Positions 1 through 62,208 of a stretch of DNA of 62,208 bases are shown piece by piece; positions within the stretch are counted from its first letter, which is position 1; every line of letters begins with the position of its first letter. The notes below the pieces were generated by a model. The model worked only from the letters and a program-made list of their open reading frames with translations, was not told where the DNA came from and ran no database searches. The DNA comes from a virus: the IMG/VR virus record IMGVR_UViG_3300048778_000101, positions 1 to 62,208 of that record; one strand, given 5' to 3'. The position numbers and the translations under genes are program-made.

Positions 1-44
1 AGTGCCAAGCCATGCTCGACTTCCTCAAATCCCTTCGTAAATAG
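1..44 (+). CDS. 3' end of four-cysteine small protein (copy of the 61820 gene)
   Basis: The first 44 bases are the tail of the gene at 61820-62125, ending in residues LKSLRK and a TAG stop. They appear here only because the two ends of the contig overlap, and should not be counted as an extra gene. Confidence 0.9.
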   Translation, partial: CQAMLDFLKSLRK

Positions 45-127
45 GGGTAAGTGAGATGGCTATCAACCGTAAACCCGGCTTCTACTGGGTCTACGAAGTC
101 TATCCCACAGGATGGATTGTTGCTCAA
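1..127. repeat. Terminal direct repeat, left copy
   Basis: These 127 bases are identical to positions 62082-62208. The length of exactly 127 matches a common maximum k-mer of short-read assemblers, so the simplest reading is a circular contig with an assembly overlap, not a biological terminal repeat. The real unit is then about 62,081 bp, and the gene that starts at 56 is the same locus as the one cut off at 62208. Confidence 0.95.
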
Positions 128-244
128 TATCTCGGCAACGGTACGTGGATTATCCCGGGCTGGGGATACACTTGCTGTGAGGATGACTTTGACCAAATCG
201 ACGAAAGGCAAACCTTCCACCCCCTGACTAGGAAAGGGTTCTAA
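56..244 (+). CDS. Small protein of the GYYWV/IDERQ family
   Basis: A 62-residue protein with an aromatic N-terminal part (GFYWVYEV), then an IVAQYLGNGTW stretch and a DQIDERQ end. It shares the pattern [FY]YWV, W-x-[IV]A-x-Y-x-GNG-x-W and IDERQ with the gene at 61532 and the truncated copy at 60094, so it belongs to a three-member family in this genome. The start follows GGGGTAAGTGAG. It lies directly after the four-cysteine gene that ends at 44 and 2 bases before the next gene, in an early operon. Small proteins of this shape are common in phages; no function is known to me. Confidence 0.8.
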   Translation: MAINRKPGFYWVYEVYPTGWIVAQYLGNGTWIIPGWGYTCCEDDFDQIDERQTFHPLTRKGF

Positions 245-246
245 CA

Positions 247-603
247 ATGCAACTATACTACTTCAACGCCACTTCAACTAGCGTACGGGCGCTCGAAGTT
301 CCCCTAGCCGTTGAAACTATGGAGTTCCAAATCCCAGTAGCCACATCCTTCATGCGATTGCATAGGGTAGCTGCTTATCTAACCCCTGAAACTGCCCAGC
401 AAGCCTATGGTAAAATGGCGGAATTGCGGGCCTCTCAAGTAACTCCGCTGGAAGATCGCGTGGGGGAGTTACAAGCCCAGTTTGACCAAATCAGCAAAGA
501 GCTTGATGAGGAGTTTGCGGCCGCTGAATTGGCCGAGGAAATGCTTGGGGAGACTATTTACAAATCCGCCTGGAAGGCTTTGGATGAACTAACCATCTTT
601 TGA
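247..603 (+). CDS. Hypothetical protein with C-terminal coiled coil
   Basis: A 118-residue protein I do not recognise. The first 50 residues look like a beta-rich domain. Residues about 60-110 (PLEDRVGELQAQFDQISKEL and on to the end) are charged and heptad-like, which suggests a coiled coil and oligomer formation. It is the last gene of its unit: a strong inverted repeat begins 9 bases after the stop. Confidence 0.75.
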   Translation: MQLYYFNATSTSVRALEVPLAVETMEFQIPVATSFMRLHRVAAYLTPETAQQAYGKMAELRASQVTPLEDRVGELQAQFDQISKELDEEFAAAELAEEMLGETIYKSAWKALDELTIF

Positions 604-611
604 TAACTGCC

Positions 612-660
612 AGCTTGGGGGAATGTTCTCCGATCGCAGAGTTCCCCCCAAGCTGCTTTA
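612..660 (+). terminator. Probable intrinsic terminator
   Basis: AGCTTGGGGGAA (612-623) pairs with TTCCCCCCAAGCT (642-654), a GC-rich stem of about 12 bp with one bulge. It is followed by the T-rich run GCTTTAAATAATT. The T tract is weak, but the site sits between a stop codon and a new promoter, as expected for the end of a transcription unit. Confidence 0.65.
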
Positions 661-664
661 AATA

Positions 665-858
665 ATTCGACTATTTTCCGATAATACCCTCTTGCTAGTT
701 GGTAAAATATCGGTATAATGAATTCAACGAATTCCAGAGGGGCTAGTGGATTGGTTGGTAATTAGGCTAATTAGATAATTTGTTAGTCAAATTACGTCTA
801 GCACTGTCAGTTCCAAGCGTAGTTCGATAGTCGCAATCAGGGCCCGGGAGAGTTGAAA
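665..858 (+). repeat. Promoter plus long conserved leader, copy 1
   Basis: The stretch from about 665 to 850 aligns with 58300-58487: AATTCGACTA, the promoter, TTCCAG..GGCT..TG.ATT, TTGGT.ATTAG, GTTA.TCAA and AGTTCCAAGC occur in the same order and at nearly the same spacing. The shared part continues about 110 bases past the -10 box, so the transcribed leader is itself conserved. It may be a structured 5' leader or a small RNA. It contains no convincing gene. Confidence 0.75.
692..719 (+). promoter_or_regulatory. Sigma70-like promoter, copy 1 of the duplicated cassette
   Basis: TTGCTA (692-697), a 16-base spacer, then a perfect TATAAT (714-719). The same promoter with the same spacing occurs at 58327-58354. 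It would drive the genes from 859 onward through a leader of roughly 130 bases. Confidence 0.8.
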
Positions 859-1227
859 ATGCCTATGACCAGAAAAGTATACACTGCCATTGCGCAGCAA
901 ATACGACAAGTTTATCGGAGTAAATCTAGTAGCCCGGAAATCGAGGAGACTTTGCGTAGCTTGGCCGTGGCTATAGCCGATATTTTTGGGGCATCTAATC
1001 CCCGGTTTGATGAGGCTACATTCCTCATTGAAGCTCTAGGCCCGAAAGCACCTCAGAGTTGGCTCTTCGGCTGGGGGGAGGGAGCAATCCCGCTACAGCG
1101 GCCCGTCTGGCCTGCAACAACAATTGAGATCAAGGGCACTCAGACAGGCCGGATTGAAGGTTCTGCGGCTGGCAATAGCAACATAACCGATGGCAACGGC
1201 AAAGGGAAACAGTTCCCCGAAGTTTAA
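859..1227 (+). CDS. Hypothetical phage protein, PRFD-type N-terminal domain
   Basis: 122 residues. The ATG at 859 is chosen over the TTG at 853 because GGGAG lies 9 bases before it. The N-terminal half (YTAIAQQI, TLRSLAVAIAD, NPRFDEATFL) matches the gene at 60219-60482 (TLRTLAEDIAS, SPQFDKANFL), so the two are paralogues. The C-terminal half is low complexity (Gly, Asn, Thr, Ser) and not shared. It is the first gene downstream of the conserved promoter-leader cassette. Proteins with this PRFD-type domain are frequent in phages; I know no function. Confidence 0.75.
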   Translation: MPMTRKVYTAIAQQIRQVYRSKSSSPEIEETLRSLAVAIADIFGASNPRFDEATFLIEALGPKAPQSWLFGWGEGAIPLQRPVWPATTIEIKGTQTGRIEGSAAGNSNITDGNGKGKQFPEV

Positions 1228-1290
1228 ACTTCGGCGTGACCAGTTTCAAGGGAGCTTAAAATGGCAACTTGCTCTGAAAGGCTTTAACCA

Positions 1291-1692
1291 ATGACTAAGA
1301 TAGTCTATGATGCCGGCGCATTTATCCCCGACTTTCACCTTAGCCATATGGCTATGGAATTGTATGCAAAACTGGCAAAAAAGGACTGGCGGAAAGTTCG
1401 GCTGCAATTGGGGGATAGGGGCGATCCGGATTTTTACATCGAAGTTTGGGAGGAAGCTGACGGATCTCGCGTGAATACAAATGCTATACCCCGGCACGAC
1501 CCTGCTCTGGTAGAGGTAGTCGAAACCTTGCGGGACGGTGCCTCCGGTCTTGCTAGTTATCTGAAAGTAACAGAAATCCCAGATGGAAGCATCTACCGGA
1601 TCGAGAAAATAGCTCTTGGGGCGGAGCGCGTAGTAATTCCCGAAGATTTGGAGTGGATCAACCCCCGAGGTAATCCCGGAGCTTGGGAATGA
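1291..1692 (+). CDS. Hypothetical protein
   Basis: 133 residues, acidic and mixed alpha/beta in appearance, with no motif I recognise. The start has GAAAGG 9 bases upstream. A tiny reading frame of 8 codons (1261-1287, MATCSERL) with its own GGAG lies just ahead and could be a leader peptide; that is speculative. The gene belongs to the early rightward cluster driven from 692. Confidence 0.75.
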   Translation: MTKIVYDAGAFIPDFHLSHMAMELYAKLAKKDWRKVRLQLGDRGDPDFYIEVWEEADGSRVNTNAIPRHDPALVEVVETLRDGASGLASYLKVTEIPDGSIYRIEKIALGAERVVIPEDLEWINPRGNPGAWE

Positions 1693-1747
1693 GGGCCTTC
1701 TACGATAACTCTGACTTACAACGCTAACTCTGGAAGAGAGGTTCGCC

Positions 1748-2104
1748 GTGGCTAAAAAATTAGATCTCACAAAGCCTGTCCAAACCAAAGGCGGAAAGCC
1801 TGTTAGGATTATCTGCACAGACTCCGGCATTCTGGGATACCCTTTAGTTGGAATTATCGAGTACAGCAAAGGGGTATCCCAGATTGAGTCCTTCACCGAG
1901 GTGGGGCGTGCGACCCGCCTCGGCGTCTTAGAGGATTTGGAAAACATTCCCGAAAAACACACAGCTTGGGTTGCCCTTCACAGGCTCCCTAATGGGGAAG
2001 TTGTCCCGGCAGGGCTTTACGAAAGGCGGGAAAAAGCGGAACTGGCAGATACAAAACTTGGGACTAGCTTCGTTGTAGCTATTAAACTTGAGTGGGAGGA
2101 CTAA
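1748..2104 (+). CDS. Small protein, DLTKPVQT family (paralogue of 14225)
   Basis: 118 residues, starting at a GTG preceded by GAGAGG. It shares KPVQT..G.PV.I.CT near the N-terminus, a YP..G[IL] motif near residue 40 and an EWED/TWED end with the protein at 14225-14584, so the two are paralogues at the two ends of the early arm. This family is common in phages and has no function known to me. Confidence 0.8.
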   Translation: MAKKLDLTKPVQTKGGKPVRIICTDSGILGYPLVGIIEYSKGVSQIESFTEVGRATRLGVLEDLENIPEKHTAWVALHRLPNGEVVPAGLYERREKAELADTKLGTSFVVAIKLEWED

Positions 2105-2106
2105 CC

Positions 2107-2421
2107 ATGAAAGTTCGCTGGACGCATGCCATTTGGGTAACTGTGTATGCCCTCACAAACTGCGAGGATTACCCGGAATATGACGAGGACGTTCAAATTC
2201 TGCTCACGGTGGAAGCCGCTGTAGACAGGCCACGGCTTGGGGAGCTTTCCGACAGCGACGGGTTGGAACTTATCCAATGGGAGATTAATAGCTCCGCATC
2301 CGGGAAGCTTAAGCACTGGCGACTTCCAATACTCCCGCAAGATTTGGTCATCTGGGAGGCTATCGAGAACTGGTGGGCAGAGTCTTCCGTAGAGTGCTGG
2401 GATAGTTACGAGGAAATCTGA
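2107..2421 (+). CDS. Hypothetical acidic protein
   Basis: 104 residues from the ATG at 2107, which follows the previous stop by 2 bases; the GGGAGGA at the end of the upstream gene serves as ribosome-binding site. It is rich in Trp and acidic residues (NCEDYPEYDED near residue 18, ENWWAES near the end). Small acidic early phage proteins often act as DNA mimics or host inhibitors, but nothing here proves that. Confidence 0.75.
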   Translation: MKVRWTHAIWVTVYALTNCEDYPEYDEDVQILLTVEAAVDRPRLGELSDSDGLELIQWEINSSASGKLKHWRLPILPQDLVIWEAIENWWAESSVECWDSYEEI

Positions 2422-2435
2422 GAGGGCGAAAAGAA

Positions 2436-2903
2436 ATGTCAGAAAAACTCTCGGAGCGGCATATGAAATTAGCTCTAATCTGGCGCCGCTCCAACTTATC
2501 CCCCGTGGTGATAGACTGCCAACTTCCGAGCAATGCTCAGCGCATTAGATTGGAACTATATCAGGCCCGACGTAGCTATCTCAATCTCCCGCAGGAATTG
2601 CAGGACGCCGCGACAGTGGAGGCTATGCAACTTAATTGCGTGACAACCCTGGCAGATCCCTTTTCCCGGTCTAAGTGTCTCCTGTCCTTGGGCAGGGGTT
2701 CCACAGACTATCTGATAGAGAGTGCCCTAAAGGAGATCGCTAAAGAGGATGCTGCCAACGGGCCTAAAGTTCTAGCACAACCGTCCAAACCTCTAGTTAT
2801 GCTAACTTCGCCAGAAACTGCCAGCGAGGTGGCCCGCTCCAGGGATGTCCTGGAAAAATTCAACGTAAAAGCCGCTCTCGAGGAATTGGGAAACCTCGGC
2901 TAG
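2436..2903 (+). CDS. Hypothetical protein
   Basis: 155 residues, mostly helical in appearance, not recognised. It contains one Cys-rich stretch (NCVTTLADPFSRSKC). It ends the unit that begins at the 692 promoter; a new promoter lies 63 bases after the stop. Confidence 0.75.
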   Translation: MSEKLSERHMKLALIWRRSNLSPVVIDCQLPSNAQRIRLELYQARRSYLNLPQELQDAATVEAMQLNCVTTLADPFSRSKCLLSLGRGSTDYLIESALKEIAKEDAANGPKVLAQPSKPLVMLTSPETASEVARSRDVLEKFNVKAALEELGNLG

Positions 2904-2965
2904 TCAAGGATAGTCACAGACCAGCAGCCGATGCAGGCTTTTCCGGCTTGTGTCGGCTGTTTCTA

Positions 2966-2994
2966 TTGCTAGAATTCTTCGCCAGGGGTATAAA
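2966..2994 (+). promoter_or_regulatory. Sigma70-like promoter
   Basis: TTGCTA (2966-2971), a 17-base spacer, TATAAA (2989-2994). It lies upstream of the ATG at 3037 but inside the longer open frame that begins at 2950, which supports the shorter protein. With the terminator at 3692 it makes the next gene a single-gene unit. Confidence 0.75.
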
Positions 2995-3036
2995 GGGGGC
3001 AGGAAAAACGTTACCATCTCACAAGGAGATTTAAAA

Positions 3037-3651
3037 ATGTCCGAATACTCCGAAACTTCCGAGGAAGTCGAAACCACCCACTCGGGTTCTGGCAAGGAAC
3101 CTGTTTCCGTGACTATGGAAGACGGCCGCGTCGTGAAGTTCCCGCCCCGTCGGCGAAGCATTCGCACTATCTGGGAAGATGCTGAAGGGCAGTTGCATGC
3201 CCGAGTTGATTTCGACAACGGCCGCATCGTCAGCTTGGATGTTCCCGAGTGGTCTATCAAGGAACTGGCTGCTCGCGGCGTGGAACTTACTTTCAGCCCG
3301 CTCATCAATGCCCCGGATAGTACCGATCAGGCCGTGGATAATGTGGAAGAGTTGGTTGAACGCTTTAACTCCGGGGATCGGAGCATCTTCACCAAGGCGA
3401 ACTCTGTCCCCTCTTTGCAGGTGTCCATCCTGGCGCAGGCGCTGTTTAACTACTGGGAGGCTGCTGGCAAGCCGAAAGACCTGGAAGTTATCAGCAGGTG
3501 GCTCAAGGAGCAGAACCATTCCGCCAAGTTGAAACTGCGGAAGTCGGCGGAGATCAAGCCCTTCGTCGATGCCCTGGAAGCGCAGAAGCGTCCGGTCAAG
3601 AGGGACGACACGGCTGCCAGCGCCTTGCTGGAAAGCCTGCTGGCCGCCTGA
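3037..3651 (+). CDS. Hypothetical protein in its own transcription unit
   Basis: 204 residues. The start at 3037 has AAGGAG 9 bases upstream and lies downstream of the promoter. The first 20 residues are acidic and Ser/Thr-rich, followed by a beta-rich part around a FPPRRRS basic patch, then a helical C-terminal half ending in ASALLESLLAA. Its own strong promoter, an optimal ribosome-binding site and its own terminator suggest high expression. A DNA- or nucleoid-binding role would fit, but no known family is evident. Confidence 0.8.
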   Translation: MSEYSETSEEVETTHSGSGKEPVSVTMEDGRVVKFPPRRRSIRTIWEDAEGQLHARVDFDNGRIVSLDVPEWSIKELAARGVELTFSPLINAPDSTDQAVDNVEELVERFNSGDRSIFTKANSVPSLQVSILAQALFNYWEAAGKPKDLEVISRWLKEQNHSAKLKLRKSAEIKPFVDALEAQKRPVKRDDTAASALLESLLAA

Positions 3652-3691
3652 TAGGTGCAATCAGCCGTATACTAAAACGGCGCAAGACGCG

Positions 3692-3736
3692 ACCCCGGAG
3701 GGCTGTAACGGCTTTCCGGGGTTGCTTTATTTTTGG
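3692..3736 (+). terminator. Intrinsic terminator
   Basis: ACCCCGGA (3692-3699) pairs perfectly with TCCGGGGT (3715-3722) around a 15-base loop. It is followed by TGCTTTATTTTT, a good T tract. It ends the 3037 unit and precedes the next promoter. Confidence 0.85.
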
Positions 3737-3758
3737 CGTATGCCTTGTACGATTTCCG

Positions 3759-3787
3759 TTGCATGTATGGCATAGACCCTCTATATT
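3759..3787 (+). promoter_or_regulatory. Sigma70-like promoter
   Basis: TTGCAT (3759-3764), a 17-base spacer, TATATT (3782-3787). It would drive the 3815 gene and the endolysin cluster behind it. Confidence 0.7.
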
Positions 3788-3814
3788 CCTATTTGAAGCA
3801 AGGGAGTTGAAAAC

Positions 3815-4012
3815 ATGAAAGTGGTTCTGAAGAAATGCGACGATGGTTCAACAGCCGTCGAGACGGAAACCCCCGGAGGCGTCTGGATGGTGGATTATGA
3901 CTGGGCCACACAACTGGAGAGTTTTAAAGACTTCCGAGAAGTTGTTCTGGATCTGCCGCTGCTGAAAGCTTGCCGGACTTTCGGCTTTGAAGTGTCCGAA
4001 GATCCCAAGTGA
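3815..4012 (+). CDS. Hypothetical small protein
   Basis: 65 residues, start supported by GGGAG. It is beta-rich, with VVLKKCDDGSTAVE at the start and two further Trp residues (VWMVDYDW). It is the first gene of the unit leading into the endolysin. No family recognised. Confidence 0.75.
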   Translation: MKVVLKKCDDGSTAVETETPGGVWMVDYDWATQLESFKDFREVVLDLPLLKACRTFGFEVSEDPK

Positions 4013-4046
4013 GACTTTGTAAATCTTAATCCCGGAGGAAACTGCC

Positions 4047-4205
4047 ATGAAACCTGAAGAAGACCTGGAACTAAAACGAAAGACAACTTTCCGTCTGTTG
4101 GCGATACTGGTAGTTAGTTATGCGATTGCCGGGGGGCTGGCGGTCTTTATGGCTGCGTCTATTGAGGCATGTCATCGGGCGGAGGCAATCAACTATCATG
4201 ACTGA
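4047..4205 (+). CDS. Small single-span membrane protein, possible holin
   Basis: 52 residues with a strong GGAGG ribosome-binding site. A charged N-terminus (KPEEDLELKRK) is followed by one hydrophobic segment at residues 17-38 (LLAILVVSYAIAGGLAVFMA) and a short polar tail. It lies two genes before the endolysin in a tightly overlapping set (8-base overlap with the next gene), which is where a holin or pinholin would be expected. A holin role is inferred from position and topology only. Confidence 0.7.
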   Translation: MKPEEDLELKRKTTFRLLAILVVSYAIAGGLAVFMAASIEACHRAEAINYHD

Positions 4206-4620
4206 CAACGACGACTTAGACGCTCTTCTGCTGGCGCTAACTCCGGCTAAGATCCGGCCAGATGAACCCGATACCGCTAAGAGAAAAGCTGTACAGGAGC
4301 AATTGCGTCGGCAGGGGCCTGAGTTTGAATGGACTACCATTTCCCACTTAGCTATGATGAGCGTGTTCCAGTGCTCTCGGTGCGGAGATGAGGTGGTGGC
4401 ATTCTCCCACTACATGTTGCGACAGACGCACAGAACTAGCAGAATAACCCGGTTTGTAGCGGCTACGCCAGTCATCTTGGCCGAAACGCTGCCTGGGGCG
4501 CTCGGTAAGCCTGATGAAGTCGGCTTTCAGATTAAGACGGTTCCCCACTGCACGAAATGTTTGCAAGTGGATTTCAGTGGAATAGACTATCTCCGTAGCC
4601 TTGTTGTGAGGATTGGGTAA
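4198..4620 (+). CDS. Zinc-ribbon-like protein ahead of endolysin
   Basis: 140 residues from the ATG at 4198, which overlaps the preceding gene by 8 bases. The N-terminal 45 residues are acidic and helical. Two CxxC knuckles (CSRCGDE near residue 60 and CTKCLQV near residue 120) suggest a structural zinc site. Its stop overlaps the start of the endolysin (TAATG), so the two are probably translationally coupled. No specific function can be assigned. Confidence 0.75.
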   Translation: MTDNDDLDALLLALTPAKIRPDEPDTAKRKAVQEQLRRQGPEFEWTTISHLAMMSVFQCSRCGDEVVAFSHYMLRQTHRTSRITRFVAATPVILAETLPGALGKPDEVGFQIKTVPHCTKCLQVDFSGIDYLRSLVVRIG

Positions 4621-5237
4621 TGATTGTAACGACGGAATTGCTGCAGGGGGCCGTCCCTGGCCTGGAGCGGGTGGAATTTTGGGCAACTAGGTTGGCGCCG
4701 GTACTGTCTGACTACTGTATTTCAGACACACCGGAACGGCTGGCGGCTTATATTGCAGTCACCGCACATGAAACTGGGAATTATACAGATCTGGAGGAAA
4801 ATCTAAACTATACAGAAGCGGGACTTGTGAAAACTTGGCCCGAGCGTTTTAACCAACAGACTGCGGGAACTTACGCGCATAACGCAGTAGTTATAGCTAA
4901 CCGGGCTTATGCAAATCGGATGGGGAATGGCCCGGAAAGTTCAGGAGATGGCTACCGTTATCGTGGTCGCGGGCTTATACAACTTACGGGAAAGGATAAT
5001 TATCTCAAATATGGGTACATGATGGAACTGGATCTACTCAACAAGCCCGACCTACTGGCCCAGCCAAATCTCGCCATCGAAAGCTCCGCCATCTTCTGGA
5101 CAAATCACAACCTCAATGACTTGGCGGATGCTGGAAACTTCCAAGAACTGCGAAGAATTGTCAATGGTGGAACTATCGGAATGACGGACTATCTGAAACG
5201 TCTTGACACAGCCCTGACCTATCTGCGGAGTTTGTGA
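4620..5237 (+). CDS. Endolysin, glycoside hydrolase family 19 (chitinase-like)
   Basis: 205 residues of the family used by many phages to cut the glycan strands of peptidoglycan at the end of infection. Visible family motifs in order: TAHETGNY (H50-E51, with the catalytic Glu), EENLNYTEAGL (residues 59-69, second acidic residue), an ANRAYANRMGNG stretch and YRGRGLIQLTG (about residue 120). The length fits a single catalytic domain without a cell-wall-binding module or signal peptide, so it needs a holin to reach its target. Unusually, it sits in the rightward early arm and not in the late operons. Confidence 0.93.
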   Translation: MIVTTELLQGAVPGLERVEFWATRLAPVLSDYCISDTPERLAAYIAVTAHETGNYTDLEENLNYTEAGLVKTWPERFNQQTAGTYAHNAVVIANRAYANRMGNGPESSGDGYRYRGRGLIQLTGKDNYLKYGYMMELDLLNKPDLLAQPNLAIESSAIFWTNHNLNDLADAGNFQELRRIVNGGTIGMTDYLKRLDTALTYLRSL

Positions 5238-5239
5238 AA

Positions 5240-5338
5240 ATGCCATATCTCCCCTGGTATCCTATCTATTTGGCAGCCGTGTGTAATTTGCGCTGGTATG
5301 CCCTGGCGGTAAAAGCTCTCAAGCCTCGGAAGTCGTAA
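5240..5338 (+). CDS. Possible 32-residue membrane-type microprotein
   Basis: A short frame filling the gap between the endolysin and the next gene. GGAG lies 9 bases before the ATG. The product is hydrophobic and aromatic (YLPWYPIYLAAVCNL) with a basic end (KALKPRKS). It could be a lysis accessory. Support comes only from spacing and composition. Confidence 0.45.
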   Translation: MPYLPWYPIYLAAVCNLRWYALAVKALKPRKS

Positions 5339-5339
5339 C

Positions 5340-5693
5340 ATGCGGGCCTCTCCTACGCGCAAACGAATTACCCTGTCGGCCGATCTGGCGCAAAAGCTGG
5401 ATAAACTTCTCTGGTCTTCTCTTGCCGGGGGGGTTCCGAAGGCAGCCTGGGATCAGTTCGTAGAAGAGGCCCTTTCCCGCGAACTGCATCGTCGGGTGGG
5501 GACTAGCCCCGTTAAATTGGGACAGGGCACCCAATTAGTTCCGAAAGCCTTAACCGAAGCCATGCGAATGGCTGCCCGCCGCGCCCTCATGGAGGATTAT
5601 ATAGAAGGGAATTATCCTAATCTTCCTACTTTTATCAGGGAGGTTAACATCGATCGTGTATGGGTAACTGTTTTAAGTTCGGGAGTTAAGTAA
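5340..5693 (+). CDS. Hypothetical protein with ribbon-helix-helix-like N-terminus
   Basis: 117 residues. The beginning (RKRITLSADLAQKLDKLL) has the alternating beta strand and helix pattern of ribbon-helix-helix DNA-binding proteins, followed by a VPKAAWDQFVEEAL stretch seen in small phage proteins. Its stop overlaps the helicase start (TAATG), so it is translated together with the helicase. Confidence 0.75.
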   Translation: MRASPTRKRITLSADLAQKLDKLLWSSLAGGVPKAAWDQFVEEALSRELHRRVGTSPVKLGQGTQLVPKALTEAMRMAARRALMEDYIEGNYPNLPTFIREVNIDRVWVTVLSSGVK

Positions 5694-7009
5694 TGGACCC
5701 AGCATTCGACCTGTCCCTGGAGGATTTCTATGATACACATGTTTCAGGGTCTGCAGATAGTCTTAACGAAGGGCAACGAGCGTTCATAGCTAAGGCGCTG
5801 GAGTTTTTGCGTAGTTCATCTAGCTTTTTCCTGGTCCAAGGCGCGGCCGGGGTTGGAAAAACCTATTCCGTGAAGGAACTGGTAACAGAAGCTGGCGGAA
5901 AGTTTGCTTATACCGCCCCAACCAACAAGGCTACCAAAGTTTTGCGGGAAGCCTTGACTACGGAAAATTTTCAGCCCTACTGTAGAACTATCTATTCCAT
6001 TCTCGGACTACGCCTAACCCCCCAAGGGGATGTTAAAGAGATCGTAGAGCGTGAGGAGGGGGTTAATCTAACTTCCTTCAAGGCAATTATTGTCGATGAA
6101 GCCTCTATGATCAATGCGGCGCTGTGGAAGTACATTAAAAATGCATCCCGCCAACAGGGGGTTAAATTCATTTTCTTGGGAGATCCTGCGCAATTGCCGC
6201 CTGTTGGGGAAGTCCGCTCGCCTGTCTGGGAACTGCCCGTTGATGTAACCCTATCTGCGGTAATTCGGCATGATAATCAAATTCTAACGTTAGTTACGGG
6301 GATCAGGAAATTAGTTAATCACATAGCTCCGACTTTTCACCCCCGTTCGGATAATGACGGAACCGAAGGTATTTGGGCCTTGACTAGGGCGGAGTTTTCT
6401 CGTCAAATATCCGGGGCTTATGAAGATTTGTCAGCGCCTAATAACAAAGCTAAGGTAGTCGCTTGGCGCAACGTAACTGTAGAGGGCTATAATAAGATTA
6501 TCCGAAATAGGCTATTTCCGGGAACTACGCTAACCTGGCTTCCAGAGGATAGAATTGTCCTAACAGAACCTGTTCAGGATTTGGACACCGGGAAGATAGT
6601 TGCACAAACTGACGACGAGGGGACTATTCTGCGGGTGGAGGTAGACGTACACCCGGATTACGCTGATATAACCTGTTGGGTGCTGCTAATTAAGCTAGAT
6701 GACGGCCCTATTATAAGACTTTTCATTTTGCACGAAACTGCCAAAACTGCTTATGATGGGCGAATTGCCAAACTAAAGCATATGGCGATGCTTCGGCGAA
6801 GCGCCTGGGCAGATTTTTGGGAATTTGTGGGGAAGTTCCATAAAGCGAAACACGCCTATGCCATAACTGCTCACAGATCGCAGGGATCTACCTACGATAC
6901 GGTATATGTTGACTGGCGGGATATCTGGCTCAACCACAACAGGTCGGAAGCTATGCGCTGCCTCTATGTGGCACTAACCCGCCCACGTAAGCGTTTATTC
7001 CTTGGGTAA
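5693..7009 (+). CDS. Superfamily 1 DNA helicase, RecD/Dda-like
   Basis: 438 residues. Motif I is GAAGVGKT (residues 50-57); motif II is VDEAS (about residues 134-138); motif III is FLGDPAQLPPVGE; the C-terminus has AHRSQGSTYDTVYVDW (motif V) and LYVALTRPRKRL (motif VI). This is the SF1B pattern of Dda and RecD2, which unwind DNA 5' to 3'. It probably serves as the replicative or recombination helicase, since no DnaB-type helicase is visible. It is coupled to the 117-residue gene before it. Confidence 0.93.
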   Translation: MDPAFDLSLEDFYDTHVSGSADSLNEGQRAFIAKALEFLRSSSSFFLVQGAAGVGKTYSVKELVTEAGGKFAYTAPTNKATKVLREALTTENFQPYCRTIYSILGLRLTPQGDVKEIVEREEGVNLTSFKAIIVDEASMINAALWKYIKNASRQQGVKFIFLGDPAQLPPVGEVRSPVWELPVDVTLSAVIRHDNQILTLVTGIRKLVNHIAPTFHPRSDNDGTEGIWALTRAEFSRQISGAYEDLSAPNNKAKVVAWRNVTVEGYNKIIRNRLFPGTTLTWLPEDRIVLTEPVQDLDTGKIVAQTDDEGTILRVEVDVHPDYADITCWVLLIKLDDGPIIRLFILHETAKTAYDGRIAKLKHMAMLRRSAWADFWEFVGKFHKAKHAYAITAHRSQGSTYDTVYVDWRDIWLNHNRSEAMRCLYVALTRPRKRLFLG

Positions 7010-7023
7010 TTAGTACATTCCAC

Positions 7024-7052
7024 TTGCCCCTTTAAAGAACTTTTGCTATACT
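7024..7052 (+). promoter_or_regulatory. Sigma70-like promoter
   Basis: TTGCCC (7024-7029), a 17-base spacer, TATACT (7047-7052), in the 82-base gap before the 7092 gene. It would drive the recombination block. Confidence 0.7.
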
Positions 7053-7091
7053 CTCTACAGATGGGAGCTGAAACTTTTAGGAGGTTTTAAA

Positions 7092-7343
7092 ATGTCTATG
7101 AGCCCCCAAGAAGAACTAGCCATAATCCGAGCAAAATCAATAGCCGGGACGGCTACCTTGGAAGATACAAAACGTGCTGTGTTAATCTGCCGTCAGGATA
7201 GGTTCGCAGCGGCCTCGGCTGCGGCTACGAAAGTTGCGGCAAAAGTGGCTAAGGCAACTGCTGCTGTGGAAAAGGCGGGAAAGAGGCCAGCTAAGAAACC
7301 GCTGGAAACTCTCGACCTGCTGAAGGCTCTTGAAGAGTTCTAA
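7092..7343 (+). CDS. Ala/Lys-rich small protein
   Basis: 83 residues with a very good ribosome-binding site (GGAGG, 7 bases). The N-terminal 35 residues are helical; residues 40-75 are an Ala/Lys repeat (ATKVAAKVAKATAAVEKAGK) like a histone tail. Similar small proteins often sit next to Cas4-like nucleases in phages. A nucleic-acid-binding role is plausible but unproven. Confidence 0.78.
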   Translation: MSMSPQEELAIIRAKSIAGTATLEDTKRAVLICRQDRFAAASAAATKVAAKVAKATAAVEKAGKRPAKKPLETLDLLKALEEF

Positions 7344-7363
7344 ACTGCAACGGGAGATAATTC

Positions 7364-8323
7364 ATGTCGCACCCATTCGGAACTGAGCCTGTTTTCTTCC
7401 CGCCCGTAATCGATAGTACAATGATTGCTGCTTTTCGCAGTTGCCCTATGAAGATGTTCCTTACCTATGTTCTACATTACAAGCCTAAGGCGGAAAGTGT
7501 GCATCTGCATGCCGGTGGGGTATTTGCCAGCGGCCTGGAAGAGGTCCGTCGAAGTTTCTTTGAACGCGGCTGTTCCTCCGAAGAGTCTATCGCAAATGGC
7601 GTGGGAACTGTTCTGAAACTTTACGGATACTTTGAACCACCCTATGGTAGCGCCAAGTCCTGGGAACGTGTTGCAGGGGCTTTAGTCTACTATTTCGATG
7701 AGTTCCCTCTGGCCGGTGGAACTATGCCCCCCTATCGCTTTCCGAATGGGGATTTTGGGATAGAGTATAGTTTCGCCGAACCCCTACCAATCCGTCATCC
7801 GCAGACCGGAGTTCCTATACTCTACACAGGCCGAAGTGATCAGATAGTTTCGTGGGCCGGGGGGGTTTATATTGAAGACGATAAGACAACTTCCCAGCTA
7901 GGAACCACTTGGGCACAGCAGTATGAGCACCGGAGCCAATTTACGGGGTACTGCTGGGCAGCGCAGAGGGCTGGGATAGATGCCGTTGGGGTGGTGGTCC
8001 GCGGGATTGCTATCCGCAAAACTGGCTACGACAGTCAAGAGATCGTAACCTACCGAGCCCCCTGGGAGATCGACCGCTGGTTCGAGCAAACTTGCCGAGA
8101 TATCCAGCGCATGATTAAATGCTGGGAGGAGAACCATTGGGATTATAACTTGGACCATGCTTGCACGGAATTTGGGGGATGCACCTTTGCAGGTCAGGTG
8201 TGTAAGTCCCCAGAGCCGCAAGGTTGGCTAGATACCCACTACACCCAAAAAGTTTGGGATCCGGCCAGTCATGCCGAAATTACTCCCGCAGAGTGGCTAG
8301 ATAGGTGGCGCGGAAAGTCCTGA
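7364..8323 (+). CDS. Cas4-like PD-(D/E)XK exonuclease
   Basis: 319 residues. The PD-(D/E)XK core is visible as H49, D159 (in GRSDQ) and EDDK (residues 171-174). Four cysteines are placed as for a 4Fe-4S cluster of the Cas4/AddB type: C27 (FRSCPMK) and C267, C273 and C280 near the C-terminus. Such enzymes resect or trim DNA ends. Together with the Sak4-like ATPase and SSB downstream it forms a phage recombination and replication set; there is no CRISPR system nearby. Confidence 0.9.
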   Translation: MSHPFGTEPVFFPPVIDSTMIAAFRSCPMKMFLTYVLHYKPKAESVHLHAGGVFASGLEEVRRSFFERGCSSEESIANGVGTVLKLYGYFEPPYGSAKSWERVAGALVYYFDEFPLAGGTMPPYRFPNGDFGIEYSFAEPLPIRHPQTGVPILYTGRSDQIVSWAGGVYIEDDKTTSQLGTTWAQQYEHRSQFTGYCWAAQRAGIDAVGVVVRGIAIRKTGYDSQEIVTYRAPWEIDRWFEQTCRDIQRMIKCWEENHWDYNLDHACTEFGGCTFAGQVCKSPEPQGWLDTHYTQKVWDPASHAEITPAEWLDRWRGKS

Positions 8324-8344
8324 AGTTCCCATAAAGAGGTTAAA

Positions 8345-8530
8345 ATGACCGATCGCACTGCACTTCTGTTAGCAATCTATCGTATACTGGAGGAAACTTA
8401 CCCCCTTGGAAGGGTAGTTCCTAAAAAACTTCCCCTAGGGAAACTAGGCAGAGCTATTCTAGACTATGAAGCCGCAATTCAAACTATTTTCGATGAAATT
8501 GGTGCGGCCCTTAACATCCCGGAGGAGTAA
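8345..8530 (+). CDS. Hypothetical small helical protein
   Basis: 61 residues with AAAGAGG upstream. It has helices flanking a KKLPLGKLG turn. It sits in the recombination operon; no family recognised. Confidence 0.7.
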   Translation: MTDRTALLLAIYRILEETYPLGRVVPKKLPLGKLGRAILDYEAAIQTIFDEIGAALNIPEE

Positions 8531-8535
8531 TCTTC

Positions 8536-8892
8536 ATGGACTACATCCTATCCAGCGCAGCACCGGCCACCAGAACTATCTATCACCACTCTAGGTTTCT
8601 TGTGGAATTCCGGCAAGCTATTGCGTGGTCGATGCCTCAGGAGCCTGCCGGCTGGATTATGTCCCGTTCCTACCTTTACCTATGCCCCACTTGCGGAAAA
8701 CTGTGGGCGATGTCTCCGTTGAAGCTATTTAGTGGGGTATCCGTACCATTCACTTCAGTTTGGGGGATTTGCGAAGCTTGTGGGGGATCAGAAAGTTTTC
8801 TAGCCAACTCTTTCGGGGAATGCGTACATGACTTTGCGCTCTTCGAGGCCCTTCCCCACAAGCTTATGTCCCGCGAGCTTAACCTTCTCTAA
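8536..8892 (+). CDS. Zinc-ribbon protein
   Basis: 118 residues with GGAGGAG before the start. CPTCGK (around residue 50) and CEACGG (around residue 75) form a CxxC...CxxC zinc ribbon that fills the middle of the protein; a further Cys-His (ECVHDF) follows. The role is unknown. It lies between the Cas4-like nuclease and the HNH-like gene, so a nucleic-acid role is likely. Confidence 0.78.
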   Translation: MDYILSSAAPATRTIYHHSRFLVEFRQAIAWSMPQEPAGWIMSRSYLYLCPTCGKLWAMSPLKLFSGVSVPFTSVWGICEACGGSESFLANSFGECVHDFALFEALPHKLMSRELNLL

Positions 8893-8909
8893 CTAAGAAA
8901 GGCTTGTCT

Positions 8910-9428
8910 ATGATTAGCTTGAATGAATTGCAACGAAAACTCTTCTATGAGGCTGAAACGGGTTGCTTCTATCGCATCAAGAGGGGTATTGTAGGGGACA
9001 TCGCTTGCACCCTGACCGAAGCCGGGCGTGGAAGATCACTTATCATAACCCTTAATGGGGGGAGTTCCCGTATCGCCGGAACTAAGGCGGCTTGGATGCT
9101 TAAGACTGGGAACTTTCTACCGGCTAACCAATTTGTCGCAACTGTGGATGGGGATCGTCGAAATCTGGCCTGGGCTAACTTGGAACTTAGGACTTACTCA
9201 GACGCCATGATTAAGGTCAGGGCGAAAAGTTCCAAACCTTCGGGCCGGGTTGGCGTGCATTGGAGCGCAACTAACTCCAAATGGGTTGCCACTTTCTCAT
9301 GTAACGGGAAAGAAGTTAGAAAGAAATTCCAAGCGGAGCAGTTAGCCGAAGCTATCTCCTTCCGGGATAGTCAAGAGGATGCGATTATGCTACATAAACT
9401 TGCTATGTCAGGGGCTTGGAATGGCTGA
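8910..9428 (+). CDS. HNH-fold protein with AP2 DNA-binding domain, probably catalytically inactive
   Basis: 172 residues. The ATG at 8910 fits the AAGAAAGG upstream better than the TTG at 8904. The N-terminal part follows the phage HNH homing-endonuclease pattern (AAWMLKTGNFLP, then GDRRNLAWANLELRT), but the usual D-H pair before the G-D is replaced (FVATVDGD), so the catalytic His seems lost. The C-terminal part (RVGVHWSATNSKWVATF) is an AP2-type DNA-binding domain. It overlaps the next gene by 8 bases. A DNA-binding protein derived from a homing endonuclease is the best description. Confidence 0.8.
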   Translation: MISLNELQRKLFYEAETGCFYRIKRGIVGDIACTLTEAGRGRSLIITLNGGSSRIAGTKAAWMLKTGNFLPANQFVATVDGDRRNLAWANLELRTYSDAMIKVRAKSSKPSGRVGVHWSATNSKWVATFSCNGKEVRKKFQAEQLAEAISFRDSQEDAIMLHKLAMSGAWNG

Positions 9429-10290
9429 AACTGCGGAAATAGGGCTGAAACGCCTAGCCGGGATCAATGTACTGCTTATGGGACCGGCCGGAACTGGGAA
9501 AACCCACTCCATTGGAACTTTGGTCGATGCGGGAATTGAGACTTTCTATCTAGGACTTGAGTCTGGTCTGGAAAGTTTGTCTGGGTATTACACGGACGTG
9601 GGTAAGCCCATCCCAGCTAACTTGCACTGGCATATGCTGAGACAACCAACAGCAGGCTTTACCGAAATGCTTGCCAGTGCTAATCAAATCAGTGCCAACA
9701 CTCTCGAAGGGCTGGCGAAATATTCCGATCCTAACCGGCGGTCTTACAATGGCTTCATCAACCTTTTAACCGCTCTCTCCGATTTCCCTGACGACAGCTC
9801 CGGGCTTAAATTCGGGCCCGTTGACAAGTGGGGGCCTGATAGGGCACTTGTTATCGACGGGATGACCGGCATCGGCCAAGCGGCCATGTCTCTAGTTGTT
9901 GGGGGGAAACCAGTCAGAAACCAGGCTGACTGGCAGATTGCCCAAGATCAGGTCGAAAAAATTACCCGCAAACTCTGCGACAACTCCCCCTGCCATTTTA
10001 TCCTCTTGGCCCACGTTGAGCGTGAAGTGGATCAAATTCTAGGGGGAGTTAAGATCACAGTACAAACCCTCGGAAATAAGCTTGCGCCTAAACTACCGCC
10101 GATGTTCTCCGATGTTATCTTGGCCGTGCGCCAGGGTGATAGTTGGACCTGGGACACGGGCAGTTCTCAAGCCGACGTTAAAGCCCGTAATATGCCGTTC
10201 AAAACGGGGCAGCCACCTAGTTTTGCCCCGCTTATCAACCGCTGGCGCAAACGTAGTCTGATGTCAGCAACACCTACCGCCACCAACTGA
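9421..10290 (+). CDS. Sak4-like RecA-fold ATPase (single-strand annealing/recombination)
   Basis: 289 residues from the ATG at 9421, which overlaps the previous stop. Walker A GPAGTGKT is at residues 21-28, followed by TFYLGLESGLESL and a Walker B strand ending VIDGMTG, then a sensor-like strand FILLAHVERE. This is the AAA_24/Sak4 type of minimal RecA-like core. Sak4 proteins are usually encoded beside a phage SSB, and one follows here 10 bases later. Other RecA-fold NTPases remain possible. Confidence 0.87.
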   Translation: MAETAEIGLKRLAGINVLLMGPAGTGKTHSIGTLVDAGIETFYLGLESGLESLSGYYTDVGKPIPANLHWHMLRQPTAGFTEMLASANQISANTLEGLAKYSDPNRRSYNGFINLLTALSDFPDDSSGLKFGPVDKWGPDRALVIDGMTGIGQAAMSLVVGGKPVRNQADWQIAQDQVEKITRKLCDNSPCHFILLAHVEREVDQILGGVKITVQTLGNKLAPKLPPMFSDVILAVRQGDSWTWDTGSSQADVKARNMPFKTGQPPSFAPLINRWRKRSLMSATPTATN

Positions 10291-10300
10291 GGAAACTATC

Positions 10301-10753
10301 ATGAGTGAGTCTAGTGCGTTTGATCCCGAAGAGTTCCTTTCTGGCTCCATTGACGGAACCAATTCCACTGTCTATGTTCCGTGCCCCATTGGCGAGTACC
10401 AAGCTATCGTTGAGGGGCTTAAGCCTCGCCAATGGAGCAAGGATGGGTCTTCGGGCGTTTATCTGGACATCCAGTGGCGTATCGAAGACCCACAAGTTCT
10501 GGAGGCCCTGGGGCGCGACAAAGTTATCGTAACCCAATCATTTCCCCTGGAGTTTGATGCAAACTCTCGGGTGTCCACTCGGGCGGGGGCTAATGTCCCC
10601 CTTGGGCGGGTTCGTGAAGCGGTTAACCTCAATACCCCCGGCCAACTCTTTTCCATTACGCAGCTTATCGGGCAGTTCGCCAAGGTTCAGGTTAAGCATG
10701 ACATCTTCCGGGGAGAGCCCCAGGCCAAGGTGGCGTCCGTTTCTCGGCTCTAA
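10301..10753 (+). CDS. Single-stranded DNA-binding protein, DUF669-like
   Basis: 150 residues with GAGG before the start. The beta-rich body (PIGEYQAIVEGL, YLDIQWRIEDP, QLIGQFAKVQVKHD) matches the DUF669 phage proteins, many of which bind single-stranded DNA. It follows the Sak4-like gene directly, a pairing known from other phages, and is the last gene before a terminator. Confidence 0.8.
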   Translation: MSESSAFDPEEFLSGSIDGTNSTVYVPCPIGEYQAIVEGLKPRQWSKDGSSGVYLDIQWRIEDPQVLEALGRDKVIVTQSFPLEFDANSRVSTRAGANVPLGRVREAVNLNTPGQLFSITQLIGQFAKVQVKHDIFRGEPQAKVASVSRL

Positions 10754-10793
10754 GTTCTAGGGTACGTAGAGATCCTAGCCAAAGTTAGCCATC

Positions 10794-10832
10794 GGGCGGC
10801 TGGTTTCCACAGGACTGGCCGCCCACTTTTAT
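10794..10832 (+). terminator. Probable intrinsic terminator
   Basis: GGGCGGC (10794-10800) pairs with GCCGCCC (10818-10824), and the stem extends by four further pairs including two G-T pairs. It is followed by ACTTTTAT. It lies 40 bases after the SSB stop and 22 before the next start. Confidence 0.7.
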
Positions 10833-10845
10833 ACAGAGGCATGCC

Positions 10846-11172
10846 ATGAACAGACCTATCTTCGACGATCTAGTTACGGAATTCCTACGAGAAGCCGAAG
10901 CTGTCCGTAACCAAAAGGGGGCAGAATATGCCACCGACGCCGATGTCCTCGCCAACTTTAAACGCTGCGAACTTCTTACAGGATTGCCTGTAGACAAGGT
11001 TATTATCCTATTGCTGGCTAAGCATTTTGATGCAATTTCCACCATTGTCCGAGTGGGCAATCCCGTGCACCTAGACAGCAACAACTCCTTGCGCGGCCGT
11101 CTGATTGATTTGGTTAATTACAGCTTGTTTCTCCTGGCTGCCCATGAAGGGGGGCTTAAGGATGCGGACTAA
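10846..11172 (+). CDS. DUF1599-like (nucleotide modification associated) protein
   Basis: 108 residues. EAEAVRNQKGAEYA, a helix with VDKVIILLLAKHFDAI, and LRGRLIDLVNYSLFLLA match the small helical phage proteins annotated as DUF1599 or nucleotide-modification-associated domain 1. They are thought to act on or near nucleotides, but the reaction is not established. It overlaps the polymerase start by 11 bases, which fits a replication-linked role. Confidence 0.8.
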   Translation: MNRPIFDDLVTEFLREAEAVRNQKGAEYATDADVLANFKRCELLTGLPVDKVIILLLAKHFDAISTIVRVGNPVHLDSNNSLRGRLIDLVNYSLFLLAAHEGGLKDAD

Positions 11173-13543
11173 AGGGATACTCCCGGCCCCAAATAAAATT
11201 ATGATTGTGGGGGATTTCCCCTCTTCAGAAGACATCCGAACTGGCAAAGCTTTCTCAGGCCCCTCTGGTACGGAGTTGAGCCGCCTGCTGACAGAGGCTA
11301 ATATAGATCCTGGGCGGTGTTTTTACACGCACGCGATTGATGAGCGACCTTCGCGTGGGGATTTGGATAACTTCATCGCCCCCACTATCAAAGCCCGTAC
11401 CCCGGAGCATGCGAACTTCAGGGGGAAGTACGTCCTTCCTGTGATAGTTCGCGGGGCCAAGGATCTTGCGGAACTAGTGGACCTTTGCCAACCCAATGCT
11501 ATAGTAGCTATGGGAGAACTGGCGCTTTGGATGCTGACCGGGCAGGATAGCATCATGTCCTGGCGGTGTAGCGAACTGCCGTCAATCCTGCCTACAAAAC
11601 TTTCCCGCGTTTTTAAGGTAATTCCCACCTTCTCCGTAGGCCAAGTTCTGAGCCAATGGTCCTGGCGCTCTATTCTATTGCACGATTTGCGCAAGGTTTC
11701 GCGCGAGGCTAGTTCCCCGGAGTTGTTTAAGACCCCATATAATTTCCAAATTCGCCCACATTTCGCTCAAGCCTCTACTACGCTGAGAATGCTTGAGGAC
11801 AAGGTAACTAGAGGCCCCTTCAAGCTTTCTGTAGATATTGAAACACGTTCGGGGCATATCGCTTGTATCGGCTTGGCTTGGTCTGACCTGGAAGCTATAT
11901 GTATCCCGTTCATGTGTGTAGAGAGCCCATCCGGCTACTGGACAGAGGCGCAGGAAGCTTATATTTGGTATGCCTTGAAGAAAGTGCTGTATCACACTAA
12001 TTGTGAAGTGATCGGACAGAACTTTTCTTATGATATTCAGTATTTCTACCGCTGGATGTGCTTCATGCCCCGGCTGGCTCGTGACACTATGATAGCTCAG
12101 CATTCCATGTTTTCCAATATTAAGAAGGATTTAGGTTTCCTATCGTCGATGTACCTGCCGCACCATGTCTACTGGAAAGATGAGGGCAAGCTTTGGAATG
12201 CTGACGCCTCCAAAGGATTAGGGGAAGAAGATGTTTGGTGGACTTATAACTGCAAGGATGCGGCAGTTACCTACGCCGTGGATACAGCCCAACAGGGTGC
12301 CGTGGACAAGATGGGTTTGCGCGAAGTTCATGACTTCCAGCAGAAATTGTTCTGGCCTGTCGTAGAGACAATGAACAGGGGTATTGAGATTAATATGGGA
12401 TTGCGCGGCCAGTTTGCCTTGGAATTGTCCGATGCTATTATGGAGCGCCAGAATACCCTGGAATATGTTCTCGGGCATACGGTCAATCCCAAGTCCCCCT
12501 TACAACTGCAAACCCTTTTCTATGGCGACTTGGCGCAGAAGCGGGTAATTAACCCGAAAACTGGAAAAGTGTCCTGTGATGAGGCCAGTCTAACTAAGGT
12601 AGCTGACAGGGAGCCTGCGCTTAAACCTTTGGTGGCTACCATACTAGAACTGCGAAGTTTGGGGGTATTTCTATCAACTTTTGTCAACGCTCCCCTAGAC
12701 ATTGACGGGCGTATGCGGTGCAGTTTTAACATCGCAGGTACTGAAACTTACAGATTTAGTTCCCGTGAAAATGCTTTTGGAAGCGGGATGAACCTTCAGA
12801 ATATTCCTAAAGGTGGCGAGGGTTCTGTAAATCTCCCTAATGTTAGGAAACTATTCATTCCAGGGTCTGGTAGAACTTTTTTTGACATCGATCTAAGTTC
12901 TGCGGACTTGCGCATTGTGGTCTGGGATAGCGATGAGCCCGAGATGAAAGCCATTTTCCGCGAAGACCTTGACCCTTACACAGAAGTCGCCAGGGAATTC
13001 TATAAAGACCCCAAGATAACTAAGAAAGATCCCCGCCGGCAGAATTTTAAGAAATTTTGTCATAGCACTAATTACCTAGGGACGCCGGAAGGGATCGCAG
13101 GGCAATTGGGCTGGACAGTGCATGAAACTGAAACTATGCAACGCTGGTACTTTCGCAGGTTCCCGAGGATTAAGAAATGGCAAGATGACTTCAAATTTCG
13201 CATAACTAGCACGAAGAAAATTTCTAATATTTTCGGGTATCAACTGCACATCTTCGATAGGATCGAAGGTAACGTTATGAATGAAGCTATTGCCTGGCTT
13301 CCCCAGTCTACAGTTGGATGTATTATCAACCGGGCCTACGTTAATATCTACGAAACCCTTAAGGAGGTGGAAATTCTTTTGCAGTGCCATGATTCTCTGG
13401 CGGGAACTTTCCCCGACTACTTGGGAGATTGGGCAGTGCGGGAGATTATCAAACGGTCCGAGATTATGCTGCCCTATGACGATCCGATGTTCATTCCGGT
13501 GGGCGTTGTGACAAGCAAAGTCAGTTGGGGGGATTGTAAATAG
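11162..13543 (+). CDS. DNA polymerase I (family A) with N-terminal uracil-DNA-glycosylase-like domain
   Basis: 793 residues from the ATG at 11162. Residues about 10-190 resemble a family 4/5 UDG domain: GDFPSSEDIRTGKAFSGPSG and AMGELALWMLTG. Next is a 3'-5' exonuclease with DIE (VDIETRSG), NFSYD and a YNCKDA motif. The polymerase part has ETYRFSSR, motif A DIDLSSADLR (the usual Glu is Asp), motif B RQNFKKFCHSTNYLG and motif C QCHDS (HD kept, the following Glu replaced by Ser). All catalytic Asp residues are present, so it should be active. The UDG part may recognise uracil or steer repair; whether it cuts is not clear. Confidence 0.92.
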   Translation: MRTKGILPAPNKIMIVGDFPSSEDIRTGKAFSGPSGTELSRLLTEANIDPGRCFYTHAIDERPSRGDLDNFIAPTIKARTPEHANFRGKYVLPVIVRGAKDLAELVDLCQPNAIVAMGELALWMLTGQDSIMSWRCSELPSILPTKLSRVFKVIPTFSVGQVLSQWSWRSILLHDLRKVSREASSPELFKTPYNFQIRPHFAQASTTLRMLEDKVTRGPFKLSVDIETRSGHIACIGLAWSDLEAICIPFMCVESPSGYWTEAQEAYIWYALKKVLYHTNCEVIGQNFSYDIQYFYRWMCFMPRLARDTMIAQHSMFSNIKKDLGFLSSMYLPHHVYWKDEGKLWNADASKGLGEEDVWWTYNCKDAAVTYAVDTAQQGAVDKMGLREVHDFQQKLFWPVVETMNRGIEINMGLRGQFALELSDAIMERQNTLEYVLGHTVNPKSPLQLQTLFYGDLAQKRVINPKTGKVSCDEASLTKVADREPALKPLVATILELRSLGVFLSTFVNAPLDIDGRMRCSFNIAGTETYRFSSRENAFGSGMNLQNIPKGGEGSVNLPNVRKLFIPGSGRTFFDIDLSSADLRIVVWDSDEPEMKAIFREDLDPYTEVAREFYKDPKITKKDPRRQNFKKFCHSTNYLGTPEGIAGQLGWTVHETETMQRWYFRRFPRIKKWQDDFKFRITSTKKISNIFGYQLHIFDRIEGNVMNEAIAWLPQSTVGCIINRAYVNIYETLKEVEILLQCHDSLAGTFPDYLGDWAVREIIKRSEIMLPYDDPMFIPVGVVTSKVSWGDCK

Positions 13544-13587
13544 GGCCTACTTCTGAGAGAAAATAATGCAAAATTAGTTGATTTACC

Positions 13588-13616
13588 TTGACCCTTTAGC
13601 GGGGATATGTGATACT
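13588..13616 (+). promoter_or_regulatory. Sigma70-like promoter
   Basis: TTGACC (13588-13593), a 17-base spacer, GATACT (13611-13616), 30 bases before the ATG at 13646. It drives the last small genes of the rightward arm. Confidence 0.75.
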
Positions 13617-13645
13617 CTTAATACAAACAGACAGCAGGGTGCGGA

Positions 13646-14014
13646 ATGGAAGATTTTCAACGATGCCGACAAGTCTGCGGGGCATCCGAAATATGCCGGA
13701 GGGCCACAACTGGGGAAGATCCTTCACTGCCTTACTTTGAATTCCCCTTCCAGTGGCGTACACCGTTCTGTTTCTGGTGCCCTGGATTGTTGATTAAGGA
13801 TGGTGTGTGGGCGGACGAAGGCAACTCTGGGGCTAAGAAAATGGCCAAAAACTCTGAAGTAACAATCTCCCAGGAACGCTATAAAGAATTGCTGTTGACC
13901 GAACGAAAGCTTATGGCTTTGGAAGACGGCGGGGTGGAAGATTGGGGCTGGTACGGAGAAACTATGAAAGAGTTCCGTGAAGATGAAGACAGAGACGCAG
14001 AGCAGGGGGCTTAA
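13646..14014 (+). CDS. Hypothetical Cys-rich protein
   Basis: 122 residues. The N-terminal half carries several cysteines (CRQVCGASEIC, FCFWCPG) that could bind a metal. The C-terminal half (SQERYKELLLTERKLMALEDGG) resembles short phage proteins that begin at an internal Met; the ATG at 13841 would give such a 57-residue form. The long form is preferred because the promoter lies 30 bases upstream of 13646, but no good ribosome-binding site is seen for either. Confidence 0.65.
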   Translation: MEDFQRCRQVCGASEICRRATTGEDPSLPYFEFPFQWRTPFCFWCPGLLIKDGVWADEGNSGAKKMAKNSEVTISQERYKELLLTERKLMALEDGGVEDWGWYGETMKEFREDEDRDAEQGA

Positions 14015-14224
14015 ATGACTTTCCAATGTACCTGCACTAAAAGTTACGCTATCATACTGGACCTACCTTCGCGTAACTATGAACTTACAATCACATATCA
14101 AATAGATAACGGAGGGGTAGTGCGGAAAATTACCTTCGAGGATAACGTTAACTCGCCTAAAAATCTTCTGCATTTGCTGAAAGATCTCGGAATTCCCCAC
14201 CCCCCCGCGCTAGGAGGCTTCTAA
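14015..14224 (+). CDS. Hypothetical protein
   Basis: 69 residues, directly adjoining the previous stop, with GGGGG upstream. Beta-rich sequence with a CTC near the start; no family recognised. Part of a four-gene run in which stop and start codons touch. Confidence 0.72.
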   Translation: MTFQCTCTKSYAIILDLPSRNYELTITYQIDNGGVVRKITFEDNVNSPKNLLHLLKDLGIPHPPALGGF

Positions 14225-14584
14225 ATGACTAAACCAGTTGATTGGACTAAGCCTGTACAAACTGAGTCCGGGCTGCCTGTTTGGATTCTTTGCACCTATG
14301 CTATGGGGGCGTATCCCGTAATAGGTCTGGTTAAGCAGGATATAGAAGAGTGGCTTTGCTGGTGGCCAGTCTCAGGAGATGCCTGCCCAGCCAGCCGCAA
14401 CTATCGTCTTGTCAATGTTCCCACCAAACACGAAGGCTGGGTAATTCTGTATGCCACGGACGAAGCTAAGCGTGAAACATGCTCGCATGTTTACGAGACA
14501 CTGGAAGAGGCCCGGCAAGAGTTGAACTTTAACTCGTACCGGTCCTCTAATTACATAATTGCCAAGGTAACTTGGGAGGATTAA
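14225..14584 (+). CDS. Small protein, DWTKPVQT family (paralogue of 1748)
   Basis: 119 residues with a perfect AGGAGG upstream. It shares TKPVQT..GLPV.ILCT, a YPVIGL motif and the TWED end with the 1748 protein. Two copies at distant sites of the same arm suggest an old duplication. The family is widespread in phages without a known role. Confidence 0.82.
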   Translation: MTKPVDWTKPVQTESGLPVWILCTYAMGAYPVIGLVKQDIEEWLCWWPVSGDACPASRNYRLVNVPTKHEGWVILYATDEAKRETCSHVYETLEEARQELNFNSYRSSNYIIAKVTWED

Positions 14585-14776
14585 ATGGAACTGGGAATTC
14601 TGGGAGGGCTTAGTCTGCCGAAATACTGCCATTCCTACAAAAGTTACTACGCTACCATAATCACCCCAGTTTGTGACAACGGTAGCGGCGCACAAAAGAA
14701 AAAGGCCCCTCCCCACCAGAAGTTTATCTATCGTGAGAATTCACGAAAAATGCGCCCCAGGGCTAGTTCCCAGTGA
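14585..14776 (+). CDS. Small basic protein, uncertain
   Basis: 63 residues beginning directly after the previous stop, with GGGAGGA 6 bases upstream, the same coupling used by other pairs in this arm. The product is basic at its C-terminus (KKKAPPHQK, NSRKMRPR). No homologue recognised; coding status rests on the ribosome-binding site. Confidence 0.5.
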   Translation: MELGILGGLSLPKYCHSYKSYYATIITPVCDNGSGAQKKKAPPHQKFIYRENSRKMRPRASSQ

Positions 14777-14815
14777 GGGTTGTGAAGAACACATGACCCA
14801 ATCGGAGTATAAAAT

Positions 14816-14971
14816 ATGACCCTAGAACAGTGGATCTCTAAAGAGCGTGCTCAACTCCAGGCTTTCGCCAAATATTGGAGAAAGGAACAAAAAGGTCCAG
14901 ACGGTGAATGGTTTCCAGAAGACCTGCCGCCCGATGACTGGGATGAGCAATATCGCTCATTTATAGGCTAA
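14816..14971 (+). CDS. Small acidic/aromatic protein
   Basis: 51 residues, with GGAG 9 bases before the ATG. The sequence begins TLEQWISKERAQLQAFAKYW and ends with an acidic, Trp-containing part (EDLPPDDWDEQYRSF). This pattern, a short helix followed by a PxDDWDEQ-like end, is common among tiny phage proteins. It is the last gene of the rightward arm; the converging leftward genes end 40 bases further on. Confidence 0.72.
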   Translation: MTLEQWISKERAQLQAFAKYWRKEQKGPDGEWFPEDLPPDDWDEQYRSFIG

Positions 14972-15011
14972 AGTGGGGGCTTCATGAAGTTCTTTGCGAC
15001 GAAATACTGCC

Positions 15012-15425
15012 TCAGTAAGGGGATACTTCCCAAGGAAGCGGGCACATCCGATAGTCCATAACAACTTCTTCCCCCGCTTCTATCTCACGCAATGTTCTAA
15101 CATCAACAACGCCAGCTTCCTGATCAACAAGGAAGCTGGCGTTTGGCGTTTCGGAATGGTTTATGAGACTGGCGAACCCGAGCGCAATTCCCACGGCCCC
15201 ATCATGCCGGTAAATTCTATTCTCCGATCCCGAAGTCTCCCAGGAAAACACATAAGCATCCAGCAGCCCACGGCGTGGGAACTTAACCCATTCCTCCGCA
15301 GGTATAACCAGCACAGGACATCTTTCCAGAATTATAAAAGCCGGTAAATGCCCCGAAGTGAAAACCCCACGACCTTTCCCCGGAACTTCTTGAATGGACA
15401 TCTTGCACCGGGAAGAGTAGATCAT
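15012..15425 (-). CDS. SET-domain protein (putative protein-lysine methyltransferase)
   Basis: 137 residues, one SET domain with little else. Family marks in order: GKGRGVFTSG (residues 16-25), the catalytic core INHSETPNASF (NHS 89-91, PN 94-95), then REIEAGEEVVMDY (residues 113-125) with the DY pair. SET enzymes move a methyl group from S-adenosylmethionine to lysine in proteins. It is the last gene of late operon 2, one base after the amidase-like gene, so it is probably made late and may act on host or virion proteins. The target is unknown. An inverted repeat lies inside the gene at 15111-15140. Confidence 0.88.
   Translation of the reverse strand: MIYSSRCKMSIQEVPGKGRGVFTSGHLPAFIILERCPVLVIPAEEWVKFPRRGLLDAYVFSWETSGSENRIYRHDGAVGIALGFASLINHSETPNASFLVDQEAGVVDVRTLREIEAGEEVVMDYRMCPLPWEVSPY
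15111..15140. terminator. Perfect 11-bp inverted repeat inside the SET gene
   Basis: GCCAGCTTCCT (15111-15121) pairs perfectly with AGGAAGCTGGC (15130-15140) around an 8-base loop. It lies 140 bases past the end of the rightward arm, where transcripts from the two arms collide, so it could stop rightward transcription. There is no strong T tract (GTTTGG follows), so a terminator role is only a proposal. Confidence 0.4.
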
Positions 15426-15426
15426 T

Positions 15427-15951
15427 TCAAACCCCGTCCTTCAAAGGGTTAAGCGGGGCAAACGCCGAGCAGATTAGCAGAAGTTCCTCGGGGGTTATTA
15501 GCTGCCAAGGCTTAGCTAGTGGGCCTGCCACAAACGGATGCGAAGCTTGCGTCAGGGCACCAGCTGCCAAGCCTGAACAGATAAAATGCCCGGCAGTGTG
15601 GAGATCCCTGTTCAAAGCAATTCCCACAATTGCATTCGTATCATAGGGCTTGCCTACTTGGTCAAGTGCCCACATATAAGTAGCGTATTCGCACTCCTGG
15701 GTAGTTGGGAGACTTACCCTAACTCTATTAACCATCCCGCTAGCTGCCCCGTAACCGGACCAGCGTATTTGAACACCGGCAGGCTTGCCCCCTAATCCAG
15801 CTTCGTGCTGCGCTCCGAGTAGATCACCTCGATTAGCATCCCATTCAGGCAGCACAAAATCCACATGCCCCACCGAGCCGTGAGTTCCCCAGTCAATAAC
15901 TTCCCCCATAAGGGAATTAAAGGAACAGAACTGCAAAGTTATCGCGGACAT
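15427..15951 (-). CDS. Permuted NlpC/P60 (YiiX-like, papain-fold) protein
   Basis: 174 residues with GGTGAG before the start. The motif GHVDFVLP (His29) is near the N-terminus and HFICSGLAAGAL (Cys125) comes after DQVGKPYD. This order, His first and Cys later, is that of the permuted papain-like YiiX/YaeF group, which hydrolyse amide bonds in cell-wall peptides, lipids or proteins. There is no signal peptide. It is encoded between a lipoprotein and the SET gene at the end of late operon 2, so a role in lysis or in modifying the envelope is possible. Confidence 0.8.
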   Translation of the reverse strand: MSAITLQFCSFNSLMGEVIDWGTHGSVGHVDFVLPEWDANRGDLLGAQHEAGLGGKPAGVQIRWSGYGAASGMVNRVRVSLPTTQECEYATYMWALDQVGKPYDTNAIVGIALNRDLHTAGHFICSGLAAGALTQASHPFVAGPLAKPWQLITPEELLLICSAFAPLNPLKDGV

Positions 15952-15958
15952 GTCTCAC

Positions 15959-16261
15959 CTAGGGCTGTTTAAGGGGGGTTCCGGGGATAGCGGCAATTCC
16001 GGTCGCGGGGGCCGTGCAAATGATATGCCCCAAGGCGTCAATGGCCACAACAATCGAAGCGGCTGGCGCATCTATCACCTGGATAATGGGGGCGGCGATC
16101 TCCCCGGTGACGTCTACAGCGCACCCCGTTTGTCGCAGAGCCTGCTCGGCTACCGATAGATCGGCCTGAAGCGTCGGGCCGGCGCACCCCGTTGCAAGAA
16201 GAAGCAGCCCACACCAAGCATTACACCGCACTAGTGCCACCAGCGAGTTCGGACGCAACAT
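15959..16261 (-). CDS. Small lipoprotein
   Basis: 100 residues. Residues 16-25 are hydrophobic and end in a lipobox (LLATGC, Cys26), so the protein should be exported and lipid-anchored. The rest contains two more cysteines and beta-type sequence. It follows the holin-like genes and overlaps the gene before it, a position typical of an outer-membrane spanin subunit, but it is not clearly spanin-like. Confidence 0.72.
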   Translation of the reverse strand: MLRPNSLVALVRCNAWCGLLLLATGCAGPTLQADLSVAEQALRQTGCAVDVTGEIAAPIIQVIDAPAASIVVAIDALGHIICTAPATGIAAIPGTPLKQP

Positions 16262-16466
16262 AGTCCAACAACGTCCGTTCGGCTACGGGGATAGCGGCCA
16301 GTGACTTAGCCGCCGACAGGTGCAAATCACGCTCGACAGTCAATTTGGCAATCAAGCCCTGCTGGGAAGTTACAGTTGCCGTCAACTGCTCCGTGGTGGC
16401 AGTAATTTGCGAGGACAGCGCGTCAGCTTTAGTCTGCGCACCCTGGAGCAAAGCAGTGATATTCAT
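16221..16466 (-). CDS. Hypothetical coiled-coil protein in lysis cluster
   Basis: 81 residues, Ala/Thr/Ser-rich and helical (ALSSQITATTEQLTATVTSQ). It overlaps both neighbours: the start shares ATGA with the holin-like gene, and the end overlaps the lipoprotein gene by 41 bases. No membrane segment is seen. It probably belongs to the lysis cluster by position. Confidence 0.7.
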   Translation of the reverse strand: MNITALLQGAQTKADALSSQITATTEQLTATVTSQQGLIAKLTVERDLHLSAAKSLAAIPVAERTLLDYVASELAGGTSAV

Positions 16467-16723
16467 TTTATGCCTCCTGTAGTTTGGGTAGGGTTTTCCG
16501 GGAGTTTCCTTGCCTGCAAATTAACTAGCACATGGGAAATCATCCCCCCGAGGAGGACTATAAGTCCGGCAAAGTTAAGTGCTTCCTCGTCTGTAAGGGG
16601 CTGCAAAGGCCAGTGGGTTAGATAGACCATAGAACTCGCCAGGAGTGACGTAATAGTTCCGCCCCCGGCCACTAGCAGGGAAGGGGATGTCGGATTAACT
16701 GCCACCTTAATGCCCCCCACCAA
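16463..16723 (-). CDS. Holin-like membrane protein
   Basis: 86 residues with two hydrophobic segments, at about residues 17-33 (LVAGGGTITSLLASSMVYL) and 49-67 (EALNFAGLIVLLGGMISHVL), and a polar C-terminus. Small two-span proteins next to an XhlA-like protein in phages are usually holins. Assignment is from topology and context. Confidence 0.7.
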   Translation of the reverse strand: MVGGIKVAVNPTSPSLLVAGGGTITSLLASSMVYLTHWPLQPLTDEEALNFAGLIVLLGGMISHVLVNLQARKLPENPTQTTGGIK

Positions 16724-17063
16724 AAAGCCACTTAATCAATCCATGCAGGCCAGCGCCAATTCCAGTTGCCCCCACAGAAGCGGCTCCCAGCACAAACAAG
16801 CCTCGATCTTTCCAATGCTCCAAAGAGTCTACTTTCTTGGTAAGCTCTTTGATAGCTTGGATCTGCACCTCTTCGATAGCGATGTGGGTCTCCAACGAAA
16901 CTTTAAGTTCCGTCAAAGCGCCCTGCACAGTTTCTAGGAGTAAAAATAGCTTTTCCATCCCTTTAGACTGCTCATCATTGCTGGCTTCCAATTTACCGAG
17001 CGTTTTCCACACATCGTAGTCTACCATTCTGCGGGTGGGGGACTGCTCGGAAACTTCTGGCAT
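16707..17063 (-). CDS. XhlA-like coiled-coil membrane protein (holin-associated)
   Basis: 118 residues from the ATG at 17063. A long coiled coil (residues about 25-85, LKVSLETHIAIEEVQIQAIK) is followed by one C-terminal membrane segment (LFVLGAASVGATGIGAGLHG) and a Lys-Trp end. This is the layout of hemolysin XhlA-like phage proteins that work with holins. It follows the giant internal virion gene by 10 bases. Confidence 0.72.
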   Translation of the reverse strand: MPEVSEQSPTRRMVDYDVWKTLGKLEASNDEQSKGMEKLFLLLETVQGALTELKVSLETHIAIEEVQIQAIKELTKKVDSLEHWKDRGLFVLGAASVGATGIGAGLHGLIKWLFGGGH

Positions 17064-17073
17064 GATCAATTAC

Positions 17074-20000
17074 TCACTTGTTAGCTGCCAGATGGGCTTG
17101 GCGAGCCTTGATTAGAGTTTGCAAGTTGTGATCCGTTTGCCGGGACAAGAGGATGGTAGAAGTCCTAGCGGCGGCTCTAGCGGCATTGAAAGCCTGGCGC
17201 AGCCTGTTCTGCTGCTGCTCTGAATTTAGTTTAACCCAACCGGGACTATTGACAAGCTGAGTTATGTTTAACTTCGCAGCTTTGCCAGCCTTTTCAGAAT
17301 AATACTGGTATTCAGTAGGGAGAAGCGGGATGGAGTTAAAGGACTTTTGCGGTTGCGCGGGGATTGCGTCCAAGCGTTCGAGTTCGGTCCAAACTCTATC
17401 CTGACGAGGAGCCAGCGGAGTTAGCATCATCTTGTTAGGCAGCGGCTCCCCGAAGATGTCCAACCTTGGGGGCAGTTCCGTAGACCAAAATGGGGTACGC
17501 GATTGGACAGTTTCCCGCAGACCATCAACTTTCCGCTGATAGGGATCTATTTCCTGGATATGTGCAACTTGGTTTAGCAGAGAGGAAAACGGCATGAAAC
17601 CCGCCGCAAGGTTAGTTGCATAATATCTTCCAGCATCGAAGGGACTGTCAATTGCCTCGAAAAGATTAGCCAGTCCTCCCACCCAAGTATCATTGACGGT
17701 AAGCTCCCCGAGGGAATGGACTACCCGTTCGAGGCTTTTTTGCATATCTTCTTGGCCGATGTGGTCATACATCTGGAACAGATCCGCCGCCAGCATGAAG
17801 GGCTTAGCGAAACCACCGAGGTACTTAGTCATGGGCACATTGAAAGGGCCGAAGGGGGTTGGCATCTGTAAAGAATAAGGAACTTTACCCAATGCGCGCC
17901 ATTGTGACTCTTCCCCTTCGGGGCAGCCGCCAGTTATCTTACCCTGCGCAGCCAGCCCCAGAACTCCCATGGTGTAGAAAGTTCCGGCGATCATCTTTCC
18001 GCGCACCAGATCGGCTTCGGCACTCTGCCCAAAAGCAGCGCCACGTACATCCTTCAGAGCTAGGCCGAATACTGAACGCTCGATACCTTGGCGAACAAGG
18101 TTAGCCTCCACCTGCACAAACGGAAATATTAGCGACAATCCAAAGTTTTTGCTAACTGCTGAGGAGAACCGCTGCGTCAACGAGCCCCATTCTGCACGAT
18201 TATTAAGGGCCATCTCATTACCGCGCTTAGCGGCTAAGACAGCCATCTCATCTGGGGGGTTGAGGCGCAGTTCAGATATCCTGTCTGTAAGTTGGTAGCC
18301 AGACAACCCCTCAGCCATAGCTTGCTTAGTTGCCAAACCAGCAAGTTGCATCTGGTATCCCACCAGTTTATTGAAGGTATGGATGCCTGTGATAATCCGC
18401 GCCGGGACGTTCATTACATTTCCGTAATAACGTGCAAAGGTTTCTGGGGCAGTTTCTGGGGCAGTTTTGATCTTATTAATAGCTGCTTTAAGCTCCTCCC
18501 CCTTTAGGCCACTGGCGATAGCATCTCGGACGGCTAGTTCTCTATGGTGTCCTGCCAACTCTGCGGCTGGGTTTTCCATCCCAAGGGACAGTTCGCTGTA
18601 ATCCCCCTCCGAAGGGTTGCTGAAGATAGTTCCCTGTTCCCCGAAAATTCGCTGCGGAACTCCAGTCTTAACGGTTCGTAGGGCTTGAGTAATCGCGGCG
18701 GGAGTTGCCGTGTAGTGAGCCTTCACCTGTTCCCAGGCTTCCCGGAAATAGGTGCGCTCCTGCGGGGATAGGCTGGGCTGGAACTTACTCTGCAAGGCCG
18801 CAATTACAGTGTAAGTAGGAACCATCAAGCGTTCATGAGCAGCCGCAGCTATGTAAGCCAAGTGGGTTAGAGGGCCAGACAGCAGCCCTGAATTCCGCTG
18901 CCAAACTACCGCCCGTTTTAGTGTCTCCGTAAGCGGGGTAAAATTAGCCTCCAGGAACTCTCCAAGCTGATCCGGGGAACTGATATCCTTGTTTATAAAC
19001 TCAGCCAGATCGGCCATCTGCTTGAAACTGGTTATGCCGAAATGCTTCTCCATCTGTTCCCGCAAATCCCCTTCCATATTTAATCTAGGGACGTAAGACA
19101 TCTTATGGAAAGCCGCCAGTGCCCGGCCCGCCGAAGCTGCCAGCATAGACCTTTCCCGATAAAAGAACTTAAACCGAGCCACAGACTCCATGTAGTTTTT
19201 GTAGGTTTTCGACGAATAGCCTTTATTCAAAGCCCCGTAAGCCTTGTACATGTCTACCATAGCTTTGGACAGCAAATGCGCGGCGTCTTTTACACGCTGC
19301 TGCTCGCGGTAAGTTACCTCATTGAAGCGGGCGGAATGCAACTCAGGGCTTTGTTGATACATGCTATCTATGACAGCGTAAAAGTCCTTTGTGTCTTTAA
19401 TTCCACGCAAGTCCGTGGGCAAGTTAGTTGCGATGACATTCCCCAGGAGAATTTCCCCATCTTTGCCACGGGGCCAGTTGGCAGAAGTGTTACTGCCATC
19501 AATTATTGGGGCTTTTGGATCTCTGACGGAACTGGTTTCTCCTGGGGGAGGGGCGGAGTTCCCATAGGCGTCTTCGGAACTGCTTCTAGCAGACTGGAAG
19601 GCGTCGGAGATATCTCCGTCTTGCCGTTTAAGGCGCTCGACATCGTCGTCCAGTGATCCAGAGCTTTTTCCCGGAGCGCTAGTTCTGACTTCGTGCTCTC
19701 CAGCAGCCCCCTTACCAGAGCTAGTTGGTCGTCCGTCAGTTTGGGGCTGTTCACGAGCGCGTTCAAATTGCTCAATCGCAGCCTGGCGTCGGAGACTTTC
19801 GTCTGTAGTTCCTGCATAGATGGCATCCACTATCTCCGGGGGGAGGTTATTGGCAATTACGCTATCCACTTCGCCCTTGATGGCATCGCCAATTTTATCG
19901 GACTGGTGCGGGGGCGTGGTTAGAGCTTCGACAGAATGAATTTCGTGGAGTTTAACAGAAGGCAAGTCTTCGGGGCGAATTACCGTTCTAACTGGTTTGC

Positions 20001-22974
20001 TCGTGTAGATCTTATCGAAAACATCCTTCATAGCTTCGGGAAGGGGTTCCCCGAGGGAAGTGATTGTCTGATAGACCTTGGTAAGCCACACTTTGAATTG
20101 CGCAAAAACCTCTGCCAACCCATTACTCGGAGCTACGCCTTCCCGCAAGTACTGTTCATGCCATTTAGCAAATTGCTCATGCTGCGGAACTGACAAATCC
20201 TTAAGATCGGATACTTGGAACTGCCGAGCTACAGAATTATAAAGATCCTTAACCAATTGCGGGGCACTGTCCTCCGCGCCGAGTTTTGTGAGTTCCACAA
20301 GGTACTGGTGGCCTAGCTCATGGACCACTGTGGAAGCGTCTTGGTCTTTGGTTAGGTTGAGGAGATTTTGGGAATTCTCTACGGGCGTAAGACTACCGCG
20401 CTCCGTGCCCTTTGCTTGCAAGAAGGTTTTAGCCTCCTTAACCGCATCCGCACTAGTCCCTTCCCCAGCTTGGAAGCCGTGATCCTCGAAGAATTCTTCT
20501 GGCGTAACTCCATACAAATCCGCCCAAGCATTAGCATGTGCTGTCGCCAGGGCGGCTTCGGTCTTAGCTAGTGCTTCAGGGCGACCCGCCGCTTTGAGCT
20601 GGGTTTCTACATGATTGCTTAGGTCAGCAATTAACTTATCTGAGACTTCCTGCGGGGGCTTAGTGGTTCCGAGCGGAGCTTCAGCAGTTGCTGGCACTTG
20701 CGGGGGTCTGGGCTCGATCGCTTCGGGGGGAAGTCCAGCTTCTACCCTAGCCTCATCGGCCTTAACTGCGACCTCTCCCTGTCTATACGCCTCTTCCAAT
20801 TGCGGGCGGATGAAATCAAGTCTAGTATTCAAACCCGTTTGCCGAGCCCGCATGCTAGCTACACGATTGGCCTCAGCCTCTGCGGCTTTTGCATCTTTGG
20901 CAGCAAATACTTCTTTTGCTTCGGCCTGCTCGCTGTCGGACATGTTTTCCAGAAGAGCATCCCGTCTAGCCGTCAAAGCATCCGCAGCTATTTTAGCCTT
21001 ATCAGCCTCCTCGCCGCCCTTTAATTTAAAATCTTGTGTAAGATCCTTAACCTCCCGGATAGCATCCGCAAGCTTCTGTTTAGCCGCAAGTTGCTCGTCA
21101 ATATCGCGGCCTTCCGCATTGACAAATTGTAGGTCTTCTTTCGCATTATCCACACGGGAATTAGCTTCAGCAATCTTGGCCCGAAGTGGCGCCAGCATCT
21201 CCTCCGGGGCAGCATTTTCCAGAAGCTCTACCTTCTCCAGCCGTGCGGCTAAACTCTGTTTCTGCCTAGTTAGCGCATCATAAGACAAGAACTCTTTCGG
21301 GGCATATGCCTTCGCGGCCTCTTGCACCTCTGGGGTTACATCCGTTCTATAATAGTTAGTTATCTTTCGCAAAGCTTTCATATCTGCGAACTCTTGCGCG
21401 GACATCTCCCCGGAGTTCTCAATGGGAGCTTCCCCGTCTGCCAGCAGTTGCCCATTGCGCTCTTGCTGTATCTGCGCCCGCTGGTAAACATCCCGGATAT
21501 CAGGAACCATTTCCTGCATTTTGGAATTGAGATCCCGGTACTTAGTCATGAGGTCTTGAGCAGCCTCCCCGGAAGCCTCTGAGGGGGCCGCCTCCTGCCA
21601 AGCACCTAGTTGCCGCAAAGTCTCCCCAAGCTGATCCCGCTGGGCAGTTAGATCTCCGTAAGCTGAGATAGTCTGCGGGTCTAGTTGTTTGGCAATGTCC
21701 TGCAAAAGCGGCTTGTCAGAATCGGGGGAAAACAAATCCACAACAGCCTGACGATCTGCGGCTTGTTGGTAGATTTCCTTAATCCTGGGCTCAAGCTCTT
21801 CCAGTCGGGAACTAGCCTTATCGGAAGCTGCTTGCAACCGATTAATTCCAGCCTCGATCTCGGGGGAACTGCCTTCCTCGGATTGCTTCTGCTTCAGTTC
21901 GTCTAGCCAGTTTTTGAAATTAGCGGAGTTCTCCTTAAGGCCAGCATTTTCATTAAAGGCTTCGGGGTCAATGGACTGCGCCACGAGATCGGTTGTGGTC
22001 TGCTTCGGCATCAACTGCGGCTGGGAAGCTGCTACAGAACCTCTAATTGACTGTTCTTCGGGGGTATAGTTATTCCAAAGAGAGGTGTAATCCTGGAAAT
22101 CTCCTAACTGCGGGGCTAAGTCCTGCGGCGTAATTCCCATGTCTTGCATAGGGGTTTGAATAAGGGCTTTGTTGATCTGCTGGGTTAGTTCCGCATTCTT
22201 GGCGAGAAGGTCCGACCCCTCCGGGGAAGCTTGGGAAGTTTTCAGATCCTCGGGAGTTAGCACCGCGCTCGCGGGTTTAGCTCCGAGAATATTAGCGGCG
22301 CGGGCTGCTGGCGTACCCAACTCTTCTAGGTATTTACTCCAACCGTAAGTTCCGCCAGAGAAGGCCGCGCCAACCCCAGCGGCTACGCTCACCTTAGTCC
22401 AATCGACATCCGAGCCGGTTTGGTAATGTTCGTAGGCTTGCCCGGCAGCTTCAAACCCGCCGGAGAAAGCGGCATTCATCCCGCGCTGTAGAAGTGCCCT
22501 AGTTCCCAGCAACCTTTCAAATGCCGAGCCAGTCTCCGTAGCTGTTTTAGCCAACATCGGGCTAAACCCAACCAGCCCAGGAAGCATCCCGCCGACAAAA
22601 GCCGCCGTAGAATGCTGCCCTTCATCTTGGGCCAACTGGATTGGGTCAATTCCAAGTGCTTTAGATACGGAATAGGGCAGCGCATCAAGTAACTTATCTT
22701 GAACTGCACGGGCGGCATAAGAAGCCCCCATACCACCGGCCGCGGCTCCTAGGAAAGTGCCAACTGGCCCCGCAGCGGTTCCGGCCGCTCCACCCAATCC
22801 CATACCAACGTAACTAGCGGCTCCAGGAAAAGCGTTAGCCAGAAATTGGTGCCTAGCCGCACCAGTAGCAGAAGAAGTTAAACTGGAAGTACCCCCCATA
22901 GGTTCTAGTGGGGAAGTTTCATCCGCCGATTTCTCGGCACCGCCCATGGGTAAAAGTTCCGGGGTATCGTCCAA
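17074..22974 (-). CDS. Giant internal virion / polyvalent-type protein with zincin motif
   Basis: 1,966 residues, starting at a TTG with GGAG 8 bases before it. The N-terminal 110 residues are Gly/Ala-rich and hydrophobic (GAAGTAAGPVGTFLGAAAGG), like proteins that insert into membranes on DNA ejection. Residues about 250-820 are long charged helices. HELGH at residues 885-889 is a zinc metallopeptidase signature, with NGLAEVFAQF downstream as a possible third ligand. The C-terminal 800 residues are helical. By position it corresponds to the T7 gp16 class of ejected proteins, and it resembles phage polyvalent proteins that carry host-directed enzymes into the cell. Confidence 0.85.
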   Translation of the reverse strand: MDDTPELLPMGGAEKSADETSPLEPMGGTSSLTSSATGAARHQFLANAFPGAASYVGMGLGGAAGTAAGPVGTFLGAAAGGMGASYAARAVQDKLLDALPYSVSKALGIDPIQLAQDEGQHSTAAFVGGMLPGLVGFSPMLAKTATETGSAFERLLGTRALLQRGMNAAFSGGFEAAGQAYEHYQTGSDVDWTKVSVAAGVGAAFSGGTYGWSKYLEELGTPAARAANILGAKPASAVLTPEDLKTSQASPEGSDLLAKNAELTQQINKALIQTPMQDMGITPQDLAPQLGDFQDYTSLWNNYTPEEQSIRGSVAASQPQLMPKQTTTDLVAQSIDPEAFNENAGLKENSANFKNWLDELKQKQSEEGSSPEIEAGINRLQAASDKASSRLEELEPRIKEIYQQAADRQAVVDLFSPDSDKPLLQDIAKQLDPQTISAYGDLTAQRDQLGETLRQLGAWQEAAPSEASGEAAQDLMTKYRDLNSKMQEMVPDIRDVYQRAQIQQERNGQLLADGEAPIENSGEMSAQEFADMKALRKITNYYRTDVTPEVQEAAKAYAPKEFLSYDALTRQKQSLAARLEKVELLENAAPEEMLAPLRAKIAEANSRVDNAKEDLQFVNAEGRDIDEQLAAKQKLADAIREVKDLTQDFKLKGGEEADKAKIAADALTARRDALLENMSDSEQAEAKEVFAAKDAKAAEAEANRVASMRARQTGLNTRLDFIRPQLEEAYRQGEVAVKADEARVEAGLPPEAIEPRPPQVPATAEAPLGTTKPPQEVSDKLIADLSNHVETQLKAAGRPEALAKTEAALATAHANAWADLYGVTPEEFFEDHGFQAGEGTSADAVKEAKTFLQAKGTERGSLTPVENSQNLLNLTKDQDASTVVHELGHQYLVELTKLGAEDSAPQLVKDLYNSVARQFQVSDLKDLSVPQHEQFAKWHEQYLREGVAPSNGLAEVFAQFKVWLTKVYQTITSLGEPLPEAMKDVFDKIYTSKPVRTVIRPEDLPSVKLHEIHSVEALTTPPHQSDKIGDAIKGEVDSVIANNLPPEIVDAIYAGTTDESLRRQAAIEQFERAREQPQTDGRPTSSGKGAAGEHEVRTSAPGKSSGSLDDDVERLKRQDGDISDAFQSARSSSEDAYGNSAPPPGETSSVRDPKAPIIDGSNTSANWPRGKDGEILLGNVIATNLPTDLRGIKDTKDFYAVIDSMYQQSPELHSARFNEVTYREQQRVKDAAHLLSKAMVDMYKAYGALNKGYSSKTYKNYMESVARFKFFYRERSMLAASAGRALAAFHKMSYVPRLNMEGDLREQMEKHFGITSFKQMADLAEFINKDISSPDQLGEFLEANFTPLTETLKRAVVWQRNSGLLSGPLTHLAYIAAAAHERLMVPTYTVIAALQSKFQPSLSPQERTYFREAWEQVKAHYTATPAAITQALRTVKTGVPQRIFGEQGTIFSNPSEGDYSELSLGMENPAAELAGHHRELAVRDAIASGLKGEELKAAINKIKTAPETAPETFARYYGNVMNVPARIITGIHTFNKLVGYQMQLAGLATKQAMAEGLSGYQLTDRISELRLNPPDEMAVLAAKRGNEMALNNRAEWGSLTQRFSSAVSKNFGLSLIFPFVQVEANLVRQGIERSVFGLALKDVRGAAFGQSAEADLVRGKMIAGTFYTMGVLGLAAQGKITGGCPEGEESQWRALGKVPYSLQMPTPFGPFNVPMTKYLGGFAKPFMLAADLFQMYDHIGQEDMQKSLERVVHSLGELTVNDTWVGGLANLFEAIDSPFDAGRYYATNLAAGFMPFSSLLNQVAHIQEIDPYQRKVDGLRETVQSRTPFWSTELPPRLDIFGEPLPNKMMLTPLAPRQDRVWTELERLDAIPAQPQKSFNSIPLLPTEYQYYSEKAGKAAKLNITQLVNSPGWVKLNSEQQQNRLRQAFNAARAAARTSTILLSRQTDHNLQTLIKARQAHLAANK

Positions 22975-22976
22975 TT

Positions 22977-25658
22977 CTAATACTCCAACCTGGACAAGCT
23001 TTGTCCAGTATCCTGAGAAGGTTCGGCCGGGGCAAGCGTTTGATATGCAGAAGACATCTCAGGGGTAACTGCGCCGGGATAACTGCTTGGTACCGCCTTT
23101 GGCGCAGACTTTGCATTAACCAGCGTATACAGAGTTTGCGGCTGTATTCCAACCCCCTGAAACTGGGCCAGAACTTTCGGGTTGTTCAACAGACTGGGAT
23201 CTTTGATCACCTTCAACAGATTAGAATATACCGCAGGCTGCTGGGGGGCTTGGAAACTACCCACGAGTTGTTTAAGCATGCCGGGGTTAGTCCCTTCGGG
23301 AACTGCCAGACTATTTAAATCCATCCCCGGCAACTTCGCAGGCCCGAGAGCATCCGCAGGTTTGCTCAGAGTATTCCAGTAAGCTTGCAGATTGGCATGA
23401 ACATCTTTTCCTATGCCCTGGGAACTGTCTAGGATCTGCGAAGTGGTGGCATTATTCGCGCGCGCCTCCCTAAACACCTCAAGGGCCTTAGCTTGGAACA
23501 GCCCAACCTTTTGACTAAGCAGCGGGTCCACGGGATCTCGTGTAGTTGCTAGGGCTTGCAGCTCGCGCGGGTCTTTGTTAGTGAACTCGCTAAGCATGTC
23601 CCCCATGTAACCATTGGTTCCGGCTATGTCAGCGGGGGACAACTTTTTGAAAGTATCGGCAGCTTCCACTAAACTCTTTCGGCCATAGGTAGTTAGATCC
23701 CATTGAGGGTTTAGGATAGCTTCGGCGCTCAATTGCCCATTGGTCGCCGGGCCAAGTAGTCTGCTAAAATCCCCTCCCGTATTGAGAGGAGATCCGCTAA
23801 TCTTCTCCTCCTGGGCACGTTTACCCATGCTAATAAGGCCCTCAATCGCCTGCGGGTCTAGGTTAGAGGCTGCCCCCGCCGCTCGGATTTGCTCTACTGT
23901 GGGGGGAGTGGTTCCGGTAACAGCTTTGTAGATAGCTAAAGAGCCTTGATCCTTCTGATCCTGCTGTTTAACTGCGGCCGCTTGGATCTTGTATTGTTCC
24001 GAAGTATGCCACTGCCCGGCAGCGGAGATTGCAGAACTAATTGCCTGTTGATTTCCCGAAAATTGCTTGGGAATGTCCTGAAGCATTTCAGAGTATTTCA
24101 AGTCCACATCGGCTTTAGCACGGGCTACCGGGTCTTGGATAGTTGCTAGTTGCGGATTTTCCCCGGTTACTGAGGGTTTTTGCAGCGAAGTCCAGGTACT
24201 TTTCAGAGAGTTCCAGTTAATTTGCTTATTCTGAAAGTCTTGTTCCAGTGCCGGGATGCCTGTTCCTCCGTTAGTTCCCACATACTTTTGATTAAGAAGA
24301 GCCCTAGCTGCTTTAATTTGGTTAACTTCACTGAAGTCCTGGACACTCAGACCTGCGCTTGCAGTCGCGTCACGCCAAGTCCCCGGCATGAACTGGAAGG
24401 CTCCGGCGGGCTGGTTAATTTGAGGAGTTCCCTTAACATAGTCAGGCGGGTACGGGTATTCTTGAAAAGTGCTGGAAGCTGTATCTGGCAATGTGGCCCG
24501 CAGAACTGGATCAGCTACGCCACCCTTACCAAGAGCGAAGAAGTTTCCGCCAGACTCCCCTTTAGCGACAGTTCCCAGCGCAAATTGAACAGCCTGGGAC
24601 TTCTCCCCAGCTTGGTCAAAAAGCCTCTGAGGGATTACATTCGTCCCTTGATACGGCTGCTTAGCCATATCAGCGTTCTGCGAAATAACTGTAGGCTGCC
24701 CCAGCTTAGCACTAGTTTGCGGCTGGCTCCAGCCGTTTAAAAAATCCTGAACATACCCCTGTCCAACCTGAGCCTGATTAGCCTGATCTACCTTTTCCAC
24801 CAAAGTAGGGGGCATTAAATCCCGCAGCTTCATAGTCCCAGAGCCATCTACCATATACTGCGGGGATGGGGTATCCCCACTAGCCGTGGTGGGCGCTCCT
24901 GGAACTTCGGTATCCATCAACTTAGCAGCTTCCCCAGCCCTGCCCAAAGCCACTAGCCGCTGGATACGGGGAAGGTACACATCCTGGAAAGATTTATTAG
25001 CAATGGTTTGGCGGGCCTCATCGCTGTTGACACTGTCAGCGCCCCCGCCTATAACAGCATCCCCATAGTTGGCGCCGAAAGCCATTCTATAAGCATGCTG
25101 GAAAACTTCCGAGGGAGCATCTTCCCGTGCTGCCATTTGAACAGCTTGCTGCCGGTTTAGTTCATTAGCGGTTCGGCCCGCTACTTGTGCCTGCTGATCA
25201 AGGTGAGTACCAGCTTGCCCCAGAATAACAGAAGCCCTATAGCGTCTAATCTCCTGGTCAAACAGTAGTCTAGAGTTGGCAGTTCCGAGTTGGCTTCGGA
25301 TCTCATTTACTGCGCCTTCAATGTCTTGGTGAAACTGTGGAGCGGCATTTAGGGCGTCCTGACCCTTTTTCCCCAGGAAACCTACGTCTAGTTGGCCTGT
25401 TACCGGATCAATCTCGCCGGTCCCATGGAGCATCTTTTGGGTCTGCTCAATGGCTTGTGCTTGTGCGTTATCCGCAGCTACCTTATCCAGGAAATCAGAA
25501 CTGTGCTGAAGACCCTGTCCGATAGCTCCGATACCTTGCGCAATGCCCCCGCCAAACATGTTAGGATTGGTATTAAGCCGCTGGTAGTCATCGGGAAGAT
25601 GTTCATCAGGGACTGCTGACGGGGTTTGCTGCGTGGGGTTGTAAGGAACTTGTGCCAT
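22977..25658 (-). CDS. Internal virion protein with lysozyme/lytic transglycosylase domain
   Basis: 893 residues with GGAGAT upstream. A lysozyme-fold domain is seen at about residues 355-460: VAKGESGG (probable catalytic Glu368), then AGAFQFMPGTWRDA and IKAARALL, as in SLT or GH104 enzymes. The rest is Gln/Ala-rich and helical. In T7-like phages such an ejected protein opens the peptidoglycan so DNA can pass. It sits between the T7 gp14-like gene and the 1,966-residue protein, the usual order for the ejection proteins. Confidence 0.88.
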   Translation of the reverse strand: MAQVPYNPTQQTPSAVPDEHLPDDYQRLNTNPNMFGGGIAQGIGAIGQGLQHSSDFLDKVAADNAQAQAIEQTQKMLHGTGEIDPVTGQLDVGFLGKKGQDALNAAPQFHQDIEGAVNEIRSQLGTANSRLLFDQEIRRYRASVILGQAGTHLDQQAQVAGRTANELNRQQAVQMAAREDAPSEVFQHAYRMAFGANYGDAVIGGGADSVNSDEARQTIANKSFQDVYLPRIQRLVALGRAGEAAKLMDTEVPGAPTTASGDTPSPQYMVDGSGTMKLRDLMPPTLVEKVDQANQAQVGQGYVQDFLNGWSQPQTSAKLGQPTVISQNADMAKQPYQGTNVIPQRLFDQAGEKSQAVQFALGTVAKGESGGNFFALGKGGVADPVLRATLPDTASSTFQEYPYPPDYVKGTPQINQPAGAFQFMPGTWRDATASAGLSVQDFSEVNQIKAARALLNQKYVGTNGGTGIPALEQDFQNKQINWNSLKSTWTSLQKPSVTGENPQLATIQDPVARAKADVDLKYSEMLQDIPKQFSGNQQAISSAISAAGQWHTSEQYKIQAAAVKQQDQKDQGSLAIYKAVTGTTPPTVEQIRAAGAASNLDPQAIEGLISMGKRAQEEKISGSPLNTGGDFSRLLGPATNGQLSAEAILNPQWDLTTYGRKSLVEAADTFKKLSPADIAGTNGYMGDMLSEFTNKDPRELQALATTRDPVDPLLSQKVGLFQAKALEVFREARANNATTSQILDSSQGIGKDVHANLQAYWNTLSKPADALGPAKLPGMDLNSLAVPEGTNPGMLKQLVGSFQAPQQPAVYSNLLKVIKDPSLLNNPKVLAQFQGVGIQPQTLYTLVNAKSAPKAVPSSYPGAVTPEMSSAYQTLAPAEPSQDTGQSLSRLEY

Positions 25659-25668
25659 AGATTATCTC

Positions 25669-26259
25669 CTATACAGCCGCCGCATTGCCTGAAGAGGTCA
25701 GAGGCCCATACTGGGGATTAGTTGCATTACTAACCCCATTATAAATCCCCTGCCCAAGTGTGGACGCCCCCGAGATTGCGTTGGCATTTCCCAGCAAACC
25801 TGCCGTAGACTGCAAACCAGCCGAGGTCGTGGCCTGACTAGCCTGCGCCCCATACAAACCGCTCTGAGCAGAATAATTAGTTGCTTGCGTACCGTATCCG
25901 TAAGCTTGCAACAGTGCGTTGTGCATCACGTTTAATTCCGATAATTCACCCTTTTGAGAGGTGGCTTGAATTACCTTAGCAGCCGAGCCAGAATTGATAT
26001 CGACGCCTTCCGAGGCTAGTGAAGCTCCCACCATAGCCGTCTGTTGAGCAGCTTGCAAACCAGCTTGAGTAGCGGACGCTTGCCCGGCCTGGATAGATGC
26101 AGTTTGGTTTTGTTGCGCAGCTTGGGCATTGTTGGCAGCCACCTGCGCTTGATACCTGGCCTCGGCAGATTGCGCTTGCCCGGATTGATAAGAACTATAA
26201 GCGGTGACACTGGCGGCGGTAACTGCGGCAACAGCACTAACAACGGCGGCGGTTCCCAT
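25669..26259 (-). CDS. Internal virion protein, T7 gp14-like
   Basis: 196 residues, rich in Ala, Gln, Ser and Gly. A hydrophobic N-terminus (AVVSAVAAVTAASVTAY) is followed by long helices with Gln/Ala repeats. In T7-like phages the small ejection protein of this kind forms a pore in the outer membrane. Order and composition support the call; direct sequence similarity is not assessed. Confidence 0.82.
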   Translation of the reverse strand: MGTAAVVSAVAAVTAASVTAYSSYQSGQAQSAEARYQAQVAANNAQAAQQNQTASIQAGQASATQAGLQAAQQTAMVGASLASEGVDINSGSAAKVIQATSQKGELSELNVMHNALLQAYGYGTQATNYSAQSGLYGAQASQATTSAGLQSTAGLLGNANAISGASTLGQGIYNGVSNATNPQYGPLTSSGNAAAV

Positions 26260-26264
26260 AATCT

Positions 26265-27725
26265 CTACTCCAAGCTAAGGGCGTACAAAGACCCGATGCA
26301 TTTAGCTCCGAGCCTTTCAAACAAGTATGTCTGCTTGTCCCCATTTCCCCGGACACCCGCGCGTAGGATCAACTGCTTAACCCCCTTAGCTGCCAGTTTC
26401 TCGCGGGCATATTTATGCATCTTAAGCCCCAGTTTCCCGCGGAATTCCTTACGCACGAAAAATGTATTCTGATAGCCAATTAGGGCATCCTTGCTTTCAT
26501 AGCTGGGATTGATAAGAAATACAAGATATCCAACAACCCCTGAGAAAGTCCTAGCAGTTACCACCTGCAAATAGCCTAATCTTTCGTGCGCTTTATACAA
26601 GTCCCAGTTTATGTCGGGGGGCAGTTCCGGGACAGTTCCAGCATCTTCGTAGTGGAGCCGAAAGCATTCAGAACCATCTGCCTGAAGCGCGGCCACAGAC
26701 TCTTCTTGTATAGTTACATGGGCGCACAGCTCATCAATTACCGAAGCTATGTGATCCTGCCTGATTGCGAGCCTGTTCCAGCGATCCTGCATGTTTATTT
26801 GGATATTCTGCTTAGCCAAGTCAGCCCACCAAGCTCTGTCAAATGGGAGATCCAAGCAGAACTCAAACACCTCTGCGCAAGTAGCTTCCTCAGGCAGATC
26901 GGCGTAGTTAACCGTAAGCACACCAGGGAGCTTTGAGATAGCATCCAGACGGTTTGACTCTTCTTGTAAATAACCTGCGGGGAATTCCCAGCCGAACTTT
27001 GATGCGCTCTCCGCAACTTCCCCAATCGGGCGCTTAACCACAACTACCCGCAACTCCCCCAACTCGTCTGCCAGGAAATGAAATGCCCTAGCCATCCCCG
27101 TTTCAACAGTACCTGTCTTAGGCATCCGTAGGCGGTTTACCAAATCTTCTGTAGAGTCTACATCCACCAGCATATCATGGTAGAAGTCCCAGCCAGCATA
27201 GGACAGAAACACGGACAGCCAGGTTGTCCTGGAGCGGGGCAGTCCGAGAACTAGTACCGGAGTGGTAACGCCCCCTGGAACTGGTTTCCGCCAACGATAA
27301 ATCTCCTGGCCCTCGGGACAGTCATTCCCAAATACCTTAACAAACCCCAGTTTCCGAATATACCTAACCGCAGTCTCATCGTGGCTCATAACTGTGGCTG
27401 TGATCTCGTCATGCGATGTTTTAAGCCAGCTAAGACCGTTATTGCAGATAGTTAGGAACTCTCGCGGGTACCGTAGACCCTCTTGACTGACTGCGATCCA
27501 GACATGCACGCTATTAGAGACGAGGGTTCCAATAATACCCCCCATTCCCATTAGTTTCCCATCCAAGAACCATGAGAAAACTTCACGGGATTTGATGAAA
27601 ATATCTCTAAGTTCCTTGTGGGGGTTTAGCCCCAACTCCCGCAGGCAATTCAAATGCTCGGGCCTAAGTCTACGAACCAATAGGCCAGCCTGGAAGATCT
27701 TAGCTTCTCGCAGTTCCGAGATCAT
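26265..27725 (-). CDS. GNAT - sulfotransferase-like - GNAT fusion protein
   Basis: 486 residues from the ATG at 27725, which overlaps the tail-nozzle stop (TAATG); an upstream start would run 57 bases into that gene. Residues 1-145 have a GNAT-like fold pattern (IAVSQEGLRYPREF, ETAVRYIRKLGFVKVF) like the acetyltransferase-type T7 gp13 group. Residues about 155-360 begin with VLVLGLPRSRTTWLS (161-171), the phosphosulfate-binding loop of sulfotransferases, and include VVVKRP. Residues about 385-486 form a second GNAT domain with FVRKEFRGKLGLKM (acetyl-CoA loop) and LFERLGAKCIG. Its place among virion genes suggests a virion or ejected enzyme. Confidence 0.85.
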   Translation of the reverse strand: MISELREAKIFQAGLLVRRLRPEHLNCLRELGLNPHKELRDIFIKSREVFSWFLDGKLMGMGGIIGTLVSNSVHVWIAVSQEGLRYPREFLTICNNGLSWLKTSHDEITATVMSHDETAVRYIRKLGFVKVFGNDCPEGQEIYRWRKPVPGGVTTPVLVLGLPRSRTTWLSVFLSYAGWDFYHDMLVDVDSTEDLVNRLRMPKTGTVETGMARAFHFLADELGELRVVVVKRPIGEVAESASKFGWEFPAGYLQEESNRLDAISKLPGVLTVNYADLPEEATCAEVFEFCLDLPFDRAWWADLAKQNIQINMQDRWNRLAIRQDHIASVIDELCAHVTIQEESVAALQADGSECFRLHYEDAGTVPELPPDINWDLYKAHERLGYLQVVTARTFSGVVGYLVFLINPSYESKDALIGYQNTFFVRKEFRGKLGLKMHKYAREKLAAKGVKQLILRAGVRGNGDKQTYLFERLGAKCIGSLYALSLE

Positions 27726-30700
27726 TACCGAGTTCCTTGCTGGCGGGGACGGGCTTCTATCTGAGGAGTATCCCCCACCCAAACCTCGGGCACAAGTGCT
27801 AATACATTCATAGGCAGCGGATAGTCTTGTTGCAAAGCTACCTGCCCAGAGCGAGCAAAGCCGCCGCTAACTGGGATGCGCACATCCCCGGTATAGAGTG
27901 GGGTAGCTACGCCCCCGGCCAGTTGGGGGGAAGTGAATGGGTAGGGGGAATATAAATTACCGTAAGGCGGCTCAAATTGGGTATCCGGTACAGTGCTCAA
28001 ATTCTTCCAATTAGGGGCTATCTGCGGCGGGTTTTGCACAGAACCATCGGGCTGATTAGCTCCCACCTTAATTCCGCGGGAAGCTTCAAGTCTCGCCGTA
28101 ACTGCCGCAATCTTCTTGCGCTGGCCCTGGACTGTGGGGGAGCCGGCATCGAGATAAACACTTTGCAATTGGGCTTGGTAAGCCAGCCCTATGGTGATCT
28201 GCGAGGCACTGTTGGCTAAAGTAATGGTCCCTTGGGGGGATACCATCTGCGGGGGAATTACAATACCATCCGCGAGGCCAGTAACTACCAGCCCGGCCAG
28301 GTGATTTAGCCCATATACAACGGTAATGGGGGTACTGTACTCCCAATCTCCCAATACTGTTCCGTAAGTTCCGGGTAGTATTAGTGCCGGCACCCCAGGC
28401 ACAGTTGCCGTGAAGGGGGCTACAATATTTACCGTGAGTGCATCAAACCGACCTGCCGTAAAAACGGTGCTTGTAGTTATGGCGATCCCATTTCCGCCGC
28501 GAATAACTGTCCCTATGGGGAGGGTTGCTAGGATAGATGTGGGGACAGTTAGCACTGGCAAGCAGTAAAATGTGGCGGAATTATCCAATACACAGTGCGC
28601 GGAAGCCCCACTGCCTGTTCCGGCGGGATCTGAGATAGAGATTTTCGGGGTAACGTAGCCGGAACCTGCCATAGAGACGGTAACTCCGGTGAGCACCCCA
28701 CCAGTTATAACGGGACTAAGAACTGCCCCCACCCCATCTCCAGTAGTATCTGCTACAGTTACCGTAGTTCCGCTGGAGTAGCCAGTTCCCCCTGCTTCGA
28801 TAACTACACTAGCAATAGCCCCCAGCCCGTAAACACTCTCCACGATGAGATTAGCATCCGCAACTACAGGGCTGCTGTTGGCGGGGATAGTTCCAGTTTT
28901 CGCAATCCCGCTGTCCACACACCAAGAAGTTTCGGCGCTATTCCATAAGCGATTGTCCATACGCTCGATGGTGTAGGTACTACTGCCATTAACAATCCGG
29001 CGCACACAGCAGTACAAGGCGTCTACAGGAGGCTCCGTGACAGCGCAGACGCTCTCGAACAAGCCCGCCGTGTCATGCCGAGCCCACCCGAGCACTTCCT
29101 GTTGCTTCAGGATTGTTAAACTAAGCAGAACCCCATCATCGCGAACTGCCCAAATTACCTTGTAGGGTTCCTCGCACCAAGCCCATTGTTTAATGGTGTG
29201 GCCGATAAATAGATGCGAAGATAATTGGGTAAGATCCGTGCCCGTGTAGATATTTTGGAAGAATTGGTAGGAGATATCCCGAACAATGGAACCTTTCGCC
29301 TGAACGTAGAGGATATCGAAATCAATCCGGATTGGGGGGACTGTGGAAGAGATGCCATTGTAGGCTTGAGGTTGGGCGCTAACTCCGGAGGGGGTTATGG
29401 GCTGCACACTGTAGATGGAAGAGCCGGCTCCGGTAACTTGCCAAGCGGATAGCCCGGTTAGAACTACCAATCCGCCGGGCATGGGCACCAGCCATTGAAC
29501 TCCGTTAACCTGAACTGACCACGGGGTAGCTACAATAGAATCAGTATCGATAGGGGGAACCCGACTATCGAAATTGTTAAAAGCCCCTGACTGCGACATC
29601 CACAAAGTATCGGGGTTATTGATAGTTGAGGCAAACACCCGGCGCTCTTGGAAATAGCCGGGCACTGCTGGATAGGTGCCGGACTGGGGGCCGATTACCA
29701 GACTAGCTGTAGGGGCGACAGATCCGCTGATAAAGGTGGGGACGAGCGTAATTGTATCCGCAGCGGCGTAGCCAAAGCCAGAGTTAGTTACCACAAAGTT
29801 CTGGAAAACGCCATTGTCCCCAATCACGGCGTAACCGGAGAAGCCTGAGCCGGTGGTGGTGTTTATAGTTGCCGTAACCGCTGAAACCGGGTCACCAGCG
29901 CTTGTGGTATTGATTGTTAAAATCTGCCCGTGCGCAAACGGGTTATTGTGGATAGGAGGCACCCGCGAGTAATCTGCCGTAATGTTATTATCGACAAAAG
30001 TAGTGCCGTAACTGGTTCCGATAAACCCGAACAAGCTGCCAGAAGTGATTAGAGAGTAGCCGGTTATTGTGTTGTAGACGTTGTAGGCGGGAGGGGCTTT
30101 GTAGTAGTTGTAGTAGCCGGCTCCGGAAGTTGGGGAGCATTCGATAACTTCCGATCCAGCGGTTACATCAATTTCCACGCTGTTGGTAATTATGGCTACC
30201 GGAGATGCGGGGCTCTCCTCGCCGGTAGCGGCATCAACTGCGGTGGCTACGTATTGGTAGACGGTTGGGGAAGTCCCGGAGGAGACTGTTGTAGTGGCGC
30301 GGCCAGTTATTGAAGCTGGAGCTGCAATTGCAGCTACTGGGGCAGCTTCTGTAAGCGTCCAGGAGTTGTTAGCAGCTCCTCGCACCAAGTCGTAAGGGGG
30401 ATATTCGCTACCCGTCGTGGAGTTAACGCAGCAGAGTGTCATGGTATTTGCGGACTGCGTGTATTTAAGGTACTCTAAGTCAACGGCTGCCCAAGGCGTG
30501 GTGAAGGTGAATACTCGGGTAGCCGTGGAATAAGGAGTTCCATAGATAAAAGGGACATATCCCAGCGTAGATGCCGGGTTCCCAAATGCGTCAAGAAGGC
30601 TGAAACTGGTAGAGGATAGTTTGTTAATTACATAGATATTTCCGTTTAGGTTAAGCATGGTGGAATTGTTGTCGAAGTAGGTGTAGTCGAAGGTAGAAAA

Positions 30701-31084
30701 GCCATGGGGAGCTGTGGTGACTACCACGCCGGGAGTGGCTAGGGTTACGCTGGCAATGGTAGCGGAGACGGTGTCGAGTACATAGGCGCCTTGGTAAATT
30801 ACGCGCATGTAGTGATCGCCAAATTCCAGACAAAGCCCCTGGGCGGTAGAGAACTGGAAGGGAATTAAGCGCGGGGGAGGGGCGCCCGCAAAACCTCCGA
30901 GAGATTGCTTGCTAACTCCCACGAAAGCAGTTCCAGCGCGGGAATAGGCTCCTCCGCGGTAGCTGACAAACATATTTCGCATAGTGGAAGCTGCGGAGTG
31001 GAATTTGGCTAGGTCTACATGGCCGAATAGGGAGGGGGAAATTTCGCCAGAGGCGAAGGCCGTTTGAATAACTGGTACAGACAT
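27725..31084 (-). CDS. Tail nozzle protein (T7 gp12-like, tail tubular protein B)
   Basis: 1,119 residues with GAGG before the start. The N-terminus (TAFASGEISPSLFGHVDLAKFHS, then RNMFVSYRGGAYSRAG) is the hallmark of podovirus tail tubular protein B. It is longer than the T7 protein (about 790); the extra length includes Gly/Val/Thr-rich beta repeats (VVIEAGGTGYSSGTTVTVAD and a similar GFGYAAADTITL). It is the first gene of late operon 2. Confidence 0.92.
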   Translation of the reverse strand: MSVPVIQTAFASGEISPSLFGHVDLAKFHSAASTMRNMFVSYRGGAYSRAGTAFVGVSKQSLGGFAGAPPPRLIPFQFSTAQGLCLEFGDHYMRVIYQGAYVLDTVSATIASVTLATPGVVVTTAPHGFSTFDYTYFDNNSTMLNLNGNIYVINKLSSTSFSLLDAFGNPASTLGYVPFIYGTPYSTATRVFTFTTPWAAVDLEYLKYTQSANTMTLCCVNSTTGSEYPPYDLVRGAANNSWTLTEAAPVAAIAAPASITGRATTTVSSGTSPTVYQYVATAVDAATGEESPASPVAIITNSVEIDVTAGSEVIECSPTSGAGYYNYYKAPPAYNVYNTITGYSLITSGSLFGFIGTSYGTTFVDNNITADYSRVPPIHNNPFAHGQILTINTTSAGDPVSAVTATINTTTGSGFSGYAVIGDNGVFQNFVVTNSGFGYAAADTITLVPTFISGSVAPTASLVIGPQSGTYPAVPGYFQERRVFASTINNPDTLWMSQSGAFNNFDSRVPPIDTDSIVATPWSVQVNGVQWLVPMPGGLVVLTGLSAWQVTGAGSSIYSVQPITPSGVSAQPQAYNGISSTVPPIRIDFDILYVQAKGSIVRDISYQFFQNIYTGTDLTQLSSHLFIGHTIKQWAWCEEPYKVIWAVRDDGVLLSLTILKQQEVLGWARHDTAGLFESVCAVTEPPVDALYCCVRRIVNGSSTYTIERMDNRLWNSAETSWCVDSGIAKTGTIPANSSPVVADANLIVESVYGLGAIASVVIEAGGTGYSSGTTVTVADTTGDGVGAVLSPVITGGVLTGVTVSMAGSGYVTPKISISDPAGTGSGASAHCVLDNSATFYCLPVLTVPTSILATLPIGTVIRGGNGIAITTSTVFTAGRFDALTVNIVAPFTATVPGVPALILPGTYGTVLGDWEYSTPITVVYGLNHLAGLVVTGLADGIVIPPQMVSPQGTITLANSASQITIGLAYQAQLQSVYLDAGSPTVQGQRKKIAAVTARLEASRGIKVGANQPDGSVQNPPQIAPNWKNLSTVPDTQFEPPYGNLYSPYPFTSPQLAGGVATPLYTGDVRIPVSGGFARSGQVALQQDYPLPMNVLALVPEVWVGDTPQIEARPRQQGTR

Positions 31085-31250
31085 TCTGGCCTCGGGGAAT
31101 TTGTTAGCTCCGGTTAGGATAAGGGGAATTTGGACAAAAGTCTAGCGGGGATTTGGGTAGTTGCCGGACGGGGCTTGGCGTAATTAGGGGGATTTGAGAG
31201 GGCCGTAACTAGTCGCGCTTAACCCGACGCCACGGGGCTTCTTATTTGCT

Positions 31251-31345
31251 GAAACTAGGAATGCTAAACCTACCGCAATTAGGAATGCTTAATTCACCAG
31301 AATTAAATAGGATAAGTGTCCGCCGCAACTAGGCACGCCAAACTT
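31251..31345. repeat. Iterons of late control region 1
   Basis: Units begin at 31251, 31275 and 31325, with a degenerate one near 31300, giving a 24-25 bp period. The leftward-strand consensus is close to GTTTAGCATGCTTAGTT, itself a near-dyad around GCATGC. The cluster ends 167 bases before the tail-nozzle start. Confidence 0.75.
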
Positions 31346-31516
31346 TTCAAGCTAACTTATAACTAACTTCAATTTCGCTAGGCCCCCTGGAAATCAACGA
31401 TTTATCGTACCACGCAAATAGCATTCTGGCAAGAGAAATCCGCTAGTTAGCTTAAGTATTATTAAAACAAGCCGAGATAATTCCGGGCAGTCGCAAGTCT
31501 TGTGTAATTGCCAATT

Positions 31517-31531
31517 CCCGGCGGAGCCGGG
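31517..31531. repeat. Triloop hairpin H1
   Basis: CCCGGC-GGA-GCCGGG: a six-pair stem with a three-base purine-rich loop, followed by TATAGC. Partial copies (AGCCGGGTATAG) follow it. Confidence 0.75.
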
Positions 31532-31764
31532 TATAGCTGGAGCCGGGTATAGCCGGGTATAGCTGGAGAATGGTGAGCCGGGGAATGGTGAGCTTGGGAA
31601 TTGCAAGTTAGAAAGTGATGAGTTAAAAGACGAATTGGCAACTGCAAACTAGACCCGAGCTACCCCGGCGCCGCCAGGCTGATTAGAGTTTGGCTAGCTC
31701 GGATAGTTGGTTTAATTGGTCGAAGCTGAGCCGATGCGAATCAGTTTAATTTATTATAACAATA

Positions 31765-31779
31765 CCCGGCGGAGCCGGG
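31765..31779. repeat. Triloop hairpin H2
   Basis: CCCGGC-GGA-GCCGGG, identical to H1, within AATACCCGGC context shared with H3. Confidence 0.75.
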
Positions 31780-31875
31780 GGTAATCGAAGGATGGCAGTT
31801 TCTAGCCTGTCAAATCGCCAAACTAGTCGAAGCTAATTAGAAACTGGCAGCCCCATTTAACCCGCCCAAACAATA

Positions 31876-31890
31876 CCCGTCGTAGCCGGG
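31876..31890. repeat. Triloop hairpin H3
   Basis: CCCGTC-GTA-GCCGGG: the same frame with one mismatched pair in the stem, followed by AATAGC. Confidence 0.65.
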
Positions 31891-31945
31891 AATAGCCGAG
31901 CAATCTGCGATAACTTCTAGCTATAGTACATCTATAATAGGAAGC

Positions 31946-31959
31946 CCGCGGGCCCGCGG
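31946..31959. repeat. 14-bp GC palindrome, copy 1
   Basis: CCGCGGGCCCGCGG is its own reverse complement. The identical palindrome lies at 52817-52830, and the flanks are related (AAGC then CTAGTTA to the right in both). Confidence 0.85.
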
Positions 31960-32020
31960 CAAAGCACGACTAGTTATCTCAAACCCCCACCAGCAATACT
32001 CATCCCGCAAGTTCCCAAAT

Positions 32021-32067
32021 ACACAAAATAAAACAGACCAGCCCCAACTCAATGAGACTAGTCTGTT
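32021..32067 (-). terminator. Intrinsic terminator of late operon 1
   Basis: On the leftward strand AACAGACTAG pairs with CTGGTCTGTT (arms at 32058-32067 and 32032-32041), ten pairs including one G-T. It is followed by TTTTATTTTGTG. It starts 27 bases past the stop of the last adaptor gene and separates the two late operons. Confidence 0.88.
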
Positions 32068-32093
32068 ACCAATTCCCCTAATTAACCCTAGAC

Positions 32094-32969
32094 CTAATAA
32101 GCGGACCCGTCCGAAAACCCGCAGGTATCCCAGCCATAACCCAAAGTGCCCATACCCGCAGCGAACCCGCCAGCCCCCCAGAGCCTAGTCCCGCTATCCC
32201 TAATCCGCATCCAATCCGGCGTATGGTCCGTAGAATACCAACCCTCATTCCCATCCGTAATCCGAGCTTGCTGCAACTTACTCTTAGCAACGGCAATCTG
32301 TTGCCCCCGCAACTCCAGCCCAAACTTTTTATCCTTACTCAATGTAAGCGCAACCTCACTAGCCAAATAAGCCACAAAGGCCGCCCTAAACAATGCATCC
32401 CAAATACTCGGAAACATAACCAGCGACGTGTAAACCAACTGCGCCTGCGCTACATTAGTCAAGATAACAGTCTGCCCCGTCGGACTAACCCCAGGCTGCT
32501 CCCAATACTGCCCTTGCATCGGAGGGATGTTATTAAAATCCGTAGCTACCGTAAACCTAGCCGGAACCATCCGTATCGAACTTTGCGTGGGCGAACCAAC
32601 CTGCGCCACCGGATTAGGCGGAGCCATAATATTCCCCGGAGCCCCACTCGCCGTGGAGTTAAATGCATTAACCGGAACAAACCTAGCCTTAACGCAATCC
32701 GCCGGATACTGATACTCATACTGCCACGGAACCGGAACTACAGTCCCCACATTAGGCGTCTGCCCACTCCCGTCAGCCAGCAGAAAGAGGGGCGCTGTCT
32801 TTCTGGCAAAATCCCAATGTGCAGCACGCAGCAACTGCCGAACGCACTGCCCATAGGCCCGTAAGCATACCTGCGCCTCCCGCGTCCCCTCTTCCAAATC
32901 GCCAATTACGACCTCGCTTCCAATCGCATCCAATGCTTGATTAACTACATCTGCGGGTAAATTAGCCAC
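32094..32969 (-). CDS. Tail adaptor paralogue 4 (T7 gp11-like)
   Basis: 291 residues, the longest of four tandem homologues. It keeps the N-terminal helix pattern (ADVVNQALDAIGSEVVIGDLEEGT), the YGQCVRQLLRAAHWDFARKT stretch and a PWQYEYQYPADCVKAR core. The C-terminal 60 residues are an extension ending in a Gly-rich piece. Proteins of this group form the ring between portal and nozzle and keep packaged DNA in place. It is the last gene of late operon 1. Confidence 0.85.
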   Translation of the reverse strand: MANLPADVVNQALDAIGSEVVIGDLEEGTREAQVCLRAYGQCVRQLLRAAHWDFARKTAPLFLLADGSGQTPNVGTVVPVPWQYEYQYPADCVKARFVPVNAFNSTASGAPGNIMAPPNPVAQVGSPTQSSIRMVPARFTVATDFNNIPPMQGQYWEQPGVSPTGQTVILTNVAQAQLVYTSLVMFPSIWDALFRAAFVAYLASEVALTLSKDKKFGLELRGQQIAVAKSKLQQARITDGNEGWYSTDHTPDWMRIRDSGTRLWGAGGFAAGMGTLGYGWDTCGFSDGSAY

Positions 32970-32971
32970 AA

Positions 32972-33598
32972 TTAGCCCCTTTCCGAGGTGGCTTCAACCG
33001 TACTGCGCAAGGCTAGATCGGCATCCAGTTTCTGCTCGGCCAGCCTCTCCTGCGTCAGTATAGCTATCCTAGGAGATAGTCTTTCCGCCAGCTTAGCCAC
33101 AAGCACTTCCACGAACAACGGCTCCCAGGTGGACATGTCTGTAACTTGCCCGGTGTAGGTCAGAATTGCCCCAGTCACATTGCAGCAAATTGTCTTCTGC
33201 GCGGGCGAATACGACGTATCATTAATCACCGCAAACGAATTAGGCTGCGGATCGAAATTAGGTATCCAAAGCGGAGCGGCTTTAATCGATCGCACTTTAA
33301 GACAATCGCCGGGATAACTATATTCAAACATCCACGGGATCGGGGGATACGCGGGGCTCCAGACCGTAGGCGGAATATACCCATTAGCCGGAGCTACCTT
33401 CAGCACACTTAAGGACAAGTTTCTTTCTGCAAACCCATAGTCATTCGCACGAAGGGCCTCATCCCTAGTCTGAGAATACACCTCCAGGGCAGCTTCAGCA
33501 GCCGGGCTTCCCTCGAACAAATTACCGATACGCCGATCAAACCCCAGCCTCACCAGAGCTTGATTTACAATATCCTCTGGCGAAGTTGGGGATGACAT
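32972..33598 (-). CDS. Tail adaptor paralogue 3
   Basis: 208 residues. SPEDIVNQALVRLGFDRRIGNLFEGS, then QTRDEALRANDYGFAERN and IPWMFEYSYPGDCLKVRSI are nearly the same as in the next gene upstream (33602). It is closest to that paralogue, so this pair is the most recent duplication. Three bases separate it from its neighbours on both sides. Confidence 0.87.
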   Translation of the reverse strand: MSSPTSPEDIVNQALVRLGFDRRIGNLFEGSPAAEAALEVYSQTRDEALRANDYGFAERNLSLSVLKVAPANGYIPPTVWSPAYPPIPWMFEYSYPGDCLKVRSIKAAPLWIPNFDPQPNSFAVINDTSYSPAQKTICCNVTGAILTYTGQVTDMSTWEPLFVEVLVAKLAERLSPRIAILTQERLAEQKLDADLALRSTVEATSERG

Positions 33599-33601
33599 AG
33601 C

Positions 33602-34225
33602 TTAAGTTTCCGTAACAGAAGCGACCTGGAACGCATTATCAGCATCCGTATCACTCTGTTTCAGCAGAGCTTCAATGTGCTGCATATTAGCCAGCGCAAC
33701 GGTGAAAGCTTTGGCCAATTTATCAACCAGCGCATTTACGAACAACGTATCCCAAGTGGTCATATCCGTAATTTGGCCAGTGTAGGTCAGAACCAAATTC
33801 GGAGCATTTGCCAGGATAACTCGCTGCGGAGGCGTGTACGCGCTATCATTGCCCACGGCAAAATGCTGCGGAAGCGGGTCCAAATTAGGCAGAACAGCCG
33901 GAGTACTCTGAACATACAGCACTCGGATGCAGTCTGAGGGATAAGCATACTCATATTCCCAAGGGAGAATAGGATATGTATTCGCCCAAGGAGTTGAGCC
34001 ATAGCCACCTGTGGGGGCAGATTTAAGCTGCGTCAAAGTTACAGTTCGCTGCGCAAACCCCCAGTCTTTCATACGCAGGGCTTCATCACGGCTCTGGGAA
34101 TACAAATCCAACGCCAACTTACTGGCCGGACTGCCTTCAAACAAGTTACCAATTCGGCGCGGGTAGCCGAGCTTCCCCAGCGCCATATTAACAATGTCTT
34201 CTGGAGACGTAACGCTACTAGCCAT
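33602..34225 (-). CDS. Tail adaptor paralogue 2
   Basis: 207 residues from the ATG at 34225, which overlaps the upstream stop (TGATG). SPEDIVNMALGKLGYPRRIGNLFEG, YSQSRDEALRMKDWGFAQR and LPWEYEYAYPSDCIRVLYV mark it as an adaptor of the T7 gp11 type, closely related to paralogue 3. Confidence 0.87.
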   Translation of the reverse strand: MASSVTSPEDIVNMALGKLGYPRRIGNLFEGSPASKLALDLYSQSRDEALRMKDWGFAQRTVTLTQLKSAPTGGYGSTPWANTYPILPWEYEYAYPSDCIRVLYVQSTPAVLPNLDPLPQHFAVGNDSAYTPPQRVILANAPNLVLTYTGQITDMTTWDTLFVNALVDKLAKAFTVALANMQHIEALLKQSDTDADNAFQVASVTET

Positions 34226-34788
34226 CAATCTTGCCTTTCCTGGCCAACTTGTTCAAACGCCGCCGACTGGTCTAGCGTATCTCTGGAGGTATCCGGTTTA
34301 CCTGCAATTGCCATAGCCATGCTGGAAGCCAACATCCGCACAACAGTTTCGCGGAAAATAGAGTCCCACAAGTTCTCCGATGGGACATTTGTATACATAA
34401 CTTGTGCATTCGGCAAGTTAGTTTGGATTACTTTTGTTGGAATTCCGCCCACCAGGGAATTAGCGACCTCCCATCGAATGGGCAACGGGTTAAAAGGATC
34501 TGCGAGTGTCGGAGGATTTAACTGCCGGACTTGGATACCATTCGGATACAGGTACTCAACAGTCCACGGGAACGGGGCGGTATTCCCTGACAGAACCAGC
34601 GCGGCAGTGGTTCGAGAAAAATCCCAGCCGAACCGACGGCCTACAGTTTCAACCGTCGGAAGATACAAAGAAGCAGCCGCTACACCCGCAGGAGAACTGT
34701 CAAATGTAGGATAAGTCCCAGTAACTGGGGTTTGATTATCCCCGATTAGCTGGATAGCTTGGTTAACGATGTCAGTTGATGTAACCAT
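34225..34788 (-). CDS. Tail adaptor paralogue 1
   Basis: 187 residues. TSTDIVNQAIQLIGDN, LPTVETVGRRFGWDFSRTTA and FPWTVEYLYPNGIQVRQL show the same fold as the three following genes, but it is the most divergent in sequence. Why four copies exist is open: a hetero-oligomeric ring, or stages with different roles. Confidence 0.83.
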   Translation of the reverse strand: MVTSTDIVNQAIQLIGDNQTPVTGTYPTFDSSPAGVAAASLYLPTVETVGRRFGWDFSRTTAALVLSGNTAPFPWTVEYLYPNGIQVRQLNPPTLADPFNPLPIRWEVANSLVGGIPTKVIQTNLPNAQVMYTNVPSENLWDSIFRETVVRMLASSMAMAIAGKPDTSRDTLDQSAAFEQVGQERQD

Positions 34789-34791
34789 GGC

Positions 34792-36999
34792 TTAATACTC
34801 AATCCAAGCCAACCCAGGAGATCCGTTGCCTCCGGGATAACTGCCCGCTGAACCCCCGCCGCCGCCTGCGCAGTATCCGTAAGCATTAGACCCCGCTGCA
34901 CCAGTTTCTATCCCACCCTGCCCGAACTGACTACTCCCACCGCAGGTACCAAACCCTTGCGAAGACATATAAGGTCCGGTGGTGCAAGTATAGGAGTTAG
35001 CTCCAGTGGGAATAGTATCCAGCGGACCGCCCAAAGCTACGCCACCAATTCCAGGTTCGGCAGTGGATCCCACAGTTGCATAAGTTCCGCCCTCGCCACC
35101 AGTAGCCCTAAGAGACCCAACCGTAGTTGTAGCACCGGCAGAGCCATCTACCCCAGCCCCGCTGCCAGAACCGCTGGACCCGATAGTGATAGAGACCGAA
35201 GTTCCTGGAGTGGTGGTTATAACTCCCCTATTCCACCCGCCGGCACCCCCGCCAGCCGCCCCATAGGAAGCTGTACCACCACCGCCGCCGCCGCCACCCC
35301 CACACAGGGTAACTGTGTAACTATACACGCCCGCTGGAACTGTCCAAGTCCCGGACGATGTAACTGCAACCAATCCATGCGGGATAGTTACTGAAAGAGC
35401 CCCGCCACTAAGGGACAAGTTAGCACCAATTGACGCAGAGGCTGCCAGATTTGGTGTCCCGCTCCCTACCAAGACTTCCCCGGAAGCCGGGGGCACAGTA
35501 GTTTGCGTAATTGTATTTGTAAGAGAAGACCCGGAAAGACTTAGACCAGCTCCAACATTAACAGTGGACGCAGTTCCTGCAACTCCAGTTCCCCCCAGAA
35601 GCTGCCCGGCCCCCGGCGGTACGGTAACTTGTGTAATTGTACTGGAGAGTGCCCCACCGCTGAGGTTGAGACCAGCTCCAATAGCTACCGCAGAAGCAGT
35701 CCCGCTAATTCCGCTGCCACCCAACAACTCCCCAGATGCTGCCGGGACTTCGACTTGAGTAATAGTACTAGCAAGCGTACCTGCGGCGAAACTAAGCCCA
35801 GTCCCGACAGTAACACTAGCTGCCTGATTGGCGGTTCCACTCCCACTGAGCAGTTTGGAACCGTCTGACGGAATAGTTGCTTGTGTAATAGTGCTGAACA
35901 AGGTGCCTGAGGTCAGCGAAAGCCCGGCCCCCAGAGAGACATCAGCAGCTTGATTAGGTGTTCCGCTGCCCCCAAGCAGTTTGGTAGCATCCGCGGGGAT
36001 AGTTGCTTGTGTAATAGTGCTGAACAAAGTTCCAGCGATCAGACTGAGACCCGTCCCAACTACCACCGCCGAGGCCGTCCCACTGGTACCACTACCCCCG
36101 AGCAAATCCCCAGAGGCCGGGGGAATACTGTTTGTATTGGTCAGGTATCCGCCGGAGAGTTGCAGCCCAGTTCCAATAGCTACTGGTGAGGCTGTTCCAA
36201 TAAAACCACTTCCACCAAGTAGCTCTCCTGTCGCCGGTGGGATAGTTGCGCAAGGGGCTCCGAAGTCCACGGCATTACCGAATACATCAAATTCCAAGCA
36301 GTTGAAGCTGGCATAACTGCCTGTAGACAATTGAATTCGGGGGCCATTTCCACGAACCGCCGCACTCCCGCCTAGACCGACTACCTGCCCTCCGAATGTG
36401 ATAACAGAGTTCGTTAGGTAAGCATTGGAAATAGACAGGGGGGCGATGTTATTCAGAACAGTTCCGCAGTCTTTTAGAACTGTTCCGGTGGAATTATTCC
36501 AGCAGGCTACATCACCAACTGCGGAGGCATTTGGCCCGCTTAGATAGCCGTTTGTAGGGAGCGTAACTATCTGCCCATTGGCCATGATAGTAAACGGCAA
36601 CGGAGCCGCCCCACCCCCGGAGCCATATTCCAAAAGACCGCTACCCTGTGCATTGGGGCTTAGACAGACGTAATGGTAGCCATTAGCACTAGTTGTTGGG
36701 CCATCGTAGTCGCAGAAGTTGGCCCCATAAGGGCCAGTTCCGCCATTGGGAAAGGGGCCGGTACCAACGCCACGGACGGTGAGACCTAGTTCAGAAAGAC
36801 CTACCCCAATTGCCCCGCCAGCGGCAGTTCCGCTGTCTTGTACAACAGGCTGCCATGCGGTAGATCCGCCAGGGCCAGCGTACATGGGAACATGCCCAAC
36901 GGACCAGGGGCCGCCTTGTATAACTGTGCTCTGCGCATAACTGACTGCTGGTGACAGGGCTAGGCAAACCGCTAGGGAGTAAGGTAGACCGCGCATCAT
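34792..36999 (-). CDS. Repeat-containing fibre/adhesin-like protein with signal peptide and polyglycine domain
   Basis: 735 residues. It begins with a typical Sec signal peptide (RGLPYSLAVCLALSPAVSYA, cleavage before QS). Residues about 250-545 are seven repeats of roughly 41 residues, each with a P..g.LLGGSG...A..V..G.GLSL..G.L..TIT pattern. The C-terminal 190 residues start with SSGTWTVPAGVYSYTVTLCG, then nine glycines and further Gly-rich stretches, resembling the polyglycine sandwich of phage adhesins. Fibre-like structure is clear; a signal peptide on a fibre is unusual and leaves open whether this protein is in the virion or exported. Confidence 0.8.
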   Translation of the reverse strand: MMRGLPYSLAVCLALSPAVSYAQSTVIQGGPWSVGHVPMYAGPGGSTAWQPVVQDSGTAAGGAIGVGLSELGLTVRGVGTGPFPNGGTGPYGANFCDYDGPTTSANGYHYVCLSPNAQGSGLLEYGSGGGAAPLPFTIMANGQIVTLPTNGYLSGPNASAVGDVACWNNSTGTVLKDCGTVLNNIAPLSISNAYLTNSVITFGGQVVGLGGSAAVRGNGPRIQLSTGSYASFNCLEFDVFGNAVDFGAPCATIPPATGELLGGSGFIGTASPVAIGTGLQLSGGYLTNTNSIPPASGDLLGGSGTSGTASAVVVGTGLSLIAGTLFSTITQATIPADATKLLGGSGTPNQAADVSLGAGLSLTSGTLFSTITQATIPSDGSKLLSGSGTANQAASVTVGTGLSFAAGTLASTITQVEVPAASGELLGGSGISGTASAVAIGAGLNLSGGALSSTITQVTVPPGAGQLLGGTGVAGTASTVNVGAGLSLSGSSLTNTITQTTVPPASGEVLVGSGTPNLAASASIGANLSLSGGALSVTIPHGLVAVTSSGTWTVPAGVYSYTVTLCGGGGGGGGGTASYGAAGGGAGGWNRGVITTTPGTSVSITIGSSGSGSGAGVDGSAGATTTVGSLRATGGEGGTYATVGSTAEPGIGGVALGGPLDTIPTGANSYTCTTGPYMSSQGFGTCGGSSQFGQGGIETGAAGSNAYGYCAGGGGGSAGSYPGGNGSPGLAWIEY

Positions 37000-37014
37000 A
37001 GTCTTTCATCAAAT

Positions 37015-37071
37015 GGGGCTAGATGTAAGTTTGCACAGTATTAGCAATTACCGCAAGCTTAATCTAGCCCC
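37015..37071. other. Inverted repeat upstream of the repeat-fibre gene
   Basis: GGGGCTAGAT (37015-37024) and ATCTAGCCCC (37062-37071) are perfect inverted repeats 37 bases apart, in the 144-base gap before the 36999 start. It could be a 5' leader structure or an operator. There is no T tract, so it is not an obvious terminator. Confidence 0.55.
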
Positions 37072-37143
37072 TTTGAAATAGTTGAGAGTTACGGTGAGAT
37101 TCCGGTGGCGAGGCCAGAAGGGTGAAGTTTTTGTTAACTTGCG

Positions 37144-37644
37144 TTAACTCGGAAGTGTCCAAACGACTGCTTGGACGGCGGCTTCTGTGGTTGCGGCGCA
37201 GATCTCAGCCGCAAGAACAGAATTTTGAACGACAAGCGCCTCTTTAGCCACGCTGCCATCCTGTAGAACCTTCAAGATTTGCGGGGCCGTGTGTGCGACA
37301 TAGCCCCAATTTCCAGAAGCATCGGCGCACCAGAACTTTCCGCCAATACCGCCAGCCACCAAACCCACCAGATTGGCTTGGTCGGTTTGGCCTGACGGAT
37401 AGGTATAGACCGCCCCAAGCGCGGAAGACTGAAAGCCCCCAATAATGGCCGACGCACATCCAGCAGATACGGCGTAAATTTGAGTGTCTTGCGCCTGCGC
37501 CAGGGCGGCGGCGGCATAACCCGGAAAGGCCGTGGCCAGTTGGGCCGGGGTGGGGAAATCGTCGAACAACACCTCGCCGGCAGCCGGCGTGTGATCGTTG
37601 GAACAGCAGGAAATGTAGCTCCCATTACCACTCGCTACATACAT
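37144..37644 (-). CDS. DUF4376-like tail-associated protein
   Basis: 166 residues from the ATG at 37644, coupled to the previous stop (TGATG) with GAGGAG upstream. The segment with AGCASAIIGGFQSSALG, TYPSGQTDQANL and FWCADASGNWGYVAHTAPQI matches the DUF4376 domain found in phage tail-fibre regions. It is GC-richer than the genes on either side. Its role is unknown, perhaps fibre assembly or decoration. Confidence 0.78.
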   Translation of the reverse strand: MYVASGNGSYISCCSNDHTPAAGEVLFDDFPTPAQLATAFPGYAAAALAQAQDTQIYAVSAGCASAIIGGFQSSALGAVYTYPSGQTDQANLVGLVAGGIGGKFWCADASGNWGYVAHTAPQILKVLQDGSVAKEALVVQNSVLAAEICAATTEAAVQAVVWTLPS

Positions 37645-38567
37645 CACAAAGACTCCTCATAACCGCGAGTGCCGATTTGAGACCATTTGTTACAGCTTGT
37701 CGCCCAATAGATATTGGTCGTCTCAAGGGAAATCGACACATCGACGACGTTCGTGAGTATTCCGAATGACGTTACGAGGTTAGTAAAGTACACTTCCGTT
37801 GTTTGACCGTCGTTATAAGAGACATTGCACGCACTGTTGGGGGCAACCATCATTCCACTAGTTGTGTTGTTAGACTGACTAAATAGCTGGACATGCACCA
37901 TTCTCGCGGTCGAAGCGACAAACGGAGACACCGAAACGGCGACCCAGGTGGGATTGACAATATTCCCTACCCCGCCTGAAGAGCTAACCAATGTAGGCAG
38001 GGTGATGGTATTTGTGCCAGCCGTATTAACATAAGTCACGCGAGACCCACGTTGCATCGTCCTGTACAAGTACGGGCCGGCATCGGTGAGGAGCGGCCCG
38101 GCATAGGCCCAATAGGTATAGCCGCTGGGCAGCGTCGGCGCTGTCCCACTGAAGGGCGATTGCAGCGACATCAAGGACGAAACCGTGGTGCCGTTGTAGA
38201 TCGCATAGAGGTAATACCAAGTCGAGGCGGCCAGACTGCCCGTATCCAAGCCTCCGGCGCCAACCGTCCCGGTCGCCACGGTCGCATTGACGCCACTGAG
38301 AACGACGGTCGCCCCCGCGCTGTTGACCGCCGTCAGATAGGCCGCGGTGATGGTGGCGGCCGTATTGTTGGCGACGACCACCTTCTTGCCGATGTGGCTA
38401 TGTGGGAGACTTCCACCCCCACCCCCACCCCCACCACTACCGCTGCCATTACTGGCAGCCGTTACAAACCCTTTAGAATTAACGGTGATATTGGCATTGG
38501 TATAGCTTCCGGGGACCACACCCGTCGGGAGGAGTGGTGGGCCTGGCGGAATGGGCAACAGCGGCAT
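37644..38567 (-). CDS. Tail fibre-like protein
   Basis: 307 residues. A Pro-rich start is followed by VVPGSYTNANITVNSKGFVT, the repeat common in tail fibre shafts, then a polyglycine hinge (eight Gly) and SLPHSHIGKK. The C-terminal 230 residues are Ser/Thr/Val-rich beta sequence. Base composition is clearly GC-richer than in most of the genome, which suggests acquisition by recombination. Confidence 0.75.
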   Translation of the reverse strand: MPLLPIPPGPPLLPTGVVPGSYTNANITVNSKGFVTAASNGSGSGGGGGGGGSLPHSHIGKKVVVANNTAATITAAYLTAVNSAGATVVLSGVNATVATGTVGAGGLDTGSLAASTWYYLYAIYNGTTVSSLMSLQSPFSGTAPTLPSGYTYWAYAGPLLTDAGPYLYRTMQRGSRVTYVNTAGTNTITLPTLVSSSGGVGNIVNPTWVAVSVSPFVASTARMVHVQLFSQSNNTTSGMMVAPNSACNVSYNDGQTTEVYFTNLVTSFGILTNVVDVSISLETTNIYWATSCNKWSQIGTRGYEESL

Positions 38568-38570
38568 GTC

Positions 38571-39782
38571 TCAACTCCCCGCATAAGCGACCCAATCGGC
38601 CGCTGTTCCGTTGATGAAAAGATCGCTGAGATTGGCGACGGCGAAACTGATCCCCGTGCCCGGAGCCAGCGGATAACCCGTTCCGGTGCCGCTTGATGTC
38701 GTGTTCACACCAGTGGCTCCGACATAAATTGTCCCGGCGTTACTGCTGGCTGCCGTGATGATGACGCCATTGGTAAGGGCTCCGCTCCCCAGAACAACCG
38801 CTGTATTTGTGACCGCGATAGCCTTCTGCCCGCACACAGGAGCCGCTGGTAATGGAGTTACCACCGGCATGCTGTTGGCAATAGTCGCCGGCCCGAGTGT
38901 GGGGAGCTTTGCGTTAACAGCCGCGAGCAGATACGCTCCCTGGGAAGTCCACCCGTTGAGTCCAACGCCACCCGACATCAACGTCGCGGCAGAAATCGCC
39001 GTACCGTCCTGCGCGGGGGTGCCAAGCTGCGTCAGGATCGCCGCCAGCGTAGTCTGTGTAGCTGCGCCTGCGGGCAACGGCCAACTGCCCGGCGGATTAA
39101 TGCTCACCGTGTCCGTGCCAGACGCCAACATCCAAGTGCGGCCGGTGGACCATGTGCCACTTTGCGTAACCGCCCTCGGGCCGCTCGCAGTCGAGGCAAT
39201 AGTCGAGAGATAGCCGATCTCGGTGGCTTGGTTGGCTGCGGTTGCGGAGCCTGTCGGAAGCGGCCAACTCGCGGGCGGAGTGACCGCGACCGTCCCAATC
39301 GCCGCAGAGCCTGCGCCAAGCGCTACAGTCCACGACCCGGACTGAGCGGCGGCGACGCTGTCCGTCCCGCTGGTCAAATCCCAGGTGCGTCCGGTGCTCC
39401 AAGTTCCCGATTGCGTAACCGCCCTTGGACCACTAGCAGTCGAAGCAATCGCAGAAAGGTAGCCAATTTCCGTAGACTGATTAGCAGCAGTTGCTGCACC
39501 TGTGGACAATGGCCAACTACTGGGGGGAGTAACCCCTACAGTCCAAACCCCTGACTGCGTTGTGGCGATAGTTCCGCCAACCGAGACATCCACAGTTCCG
39601 ACAGACGCCCCGGAGAGGGGTACTGGAGTTCCAGTAATCGTATAAGGCACATTGCCGGGAATAGATACCGAAATAAGCGGATTGCCGAGTCCGCAATCTA
39701 CATAACGAAAATAGTTGCCGCCCGCCCCGTCTTGCCAGAGATCTGACCAACCGTTGCCAGAAGATCCACCCAAGTTACTCAT
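38571..39782 (-). CDS. Tail fibre-like protein with two long internal repeats
   Basis: 403 residues. Residues about 85-160 and 168-240 are near-identical modules (PSSWPLSTGAATAANQSTEI and PASWPLPTGSATAANQATEI, both followed by GPRAVTQSGTWSTGRTW); a third partial module follows. The DNA for the first module is AT-richer and that for the second GC-richer, with the change near 39.39-39.42 kb, so a recombination joint lies in the repeat. The C-terminus is a Ser/Thr/Gly-rich beta domain. Confidence 0.78.
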   Translation of the reverse strand: MSNLGGSSGNGWSDLWQDGAGGNYFRYVDCGLGNPLISVSIPGNVPYTITGTPVPLSGASVGTVDVSVGGTIATTQSGVWTVGVTPPSSWPLSTGAATAANQSTEIGYLSAIASTASGPRAVTQSGTWSTGRTWDLTSGTDSVAAAQSGSWTVALGAGSAAIGTVAVTPPASWPLPTGSATAANQATEIGYLSTIASTASGPRAVTQSGTWSTGRTWMLASGTDTVSINPPGSWPLPAGAATQTTLAAILTQLGTPAQDGTAISAATLMSGGVGLNGWTSQGAYLLAAVNAKLPTLGPATIANSMPVVTPLPAAPVCGQKAIAVTNTAVVLGSGALTNGVIITAASSNAGTIYVGATGVNTTSSGTGTGYPLAPGTGISFAVANLSDLFINGTAADWVAYAGS

Positions 39783-40139
39783 TTACTGCCCCTCTACGAT
39801 AACTAGTGTGGTCCCGAGTGGGGAGATGGAGTAAAGGGCTTGACGAGATATTACAGTATCCAAAGTGAGCGTAGACCCTGCCGGCAGAATAAGATTGGCG
39901 GTAGTCGCGGCGGCCCCGAAATTCAGATAACTGTTATAGTTACCAGTATTCTGGATCTGGAGGTACTTGCGAGAGGTGTTGGCAGCAAGGATTTGGGAAC
40001 TGGAAGAGGTTACAGTTCCCGTAGATAGGCCCATAGTAACGAAAGTTTGAGAAGAACTTGAAGGGTAGGGAACCTGCGAATATGCAGGAAGGCTAAGGCT
40101 TCCCAGAACTAGGGCCAGGATGAGGGGCTTAGTCTTCAT
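39783..40139 (-). CDS. Small secreted-type beta protein
   Basis: 118 residues from the ATG at 40139, chosen because it begins a clean signal peptide (KTKPLILALVLGSLSLPAYS, cleavage before QV). The mature part is Thr/Ser-rich with SRKYLQIQNTGNYNSYLNFG and a hydrophobic repeat, a compact beta-sandwich pattern seen in phage decoration proteins. Secretion signal plus virion-operon location is the odd point. It touches the next gene directly. Confidence 0.75.
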   Translation of the reverse strand: MKTKPLILALVLGSLSLPAYSQVPYPSSSSQTFVTMGLSTGTVTSSSSQILAANTSRKYLQIQNTGNYNSYLNFGAAATTANLILPAGSTLTLDTVISRQALYSISPLGTTLVIVEGQ

Positions 40140-40425
40140 CCTCATCCTCCGCATCCTCAGACTCAATCGCGAGATTTTCAATCTGCACTTCTACACGGGA
40201 GTTATCGCCGACACAGGAGACACAGGTAATTCTGCCCAAAAAATGCCCGTGGATAATTCCCCCGACGAATGCATCTCTGTGGTCCAGATCCAGTTTGCCT
40301 AACTCATTTCCGGTGAGAGTGATCCTAAGCCCATAAGGGAACTCTGGCCCATCTACCGGAAGCGGGGCTGAGAAGTCATGCTTCTCTTCATCATCAAGTT
40401 CCATGCTATGCATAATTTGATACAT
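40129..40425 (-). CDS. Capsid-staple-like small protein
   Basis: 98 residues from the ATG at 40425 (GGGGG upstream). MHSMELDDEEKHDF, PYGLRITLTGNELGKLDLD and HGHFLGRITCVSC fit a small phage protein family often listed as capsid staple, encoded near head genes. The C-terminus is strongly acidic (ESEDAEDEDED). Name from memory of the family; no comparison was run. Confidence 0.65.
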   Translation of the reverse strand: MYQIMHSMELDDEEKHDFSAPLPVDGPEFPYGLRITLTGNELGKLDLDHRDAFVGGIIHGHFLGRITCVSCVGDNSRVEVQIENLAIESEDAEDEDED

Positions 40426-40427
40426 AA

Positions 40428-41021
40428 TCAAACCCCCGGAGCTTGGGGAACTTGCGGAACTGCAGGGGCTGGTGCCGTAGGCTGCGGAGTTGCTGGCATA
40501 GCTCCGGCTGGCGGAACTTGCCCGGCGGAGGGATTGGTCATGAGTTCGGCTTCTTGTCTGTCCGCCATCTCATGCCCTTCCTTCATGTGCTTATGATGCA
40601 AAGCTGCATGAGCTTCTTGGTGCCGGGACTGCATCTGGGACTTTTCATGCTCATGTTTACGATGCATCTTAACTACACCATGAGCACCTTCCGAACCGCC
40701 AGCATCATGTTCTTTTTCCTGGCGCTCGTGCATAGTTCTATGCTCATCTCTCTGGGCACCGTGCAAGTTACGCCGCTCGCCTTCCTGCCGCTTATGCATC
40801 TCTACCCGTTCGCTTTTGTGCCGAGTTTCCGGGCCAGCTAGTTTTGCAACAGTCTCTTTTTCAGCGGGCTTCTTAGCCGGGGACTTATCCAAATCCCGCT
40901 CATTAGTTCCCGTACCTTTGTCTTTCTTCTCAGAACTACTTTCGGCTTTCTCGTACAACGGACTACGCCGACGAGCCTTGCCCATATCCTCTTTTCGGGG
41001 TTCTTTAGCCTCGTCAGCCAT
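40428..41021 (-). CDS. His/Met/Arg/Glu-rich repetitive helical protein
   Basis: 197 residues from the ATG at 41021 with AGGA upstream. The first 75 residues are Lys/Glu-rich and disordered. Residues about 75-155 are a long charged helix with repeated MHxRxE/HExEx units (MHKRQEGERRNLH, MHERQEKEHD, MHRKHEHEK, HHKHMKEGHEM) and about 20 His. A Pro/Ala-rich tail follows. The His could bind metal or pack a coiled coil. It lies between capsid-related genes, so a head or scaffold accessory is likely, but the function is unknown. Confidence 0.75.
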   Translation of the reverse strand: MADEAKEPRKEDMGKARRRSPLYEKAESSSEKKDKGTGTNERDLDKSPAKKPAEKETVAKLAGPETRHKSERVEMHKRQEGERRNLHGAQRDEHRTMHERQEKEHDAGGSEGAHGVVKMHRKHEHEKSQMQSRHQEAHAALHHKHMKEGHEMADRQEAELMTNPSAGQVPPAGAMPATPQPTAPAPAVPQVPQAPGV

Positions 41022-41026
41022 AATCT

Positions 41027-41260
41027 TCAATCCTTTTTATTATACAGAATGGCAGATCGGCGGGGTTTCTTGCTAAATCCCATCAAAGTTTCCGCCAATC
41101 GCGCCTGTTTCCCCAATTTGCCTTGAGAATTTTCACGGCCCTCAGCAAATTCTCGGGTAGTCTCGCCGGCTTCTTTCGCTTTAGCCGCAAACTGCCCGTG
41201 AGCGCCTTCCGTAGCGGCTTGGACCCACTTTTTATTTTTCTTGGGCTTTTCATCGGCCAT
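41027..41260 (-). CDS. Small basic structural-region protein
   Basis: 77 residues from the ATG at 41260 (GGAG upstream); a longer open frame exists but lacks coding character. KKWVQAATEGAHGQFAAKAK, TTREFAEG and LGKQARLAETL form a pattern of small phage proteins found near head genes. No function known. Confidence 0.78.
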   Translation of the reverse strand: MADEKPKKNKKWVQAATEGAHGQFAAKAKEAGETTREFAEGRENSQGKLGKQARLAETLMGFSKKPRRSAILYNKKD

Positions 41261-41288
41261 AGGAAAACTCCGCGACAAGAGGTCAAGA

Positions 41289-41456
41289 CTATTTAGACTT
41301 GTCATACAGCACAGATTTCTTGCGCTTAGGTAGTTTGCCACCTTCATCAGACTTGGCAAACTCTTCCCCAACTTTCTGTGGAACCCCATCGACACCATCC
41401 GTCTTAAAGGCTGCCGCATACATCAGCTTTCGCTGCGCTTGGCTAACCGGAGGCAT
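41289..41456 (-). CDS. Small basic protein (PVSQAQRKLM family)
   Basis: 55 residues. PPVSQAQRKLMYAAAF, then GVPQKVGEEFAKSDEGGKLP and a Lys-rich end (KRKKSVLYDKSK). This fits a common group of tiny phage proteins with a PVSKAQRK..G.P..VG.EF pattern, encoded in head regions. The ATG follows the previous stop directly. Confidence 0.78.
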   Translation of the reverse strand: MPPVSQAQRKLMYAAAFKTDGVDGVPQKVGEEFAKSDEGGKLPKRKKSVLYDKSK

Positions 41457-41948
41457 TTAACTGCGATCCCAGGCGCCAGTGCTCTGCGAATACGTATAGC
41501 AAGCCTTGCCAGCGGCGCCGAGAGCGGTTACAGCATTGTTGATAGTCTGCCCGGTTACGACACTAGCAGTCAGAGCAGTGATAATCTGCGACGAAAACAC
41601 GCAGTTAACCTGGCCGTCTGAGGGGAGCGCCGACAGGGTGACAGTTCCCGTAGCCAGCGTACCTGCCGGATTAAGGATCAGGTCCATGGTCGAATTGCCG
41701 AACGCCTGGGTAAAGCCGGTCGAAGGGGCCAACTTAATATAGCCAGGAACTCCGGCAATCTGGGCAGCCGTGGCGTATTTGCTGGGAACAGTACCCACAC
41801 CGCCGACAACATCATTAAACAGATCGGTAGTCCCTACCATAGGAACCACTGCGACATAATTCTGATACTGGGCGTAGGCGTCCGCGCTGTAGTAGCCCCC
41901 GACGCCACAAAGCAGCGCAGCCAGAGCGATTTTAGACATATTGCGCAT
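41457..41948 (-). CDS. Secreted-type protein in the virion operon
   Basis: 163 residues from the ATG at 41948, with GAGGGG 7 bases before. The N-terminus is a signal peptide (RNMSKIALAALLCGVGG..ADAYA, cleavage before QY). The mature part has two cysteines (VNCVF, KACYT), possibly a disulfide, and beta-type sequence (GTVTLSALPSDGQVN). No family recognised. It is one of three signal-peptide proteins in late operon 1. Confidence 0.75.
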   Translation of the reverse strand: MRNMSKIALAALLCGVGGYYSADAYAQYQNYVAVVPMVGTTDLFNDVVGGVGTVPSKYATAAQIAGVPGYIKLAPSTGFTQAFGNSTMDLILNPAGTLATGTVTLSALPSDGQVNCVFSSQIITALTASVVTGQTINNAVTALGAAGKACYTYSQSTGAWDRS

Positions 41949-41971
41949 GATTAATCCCCTCATTGAAGCAA

Positions 41972-42472
41972 TTACGAATAAGTTCCGGTTCCGACGCTGG
42001 TCAGAGTTGCCGTAGTCGCCGAAGTCAGCGTAACATAAAACGATCGGGTAGTGTTCTGGGCGATGGTCATAGTTCCCGCTAAGGTCCAGCCCGTATTCGT
42101 AGTTACAGTCCAGGCATAAGCCCCGGAACTGCTGTTGATGACAGTCAGTTTGTAGGTATTCCCAGCCGCAGAGTTCTGGATAGCCGAGAAAAGGCTGGGA
42201 GCCGTAGGCAACTGGGCATTAGCCGCACCACCCAGAGTTCCGGTAAGGTTCAGCGTGGTTTCAATCTGCCCCGCGTAGACATTACCCGTGGTCAGAGTCA
42301 CCCCAGCGGTAGCGGTATTCGTAGTGTACGCCTGCCCGCCAGCTAGGATCAAATTGGCAACCTGCTCAGAGGTAGCTACGGTATCATATGGACCGCCATT
42401 ATCCACCAGAACAAATTCCGTACCCGTAAGACTGGTCAAAACTACGCCAGGGGGTTGGTAGGAGTTAGTCAT
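41972..42472 (-). CDS. Hypothetical beta-rich structural protein
   Basis: 166 residues without a signal peptide. Starts NSYQPPGVVLTSLTGTEFVL, then Thr/Gly/Asn-rich strands and GTMTIAQNTTRSFYVTLTSA near the end, typical of fibre or decoration folds. It lies between the 286-residue structural protein and the secreted-type protein. Confidence 0.72.
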   Translation of the reverse strand: MTNSYQPPGVVLTSLTGTEFVLVDNGGPYDTVATSEQVANLILAGGQAYTTNTATAGVTLTTGNVYAGQIETTLNLTGTLGGAANAQLPTAPSLFSAIQNSAAGNTYKLTVINSSSGAYAWTVTTNTGWTLAGTMTIAQNTTRSFYVTLTSATTATLTSVGTGTYS

Positions 42473-42486
42473 AGAATGCCCTTCCG

Positions 42487-43347
42487 TTAAACTGCCGAGG
42501 AGATCGCAAGAGACATAGCTGCCGAGCCTGTCTCGCTGATCCTGTAATTGATGGGTCCGCTGGTGAAGCTGGTGCAGTTCAGGCGGAGTAGGACAGTATT
42601 CTCAGCTTCCCCGGACAACAGAGAAATTGGTGTTCCCAAATTCCAGACCGCCAAGTTGCCCTGCCCACCAACATTGCCAACGATCCAGGTAGAGCCGCCA
42701 TCAAAACTGCGCTCAAGCTGAACTGAGCCGCTATAGGCAATGGGCGCTCCGGTAAAGCTGGCGTTGGTATCTGTACCAGACAGGACGCTGGAACCGGCCA
42801 GAGCAAAAGAGACTGCTTTTCCGATCGCGGTAACTGTAGCTGAAGCTGACATGATAGCTGTTCCGGGGATTAGAACTCCGGCATTGAAGGTAGCAGCTTG
42901 AAGAATTCCGGTAATCGTAGTCCCTGCCGGGATACCCGCCCCTACGGCGGTGGCACCAATTAGACCAGTCGTAGATACCAACCCCGAAATAGAACTGCTG
43001 CCGGAGTATACATTCCCAGTCAAACTAATCGCCGGCAAGGCCAGCGTACCGCTAGTTCCGGTAAGAGTTCCGACCGTAGACCCCGGCGGCACATTAACCC
43101 CATTAACAGCCACCCCAGGGGCTAGCGTACCAGCACTGGCTACTGTGAAGTTAAGGGTTCCTGCCGTAGTGGTAAGGCTGGTATTGTAATTGCACCAAAT
43201 CAGAAGATTATATGGGCCGAGGAAAGTGAATGGAACTCCCGGCCCAACTGAGGCGAACGTACCCGAGATAACTGCATTGGCAGCATCTCCAGTAGCTGGG
43301 GTGCCGGAGGCAAGTACACCCAATGGAGCCGGAAGTCCCATATTCAT
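42487..43347 (-). CDS. Hypothetical beta-rich structural protein
   Basis: 286 residues, Ala/Gly/Thr/Ser-rich. It contains short repeats (GTLAPGVAVNGVNVPPGSTV and GAGIPAGTTITGILQAATFN) and ends with VQLERSFDGGSTW followed by AVWNLGTPISL, a pattern of phage decoration or baseplate-type beta domains. The start could also be the ATG 6 bases downstream. A role in the capsid or tail is inferred from context. Confidence 0.72.
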   Translation of the reverse strand: MNMGLPAPLGVLASGTPATGDAANAVISGTFASVGPGVPFTFLGPYNLLIWCNYNTSLTTTAGTLNFTVASAGTLAPGVAVNGVNVPPGSTVGTLTGTSGTLALPAISLTGNVYSGSSSISGLVSTTGLIGATAVGAGIPAGTTITGILQAATFNAGVLIPGTAIMSASATVTAIGKAVSFALAGSSVLSGTDTNASFTGAPIAYSGSVQLERSFDGGSTWIVGNVGGQGNLAVWNLGTPISLLSGEAENTVLLRLNCTSFTSGPINYRISETGSAAMSLAISSAV

Positions 43348-43352
43348 ACGCC

Positions 43353-44057
43353 TCAGTTAATCTTGCGAGCAGGTTCGTGCAGAGTTCCAAGAACCCGCAA
43401 AGCGCCGGAAGCGGCAGCTTCTCCAGCAACTTTAAGACCAACACCATGGGAACCGGGGGCTCGGCCAGGCTGCTCCGGCAAAACTCCCGTCATAACTTCA
43501 TTCCCAGTATCCCCGTGAATGACCAAGCCGCCGGAGGTAACTCGGAGCGGCTTAAACTGCACAACTTCCGCCGTAGCTCCGATACTGTCGGTAAACGCAG
43601 CAAAGATTTCCTTGGCCTTATCATTGACGGGGATCATAGCTTCGTTGGGGATCCCCGACCATCCGATCTCAGTGGCCCGCTGCTTCTTCTGACTGTCAAT
43701 CCAAATAGGTTCCACAAGGACTTCATCCAAATAGACCTTATTCGTCAGCGTGTAGAGGGCAACTTCCCGGCTTTCCTGGAGTTTGTCCACCAAATCGAAC
43801 AGCAATTCCCGCGCGGCCTGTCGCTTAACCAAAACGTCCGGCGGAACCCGGACCTTCTCCGTACCCTGATCAGAGATGGCTGCAATCGAAAGCGCCATCG
43901 TTTCAAAAAGTTTCTGAAGTTCCGGGGAAGATTTTTCCGAATTAGCCGGAAGCGCACCAATGGTGTTCTTAATAGCTTCGTCCACGGCCAGTTTGACAGC
44001 TTCACGAAACTCCGCAGTTTTAGCGAAGTCCTTCGGGGGTTCTTGCACAATCGCCAT
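43353..44057 (-). CDS. Hypothetical head-region protein
   Basis: 234 residues from the ATG at 44057, one base after the cement-protein stop (TAAGATG). The first 130 residues are helical (FREAVKLAVDEAIKNTIG, QAARELLFDLVDKLQ); the rest is mixed, with a Gly-rich end. No family recognised. It is encoded directly downstream of the capsid and cement genes, so it is probably structural. Confidence 0.75.
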   Translation of the reverse strand: MAIVQEPPKDFAKTAEFREAVKLAVDEAIKNTIGALPANSEKSSPELQKLFETMALSIAAISDQGTEKVRVPPDVLVKRQAARELLFDLVDKLQESREVALYTLTNKVYLDEVLVEPIWIDSQKKQRATEIGWSGIPNEAMIPVNDKAKEIFAAFTDSIGATAEVVQFKPLRVTSGGLVIHGDTGNEVMTGVLPEQPGRAPGSHGVGLKVAGEAAASGALRVLGTLHEPARKIN

Positions 44058-44058
44058 C

Positions 44059-44607
44059 TTAAGCCACCGTATAATTGCGAGAGGCAAATTTCTCGGAGTA
44101 GTCATCACGGGCGAGCGTGACAATAGCCGAGGAGATAGTCCCAGCGGTGAAAGAAGTACCCGCCGGAACCTGGAACAACAGCCGCAGATAGCGCGGATTG
44201 AGGCCGGCTGGAAAACTCGGCGGGAAGTCGAACCGGGCCAGAATAGCTCCGCTGGTCAGGGCAGTTACCGCAATGGGGCCGGTTTCAACCAAGGTGTTCC
44301 AAGTGCTGGGCTGATAACTGCCAGAAACACCCTGGTCCGCCGCAGCCTGGAACGCCACATTCAGAGTAGCCGCCGTAGAAGTGGTGGCCGTAATTCCGAT
44401 GTTAACCTGAACCAGCGGCTTATTCCCGCCGATACCAACATCCATTCCGAACACCGCCGCGTTGCCGATGATATTGGCCGGAGGAGTTCCCACACCCTGC
44501 CCAAGAAGGTCCAGGGTATTGATGGACGGGATAGAGATCCCAGCCGCTCCGATAAGCGACAAATTGCCGCCGATCGGGACAAAACTAAGCTGCGAGTCGA
44601 TGCGCAT
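44059..44607 (-). CDS. Capsid cement protein, Bbp16-like
   Basis: 182 residues with GGAG upstream. RIDSQLSF at the start, a TLDLLGQGVGTPP segment, and a jelly-roll-like series of strands ending GLNPRYLRLLFQV fit the Bbp16 family of BPP-1, which decorates and stabilises the capsid. It immediately follows the major capsid gene, as in BPP-1. The call rests on pattern and position. Confidence 0.75.
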   Translation of the reverse strand: MRIDSQLSFVPIGGNLSLIGAAGISIPSINTLDLLGQGVGTPPANIIGNAAVFGMDVGIGGNKPLVQVNIGITATTSTAATLNVAFQAAADQGVSGSYQPSTWNTLVETGPIAVTALTSGAILARFDFPPSFPAGLNPRYLRLLFQVPAGTSFTAGTISSAIVTLARDDYSEKFASRNYTVA

Positions 44608-44632
44608 TATCTTGAACTCCTAGTTAGCGCGC

Positions 44633-45682
44633 TTAGACGACGCGGGCTTCGGTGGTGGTAAGCTGGTCAACGATCTTGATGGGAATACCGCGATAGGTAT
44701 CGCAGGGCATACCGGCGTAGTCTTCCAGATGCAGCAGAACATTTCGCTGGCGCATAGCCTGCAAGTCCATGTAGTGCCGAATGGTCCGGTTGCAGTAGAA
44801 CGTCGGGCGAATACCGGGGGACGGATCTTCCACAGCGTCAGTTTTGGTAATGCCGCTGGTCTTCTTACCAAGATGCGGGGGGAGGAACATCATCTGCGCC
44901 AGTTTGGCAAAGATATCAACAGCATTCGGGCCAGCGAGACCAGCCGCAGTTACGTCGATATTAGCCGCGCGGGCGGCATAACGCCAATCCTGCGGGCACA
45001 GACCAGCATGCTGTTCAAACAAACTCGTGTAAGCTTCAAAGCGATTACCCAGAGCATCATAACCCGGAGTTACATCGCCCTTATCCTCCATAACCAGACC
45101 AGCTTTGGAGCCACGCGGGTAGAGCCCGAAGATAGTGCGCTCACCCCAGCACACCAGCCAGATACTGGAGTTACTGGAACCAGTTCCGCCGCAGTCCAAA
45201 ACATTGGTGGCATTCTGGGCGCCGCTGGAAGTGCTGACAGTATTGTAGAAGCCAGCCAATCCCATAAACTGAGCGGGATTAGCCACAGAATTTCCGTAAA
45301 AGAAAGTCTGGGCCATAGTCTGCGACATACCTTCAAGGAACGCCACATCTTCCCGTTCGCGGAAAGTTTCAACATCCCCAGAGTCCATCGCCAGCGTCTT
45401 ATCGACCTGCGAGTAATCTCGCAGCATGCCAATGCCAACACGAGACTTGGACGTAGTGCTCTTGGAGTAGGGCACGCCCATATTGTACTGAGCCCAACTG
45501 CCGGCCGGGATACTGGTTCGGAATACGAAACTATGCCCGCCAGTCTCATTCGCCTCAATCCAAGGCAAATCATCAAACAAATCATTGCTCTGACTGAGCA
45601 TTTCGGCGATATACGCCTGTTTGCCATGCGGATCTTGGCGCGTAGTCAAATCGACAAGAGAGAGCCAACTGCCGGTAGCCAT
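44633..45682 (-). CDS. Major capsid protein, BPP-1-like (HK97 fold)
   Basis: 349 residues with AAGGA upstream. LTTRQDPHGKQAYIAEMLSQ, then FDDLPWIEANETGGHSFVF and REDVAFLEGMSQTMAQTFFY is the signature N-terminal half of the BPP-1-type capsid proteins; QFMGLAGFYNTV follows. It lies between the scaffold and cement genes, the canonical order. It forms the icosahedral head. Confidence 0.9.
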   Translation of the reverse strand: MATGSWLSLVDLTTRQDPHGKQAYIAEMLSQSNDLFDDLPWIEANETGGHSFVFRTSIPAGSWAQYNMGVPYSKSTTSKSRVGIGMLRDYSQVDKTLAMDSGDVETFREREDVAFLEGMSQTMAQTFFYGNSVANPAQFMGLAGFYNTVSTSSGAQNATNVLDCGGTGSSNSSIWLVCWGERTIFGLYPRGSKAGLVMEDKGDVTPGYDALGNRFEAYTSLFEQHAGLCPQDWRYAARAANIDVTAAGLAGPNAVDIFAKLAQMMFLPPHLGKKTSGITKTDAVEDPSPGIRPTFYCNRTIRHYMDLQAMRQRNVLLHLEDYAGMPCDTYRGIPIKIVDQLTTTEARVV

Positions 45683-45709
45683 ATACTAAGTCCTTTCTAT
45701 ACTGGGCAG

Positions 45710-46471
45710 TTAACGCCCGCTTTGGGTAGAGGTGGGATGATTATACAAAACTCCCCGACGATTAGCCGGAGTATTAGGCTGCGGAGCGGGAGTTCCGCGA
45801 ACAGCGGGGATTTTCGGCTCATCATAAATTCGGGCAAGGTTATGGAAAGCCTTGAGAAAAGCCGGATGATCCCCAGCCCCAGTTACCCGAAGAAAGTCGT
45901 CAAAAGCCGCCCGATCTTCTGCCGGAACCGCCATATCCCGAACTCGGGCAATAGCACTCATTGCGGTCTGATGGCCCGCTCCACCGATCTTTTCATCGGA
46001 CATAACTTGGGTTCTCCAAGTCTTCCTAACATCTGCAAAAGAGGCGTGCTGCTGGGCCAATGTATCAGTGCCAAGTTTGGCAATTGCCGTAGCATGCAGA
46101 TTAAGCAATTCCTGCCCAACTTCAGCAGACATATTGTGCTTAGTTAGGACATCTCGGTAGATACTCATAGAGGCCGGATCGGGCTCAACCCCTCCGGGCA
46201 GCTCGAACTTGTAATCCGCCAGACTAACCGGCTCGGTGACTTTAACCTCAGAGACAGGATCTACCGGCTTGGCATCTTCTTTAGCCCCAACCGGCTCCGC
46301 TTTAACGTCAGCAGGCTCTGCCGCAACTTCGGCGGGCTTGGTAACTTCGGGAGTTTGCCCCACACCTTCAAGGAGAGAGGGAACTTCGGTATGCAGAACC
46401 ACAGCAGTCTCAACCGCAACTGCGGGAACTTCTACCGTAACTTCTGCAGGAGCCTCAGCAACGTCGGTCAT
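45710..46471 (-). CDS. Scaffolding protein
   Basis: 253 residues. The first 85 residues are Pro/Ala/Glu/Val-rich and disordered; then YKFELPGGVEPDP and a helical body (RDVLTKHNMSAEVGQELLNL, AFDDFLRVTGAGDHPAFLKA) of the type seen in podovirus scaffold proteins, with a short basic tail. It lies directly upstream of the capsid gene, as expected for a protein that guides capsid assembly and then leaves. Confidence 0.86.
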   Translation of the reverse strand: MTDVAEAPAEVTVEVPAVAVETAVVLHTEVPSLLEGVGQTPEVTKPAEVAAEPADVKAEPVGAKEDAKPVDPVSEVKVTEPVSLADYKFELPGGVEPDPASMSIYRDVLTKHNMSAEVGQELLNLHATAIAKLGTDTLAQQHASFADVRKTWRTQVMSDEKIGGAGHQTAMSAIARVRDMAVPAEDRAAFDDFLRVTGAGDHPAFLKAFHNLARIYDEPKIPAVRGTPAPQPNTPANRRGVLYNHPTSTQSGR

Positions 46472-46872
46472 TTCATACCTCTCATCTTGATGTTAACCTT
46501 TGAAAATCTCGGGTCAAGCTCATCATGCATCGTAGCTACCTCCGAGCGAACTATCTTCAAAAGATGCAGGTATAATCTAAGCCCAAAAGCCTGCTGGCCG
46601 GCGTGGAACCAAGTTGCCTCAACCTGCGGAAACCCATTAGGACCAGTTGCGAACCGCTCTTCAAAAGTTCCCGCATCTTGCAAGAGCCCCCAGACAATTC
46701 CCCGGCCGGTGGGGTGCCCCATAATAGCTCTCCAGAACTCAAGTGTCTCCAGTTCCCGCAGGCGAGCCTTCTCCCGCGCCTTATTGACACCTGAACGACT
46801 TCCAGCGTCTGGGGTTTCCACCTCCGGGTCGTCTGAAACTTCGTCAAATAGTTCCAACTGTTCGTCTTCCAT
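46468..46872 (-). CDS. Bbp19-like head-region protein
   Basis: 134 residues, overlapping the scaffold start by 4 bases. An acidic start is followed by FWRAIMGHPTGRGIVWGLLQ, AGTFEERFATGPN and WFHAGQQAFGLRLYLHLLK, matching the Bbp19 family of BPP-1-like phages (unknown role, encoded between portal and scaffold). Confidence 0.78.
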   Translation of the reverse strand: MEDEQLELFDEVSDDPEVETPDAGSRSGVNKAREKARLRELETLEFWRAIMGHPTGRGIVWGLLQDAGTFEERFATGPNGFPQVEATWFHAGQQAFGLRLYLHLLKIVRSEVATMHDELDPRFSKVNIKMRGMK

Positions 46873-46880
46873 GGGAACTC

Positions 46881-47294
46881 CTAGTGCAGCATACCAGTGG
46901 ACTGTACGTGCTGTTTTGAGGTAATACTGGCCGGGGGGAGGATCGCCCCTTTAATTCCGGTTTTATCGTGCCGAAGATGCTCGGCCAAGTTAGCTCCTAG
47001 GCGCAAATTATCTCCAAGCATCCCAAACAACTTGCGGGGCCGCCTGCCACGGAGCCATCCACCAGCTTTTTCGTGTGCCATCTCCATGGCAATTCCCAGA
47101 GGGAACCAGCGAGAGTCTTCTCGCCAATGCCCAACTTGGCGACAGCATCCTTCGATAAGTTTAAGGGACTTTCGCAATTCCCCATATGCCTGCCCCATGA
47201 CAGGCAGCTTTACCAGTCTATCACAGCAACTAGCTGCCTTCTTAAAATTCTCCACCATACAGGAGAAGATTTCACCCTCAGTTAGATCAGACAT
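46881..47294 (-). CDS. Hypothetical head-region protein
   Basis: 137 residues, helical and Cys-containing (ASCCDRLVKLP, IEGCCRQVGHW), basic in the middle (GGWLRGRRPRKLFGML). Genes of this size often sit between portal and Bbp19-like genes in podoviruses. No function known. Confidence 0.75.
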   Translation of the reverse strand: MSDLTEGEIFSCMVENFKKAASCCDRLVKLPVMGQAYGELRKSLKLIEGCCRQVGHWREDSRWFPLGIAMEMAHEKAGGWLRGRRPRKLFGMLGDNLRLGANLAEHLRHDKTGIKGAILPPASITSKQHVQSTGMLH

Positions 47295-47296
47295 AC

Positions 47297-49111
47297 TTAT
47301 TGTCCTCCCGGAATTCCGAGTAATGCATTCAGTGCAGAATTTCCACCCACATTAGTTTCGCTAAGTGTCTTAGCAGCCTGTACCCCGGCCATAGTTGGAG
47401 CAATTGCCTGCTGCTTAGCCTGAGCACTCTGCCGGGCGGCGTCCTGTTCCTGCACCTCCTTCGCAGTGTACAAAGCATCGGCAGGGAAGCTACTCATATC
47501 TGCGTACCTGCGCATTGCGGCGTCCAGATTGAAAATACGCAGGGGATCGGGAACTCCGGCAGCTTTGGCAGCGGCGCTCATACTACCAGCCATGCCTAGG
47601 GTATCTTTCATAGCTACGGTTTCAGTAGCCCTTTGCGCCAGCTTTAGAATTGAAATGTACTCAATCTTCAGCGGAACATTGTGCAAAGACTCCGGCAATG
47701 GGAGTAGCATCCCCCGGCGCCGCATAATTGACAATACTCTGGTAATGGCCGGTCCGGCGAACTCTGTCTCAAACAGTTCAATAAACGGCCCAAGTATCTG
47801 AAGACGCTCCAGATCTCGCTTAGTTAGCTCCAACTCATTCCTGGGCTGCACACCTTCCATCTGGCTAATTGCCATAAAGATGTCTGTGAAAAAACATTTC
47901 TTAATCCGATCCTGGATCTCCTTAATATCCTGTACAATCGGTTGCAAGGCTTGAGGGTTAACTTCAAACAAGGGGAAGAAGCCCTTTCTACCGCCAGCCG
48001 TGCTCATGTAGGTAATCTGGCCGGGGAGGATCGAACTAGGCTCATTCTTCAATTCTGGATCAGCCCCCATCGGAGGTCTAACTACCTTTTCAAGTAATTC
48101 CGCCTTCCTGCGAGTTTCCTGCTGAAGCTGTTTTATATCTCCAAGAGCATCCATACCGGGACTACGCCCGTAGGGATCATTGCTAACTGTAGACCAGCGG
48201 GCTGCCATGAACGGGCGTTCGTTAAAACCCCGCCTGGACAGTTCTCGGTCAGTTTTAACCCCCTTTAGCCAATATACCTCTCTCCAGGGGAAATGGCCGG
48301 GAACCACAGTTACTGAAGCAGTCTCACCAGTACCCCGTTTGGAACTGATTGGGGCATTAGGTTCAATAGCATGCGCAACCACATGCTCCAATGACAAACT
48401 TGCTCCCCCAGTTTCCCAGGCAGTTCTAACTTGCTGCGGGCAATTATCCAGGGTAAACATCTCTACTATCTGCGCTGTGTTCAGTGTGAACTCCCGGTAA
48501 AAGGCATCGACACTGAGCCGGCCTCCGACATCGAGATAGTATTCTCCCGCGCACGAACCATAGCAGCGAATTACATCCTCATCATCTTCATAGATAATTA
48601 TGGGAGCCGTACCGAATGTAGTAACATCTTGGAAAGCTTGGGCCATAGTTGTATAGAAATTAGATTGGCCCAGTACAGTATAAAGCTTCCTTTCTGTGTC
48701 CTCGATCCAATACTTCCCATCCCGATCAAGCTGGTCATAACTATTACCGAGCTTGAACCAGGGTCGCGAGGGGCTAGTTAGCCCGGTCCAAAGTCCGCTG
48801 GAGCATGTCTGCATAGCCAGGGTAGCTGTACTATCCACGATACTCTGGTTAATTGGGCTGCCTCGGGTCATCCTGTTGGCAACCACTAGCCAGTGATACC
48901 GGCGCGGGAGAATGTATTCTGCCAAACTTGCCCAATAGGCCCACCAACTATAGCGCCAACTGCGAAGCATACCCAAGCGAGATTCACAAGCCCCATAGAT
49001 AGCAGGCCAATCTTTACCCGCTGGGGCGGGATTACCCAAAGTTAGGGGCTGTTGTGCCAGTAGCGTGGGGCTCATATGTTCGTAAGGGGCGGAACTGAAA
49101 TCTTCAGCCAT
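47297..49111 (-). CDS. Portal protein (T7/BPP-1-type head-tail connector)
   Basis: 604 residues. WYAYWASL-type helices at the start (SWWAYWASLAEYILPRRYHW), STATLAMQTCSSGLWTGLTS and PSRPWFKLG are typical of T7-like portals, as is PMGADPELKNEPSSILPGQI in the stem part. Portals form a twelve-subunit ring through which DNA is packed and ejected. The gene follows the terminase pair and a 74-residue protein, the usual order. Confidence 0.93.
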   Translation of the reverse strand: MAEDFSSAPYEHMSPTLLAQQPLTLGNPAPAGKDWPAIYGACESRLGMLRSWRYSWWAYWASLAEYILPRRYHWLVVANRMTRGSPINQSIVDSTATLAMQTCSSGLWTGLTSPSRPWFKLGNSYDQLDRDGKYWIEDTERKLYTVLGQSNFYTTMAQAFQDVTTFGTAPIIIYEDDEDVIRCYGSCAGEYYLDVGGRLSVDAFYREFTLNTAQIVEMFTLDNCPQQVRTAWETGGASLSLEHVVAHAIEPNAPISSKRGTGETASVTVVPGHFPWREVYWLKGVKTDRELSRRGFNERPFMAARWSTVSNDPYGRSPGMDALGDIKQLQQETRRKAELLEKVVRPPMGADPELKNEPSSILPGQITYMSTAGGRKGFFPLFEVNPQALQPIVQDIKEIQDRIKKCFFTDIFMAISQMEGVQPRNELELTKRDLERLQILGPFIELFETEFAGPAITRVLSIMRRRGMLLPLPESLHNVPLKIEYISILKLAQRATETVAMKDTLGMAGSMSAAAKAAGVPDPLRIFNLDAAMRRYADMSSFPADALYTAKEVQEQDAARQSAQAKQQAIAPTMAGVQAAKTLSETNVGGNSALNALLGIPGGQ

Positions 49112-49114
49112 AAC

Positions 49115-49339
49115 CTATTGCCCCAGGAGAGTTTTAGCGGCAGTTGCAGTAGTCCCGGTGACGCCTTGAGCCGAAGTTCCGCCCAAAGTGTCACTAAAAC
49201 CCATACCACCAGCCGCAGCAGCAGCGGCTCTTTGTGCAGCAGCAGAACCCGCAGCCTGTACTTGCGCACTAGCTTGCGTAGCCGGGATAGGCGGAGGCGA
49301 AACTGCGGCAGGTGCTGCGGGAGTAGATCCACCACCCAT
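49115..49339 (-). CDS. Small Ala/Pro-rich protein between terminase and portal
   Basis: 74 residues: a Pro/Ala-rich start, an Ala run, then GGMGFSDTLGG and a KTLLGQ end. Podoviruses often carry a small low-complexity protein ending in KTLLG at this place. No function is known; a packaging or portal accessory is possible. Confidence 0.78.
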   Translation of the reverse strand: MGGGSTPAAPAAVSPPPIPATQASAQVQAAGSAAAQRAAAAAAGGMGFSDTLGGTSAQGVTGTTATAAKTLLGQ

Positions 49340-49351
49340 AATTAGAACTCC

Positions 49352-50788
49352 TTACCAGATTGTGGAATATTTATCATCATGCCCGTCGAATGGGTCGTAG
49401 TCAAACTTATGCCACCCACTTCTAGCGGCTGACTTCCTGCGAGCGGTTACGGGGAAAGCGAAAGTTAGGGCAAACGCATCTGCGTGGTCCGGGGAGTAGC
49501 CAAGTTTGCCTTTAATAACGTCCTTAGGCTCCAGAATAAGTTTACTGCCCTTGAAAGTGTAGGTAGTAGCCGAAAGCGCATCGAAGAGCTTCTTATTGTA
49601 AGGAAGAGCGCCCCCACGTTTGACCCATTCGATAGCTTGGAAGTACATCTCCGCTCGCTTATTGGCGTAACGGGTATCATCGCCAGCCTTAGTAGCAAAA
49701 CCAACTCCGATTGGGGACTTTCCAAGGTTACGGAGTTGGTCTAGCCAGCCGGCGCCAAACCCGCCGGTATCATCTACAAAGCAGGCGTCTGCACCCCAGT
49801 TATCCCATTCGCGAATGGTAACCTCAGCCCCTTGGGTACTATCCAGTCCGCGATAATCCAAAAATCCGAAGCATTGAACACCCTGGCGCTTGCAGATTAC
49901 GCTCTCATCATCCCCGTGGCGAGCTACGTCAATCCCAAGAACCTTAGCAGCTACTCCTATGTCAAATTCTCTGTAGTATCTTTTTGAGGCAGCTTCCAGT
50001 TCCGGTAGCCCTATTAAGGCATTCAGGGATTGCGGCGGGAATTGCCCAAACACATTGACTAGCACCCAGGGATTATCACGGCCATACTTTTCAATCTGCT
50101 CATTGGCCCACTGCACGCTAATTCGAGGGGATCTCTTCGGGCTTTCGGGGTCTCCGGTAATTTCCACAACATACCAGAGGTGTTTTTCATCGGTGGTAGC
50201 TCTGTATAGCGGGCCTTCTCGCATGGTGGGATTACCGGCTTGGATAATATGCCCTTCTTTACAGGAAGATAGGGCAGCTTCGGCAGTAGCCATAACTGCG
50301 TCCGGGATACCGCCGCTCTCATCCAGAAGGAATAGGATAAAATCGGCATGCAGCCCAGCCAGGGTGTCCGATTGCTGGCTTTTGTCGGCAGTTTTACTCC
50401 AAGTTCGCGCCGTCATAAACCAAGTTTCGGAGTATTCCTTGTGGCTAATTCTGGTCTTAGTCCAAGTAAACATCTCTTTTAGTAGTGGAGAATTTTCCTG
50501 CCACTTCGCCATTTCGGCCCATAGATTATCAGATAGATTATCCTTGCTGATTGAGGTAGCCGCAACTTTGGGCATGGGACGGGTTAGTAGAAAGTTCCAA
50601 GCCAACCAGGCCAACAAGGCTGTCTTTCCGGGGCCTTTGCAAGCCTTCATAGCTATGCGTTGGTTTTTTGGGAAAGCTTGGAGAACTTCCGCCTGCCAGT
50701 CGTCAGGTTCTACTCCGAAGAGTTCCCGGACCATAACTACTGGATCATCGCGCCAGGCCCGGAGTTTGGCAATTGCTGGTAGACTCAT
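49352..50788 (-). CDS. terL: Terminase large subunit
   Basis: 478 residues. The ATPase has Walker A ACKGPGKT (residues 49-56) and Walker B FILFLLDESGG (about residue 150). The nuclease domain has VLGIDVARHGDDES (about residue 295), VDDTGG and the end motif SPDHADAFALTFAFP. It translocates DNA into the head and cuts it. The start overlaps the small-subunit stop (ATGA). Whether packaging is headful or at fixed sites cannot be told from the sequence alone. Confidence 0.95.
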   Translation of the reverse strand: MSLPAIAKLRAWRDDPVVMVRELFGVEPDDWQAEVLQAFPKNQRIAMKACKGPGKTALLAWLAWNFLLTRPMPKVAATSISKDNLSDNLWAEMAKWQENSPLLKEMFTWTKTRISHKEYSETWFMTARTWSKTADKSQQSDTLAGLHADFILFLLDESGGIPDAVMATAEAALSSCKEGHIIQAGNPTMREGPLYRATTDEKHLWYVVEITGDPESPKRSPRISVQWANEQIEKYGRDNPWVLVNVFGQFPPQSLNALIGLPELEAASKRYYREFDIGVAAKVLGIDVARHGDDESVICKRQGVQCFGFLDYRGLDSTQGAEVTIREWDNWGADACFVDDTGGFGAGWLDQLRNLGKSPIGVGFATKAGDDTRYANKRAEMYFQAIEWVKRGGALPYNKKLFDALSATTYTFKGSKLILEPKDVIKGKLGYSPDHADAFALTFAFPVTARRKSAARSGWHKFDYDPFDGHDDKYSTIW

Positions 50789-51357
50789 TTCTTATCCCAG
50801 TCTTTTGAGATAGGTTGGAAGGGGTCTAGTTCCAAGGAGTCTGCTATACTATCCAGGTCTGTGGAATTATCCACGGGAGTTATATCAACTAACTCTGGGT
50901 CTTCGTAGCTTTTGGTTACTAGATCGGCCCAGGTTAGTTTGACGTCGTGTTCGATTTGCTGCTTGTCCCGCCAGCTAACTTCACGACGATTTTTCAGCCA
51001 GAAAGTAGCTGCTGCTGTGTCTGGGGCGACGTCTTCTCTAGTTTCGGTGACAGTTATGGAACCTTCGCTGTCGGTAACTGTTTTGGTAGTGGTTTTAACT
51101 CCGCCGATTGCCCGATTATAGAGTGCCAGAGCTACTTTACCGTCGGATTCTACGCGGCCTTGGGATAGGTAGGTAGTTATCTCCGGCGTGCGCTTCTTCC
51201 AGGAATTGAAAATAGCCTCGCTAACTCCGAAGTAAGCTCCGATTTCGGCATCGGCAAGCCCCAACAAGGCCAGTCTGTACACAGTAGCCAGTGCTTCTTG
51301 CCGGGAAGTTGCGGGAATAGCTGCGGGGACAAGTGAGACTGCTGTTTTCGGGGGCAT
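50785..51357 (-). CDS. terS: Terminase small subunit
   Basis: 190 residues. A helix-turn-helix is visible (LGLADAEIGAYFGVSEAIFN, about residues 33-55), followed by a central oligomerisation region and a C-terminal acidic part (NSTDLDSIADSLELDPFQPI) that could contact the large subunit. It recognises viral DNA for packaging. It lies directly upstream of terL with a 4-base overlap. Confidence 0.87.
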   Translation of the reverse strand: MPPKTAVSLVPAAIPATSRQEALATVYRLALLGLADAEIGAYFGVSEAIFNSWKKRTPEITTYLSQGRVESDGKVALALYNRAIGGVKTTTKTVTDSEGSITVTETREDVAPDTAAATFWLKNRREVSWRDKQQIEHDVKLTWADLVTKSYEDPELVDITPVDNSTDLDSIADSLELDPFQPISKDWDKK

Positions 51358-51522
51358 TTAGGAAGCCTCCGAGCGGGTTTTGTAGATTAGGTTCTGGAAA
51401 CCATTGCTGTTTAGCATGTAGCTTACCCAAGATTGCGGCAAATGCAGCAATTCAGCATAAGTTTCATGGGAAGCTTCGGGAAGTTTGAGAACTAGGTTAA
51501 GCAGATCATCTTTAGCGGGCAT
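51358..51522 (-). CDS. Hypothetical small protein before terminase
   Basis: 54 residues from the ATG at 51522 (AAGGAA 7 bases upstream); a TTG start at 51579 is possible. DDLLNLVLKLPEASHETYAE and LPQSWVSYMLNSNGF suggest a helix-turn-helix-like element. The stop touches the terminase small-subunit start. Confidence 0.68.
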   Translation of the reverse strand: MPAKDDLLNLVLKLPEASHETYAELLHLPQSWVSYMLNSNGFQNLIYKTRSEAS

Positions 51523-51583
51523 GGGAAGGTTCCTTAGCTGATTTAGCTGAGTATGCCATGCCAGAGGGTTTAATGTCAATTGA

Positions 51584-51907
51584 TTAGGGGAATTCGCGAA
51601 GGGTTTGGTCGATTATTGCATCGACCATTTGGTTATCTATTTTCAGTATGGCCAGATAACCGGACTGGGTAGTTTCATCCCATACTTGTTTGACGCGAAG
51701 TCTCCAGGCGGTTTTGATTAGCGGGTACCAGATGTGATCGGGACGGGTTCTGATAGTTTCCAGGAAGTATTTCCAATAGCGATGTGTATTTTCCAAATGC
51801 GGGCGGGAGAGGCAGAAAGCAAATTTAGCGCGGGAGGTAGTTTGCAGTTTTTCTAGGATTATGTGGAATTCAATTGGGTAGTCATCGGGATCGTGGTGGC
51901 GGATCAT
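51584..51907 (-). CDS. Hypothetical protein, first gene of late operon 1
   Basis: 107 residues, rich in His, Trp and aromatic residues (HRYWKYFLETIRTRPDHIWY, KTAWRLRVKQVW). No family recognised. It is the first gene downstream of late control region 2. Confidence 0.75.
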   Translation of the reverse strand: MIRHHDPDDYPIEFHIILEKLQTTSRAKFAFCLSRPHLENTHRYWKYFLETIRTRPDHIWYPLIKTAWRLRVKQVWDETTQSGYLAILKIDNQMVDAIIDQTLREFP

Positions 51908-52041
51908 AGTTGCGCTCCGTTTGGAATTGTCAGATTTAGTTAGCGGCGCTTGGTGAGCTTGCGAACCTTAGCAGAGCTTACGGCGCGTTCATATGAATTT
52001 TTGCATTTAATTAACTGGCGCATTTGCCATGTGCTTATATT

Positions 52042-52136
52042 GAAACTAGTCATGCTAAACCCGAATTGAAACTAAGCATGCTAAACTCCGGGATAATTAG
52101 GCACGCCAAACTTTGAGATAATTAGGAGCCTCTAAC
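52042..52136. repeat. Iterons of late control region 2
   Basis: Units begin at 52042, 52068, 52092 and 52117 (period 24-26). The best two read, on the leftward strand, GTTTAGCATGACTAG and GTTTAGCATGCTTAG; the third is GTTTGGCGTGCCTAA, which is also the form at 31325. The cluster ends 135 bases before the operon's first start. Confidence 0.78.
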
Positions 52137-52228
52137 TAGCACGCGCTGTCCCCCGCAAACCAACGATTTATCGTAGCATGAAATTCCGCAGTTAGCAAGG
52201 CTAATCTTATCCAAGCTAGAATTAAAAC

Positions 52229-52243
52229 CCCGTCGAAGACGGG
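52229..52243. repeat. Triloop hairpin H4
   Basis: CCCGTC-GAA-GACGGG followed by TATAGC. Compared with H1, the fifth pair changes from G-C to T-A on both sides, a compensatory change. Confidence 0.78.
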
Positions 52244-52337
52244 TATAGCTCCATAATTGCCATAATTGCCATAATTGCCATAATTCCGAAACCGACAGCT
52301 GTAATAATATAAATAACTCCACCCAATTTCCGCGGAG

Positions 52338-52352
52338 CCCGGCGGAGCCGGG
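52338..52352. repeat. Triloop hairpin H5
   Basis: CCCGGC-GGA-GCCGGG followed by GATAGTT, the same stem as H1 and H2. Confidence 0.75.
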
Positions 52353-52564
52353 GATAGTTCGGGATAGTTCTAGATAGTTCCAGCTAGTTCTATAGTTTGC
52401 AAATACCTGGAGTAGCTCAACAGTTACCGGAATTGCCGCAATCACCTAGTATGGTTAAAGAATTAGCCGCAATTCCCGCCGAACAAGTCCCGCGCGGTTT
52501 CGGAAACTGCTAGTTATAATGCACAATCCCCGCGCAATTCCGGCAGTTCCCGCGCAAGCTTTGG

Positions 52565-52579
52565 CCCGCCGGAGGTGGG
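52565..52579. repeat. Triloop hairpin H6
   Basis: CCCGCC-GGA-GGTGGG followed by TATAAC. The fifth pair is C-G and the fourth is a G-T wobble, so the stem holds despite sequence change. Confidence 0.7.
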
Positions 52580-52816
52580 TATAACTCTGCCAGCTAGTCT
52601 AATTCATGCCAGTTGGTCTAATACAGCTTCTAATTAATATGAAACAGTTCCTGAGATAACTAGCGAGGCTAATTTGAATTACCCAAAATTGGGAAATCGC
52701 CAAGTATGGGGGAACGCAACCGACCCCCGCCACCCTACCCCCAAACTCCAAATTAGCCCCCCTACCCCAGTCTAGCCAATCTCGCTAGTTAAGCTAAGCT
52801 AATCAAGCCGCGAGCG

Positions 52817-52830
52817 CCGCGGGCCCGCGG
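52817..52830. repeat. 14-bp GC palindrome, copy 2
   Basis: CCGCGGGCCCGCGG, identical to 31946-31959, again followed by AAGC and CTAGTTA at similar distances. Confidence 0.85.
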
Positions 52831-52883
52831 TTAAGCGTCCCTAGTTACGGGCAACTGCGCCCGTCCTTAGTCGACTACGGTCC

Positions 52884-52924
52884 TAGGGGGCATGGGCCAA
52901 TTAGACCGGTCCCCATGCCCCCTA
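52884..52924 (-). terminator. Strong hairpin after the 52932 gene
   Basis: TAGGGGGCATGGG (52884-52896) and CCCATGCCCCCTA (52912-52924) form a perfect 13-bp stem with a 15-base loop, 7 bases beyond the stop of the leftward gene at 52932. There is no T tract, so it may be a terminator with another mechanism or a transcript-stabilising structure. Confidence 0.5.
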
Positions 52925-52931
52925 CGAGGCC

Positions 52932-53165
52932 CTAGATACGCATCCACCCCCCTAGGCTAACTGCCCACACCTGCCGCCCCCTAGTAGCCCTGCGGGACCG
53001 CTCCAGGAAGCTATACAGGCGGTCCTTAACGCCCTCCACGCGCTTCGCAATTACCGCCGAGGCCCTACGACGATAGGCCAGTATCTGCCCCTCGACGACA
53101 TCGTACTTATCCAGCACTAGACGCGCGGTCAGGGCGACGATAGCTTTGGCTTGCTGTAAATTCAT
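52932..53165 (-). CDS. Small basic hypothetical protein
   Basis: 77 residues from the ATG at 53165, preceded by GGAGGTGAT, which matches the 16S rRNA tail almost completely. Highly basic helices (AYRRRASAVIAKRVEGVKDR, SRRATRGRQ). Basic charge plus very strong translation signal suggest an abundant nucleic-acid-binding or regulatory protein. It sits alone with the next gene between the two arms. Confidence 0.75.
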   Translation of the reverse strand: MNLQQAKAIVALTARLVLDKYDVVEGQILAYRRRASAVIAKRVEGVKDRLYSFLERSRRATRGRQVWAVSLGGWMRI

Positions 53166-53205
53166 GATAATCACCTCCCCCTGCCGCCCGTTATAGCCGA
53201 TCTCG

Positions 53206-53421
53206 CTAGCTACGCAAGCTCTTTATCAGCCCCTGGAACTTCACCAGCCCCTGGAACAGTGTAGGAAGCCCTAGCTGGCTGCGCTCTTCCTGACCCAGGG
53301 CCTGCAACTGCTCCGACATATGCTCGACATACTGCACGCACTCAAAGACTTGCTGGGTCTTATCATCATCCGCAGTCAGCACCATGCGCAATGCTGAAAG
53401 AAATGCTGCCGTATCGATCAT
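53206..53421 (-). CDS. Small helical hypothetical protein
   Basis: 71 residues from the ATG at 53421 (GGAGA upstream); an earlier ATG at 53511 is less likely. Acidic helices (TADDDKTQQVFECVQYVEHM) and a short internal repeat (FQGLVKFQGLIK). Together with the 52932 gene it forms a leftward mini-operon in the divergent region, a typical place for regulators. Confidence 0.7.
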   Translation of the reverse strand: MIDTAAFLSALRMVLTADDDKTQQVFECVQYVEHMSEQLQALGQEERSQLGLPTLFQGLVKFQGLIKSLRS

Positions 53422-53737
53422 GATAGGTAATTCTCCGCTAACTAAGCCGCGAACCAATTCGCAGTTCCTAATCTGCCTCGATCTAGCTAACTTTGCAAGA
53501 AAATAAATCACAACTAAGTCACAAGTTTGCTTGTTACAAATGCAGTGTGACGAATTTTCTTTAAATCATACGCAAACCCCCCCCTAGCTAAGGGCATACT
53601 AGCCAAAATCGTATAGGGGTGGCCACAAGAGGCTTTACACGCGCGGGCAGTTAGGGTAATGGATGTGTATTGAAGAGCGGACACGGACAGCGCAAACCGC
53701 GTGAGGGGACGCTCTTTAGGGGGGGGGGGATAAATAG
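53422..53737. promoter_or_regulatory. Divergent intergenic region
   Basis: About 320 bases between the leftward mini-operon and the AAA+ gene. It contains a dyad GTCACAAG/CTTGTTAC around TTTG (53518-53537), a C8 tract (53577-53584), a weak rightward promoter candidate TTTACA-17-TAATGG (53634-53662) and an 11-base G run (53719-53729) in the ribosome-binding position of the next gene. Promoters for both directions are expected here but none is strong by eye. Confidence 0.55.
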
Positions 53738-55147
53738 ATGCAAAATGCCGAGGCCACGGGGCTTGCTACTAGGCTGCTGGGGGTAGCTCCAGATAGTGGC
53801 GCGGGCGAGGCGGATATTGCCAACCTTGCTGATCGCATTACGCACAGGTCGCAGACCCGTGGCGCCGTCCGGGAGTGGCTAATCAGCGCGGGTTTGCCGC
53901 TGGAGGCGACAGTAACTACACGCGCCAGGACACTGGCACAGGCCTATTTAGTCCCGAGCTACCGCGCCACACTGATACGCGCGCGGGGGGCAGCCGCTCC
54001 GGCCTCGGCATTGCTGGCGGATCTAGCCGCTTTTGCGGCACCAGATGCCCCTCGACCAGCTGTGCAGACTGTGGAGAGTGTGCAGATTGCCGAGAGTGTG
54101 CAGATTGCCGAGACCGCTCCCAACTCCCCTGCCGCGGTTGACATTGCCGTCGTAACTGCACGCGTGTTTACCCTGCTGACGCCGGATATAGCACGCGCTC
54201 ATGCTGATATGCGGCACGCGCTTGAAGGGCAGCTGGTGGACGGCATGGCTGACGTAGTGGCTCAGACTTGCAAGGCCGCTACCGCGTATATTGATGCCCG
54301 GCTGCCCCCACGTATGATCACGGTCAAGTCCCCGACAGGCGGCGAGATTAGCGTCGGCTTGCAGCATGCGCAATTCCCTGCTCTTTTGAGGGCATGTGGC
54401 GCCCGTGATCACAAAGGCAATAGGCTCAATATATGGCTTACTGGCGCGGCTGGCTCGGGCAAAACCAGCGCGGCCGAAGCCGTAAGCAAAGCTTTAGGTC
54501 TGGATTTTTGTTTTGACGGCGCCCTTGACGCGGATTATAGGGTCTTGGGATTTAGAGATGCCGCTGGCGCTGTTGCCGAGACCAATTTTCGCCGGGCATT
54601 TGTCCACGGCGGCATTTACGTGGCGGATGAAATCGATAGCTGGCATCCGCAAGCCCTGCTGGCGCTAAATGCGGCACTAGCTAACGGGGTGGCGAGTTTT
54701 CCCGACGGTATTTTCCACCGGCATCCGGATTGCGTAGTTATCGCTTGCGCGAATACTTGGGGGCACGGCGCTACACATGAGTATGTCGGCCGGGCTAAGC
54801 TAGACGCCGCCAGTCTTGATCGATTTTTTCCGAAGATCGAATGGAAAACCGACGAAAAGCTAGAGACGGAGATTGCCCGGCAAATGGCGGGTGAAATTGG
54901 GATTATTTGGGCTAAATTTGTGCAAGGCCACCGCCGACGGGTTAGCGAGCAAGGTCTCCGGGTGGTAGTCACACCACGGATGACATTCTCGGGAATTAGT
55001 CTGCTGCTGCAAGACTTTACGGCCGGCGAAGTTGTCGAAATGACGGCGCAGGCCGGGCTTAGCCAGGAACAGCAGGATGCGCTACGGCTGGCGGAATATG
55101 CATCCAGGGTGGCGGTGGAAATCCGCGAAGTCCCGAAAGGCCCATAA
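53738..55147 (+). CDS. MoxR/CobS-like AAA+ ATPase
   Basis: 469 residues. The AAA+ core occupies residues about 225-400: Walker A GAAGSGKT (236-243), Walker B VADEID (297-298 are the key Asp-Glu), sensor 1 in VVIACANTWG, and a RFFPKIEW box. This is the CbbQ/MoxR/CobS branch, whose members remodel partner proteins, often together with a VWA-domain protein. The first 220 residues are Ala-rich with a short tandem repeat (QIAESVQIAE). The gene is GC-richer than most of the genome. The G11 run 8 bases before the ATG acts as ribosome-binding site. Confidence 0.9.
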   Translation: MQNAEATGLATRLLGVAPDSGAGEADIANLADRITHRSQTRGAVREWLISAGLPLEATVTTRARTLAQAYLVPSYRATLIRARGAAAPASALLADLAAFAAPDAPRPAVQTVESVQIAESVQIAETAPNSPAAVDIAVVTARVFTLLTPDIARAHADMRHALEGQLVDGMADVVAQTCKAATAYIDARLPPRMITVKSPTGGEISVGLQHAQFPALLRACGARDHKGNRLNIWLTGAAGSGKTSAAEAVSKALGLDFCFDGALDADYRVLGFRDAAGAVAETNFRRAFVHGGIYVADEIDSWHPQALLALNAALANGVASFPDGIFHRHPDCVVIACANTWGHGATHEYVGRAKLDAASLDRFFPKIEWKTDEKLETEIARQMAGEIGIIWAKFVQGHRRRVSEQGLRVVVTPRMTFSGISLLLQDFTAGEVVEMTAQAGLSQEQQDALRLAEYASRVAVEIREVPKGP

Positions 55148-55148
55148 G

Positions 55149-55967
55149 ATGATTAAGCGCTATCCCAGCGTGGCGGCACTCGCTAAAGCTTGGCAGGACT
55201 GCCCGCACAAAAAGCCTCGGGCGACCGATTGGTACAACGGCGAAAGTGCGAATGACACCTACCGCAAAGCGCTTAATGGGGATGCCTCGCTGGTCCCAGC
55301 GGCTGAAAAGCTTCTAAGTAAACTATCCGCGTCCCTGGAAACGCCACTCCGCAGCATTCACAGGGCGCCGTGCGGTGGCTGGCCAGCTATCCCAGATTAT
55401 TTAATGGGCAGTCCCACGCCCATGCGACGTTTTGAGCATACCTCCGAGGATATAGCGCCTATTAGGGTGGTCTCAATCTGCACATCGTCGGCGGGGCTTG
55501 ATGCCCGGATGCTGCAAAAGCGAGGAATAGCTATCCTCGCCTTGGTCCTAGCACTGGCGCAAAGCCGGCCAGTCACGCTTGAGGTTGCCGGGGTACTGGG
55601 TGGAATTGACTGCGATCGGAAAAAGGGTGAATTTATTCCAATTACGGAAATTAACACTAAACCCTTGGACTTAGCTACGGCTTGCTACGTGCTTACAAGC
55701 TCCGGCTTTGATAGACGCATTCATCACGACTTAACTAGGCAATACATGCTGGCCACCTACGACGCGGAATGGGCTGGTGCTTGGGCGCCTGGGTTTAGCC
55801 ACGATAACCCGCAAGCTTATTTTGACACCCTAGCCGATCGGCTAGAATACCCCCGCGACAAAACGCTGGTGATTGGCGGCGCTCACTTGTCTGACAAGCT
55901 ACTATCTAACCCTGTGGCTTGGGTGCAGGGACAGATTGACCGATTTACGCAAATTGCGAAGGACTGA
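55149..55967 (+). CDS. Putative VWA-like partner of the AAA+ ATPase (DUF7192-like)
   Basis: 272 residues from the ATG at 55149, one base after the ATPase stop (TAAGATG), so co-translated. The N-terminal 60 residues have a WYNGESANDTYRKALNGD motif; the core has IRVVSICTSSAGLDARMLQK, then RGIAILALVLALAQSRPVTL, which has the strand-loop-helix pattern of a von Willebrand A fold. The first MIDAS Asp appears replaced (CTSSAG instead of DxSxS). Phage CobS-like ATPases are often followed by such a protein. The VWA assignment is an inference. Confidence 0.75.
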   Translation: MIKRYPSVAALAKAWQDCPHKKPRATDWYNGESANDTYRKALNGDASLVPAAEKLLSKLSASLETPLRSIHRAPCGGWPAIPDYLMGSPTPMRRFEHTSEDIAPIRVVSICTSSAGLDARMLQKRGIAILALVLALAQSRPVTLEVAGVLGGIDCDRKKGEFIPITEINTKPLDLATACYVLTSSGFDRRIHHDLTRQYMLATYDAEWAGAWAPGFSHDNPQAYFDTLADRLEYPRDKTLVIGGAHLSDKLLSNPVAWVQGQIDRFTQIAKD

Positions 55968-56009
55968 CGCCCCTTAATAGAGGAAAAGCCGTGACGACCT
56001 AAAAAATAG

Positions 56010-56038
56010 TTGACACGCGTTAGGCTTCTGCCTAAAAT
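56010..56038 (+). promoter_or_regulatory. Strong sigma70-like promoter
   Basis: A perfect TTGACA (56010-56015), a 17-base spacer and TAAAAT (56033-56038), 24 bases before the ATG at 56062. It is the best promoter in the window by eye. Confidence 0.85.
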
Positions 56039-56061
56039 TCCTCAGAAACAAGGAGATCAAA

Positions 56062-56640
56062 ATGGCCGCTCAAGAGACATCCCGCCGGAAGCGTGGGGAA
56101 GATGTGAATATCACCCCCGCGCCGGAAAACAATTGCCTTGCCATCGGCTTTGGCGATGGCACTCAAGCCGTGCTTAATCTGGGTGATCTCTCGCAAGAGA
56201 TTATCACTCTTGCCCTCTACCACGGCCTTAAGAATAAGCTTATTCCGGCCCTTCCCGCCGGAAGCACGGCCGAAGCCAAGAAAGCTAATGTCTTGGACAC
56301 CCTGGACACTCTGCTTTCCGGAAATTGGACTAAACCGCGCGAAACTGCCGCCAAAGTCGATAGCAGCGATCTGTTATATACTGCGATGGTGCGTATCTGT
56401 GATGGCAATCACTCGCCGTACCCAAGGAAGTCACCGGAAGCCATCAAGGAATACTTGGACAAATATGCAAAAGCCGGCGCAGATACCCCGGCAGAGGCCA
56501 AGGCCAAGAAAGACACCCTTCGGCAATGGGCTTCCAAAGATGCAATCGCCCGAGAGATCGCCGAAATCAAGGCGGAGCGTGGAAAGGGGCAGCCCCCAGA
56601 GAATGTTTCTGATCTGCTGGATGATCTTATGCGGTCCTAG
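56062..56640 (+). CDS. Hypothetical protein behind a strong promoter
   Basis: 192 residues with AAGGAGA upstream. A short basic start (SRRKRGED), a beta hairpin (LAIGFGDGTQAVLNLGDLSQ) and a helical C-terminal half rich in Lys/Ala (AEAKAKKDTLRQWASKDA). General layout recalls the 3037 protein: N-terminal beta part, helical C-terminal half, LLDDLM ending. Strong promoter and ribosome-binding site suggest high early expression. No family recognised. Confidence 0.78.
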   Translation: MAAQETSRRKRGEDVNITPAPENNCLAIGFGDGTQAVLNLGDLSQEIITLALYHGLKNKLIPALPAGSTAEAKKANVLDTLDTLLSGNWTKPRETAAKVDSSDLLYTAMVRICDGNHSPYPRKSPEAIKEYLDKYAKAGADTPAEAKAKKDTLRQWASKDAIAREIAEIKAERGKGQPPENVSDLLDDLMRS

Positions 56641-56647
56641 GTGACGG

Positions 56648-56716
56648 GAGGCTTAACCTAGCCAAGGGCCTAGAGTCCTTGGCCTAGTTAAACCCCCAAA
56701 GAAAGGTTAAAGCTAT
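56648..56716 (+). repeat. Repeated leader, copy A
   Basis: GGAGGCTTAACC, then an inverted repeat GCCAAGG/CCTTGGC (56661-56667 and 56677-56683), then AAACCCCCAAAGAAAGGTTAAAG before the ATG at 56715. The second copy at 57208-57262 is the same except for a 14-base deletion that removes the right arm of the stem. Confidence 0.8.
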
Positions 56717-57209
56717 GTCCAATACACCCATCCCGCTCTACCAATGGCTGGCACTGCAGCTTGAGGGCTGGAGCAAGGTCCAAAAGCCCACCCCCGAAGG
56801 AAAAGTCAGTTGGTCTGATATGTATGAGCGCCGCATTCGCGAAGCTTTGAGCAACGTCTTTCCCTCGGGTGCCGGCTTTGATGCCGGCACCCAGTTGATA
56901 CCAGCCGAGCATATAAATAAAGCCGGCAAATGGAACGGTAAGTTGACCTTCATTGTAGGCTATCACCACATGATGGATGGGTTTTATGTCGCTTGGACCT
57001 ACCACAAGGTTACCGTCCGGTCAGACTTGACCCAAGGTTTTAGCCTGACCGTCAGCGGCCGGAACCGGAACCAGATCAAAAGCTATATTGCCGAAATTTT
57101 CACTGAAATCCTGAACCAAGACGTGATGCGTATCACCGACGGGCCGTCTGCTGACTGGCATTTCCACATCGACGGCCAGTTTTTGGCCAATGCGGACTAT
57201 GCGGCCTAG
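56715..57209 (+). CDS. PIPLYxWLA family protein, copy 1
   Basis: 164 residues. PIPLYQWLALQLEG at the start, DMYERRIREAL, TVRSDL and a DGQFLANADYA end are shared with the 57601 protein, so the two are paralogues of one fold with divergent middles. I know no family for it. It is encoded behind repeated leader A with AAAGG as ribosome-binding site. Confidence 0.8.
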   Translation: MSNTPIPLYQWLALQLEGWSKVQKPTPEGKVSWSDMYERRIREALSNVFPSGAGFDAGTQLIPAEHINKAGKWNGKLTFIVGYHHMMDGFYVAWTYHKVTVRSDLTQGFSLTVSGRNRNQIKSYIAEIFTEILNQDVMRITDGPSADWHFHIDGQFLANADYAA

Positions 57210-57262
57210 GAGGCTTAACCTAGCCAAGGGCCTAGTTAAACCCCCAAAGAAAGGTTAAAGTC
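57208..57262 (+). repeat. Repeated leader, copy B
   Basis: Nearly identical to 56648-56716 but lacking 14 bases (AGTCCTTGGCCTAG) between two CCTAG direct repeats, so the hairpin of copy A cannot form. It ends AAAGAAAGGTTAAAG before the ATG at 57263. A shorter third version (GAAAGGTTAAAGCT) precedes 57601. Confidence 0.8.
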
Positions 57263-57496
57263 ATGTCCACACTATCTGAAGCTGTTCTTGGTGAGAAGAA
57301 GGCCTTTTGGGCCAAAACCTACGGCGAACCGGGCCATGGTCCGGCAGGCCCAAAAGGCATTTTGTTTGCCAATTGGAACAACTACACCGCGGAACAACGT
57401 GCCAGCTTGAAAACCGAAGGTTTCAGTCTTGAATGGTTGGACGAATGGATTATCCGCAAAAGCGGCAAAGCCTACTACGCCCCGCCGGACAGTTGA
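57263..57496 (+). CDS. Hypothetical small protein
   Basis: 77 residues between the two PIPLY paralogues. A basic/aromatic sequence with FWAKTYGEPGHGPAGPKG and FSLEWLDEWIIRKSGKAYY. No family recognised. It is a separate cassette with its own copy of the repeated leader. Confidence 0.75.
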   Translation: MSTLSEAVLGEKKAFWAKTYGEPGHGPAGPKGILFANWNNYTAEQRASLKTEGFSLEWLDEWIIRKSGKAYYAPPDS

Positions 57497-57600
57497 AGCT
57501 AGACTCTTAGCTATCGCGTCACATCCGCCGGCTTAGTCCTCGGTCCAGACGAAGGGGACTAAGCCCCCGCAATCTAACGCCACGAAGAAAGGTTAAAGCT

Positions 57601-58086
57601 ATGCAAGAAAGCCTCTTACCCCCCTATCCTATTCCTCTGTATCGCTGGCTTGCGCAACAACTTGTAGGCATCGCCTGCACTTGGCGCGAGGAAGCCTGGA
57701 AAGACATGTATGCTCGGCGTATACAGCAGGCGCTTGATAGCGCGCTACCAGCTGGCACTAAATTAGACCCTGCCGAACAACTTGACTGGCGCGAATTTCG
57801 CAATGGGGCATTTGATAGTGCGAAGTTTAGCGGTATTTTGATTTTTCGTGGGGAATACGGTGGCCTCCCGTATACCGCTACCGTCAGGTCGGACTTGGCT
57901 AACTGCGTTTCGATAGAAGTTAGTTACGGGCGCTCGTTTAAGGGCGGCAATCCGATCGAAGCCGAACTTTTACGTATCCTTTGGCAACCTGTCATCCGAC
58001 GGGCTGGGGATACTCCGAAATTGGATGAATATCTGTGCGCTGGCAAATTCTTGGCAAACGCCTGTCGCGTGCACCCTCAAAGCTAG
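57601..58086 (+). CDS. PIPLYxWLA family protein, copy 2
   Basis: 161 residues. PIPLYRWLAQQLVG, DMYARRIQQAL, TVRSDLANCVSIEVSYGRSF and AGKFLANACR align with copy 1. Different middles, with the shared start and end, suggest an old duplication kept under selection. Leader GAAAGGTTAAAGCT precedes the ATG as in copy 1. Confidence 0.8.
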   Translation: MQESLLPPYPIPLYRWLAQQLVGIACTWREEAWKDMYARRIQQALDSALPAGTKLDPAEQLDWREFRNGAFDSAKFSGILIFRGEYGGLPYTATVRSDLANCVSIEVSYGRSFKGGNPIEAELLRILWQPVIRRAGDTPKLDEYLCAGKFLANACRVHPQS

Positions 58087-58100
58087 GGGGCTTAAATTTG

Positions 58101-58138
58101 GAACAGAACCCAAGCCCCCACAGCCGGTGGTTCTGTTC
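58101..58138. terminator. Inverted repeat after PIPLY copy 2
   Basis: GAACAGAACC (58101-58110) pairs perfectly with GGTTCTGTTC (58129-58138) around an 18-base loop, 15 bases after a stop codon. No T tract follows. It occupies the same position relative to the downstream promoter cassette as the terminator at 612 does. Confidence 0.5.
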
Positions 58139-58154
58139 TAAGGTTAAACCCCTT

Positions 58155-58247
58155 GTGACTGTGCGTGAACTTCTTGCGACATGGAAAATAGGCGACAAAG
58201 TTCTTGTTCAAGTGCAATCACGCCCCTTTACTCTAAATACGCTTTGA
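58155..58247 (+). CDS. Possible 30-residue gene or remnant
   Basis: A GTG-initiated frame encoding VRELLATWKIGDKVLVQVQS and a short tail. It has protein-like composition and an AAGGTTAAA leader echo upstream, but the spacing is long and the product short, so it may be a gene remnant. Confidence 0.3.
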   Translation: MTVRELLATWKIGDKVLVQVQSRPFTLNTL

Positions 58248-58299
58248 CAAGTTGTCCAAGGCATTACCCGCTACAAAGTCTCACAGGGCGGATTTACAA

Positions 58300-58487
58300 A
58301 ATTCGACTAGTTTCCACTATTTATTCTTGCTAGTTGGTAAAATATTGATATAATGAAATCGAAGATTTCCAGGGAGGCTGGTGAATTGTTGGTTAATTAG
58401 CCTAACTAAGGCCATTCGTTAATCAAGTTGAGTTTGGCGTGGTTAGTTCCAAGCTTACAGAAACTATCAAGGATACCCGAGATGACT
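58300..58487 (+). repeat. Promoter plus conserved leader, copy 2
   Basis: This aligns with 665-858 over the promoter and about 110 transcribed bases. Apart from it the 58248-58599 gap holds only an 18-codon frame (58482-58538, MTTSKCIKHRAEEK...) at the point where copy 1 has its gene start; that frame may be the stump of a lost gene. Confidence 0.75.
58327..58354 (+). promoter_or_regulatory. Sigma70-like promoter, copy 2 of the duplicated cassette
   Basis: TTGCTA (58327-58332), a 16-base spacer, TATAAT (58349-58354), the same as the promoter at 692-719. It would drive the small-gene cluster from 58600. Confidence 0.8.
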
Positions 58488-58599
58488 ACATCAAAATGCA
58501 TCAAACACAGGGCCGAAGAGAAACGTACCCCCAACTAGCGATGATCTGATCTGACCAATGTTCTGCAAGAATTAATTTAAGAAACAGGGAGCTTACAAA

Positions 58600-58995
58600 A
58601 TGTCCAGAACTGTCCGAGACGGCCAAACCGTTAGTTATCTATACTCTCCCGATGGCGGGATGTGGGAAACTGCTGCCCAAAAGAAGCTCCAGAAAAAGCT
58701 TTGCCGCAAACGACAGCGGATGCAGCACCGGGCCATCCTCCATCAGGCTCTGAAAGAAGATTGCCAGGACACCGGAACCCCATCCTGGGATGATAATGTG
58801 TGGATGGCTGCCGAGGCACGCGGCGACGATTGGTCATTTGATGATTGGGATGAATTTAATGGACCACAGGTAGATATTTGGGGTTATGAGCAAAATTACG
58901 GCGAGAATTATCGTGATAGTTTTCTTTACTATGAGCGCTATTTAGCCTTGCTCGCTTTTTTCCAAAAATTGCATGAGAGACCGACGAAAAGCTAG
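58600..58995 (+). CDS. Hypothetical protein with a recombined 3' end
   Basis: 131 residues with GGGAG upstream. A basic helix (AQKKLQKKLCRKRQRMQHRA) is followed by an acidic/aromatic part (DDWSFDDWDEFNGPQVDIWG). The last codons and the stop lie in a 27-base stretch (58980-59006) identical to part of the AAA+ gene (54848-54874), read in another frame, so the original C-terminus was probably replaced. No family recognised. Confidence 0.7.
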   Translation: MSRTVRDGQTVSYLYSPDGGMWETAAQKKLQKKLCRKRQRMQHRAILHQALKEDCQDTGTPSWDDNVWMAAEARGDDWSFDDWDEFNGPQVDIWGYEQNYGENYRDSFLYYERYLALLAFFQKLHERPTKS

Positions 58996-59055
58996 AGACG
59001 GAGATTATTACGCCGACTACCCTGACCTATAACTCATCCTAGGGGGGCTAAAATT

Positions 59056-59301
59056 ATGAACTACAACTATCGACGGACAATTCGACATGTACTCAGGAGT
59101 ATCCTGAATGAAGACGCCAGTAAGGATATCGGTAAAATCGTTTTGCAAGAACTCCTGTTTCACGAAAAACTGGAGGAATATCGTCTTTTAAAGTCCTGCG
59201 AAGAACTCAACACCCCCGCAGCCAAATACCTGCATCAGTGGCTTAAGGCCAATGATCCAAGCCACCCGGATATGGTACAGATTAATCTTGAAATGACTTA
59301 G
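59056..59301 (+). CDS. Hypothetical small helical protein
   Basis: 81 residues, helical with RRTIRHVLRSIL and LLFHEKLEEYRLLKSCEEL. GGGGG upstream. Unknown; part of the early small-gene cluster. Confidence 0.72.
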   Translation: MNYNYRRTIRHVLRSILNEDASKDIGKIVLQELLFHEKLEEYRLLKSCEELNTPAAKYLHQWLKANDPSHPDMVQINLEMT

Positions 59302-59326
59302 ACCTAACTAGAAAAGGACTAGAACT

Positions 59327-59575
59327 ATGGCAAAGCCATTTTACTCCCCAGACACCCAACAGGATTTAAATGGGTATGACATTATCTACACTCTTACGCT
59401 TCCCGAAAAGCGAGAGTTTATCTATGATGATGACGTTCCATCCGGCATAATCCATAAATTCCGATACGAAGTATCGGGAAGATTGCCCAGAGATAGACTG
59501 TTCGATCGTCTCATGCAATTGCATGATGTTTTTGAGGGACTTATTGAAATTATTTCAATAGAGAGAGGAAAGTAA
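59327..59575 (+). CDS. Hypothetical small protein
   Basis: 82 residues, mixed beta/alpha (YDIIYTLTLPEKREFIYDDD, RLFDRLMQLHDVFEGLIEII). AAAGG upstream. No family recognised. Confidence 0.72.
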   Translation: MAKPFYSPDTQQDLNGYDIIYTLTLPEKREFIYDDDVPSGIIHKFRYEVSGRLPRDRLFDRLMQLHDVFEGLIEIISIERGK

Positions 59576-59643
59576 GCCATGCCAGTCCTTGTCCCTGGGG
59601 GCATTGTAGTTACCAAAATCACCGAAATCAAGGAGCTTTAGCC

Positions 59644-59685
59644 ATGCCCACCCCACAGGAAATCCTCCCCACAAACATCGAATAG
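59644..59685 (+). pseudogene. Remnant start of a four-cysteine paralogue
   Basis: A 13-codon frame (PTPQEILPTNIE) preceded by GGAGCTTTAGCC. This matches the start of the 60485 gene (GGAGCTTTAACC, then ATQQEIL), after which similarity stops. It looks like the stump of a further copy of that family. The 180-base gap around it (59576-59755) also holds a 20-codon frame at 59579-59641 of doubtful value. Confidence 0.5.
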
Positions 59686-59755
59686 GATCTTTAGCCACGG
59701 AACTTTGGGGCTTTAAGCATCTAGCAACAGTGCAAATAGAATGGGAGGAATGACT

Positions 59756-60082
59756 ATGCCCACCGAACGGGAAATTGCCGAGGCTTTGGAAAGCGCAATC
59801 CTTCACTGGGAGCAAAATCGCGAAGCCGATGGCTGGACGATCTTCCCAAGCTTCGGGATGGATAACTGTCCATTGTGTAATCTGTTTGTCCAGGCGAAAT
59901 GCCAGGGATGCCCGGTGGTAGCGCATACAGAGGGTGTATATTGCCGTCAGACACCCTACGGAGACGCTGTCGTCGCTTGGGCCTCTGTATGCGATGGATG
60001 GGAAGAGGCCGCCATCGCATTCCCCGAATACCGCCGACAATGCCAAGCTATGGTTGATCTTCTGAAATCATTCCGTAAATAG
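59756..60082 (+). CDS. Four-cysteine small protein, copy 1
   Basis: 108 residues from the ATG at 59756 (GGAGG 7 bases upstream). Pattern: ALESAILHWEQN, CPLCNLFVQAKCQGCP, YCRQTPYGDA and CQAMVDLLKSF. The two CxxC-like knuckles suggest zinc binding. Paralogues follow at 60485 and 61820. The family is frequent in phages with unknown role. Confidence 0.8.
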   Translation: MPTEREIAEALESAILHWEQNREADGWTIFPSFGMDNCPLCNLFVQAKCQGCPVVAHTEGVYCRQTPYGDAVVAWASVCDGWEEAAIAFPEYRRQCQAMVDLLKSFRK

Positions 60083-60093
60083 GGGACAGCGAA

Positions 60094-60291
60094 ATGCCTG
60101 CAGACCGCGAAATAGGCTACTACTGGGTTGGTAAACTCTATGAGGACTGTATGGAGTGGATGATTGCCAAATACATCGGCAATGGAGAATGGACTTTGTC
60201 AGGGTACCACGCGATTATATGGAGGCAGCGCAGGCTCTCTATCATACTTTCCAGGATACGTATTGGAAGGTGCGCAGTAACGACGAAATAG
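60094..60291 (+). pseudogene. Truncated GYYWV-family gene (122-bp duplicate of 61532)
   Basis: The first 122 bases (60094-60215) are identical to 61532-61653; after that the sequence switches into the next gene, so the product loses its IDERQ part and ends in 25 unrelated residues. Perfect identity means a very recent duplication. The ATG also lacks the GTGAG context of the intact copies. Confidence 0.75.
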
Positions 60292-60482
60292 AACAGACCC
60301 TCCGGACCTTGGCTGAAGATATAGCCAGCAATCTCCAGCAAAGTAGCCCACAGTTTGATAAAGCCAACTTCCTGGAAGTTTGTTTCAACTATTTCCGAAG
60401 CCGGCCTCAACGGAGAGATGCTGCCATGATCTATGAACACCAGACCGTAATCTATAGTTATCCAGAATATAGGGAGCTTTAA
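60219..60482 (+). CDS. PRFD-type protein with lost native start (paralogue of 859)
   Basis: 87 residues from the ATG at 60219. TLRTLAEDIAS and SPQFDKANFL match the N-terminal domain of the 859 gene. The similarity starts right at the 60215 junction, so the duplication seems to have removed the native start and ribosome-binding site. Translation may now begin at 60219 or at 60156 inside the duplicated segment in another frame. It could be a dying gene. Confidence 0.6.
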   Translation: MEAAQALYHTFQDTYWKVRSNDEIEQTLRTLAEDIASNLQQSSPQFDKANFLEVCFNYFRSRPQRRDAAMIYEHQTVIYSYPEYREL

Positions 60483-60484
60483 CC

Positions 60485-60808
60485 ATGGCCACCCAGCAAG
60501 AAATACTTGTGGCGTTGTCCAGTTCTATCGAACATTGGACAGACAATCTCACCAGCAAAAATCCCTCAATTGCCGCCGCCGACTGTGCTTTATGTGACAT
60601 GTTCTGCGATAGCTGCACAGGGTGCCCGCTTCGTGGATATGATCCGGGGGGCAGGGGACATTGCCACGGCACCCCTTACTATGCTGCCCTAGACGCACTT
60701 CGGAGTGGTGAGCCCACGCAATTCAAAATCCATTGCGAAGCCATGATCGATCTTCTCGAAGACGAACGGGATAAGTTACTTGTGGCCATGAACTCCCTAC
60801 AAGCTTAA
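60485..60808 (+). CDS. Four-cysteine small protein, copy 2
   Basis: 107 residues; GGAGCTTTAACC before the ATG. ALSSSIEHWTDNL, CALCDMFCDSCTGCP, HCHGTPYYAALDA and HCEAMIDLLED show the same frame as copies 59756 and 61820 with a longer C-terminal tail. Confidence 0.8.
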   Translation: MATQQEILVALSSSIEHWTDNLTSKNPSIAAADCALCDMFCDSCTGCPLRGYDPGGRGHCHGTPYYAALDALRSGEPTQFKIHCEAMIDLLEDERDKLLVAMNSLQA

Positions 60809-60827
60809 CCAGAAAAGGAAACTAATC

Positions 60828-61277
60828 ATGAGCTTAGACGTGTACCTTATAATTTCTGAAACTATTCTCCGCGACGGCAGTGGGATTTTCATCCGCCATG
60901 CCGGCGAAACTGCGGAAATCTCCCGCGAGCAGTGGAATGAAATGTGCCCCTGGTATGAGCCGACGATCATGGACTGGGTTACCGGAGAGCGTGTGGTTTA
61001 TTCGGCCAATATCACCCATAATCTGGGGGTGATGGCGAAGTCCGCCGGCATTTACATACATTTGTGGCGGCCAGAAGAACTGGGAATCACGAAAGCTCAT
61101 GAATTGATCGGACCGCTTCGGGACGGATACCGCTGGCTTCGGCATTTCCCGGAAACCGCCCGGCAATATAATCCCGATAATGGGTGGGGGACATACGAGG
61201 AGCTTGCTGCTTTTGTGCGGAAATACCTCACAGCGTGCGAAGAACACCCAGAAGCCGCCGTCAAAGTGAGCCGATAA
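60828..61277 (+). CDS. Conserved hypothetical protein (MSLDVYL / NITHNL family)
   Basis: 149 residues. SLDVYLIIS at the start, NITHNLGVMAKSAGIYIHLW, RPEELGITKA and NPDNGWGTYEELAAFVRKYL match a widespread family of bacterial and phage proteins with this pattern. No function is known to me. AAAAGG precedes the start. Confidence 0.83.
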   Translation: MSLDVYLIISETILRDGSGIFIRHAGETAEISREQWNEMCPWYEPTIMDWVTGERVVYSANITHNLGVMAKSAGIYIHLWRPEELGITKAHELIGPLRDGYRWLRHFPETARQYNPDNGWGTYEELAAFVRKYLTACEEHPEAAVKVSR

Positions 61278-61531
61278 CACCGGGCGGCAGGCGAGATCAT
61301 CGATGCCCTGAATGAACACGATGGATTGCTCGCCGATACCAGGAGATCGGCTGAGAAAGCGGCGAGGAAGCTGCGCGAGAAGATGCGCGGGATGGGTTTG
61401 TTTTGATTCAGTGCCATGTCTGGCGCGGGCTGGGTCCGCGAGACAGAGGGGTGTTGCCAATATATCGGAGATTGGTATAAGGTATCAGCCCGCGAATACC
61501 TTACCGTAAGCTATATCGAGGAGTAAGTGAG
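61278..61531 (+). pseudogene. Gene remnants between 61278 and 61531
   Basis: No intact gene. 61282-61405 reads in one frame as GEIIDALNEHDGLLADTRRS then an Ala/Lys/Arg-rich helix ending REKMRGMGLF and a stop, the look of a gene's 3' end without its start. 61416-61526 reads as a 36-codon frame (MSGAGWVRETEGCCQYIGDW...) with no ribosome-binding site. Both look like leftovers of deleted genes. Confidence 0.45.
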
Positions 61532-61768
61532 ATGCCTGCAGACCGCGAAATAGGCTACTACTGGGTTGGTAAACTCTATGAGGACTGTATGGAGTGGATG
61601 ATTGCCAAATACATCGGCAATGGAGAATGGACTTTGTCAGGGTACCACGCGATCTATCTTAAGGATTATTTCGTCGAAATCGACGAAAGGCAAATCTTCC
61701 GGCCAGCCGACAATCGGACCGCACCGTCGGGAGTTAACTGCACAGGAGAGGTGGCAAAGAGCGCATGA
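61532..61768 (+). CDS. GYYWV/IDERQ family protein, intact copy
   Basis: 78 residues. REIGYYWVGKLYEDCMEWMI, AKYIGNGEW and VEIDERQIF are the family marks shared with the 56 gene; GTGAG precedes the start. The last 15 residues differ from the 56 gene. In another frame the DNA 61720-61817 reads like the end of a helical protein (RWQRAHDIARERAEISGIKW), so the C-terminus may have been altered by a frameshift or recombination. Confidence 0.75.
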   Translation: MPADREIGYYWVGKLYEDCMEWMIAKYIGNGEWTLSGYHAIYLKDYFVEIDERQIFRPADNRTAPSGVNCTGEVAKSA

Positions 61769-61819
61769 TATTGCGAGGGAACGTGCTGAAATTAGCGGAA
61801 TTAAGTGGGAGGAATAGAC

Positions 61820-62125
61820 ATGCCAACAGATCAGAAAGTTGCCGAAGCTCTGGAAGGTGCCATCAAGCATTGGCAATACAACCTCACGGCAGTCAGGGAG
61901 GTATTAGAGCCCAGTTTTGCCAGGTATAGCTGCCCCCTGTGCGCTCTGTTTGGCAATAGCTGCGACGGGTGCCCCATTGCGGAACGCACTGGACTGCTGG
62001 ATTGTGAGGGCACCCCCTATTCTGCGGCTATGCATGCATGGTGGCGAGTCGAAGACTATCCATTCCCCGAATACCATAAGGAGTGCCAAGCCATGCTCGA
62101 CTTCCTCAAATCCCTTCGTAAATAG
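61820..62125 (+). CDS. Four-cysteine small protein, copy 3
   Basis: 101 residues from the ATG at 61820 (GGAGG 7 bases upstream). ALEGAIKHWQYNL, CPLCALFGNSCDGCP, DCEGTPYSAAMHA and CQAMLDFLKSL match the other two copies and are closest to 59756. Its last 44 bases recur at positions 1-44 of the window. Confidence 0.82.
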   Translation: MPTDQKVAEALEGAIKHWQYNLTAVREVLEPSFARYSCPLCALFGNSCDGCPIAERTGLLDCEGTPYSAAMHAWWRVEDYPFPEYHKECQAMLDFLKSLRK

Positions 62126-62208
62126 GGGTAAGTGAGATGGCTATCAACCGTAAACCCGGCTTCTACTGGGTCTACGAAGTCTATCCCACAGGATGGATTG
62201 TTGCTCAA
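62082..62208. repeat. Terminal direct repeat, right copy
   Basis: Identical to positions 1-127; see the left copy. It contains the end of the 61820 gene and the start of the gene annotated at 56. Confidence 0.95.
62137..62208 (+). CDS. 5' part of the GYYWV-family gene (same locus as 56)
   Basis: The ATG at 62137 corresponds to the ATG at 56. Only 24 codons fit before the contig ends; the full gene is given at 56-244. Confidence 0.9.
   Translation, partial: MAINRKPGFYWVYEVYPTGWIVAQ

Follow-up and report, generated by a model that had tools for sequence, protein, structure and literature searches.

A T7 gp13-like domain joined to sulfotransferase-like and GNAT domains in the gene slot before the first ejection protein of a podophage-type virus

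We describe a viral gene whose product combines three domains: a T7 gp13 homologue, a sulfotransferase-like domain and a C-terminal GNAT domain. The second and third domains occur in other viruses as an independent protein that, like the gp13-like family, fills the slot immediately before the first gene for an ejection protein. Hence, the protein described here unites two families that otherwise share one slot. The gene lies in the window, the whole stretch of DNA analysed here, which is the complete IMG/VR virus record IMGVR_UViG_3300048778_000101 of 62,208 bases with late genes of the BPP-1/HTVC010P-like podophage type. A preliminary description had recognised an acetyltransferase, sulfotransferase-like and acetyltransferase fusion but missed that its last two domains form a widespread two-domain family of the same slot.

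The fusion gene and its neighbours

The features of the gene and of its surroundings are the following:

27725..31084, minus strand: upstream neighbour, tail nozzle/tubular B protein (gp12-like; phrog_376, E 2e-158)
26265..27725, minus strand: three-domain fusion gene, intact ORF of 486 aa, same architecture in contig L136
27276..27725, minus strand: N-terminal domain, residues 1-150, T7 gp13 homologue with a GNAT fold lacking the acetyl-CoA loop
26727..27263, minus strand: middle domain, residues 155-333, P-loop domain assigned by sequence to the sulfotransferase superfamily
27213..27245, minus strand: 5'-phosphosulfate loop GLPRSRTTWLS, residues 161-171 (PRS in 36/36 members)
27006..27032, minus strand: 3'-phosphate motif R232-x7-S240 (invariant, 36/36 members)
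26268..26723, minus strand: C-terminal GNAT domain, residues 335-486 (Acetyltransf_1, phrog_1249, GNAT structures at Z ~16)
25669..26259, minus strand: downstream neighbour, gp14-like internal virion (ejection) protein (phrog_418, E 2e-15)

The start codon of the fusion gene and the stop codon of the tail-nozzle gene overlap (TAATG), and 5 bp separate the end of the fusion gene from the gp14-like gene. That the product has three parts, as proposed before, is borne out by the intact 486-aa ORF, by a PHROGs match to each part and by an AlphaFold model of the whole protein (37 homologues; pLDDT 85, pTM 0.69) with the predicted order GNAT, P-loop, GNAT. A PDB fold search with this full model covered its GNAT parts, since GNAT domains fill the matches listed.

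A frameshift or an assembly error could in principle have joined separate genes. This is excluded by an unrelated contig, L136 (IMGVR_UViG_3300003375_000346), which encodes the same three-part protein (488 aa) in the same slot and between the same neighbours. The two proteins are 27, 38 and 40% identical in the first, second and third domain, respectively; the nozzles share 45-52% identity and the gp14-like proteins 45% over 112 residues. A scan for further three-domain members with the L136 protein returned L136 only, and a scan with the window protein returned none. Five loci that had appeared as candidates (L194, L199, L201, L204 and L209) were rejected, their N-terminal extensions being arginine-rich out-of-frame overhangs. 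The architecture had been suspected to be undescribed, and it matched nothing in 50,697 phage records and a single other IMG/VR contig; in the annotated collections and the literature searched, we found neither the three-domain architecture nor the ejection-linked two-domain family.

Several other features of the record may be mentioned. The nozzle protein (27725-31084, minus strand) is enlarged to 1119 aa, and its residues 748-832 match baseplate-wedge repeats (phrog_438). Four consecutive genes at 32094-34788 on the minus strand (291, 208, 208 and 187 aa) all belong to phrog_394 (tail protein, tubular A-like) and are tandem paralogues; another contig, L056, carries three ORFs of similar size at this position. 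The product of 37644-38567 (minus strand) weakly matches the second domain of Mtd, the BPP-1 receptor-binding protein diversified by a DGR, but the record yielded no reverse transcriptase. On the plus strand, 53738-55967 encodes an AAA ATPase (phrog_249, CobS/MoxR-like, 'porphyrin biosynthesis') that overlaps a phrog_1909 gene, and 4620-5237, in the early/middle region, encodes a GH19 chitinase-class protein that is likely an endolysin.

The three domains

Residues 12-129 match phrog_308, internal virion protein (E 3e-11), the PHROGs family of T7 gp13 itself (E 1e-42); in Pfam, T7 gp13 is PF11090, named 'probable scaffold protein'. A direct comparison of the N-terminal family profile with T7 gp13 by hhalign gave a probability of 97.4 (E 1.4e-11). 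The gene also has the position by which the gp13 family is recognised, between tail tubular B (phrog_376) and a gp14-like gene (phrog_418), and the T7 gp13-like placement made in the preliminary description is thereby confirmed. Modelled alone (29 homologues), the domain reaches a pLDDT of 94.5 and resembles GNAT structures at Z ~14. The acetyl-CoA motif [QR]xxGx[GA] expected at the beta4-alpha3 junction is present in none of the 29 family members. Because the acetyl-CoA pyrophosphate loop is absent, the earlier term 'acetyltransferase-type' holds for the fold and not for the activity of this domain, which probably represents a GNAT fold without normal use of acetyl-CoA. The T7 gp13 family (PF11090, phrog_308) shares this homologous domain and is likewise encoded between tail tubular B and gp14, but T7 gp13 is a single-domain protein of 138 aa without fused transferase domains. 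Cobavirus and RCA roseophages likewise encode a GNAT-fold protein beside the internal virion genes, at the gp13 position (PMC6775973, PMC6918029), and its correspondence to gp13 has already been proposed (PMC6775973). Unlike the window protein, it is a single GNAT without a sulfotransferase-like domain.

The middle domain matches phrog_10855, called 'hydrolase', over residues 158-333 (E 8e-15), and in a Pfam search the window protein gave a sub-threshold match to Sulfotransfer_3. When the 36 members of the middle-domain family were searched singly at E<=0.1, Sulfotransfer_3 was matched by 25 (best 2e-6) and Sulfotransfer_4 by 18, and no other unrelated Pfam family recurred among them. The comparison by hhalign with a reference profile of genuine Sulfotransfer_3 domains (PF13469; six aligned domain sequences from bacterial genomes) gave a probability of 96.8 and E 2e-10, collinear over 144 columns, while controls with P-loop NTPase proteins of the same phage and with the GNAT family stayed below 1%. 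The viral structure library BFVD contains a phage 'Sulfotransferase family' protein that matches with a target TM of 0.80, and a PDB sequence search with the middle-domain profile gave weak matches only, several sulfotransferases among them.

The residues invariant in all 36 divergent middle domains are P, R, S, W and H, plus the R and the S of the R-x7-S motif. In the PRS of the 5' loop an Arg replaces the Lys of SULT enzymes, as it also does in the aligned genuine Sulfotransfer_3 domains. R232 and S240 correspond to Arg130 and Ser138 of estrogen sulfotransferase, which have the same spacing and bind the 3'-phosphate of PAP (motif definition in PMC4199319). Region IV, GxxGxxK, is absent from the conserved columns of the family alignment; it defines SULT-type enzymes and not the whole sulfotransferase superfamily. 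Since the PAPS motifs are invariant and the profiles match, membership of the middle domain in the sulfotransferase superfamily is well supported by sequence. The preliminary description had named the domain sulfotransferase-like and had asked whether a PAPS-binding fold might be lacking; the motifs and the profile comparison uphold the assignment. In the search for a phage-encoded supply of PAPS, no protein of the record matched APS kinase above the cut-off; a weak match at 54428 was rejected, being an AAA P-loop.

A standalone relative of the middle domain is found in Pseudomonas and Stenotrophomonas siphophages (phrog_10855). It belongs to the same family, with ~30% identity and the same invariant residues, but is a single-domain protein encoded away from ejection genes; its phiH1 member is annotated 'similar to sulfotransferase'. 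With the bacterial Sulfotransfer_3 (PF13469) enzymes the phage domain has in common the PRS of the 5' loop and the R-x7-S of the 3'-phosphate site, while it is compact (~180 aa) and in the window protein falls below the Pfam cut-off.

In the C-terminal domain, residues 377-482 match the acetyltransferase family phrog_1249 (E 8e-5), residues 384-473 match Acetyltransf_1 above the Pfam cut-off, and the modelled residues 335-486 resemble many GNAT structures at Z ~16 over ~140 residues. The GNAT fold named in the preliminary description is thus found here, but not the acetyl-CoA loop in its usual form: the full motif [QR]xxGx[GA] occurs in 0 of 37 C-terminal domains, and the loop is shortened and non-canonical, with GxG kept in 31 of 37 and the window protein's own loop reading FRGKLGL. 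Acetyl transfer may have been lost, because the loop is absent from the N-terminal domain and non-canonical in this one. Each part of the fusion protein is of a known kind.

A shared slot upstream of the first ejection gene

Scans of IMG/VR revealed that the middle and C-terminal domains also exist on their own, as a protein of about 352 aa. Relatives were confirmed at 209 loci, and the best 80 of these 209, matched over nearly full length, were kept and form 35 groups at 80% identity. The two-domain gene is present in at least 80 other viral sequences, and probably in over 200. Full-length relatives were found neither in 50,697 annotated phage records (tblastn, two members as queries) nor in plasmids (tblastn, a third member as query). 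Although frequent in uncultivated phages, the family did not turn up in annotated phage records, and the sole PHROG that covers its middle domain is one called 'hydrolase'. A first scan of bacterial genome contigs gave no two-domain copy; a second found copies in Azospirillum rugosum, a Nevskia MAG and a Rhizobiales MAG. The copy of A. rugosum IMMIB AFH-6 (L219) is 87% identical and lies in a prophage-like region, where 2 bp separate the gene from a gp14/gp7-like gene downstream. As this strain is in culture, the region offers an experimental handle.

The coupling of the two-domain gene to its downstream neighbour is tight, the next gene starting 0-6 bp downstream in 72 of 76 loci. Ejection or internal-virion PHROGs account for 32 of 36 representative downstream genes, the window's own included (phrog_598 in 27, phrog_418 in 3 and phrog_4287 in 2). 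P22 gp7 belongs to phrog_598, and the downstream ejection partner is P22 gp7-like or T7 gp14-like. In T7 this slot is taken by gene 13 and in P22 by gene 14. P22 gene 14 ('head morphogenesis', DUF2824, phrog_651) ends 2 bp before ejection gene 7, which is the same type of slot, but its product has no sequence similarity to the window protein, the two-domain family or the other slot families that a profile comparison could detect. Among the BFVD matches to the full model with its two GNAT domains is a DUF2824 protein, A0A5B9N4R0, which suggests a possible GNAT fold for P22 gp14 as well.

Among the loci found via the nozzle gene, the contents of the slot vary. Roughly two dozen carry a single gp13-like GNAT, L063 a gp13-like protein and a second GNAT as separate genes, L022 a two-domain protein, and L136 and the window the three-domain protein. 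BPP-1, DC33 and many relatives have an empty slot, so the function is dispensable in some lineages. In L205 a gp13-like gene and a two-domain gene are present in one cluster, as separate genes. PfAn1 was considered as a split version of the fusion and rejected, since its upstream gene encodes an Asp/Asn hydroxylase and not a sulfotransferase domain. A 2OG-type hydroxylase-like protein beside a GNAT is found in PfAn1 (L005, 2494-3558) and in DC33 (L017, 3369-4441). The PfAn1 hydroxylase is an Asp/Asn beta-hydroxylase by Pfam; together with its GNAT it lies directly upstream of the ejection genes, a further case of two modifying enzymes sharing this slot.

In a phylogenetic tree, which is unrooted and has L136 on a long branch, the window protein falls with L136 in one clade (99/96), separate from 35 two-domain sequences. 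The simplest history is one event that fused two proteins filling the same slot.

A putative role in the assembly of the ejection machinery

What the two joined families have in common is a slot translationally close to the ejection-protein gene. We favour the reading that the protein is a late morphogenesis factor that would modify or chaperone the ejection proteins, and give it, tentatively, a probability of about 0.45. The gene would have arisen by joining a gp13-like assembly factor to the sulfotransferase-like and GNAT protein that fills the same slot in many podophages, and its product would act in the infected cell during assembly of the internal core. The gp13-like domain might dock on the gp14/gp7-type ejection protein as it is made, or on the core, and the two transferase domains might then modify it covalently, with sulfuryl from PAPS and acetyl from acetyl-CoA. 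Alternatively, one of the transferase domains may serve as a folding or assembly chaperone. We infer the assembly role from the annotations of T7 gp13 and P22 gp14 and from synteny, and likewise infer the substrate and the catalysis of the fusion protein; gene adjacency alone does not establish a shared target. T7 gp13-type proteins have been linked to virion morphogenesis (PMC6775973), and proteomics of phiPsa17 particles detected 11 proteins, which included gp14, gp15 and gp16 but not gp13 (PMC4517105). On these grounds we prefer a late assembly factor.

The assembly reading has to be weighed against a late moron enzyme that would sulfate or acetylate small molecules or the glycans of the host surface, for instance to keep progeny from re-adsorbing, with the late operon providing the timing only. 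Bacterial Sulfotransfer_3/NodH-type enzymes often modify glycans. This habit of the enzyme class speaks for such an enzyme, as do the standalone middle domains outside virion operons in the Pseudomonas and Stenotrophomonas siphophages, the varying occupancy of the slot and the hydroxylase and GNAT in that of PfAn1. We nevertheless consider it unlikely, given the near-constant tight coupling to an ejection-protein gene across T7-like and P22-like phages and the fusion to a gp13 homologue; in addition, no transmembrane or export feature was noticed, albeit without a formal scan.

All three domains might instead be transferase folds that have lost activity altogether and are reused as protein- or nucleotide-binding modules of a scaffold or chaperone. 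The missing loop of the N-terminal family, the altered C-terminal loop and the scaffold-like annotation of T7 gp13 would fit. We judge this rather improbable, since the P, R, S and R-x7-S of the PAPS site and the adjacent His are invariant among 36 divergent domains, which argues for retained use of the cofactor. Packaging and action on host molecules at entry, the idea of the preliminary description, agrees with the position among internal virion genes and with the PHROG name 'internal virion protein', but the particle composition of phiPsa17 (PMC4517105) and the scaffold-type Pfam name of T7 gp13 speak against it, and an effector ejected with the core proteins is quite unlikely.

It is possible, if doubtful, that many short-tailed phages encode an ejection-coupled sulfotransferase and acetyltransferase enzyme, held in place in the present lineage by a gp13-type domain, that modifies ejection proteins post-translationally during assembly. 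For T7 gp13, a role as scaffold or morphogenesis factor is still an inference, and the annotation of P22 gp14 goes no further than morphogenesis protein. The occurrence of transferase folds in one slot across T7-like, BPP-1-like and P22-like phages, together with the invariant PAPS-site residues of the sulfotransferase-like domain, leads to the testable proposal that enzymes modify or mature the ejection proteins before these are packaged. There is a modest chance that the finding points to such a step; if true, it would be an unrecognised modification in the building of the DNA-ejection machine.
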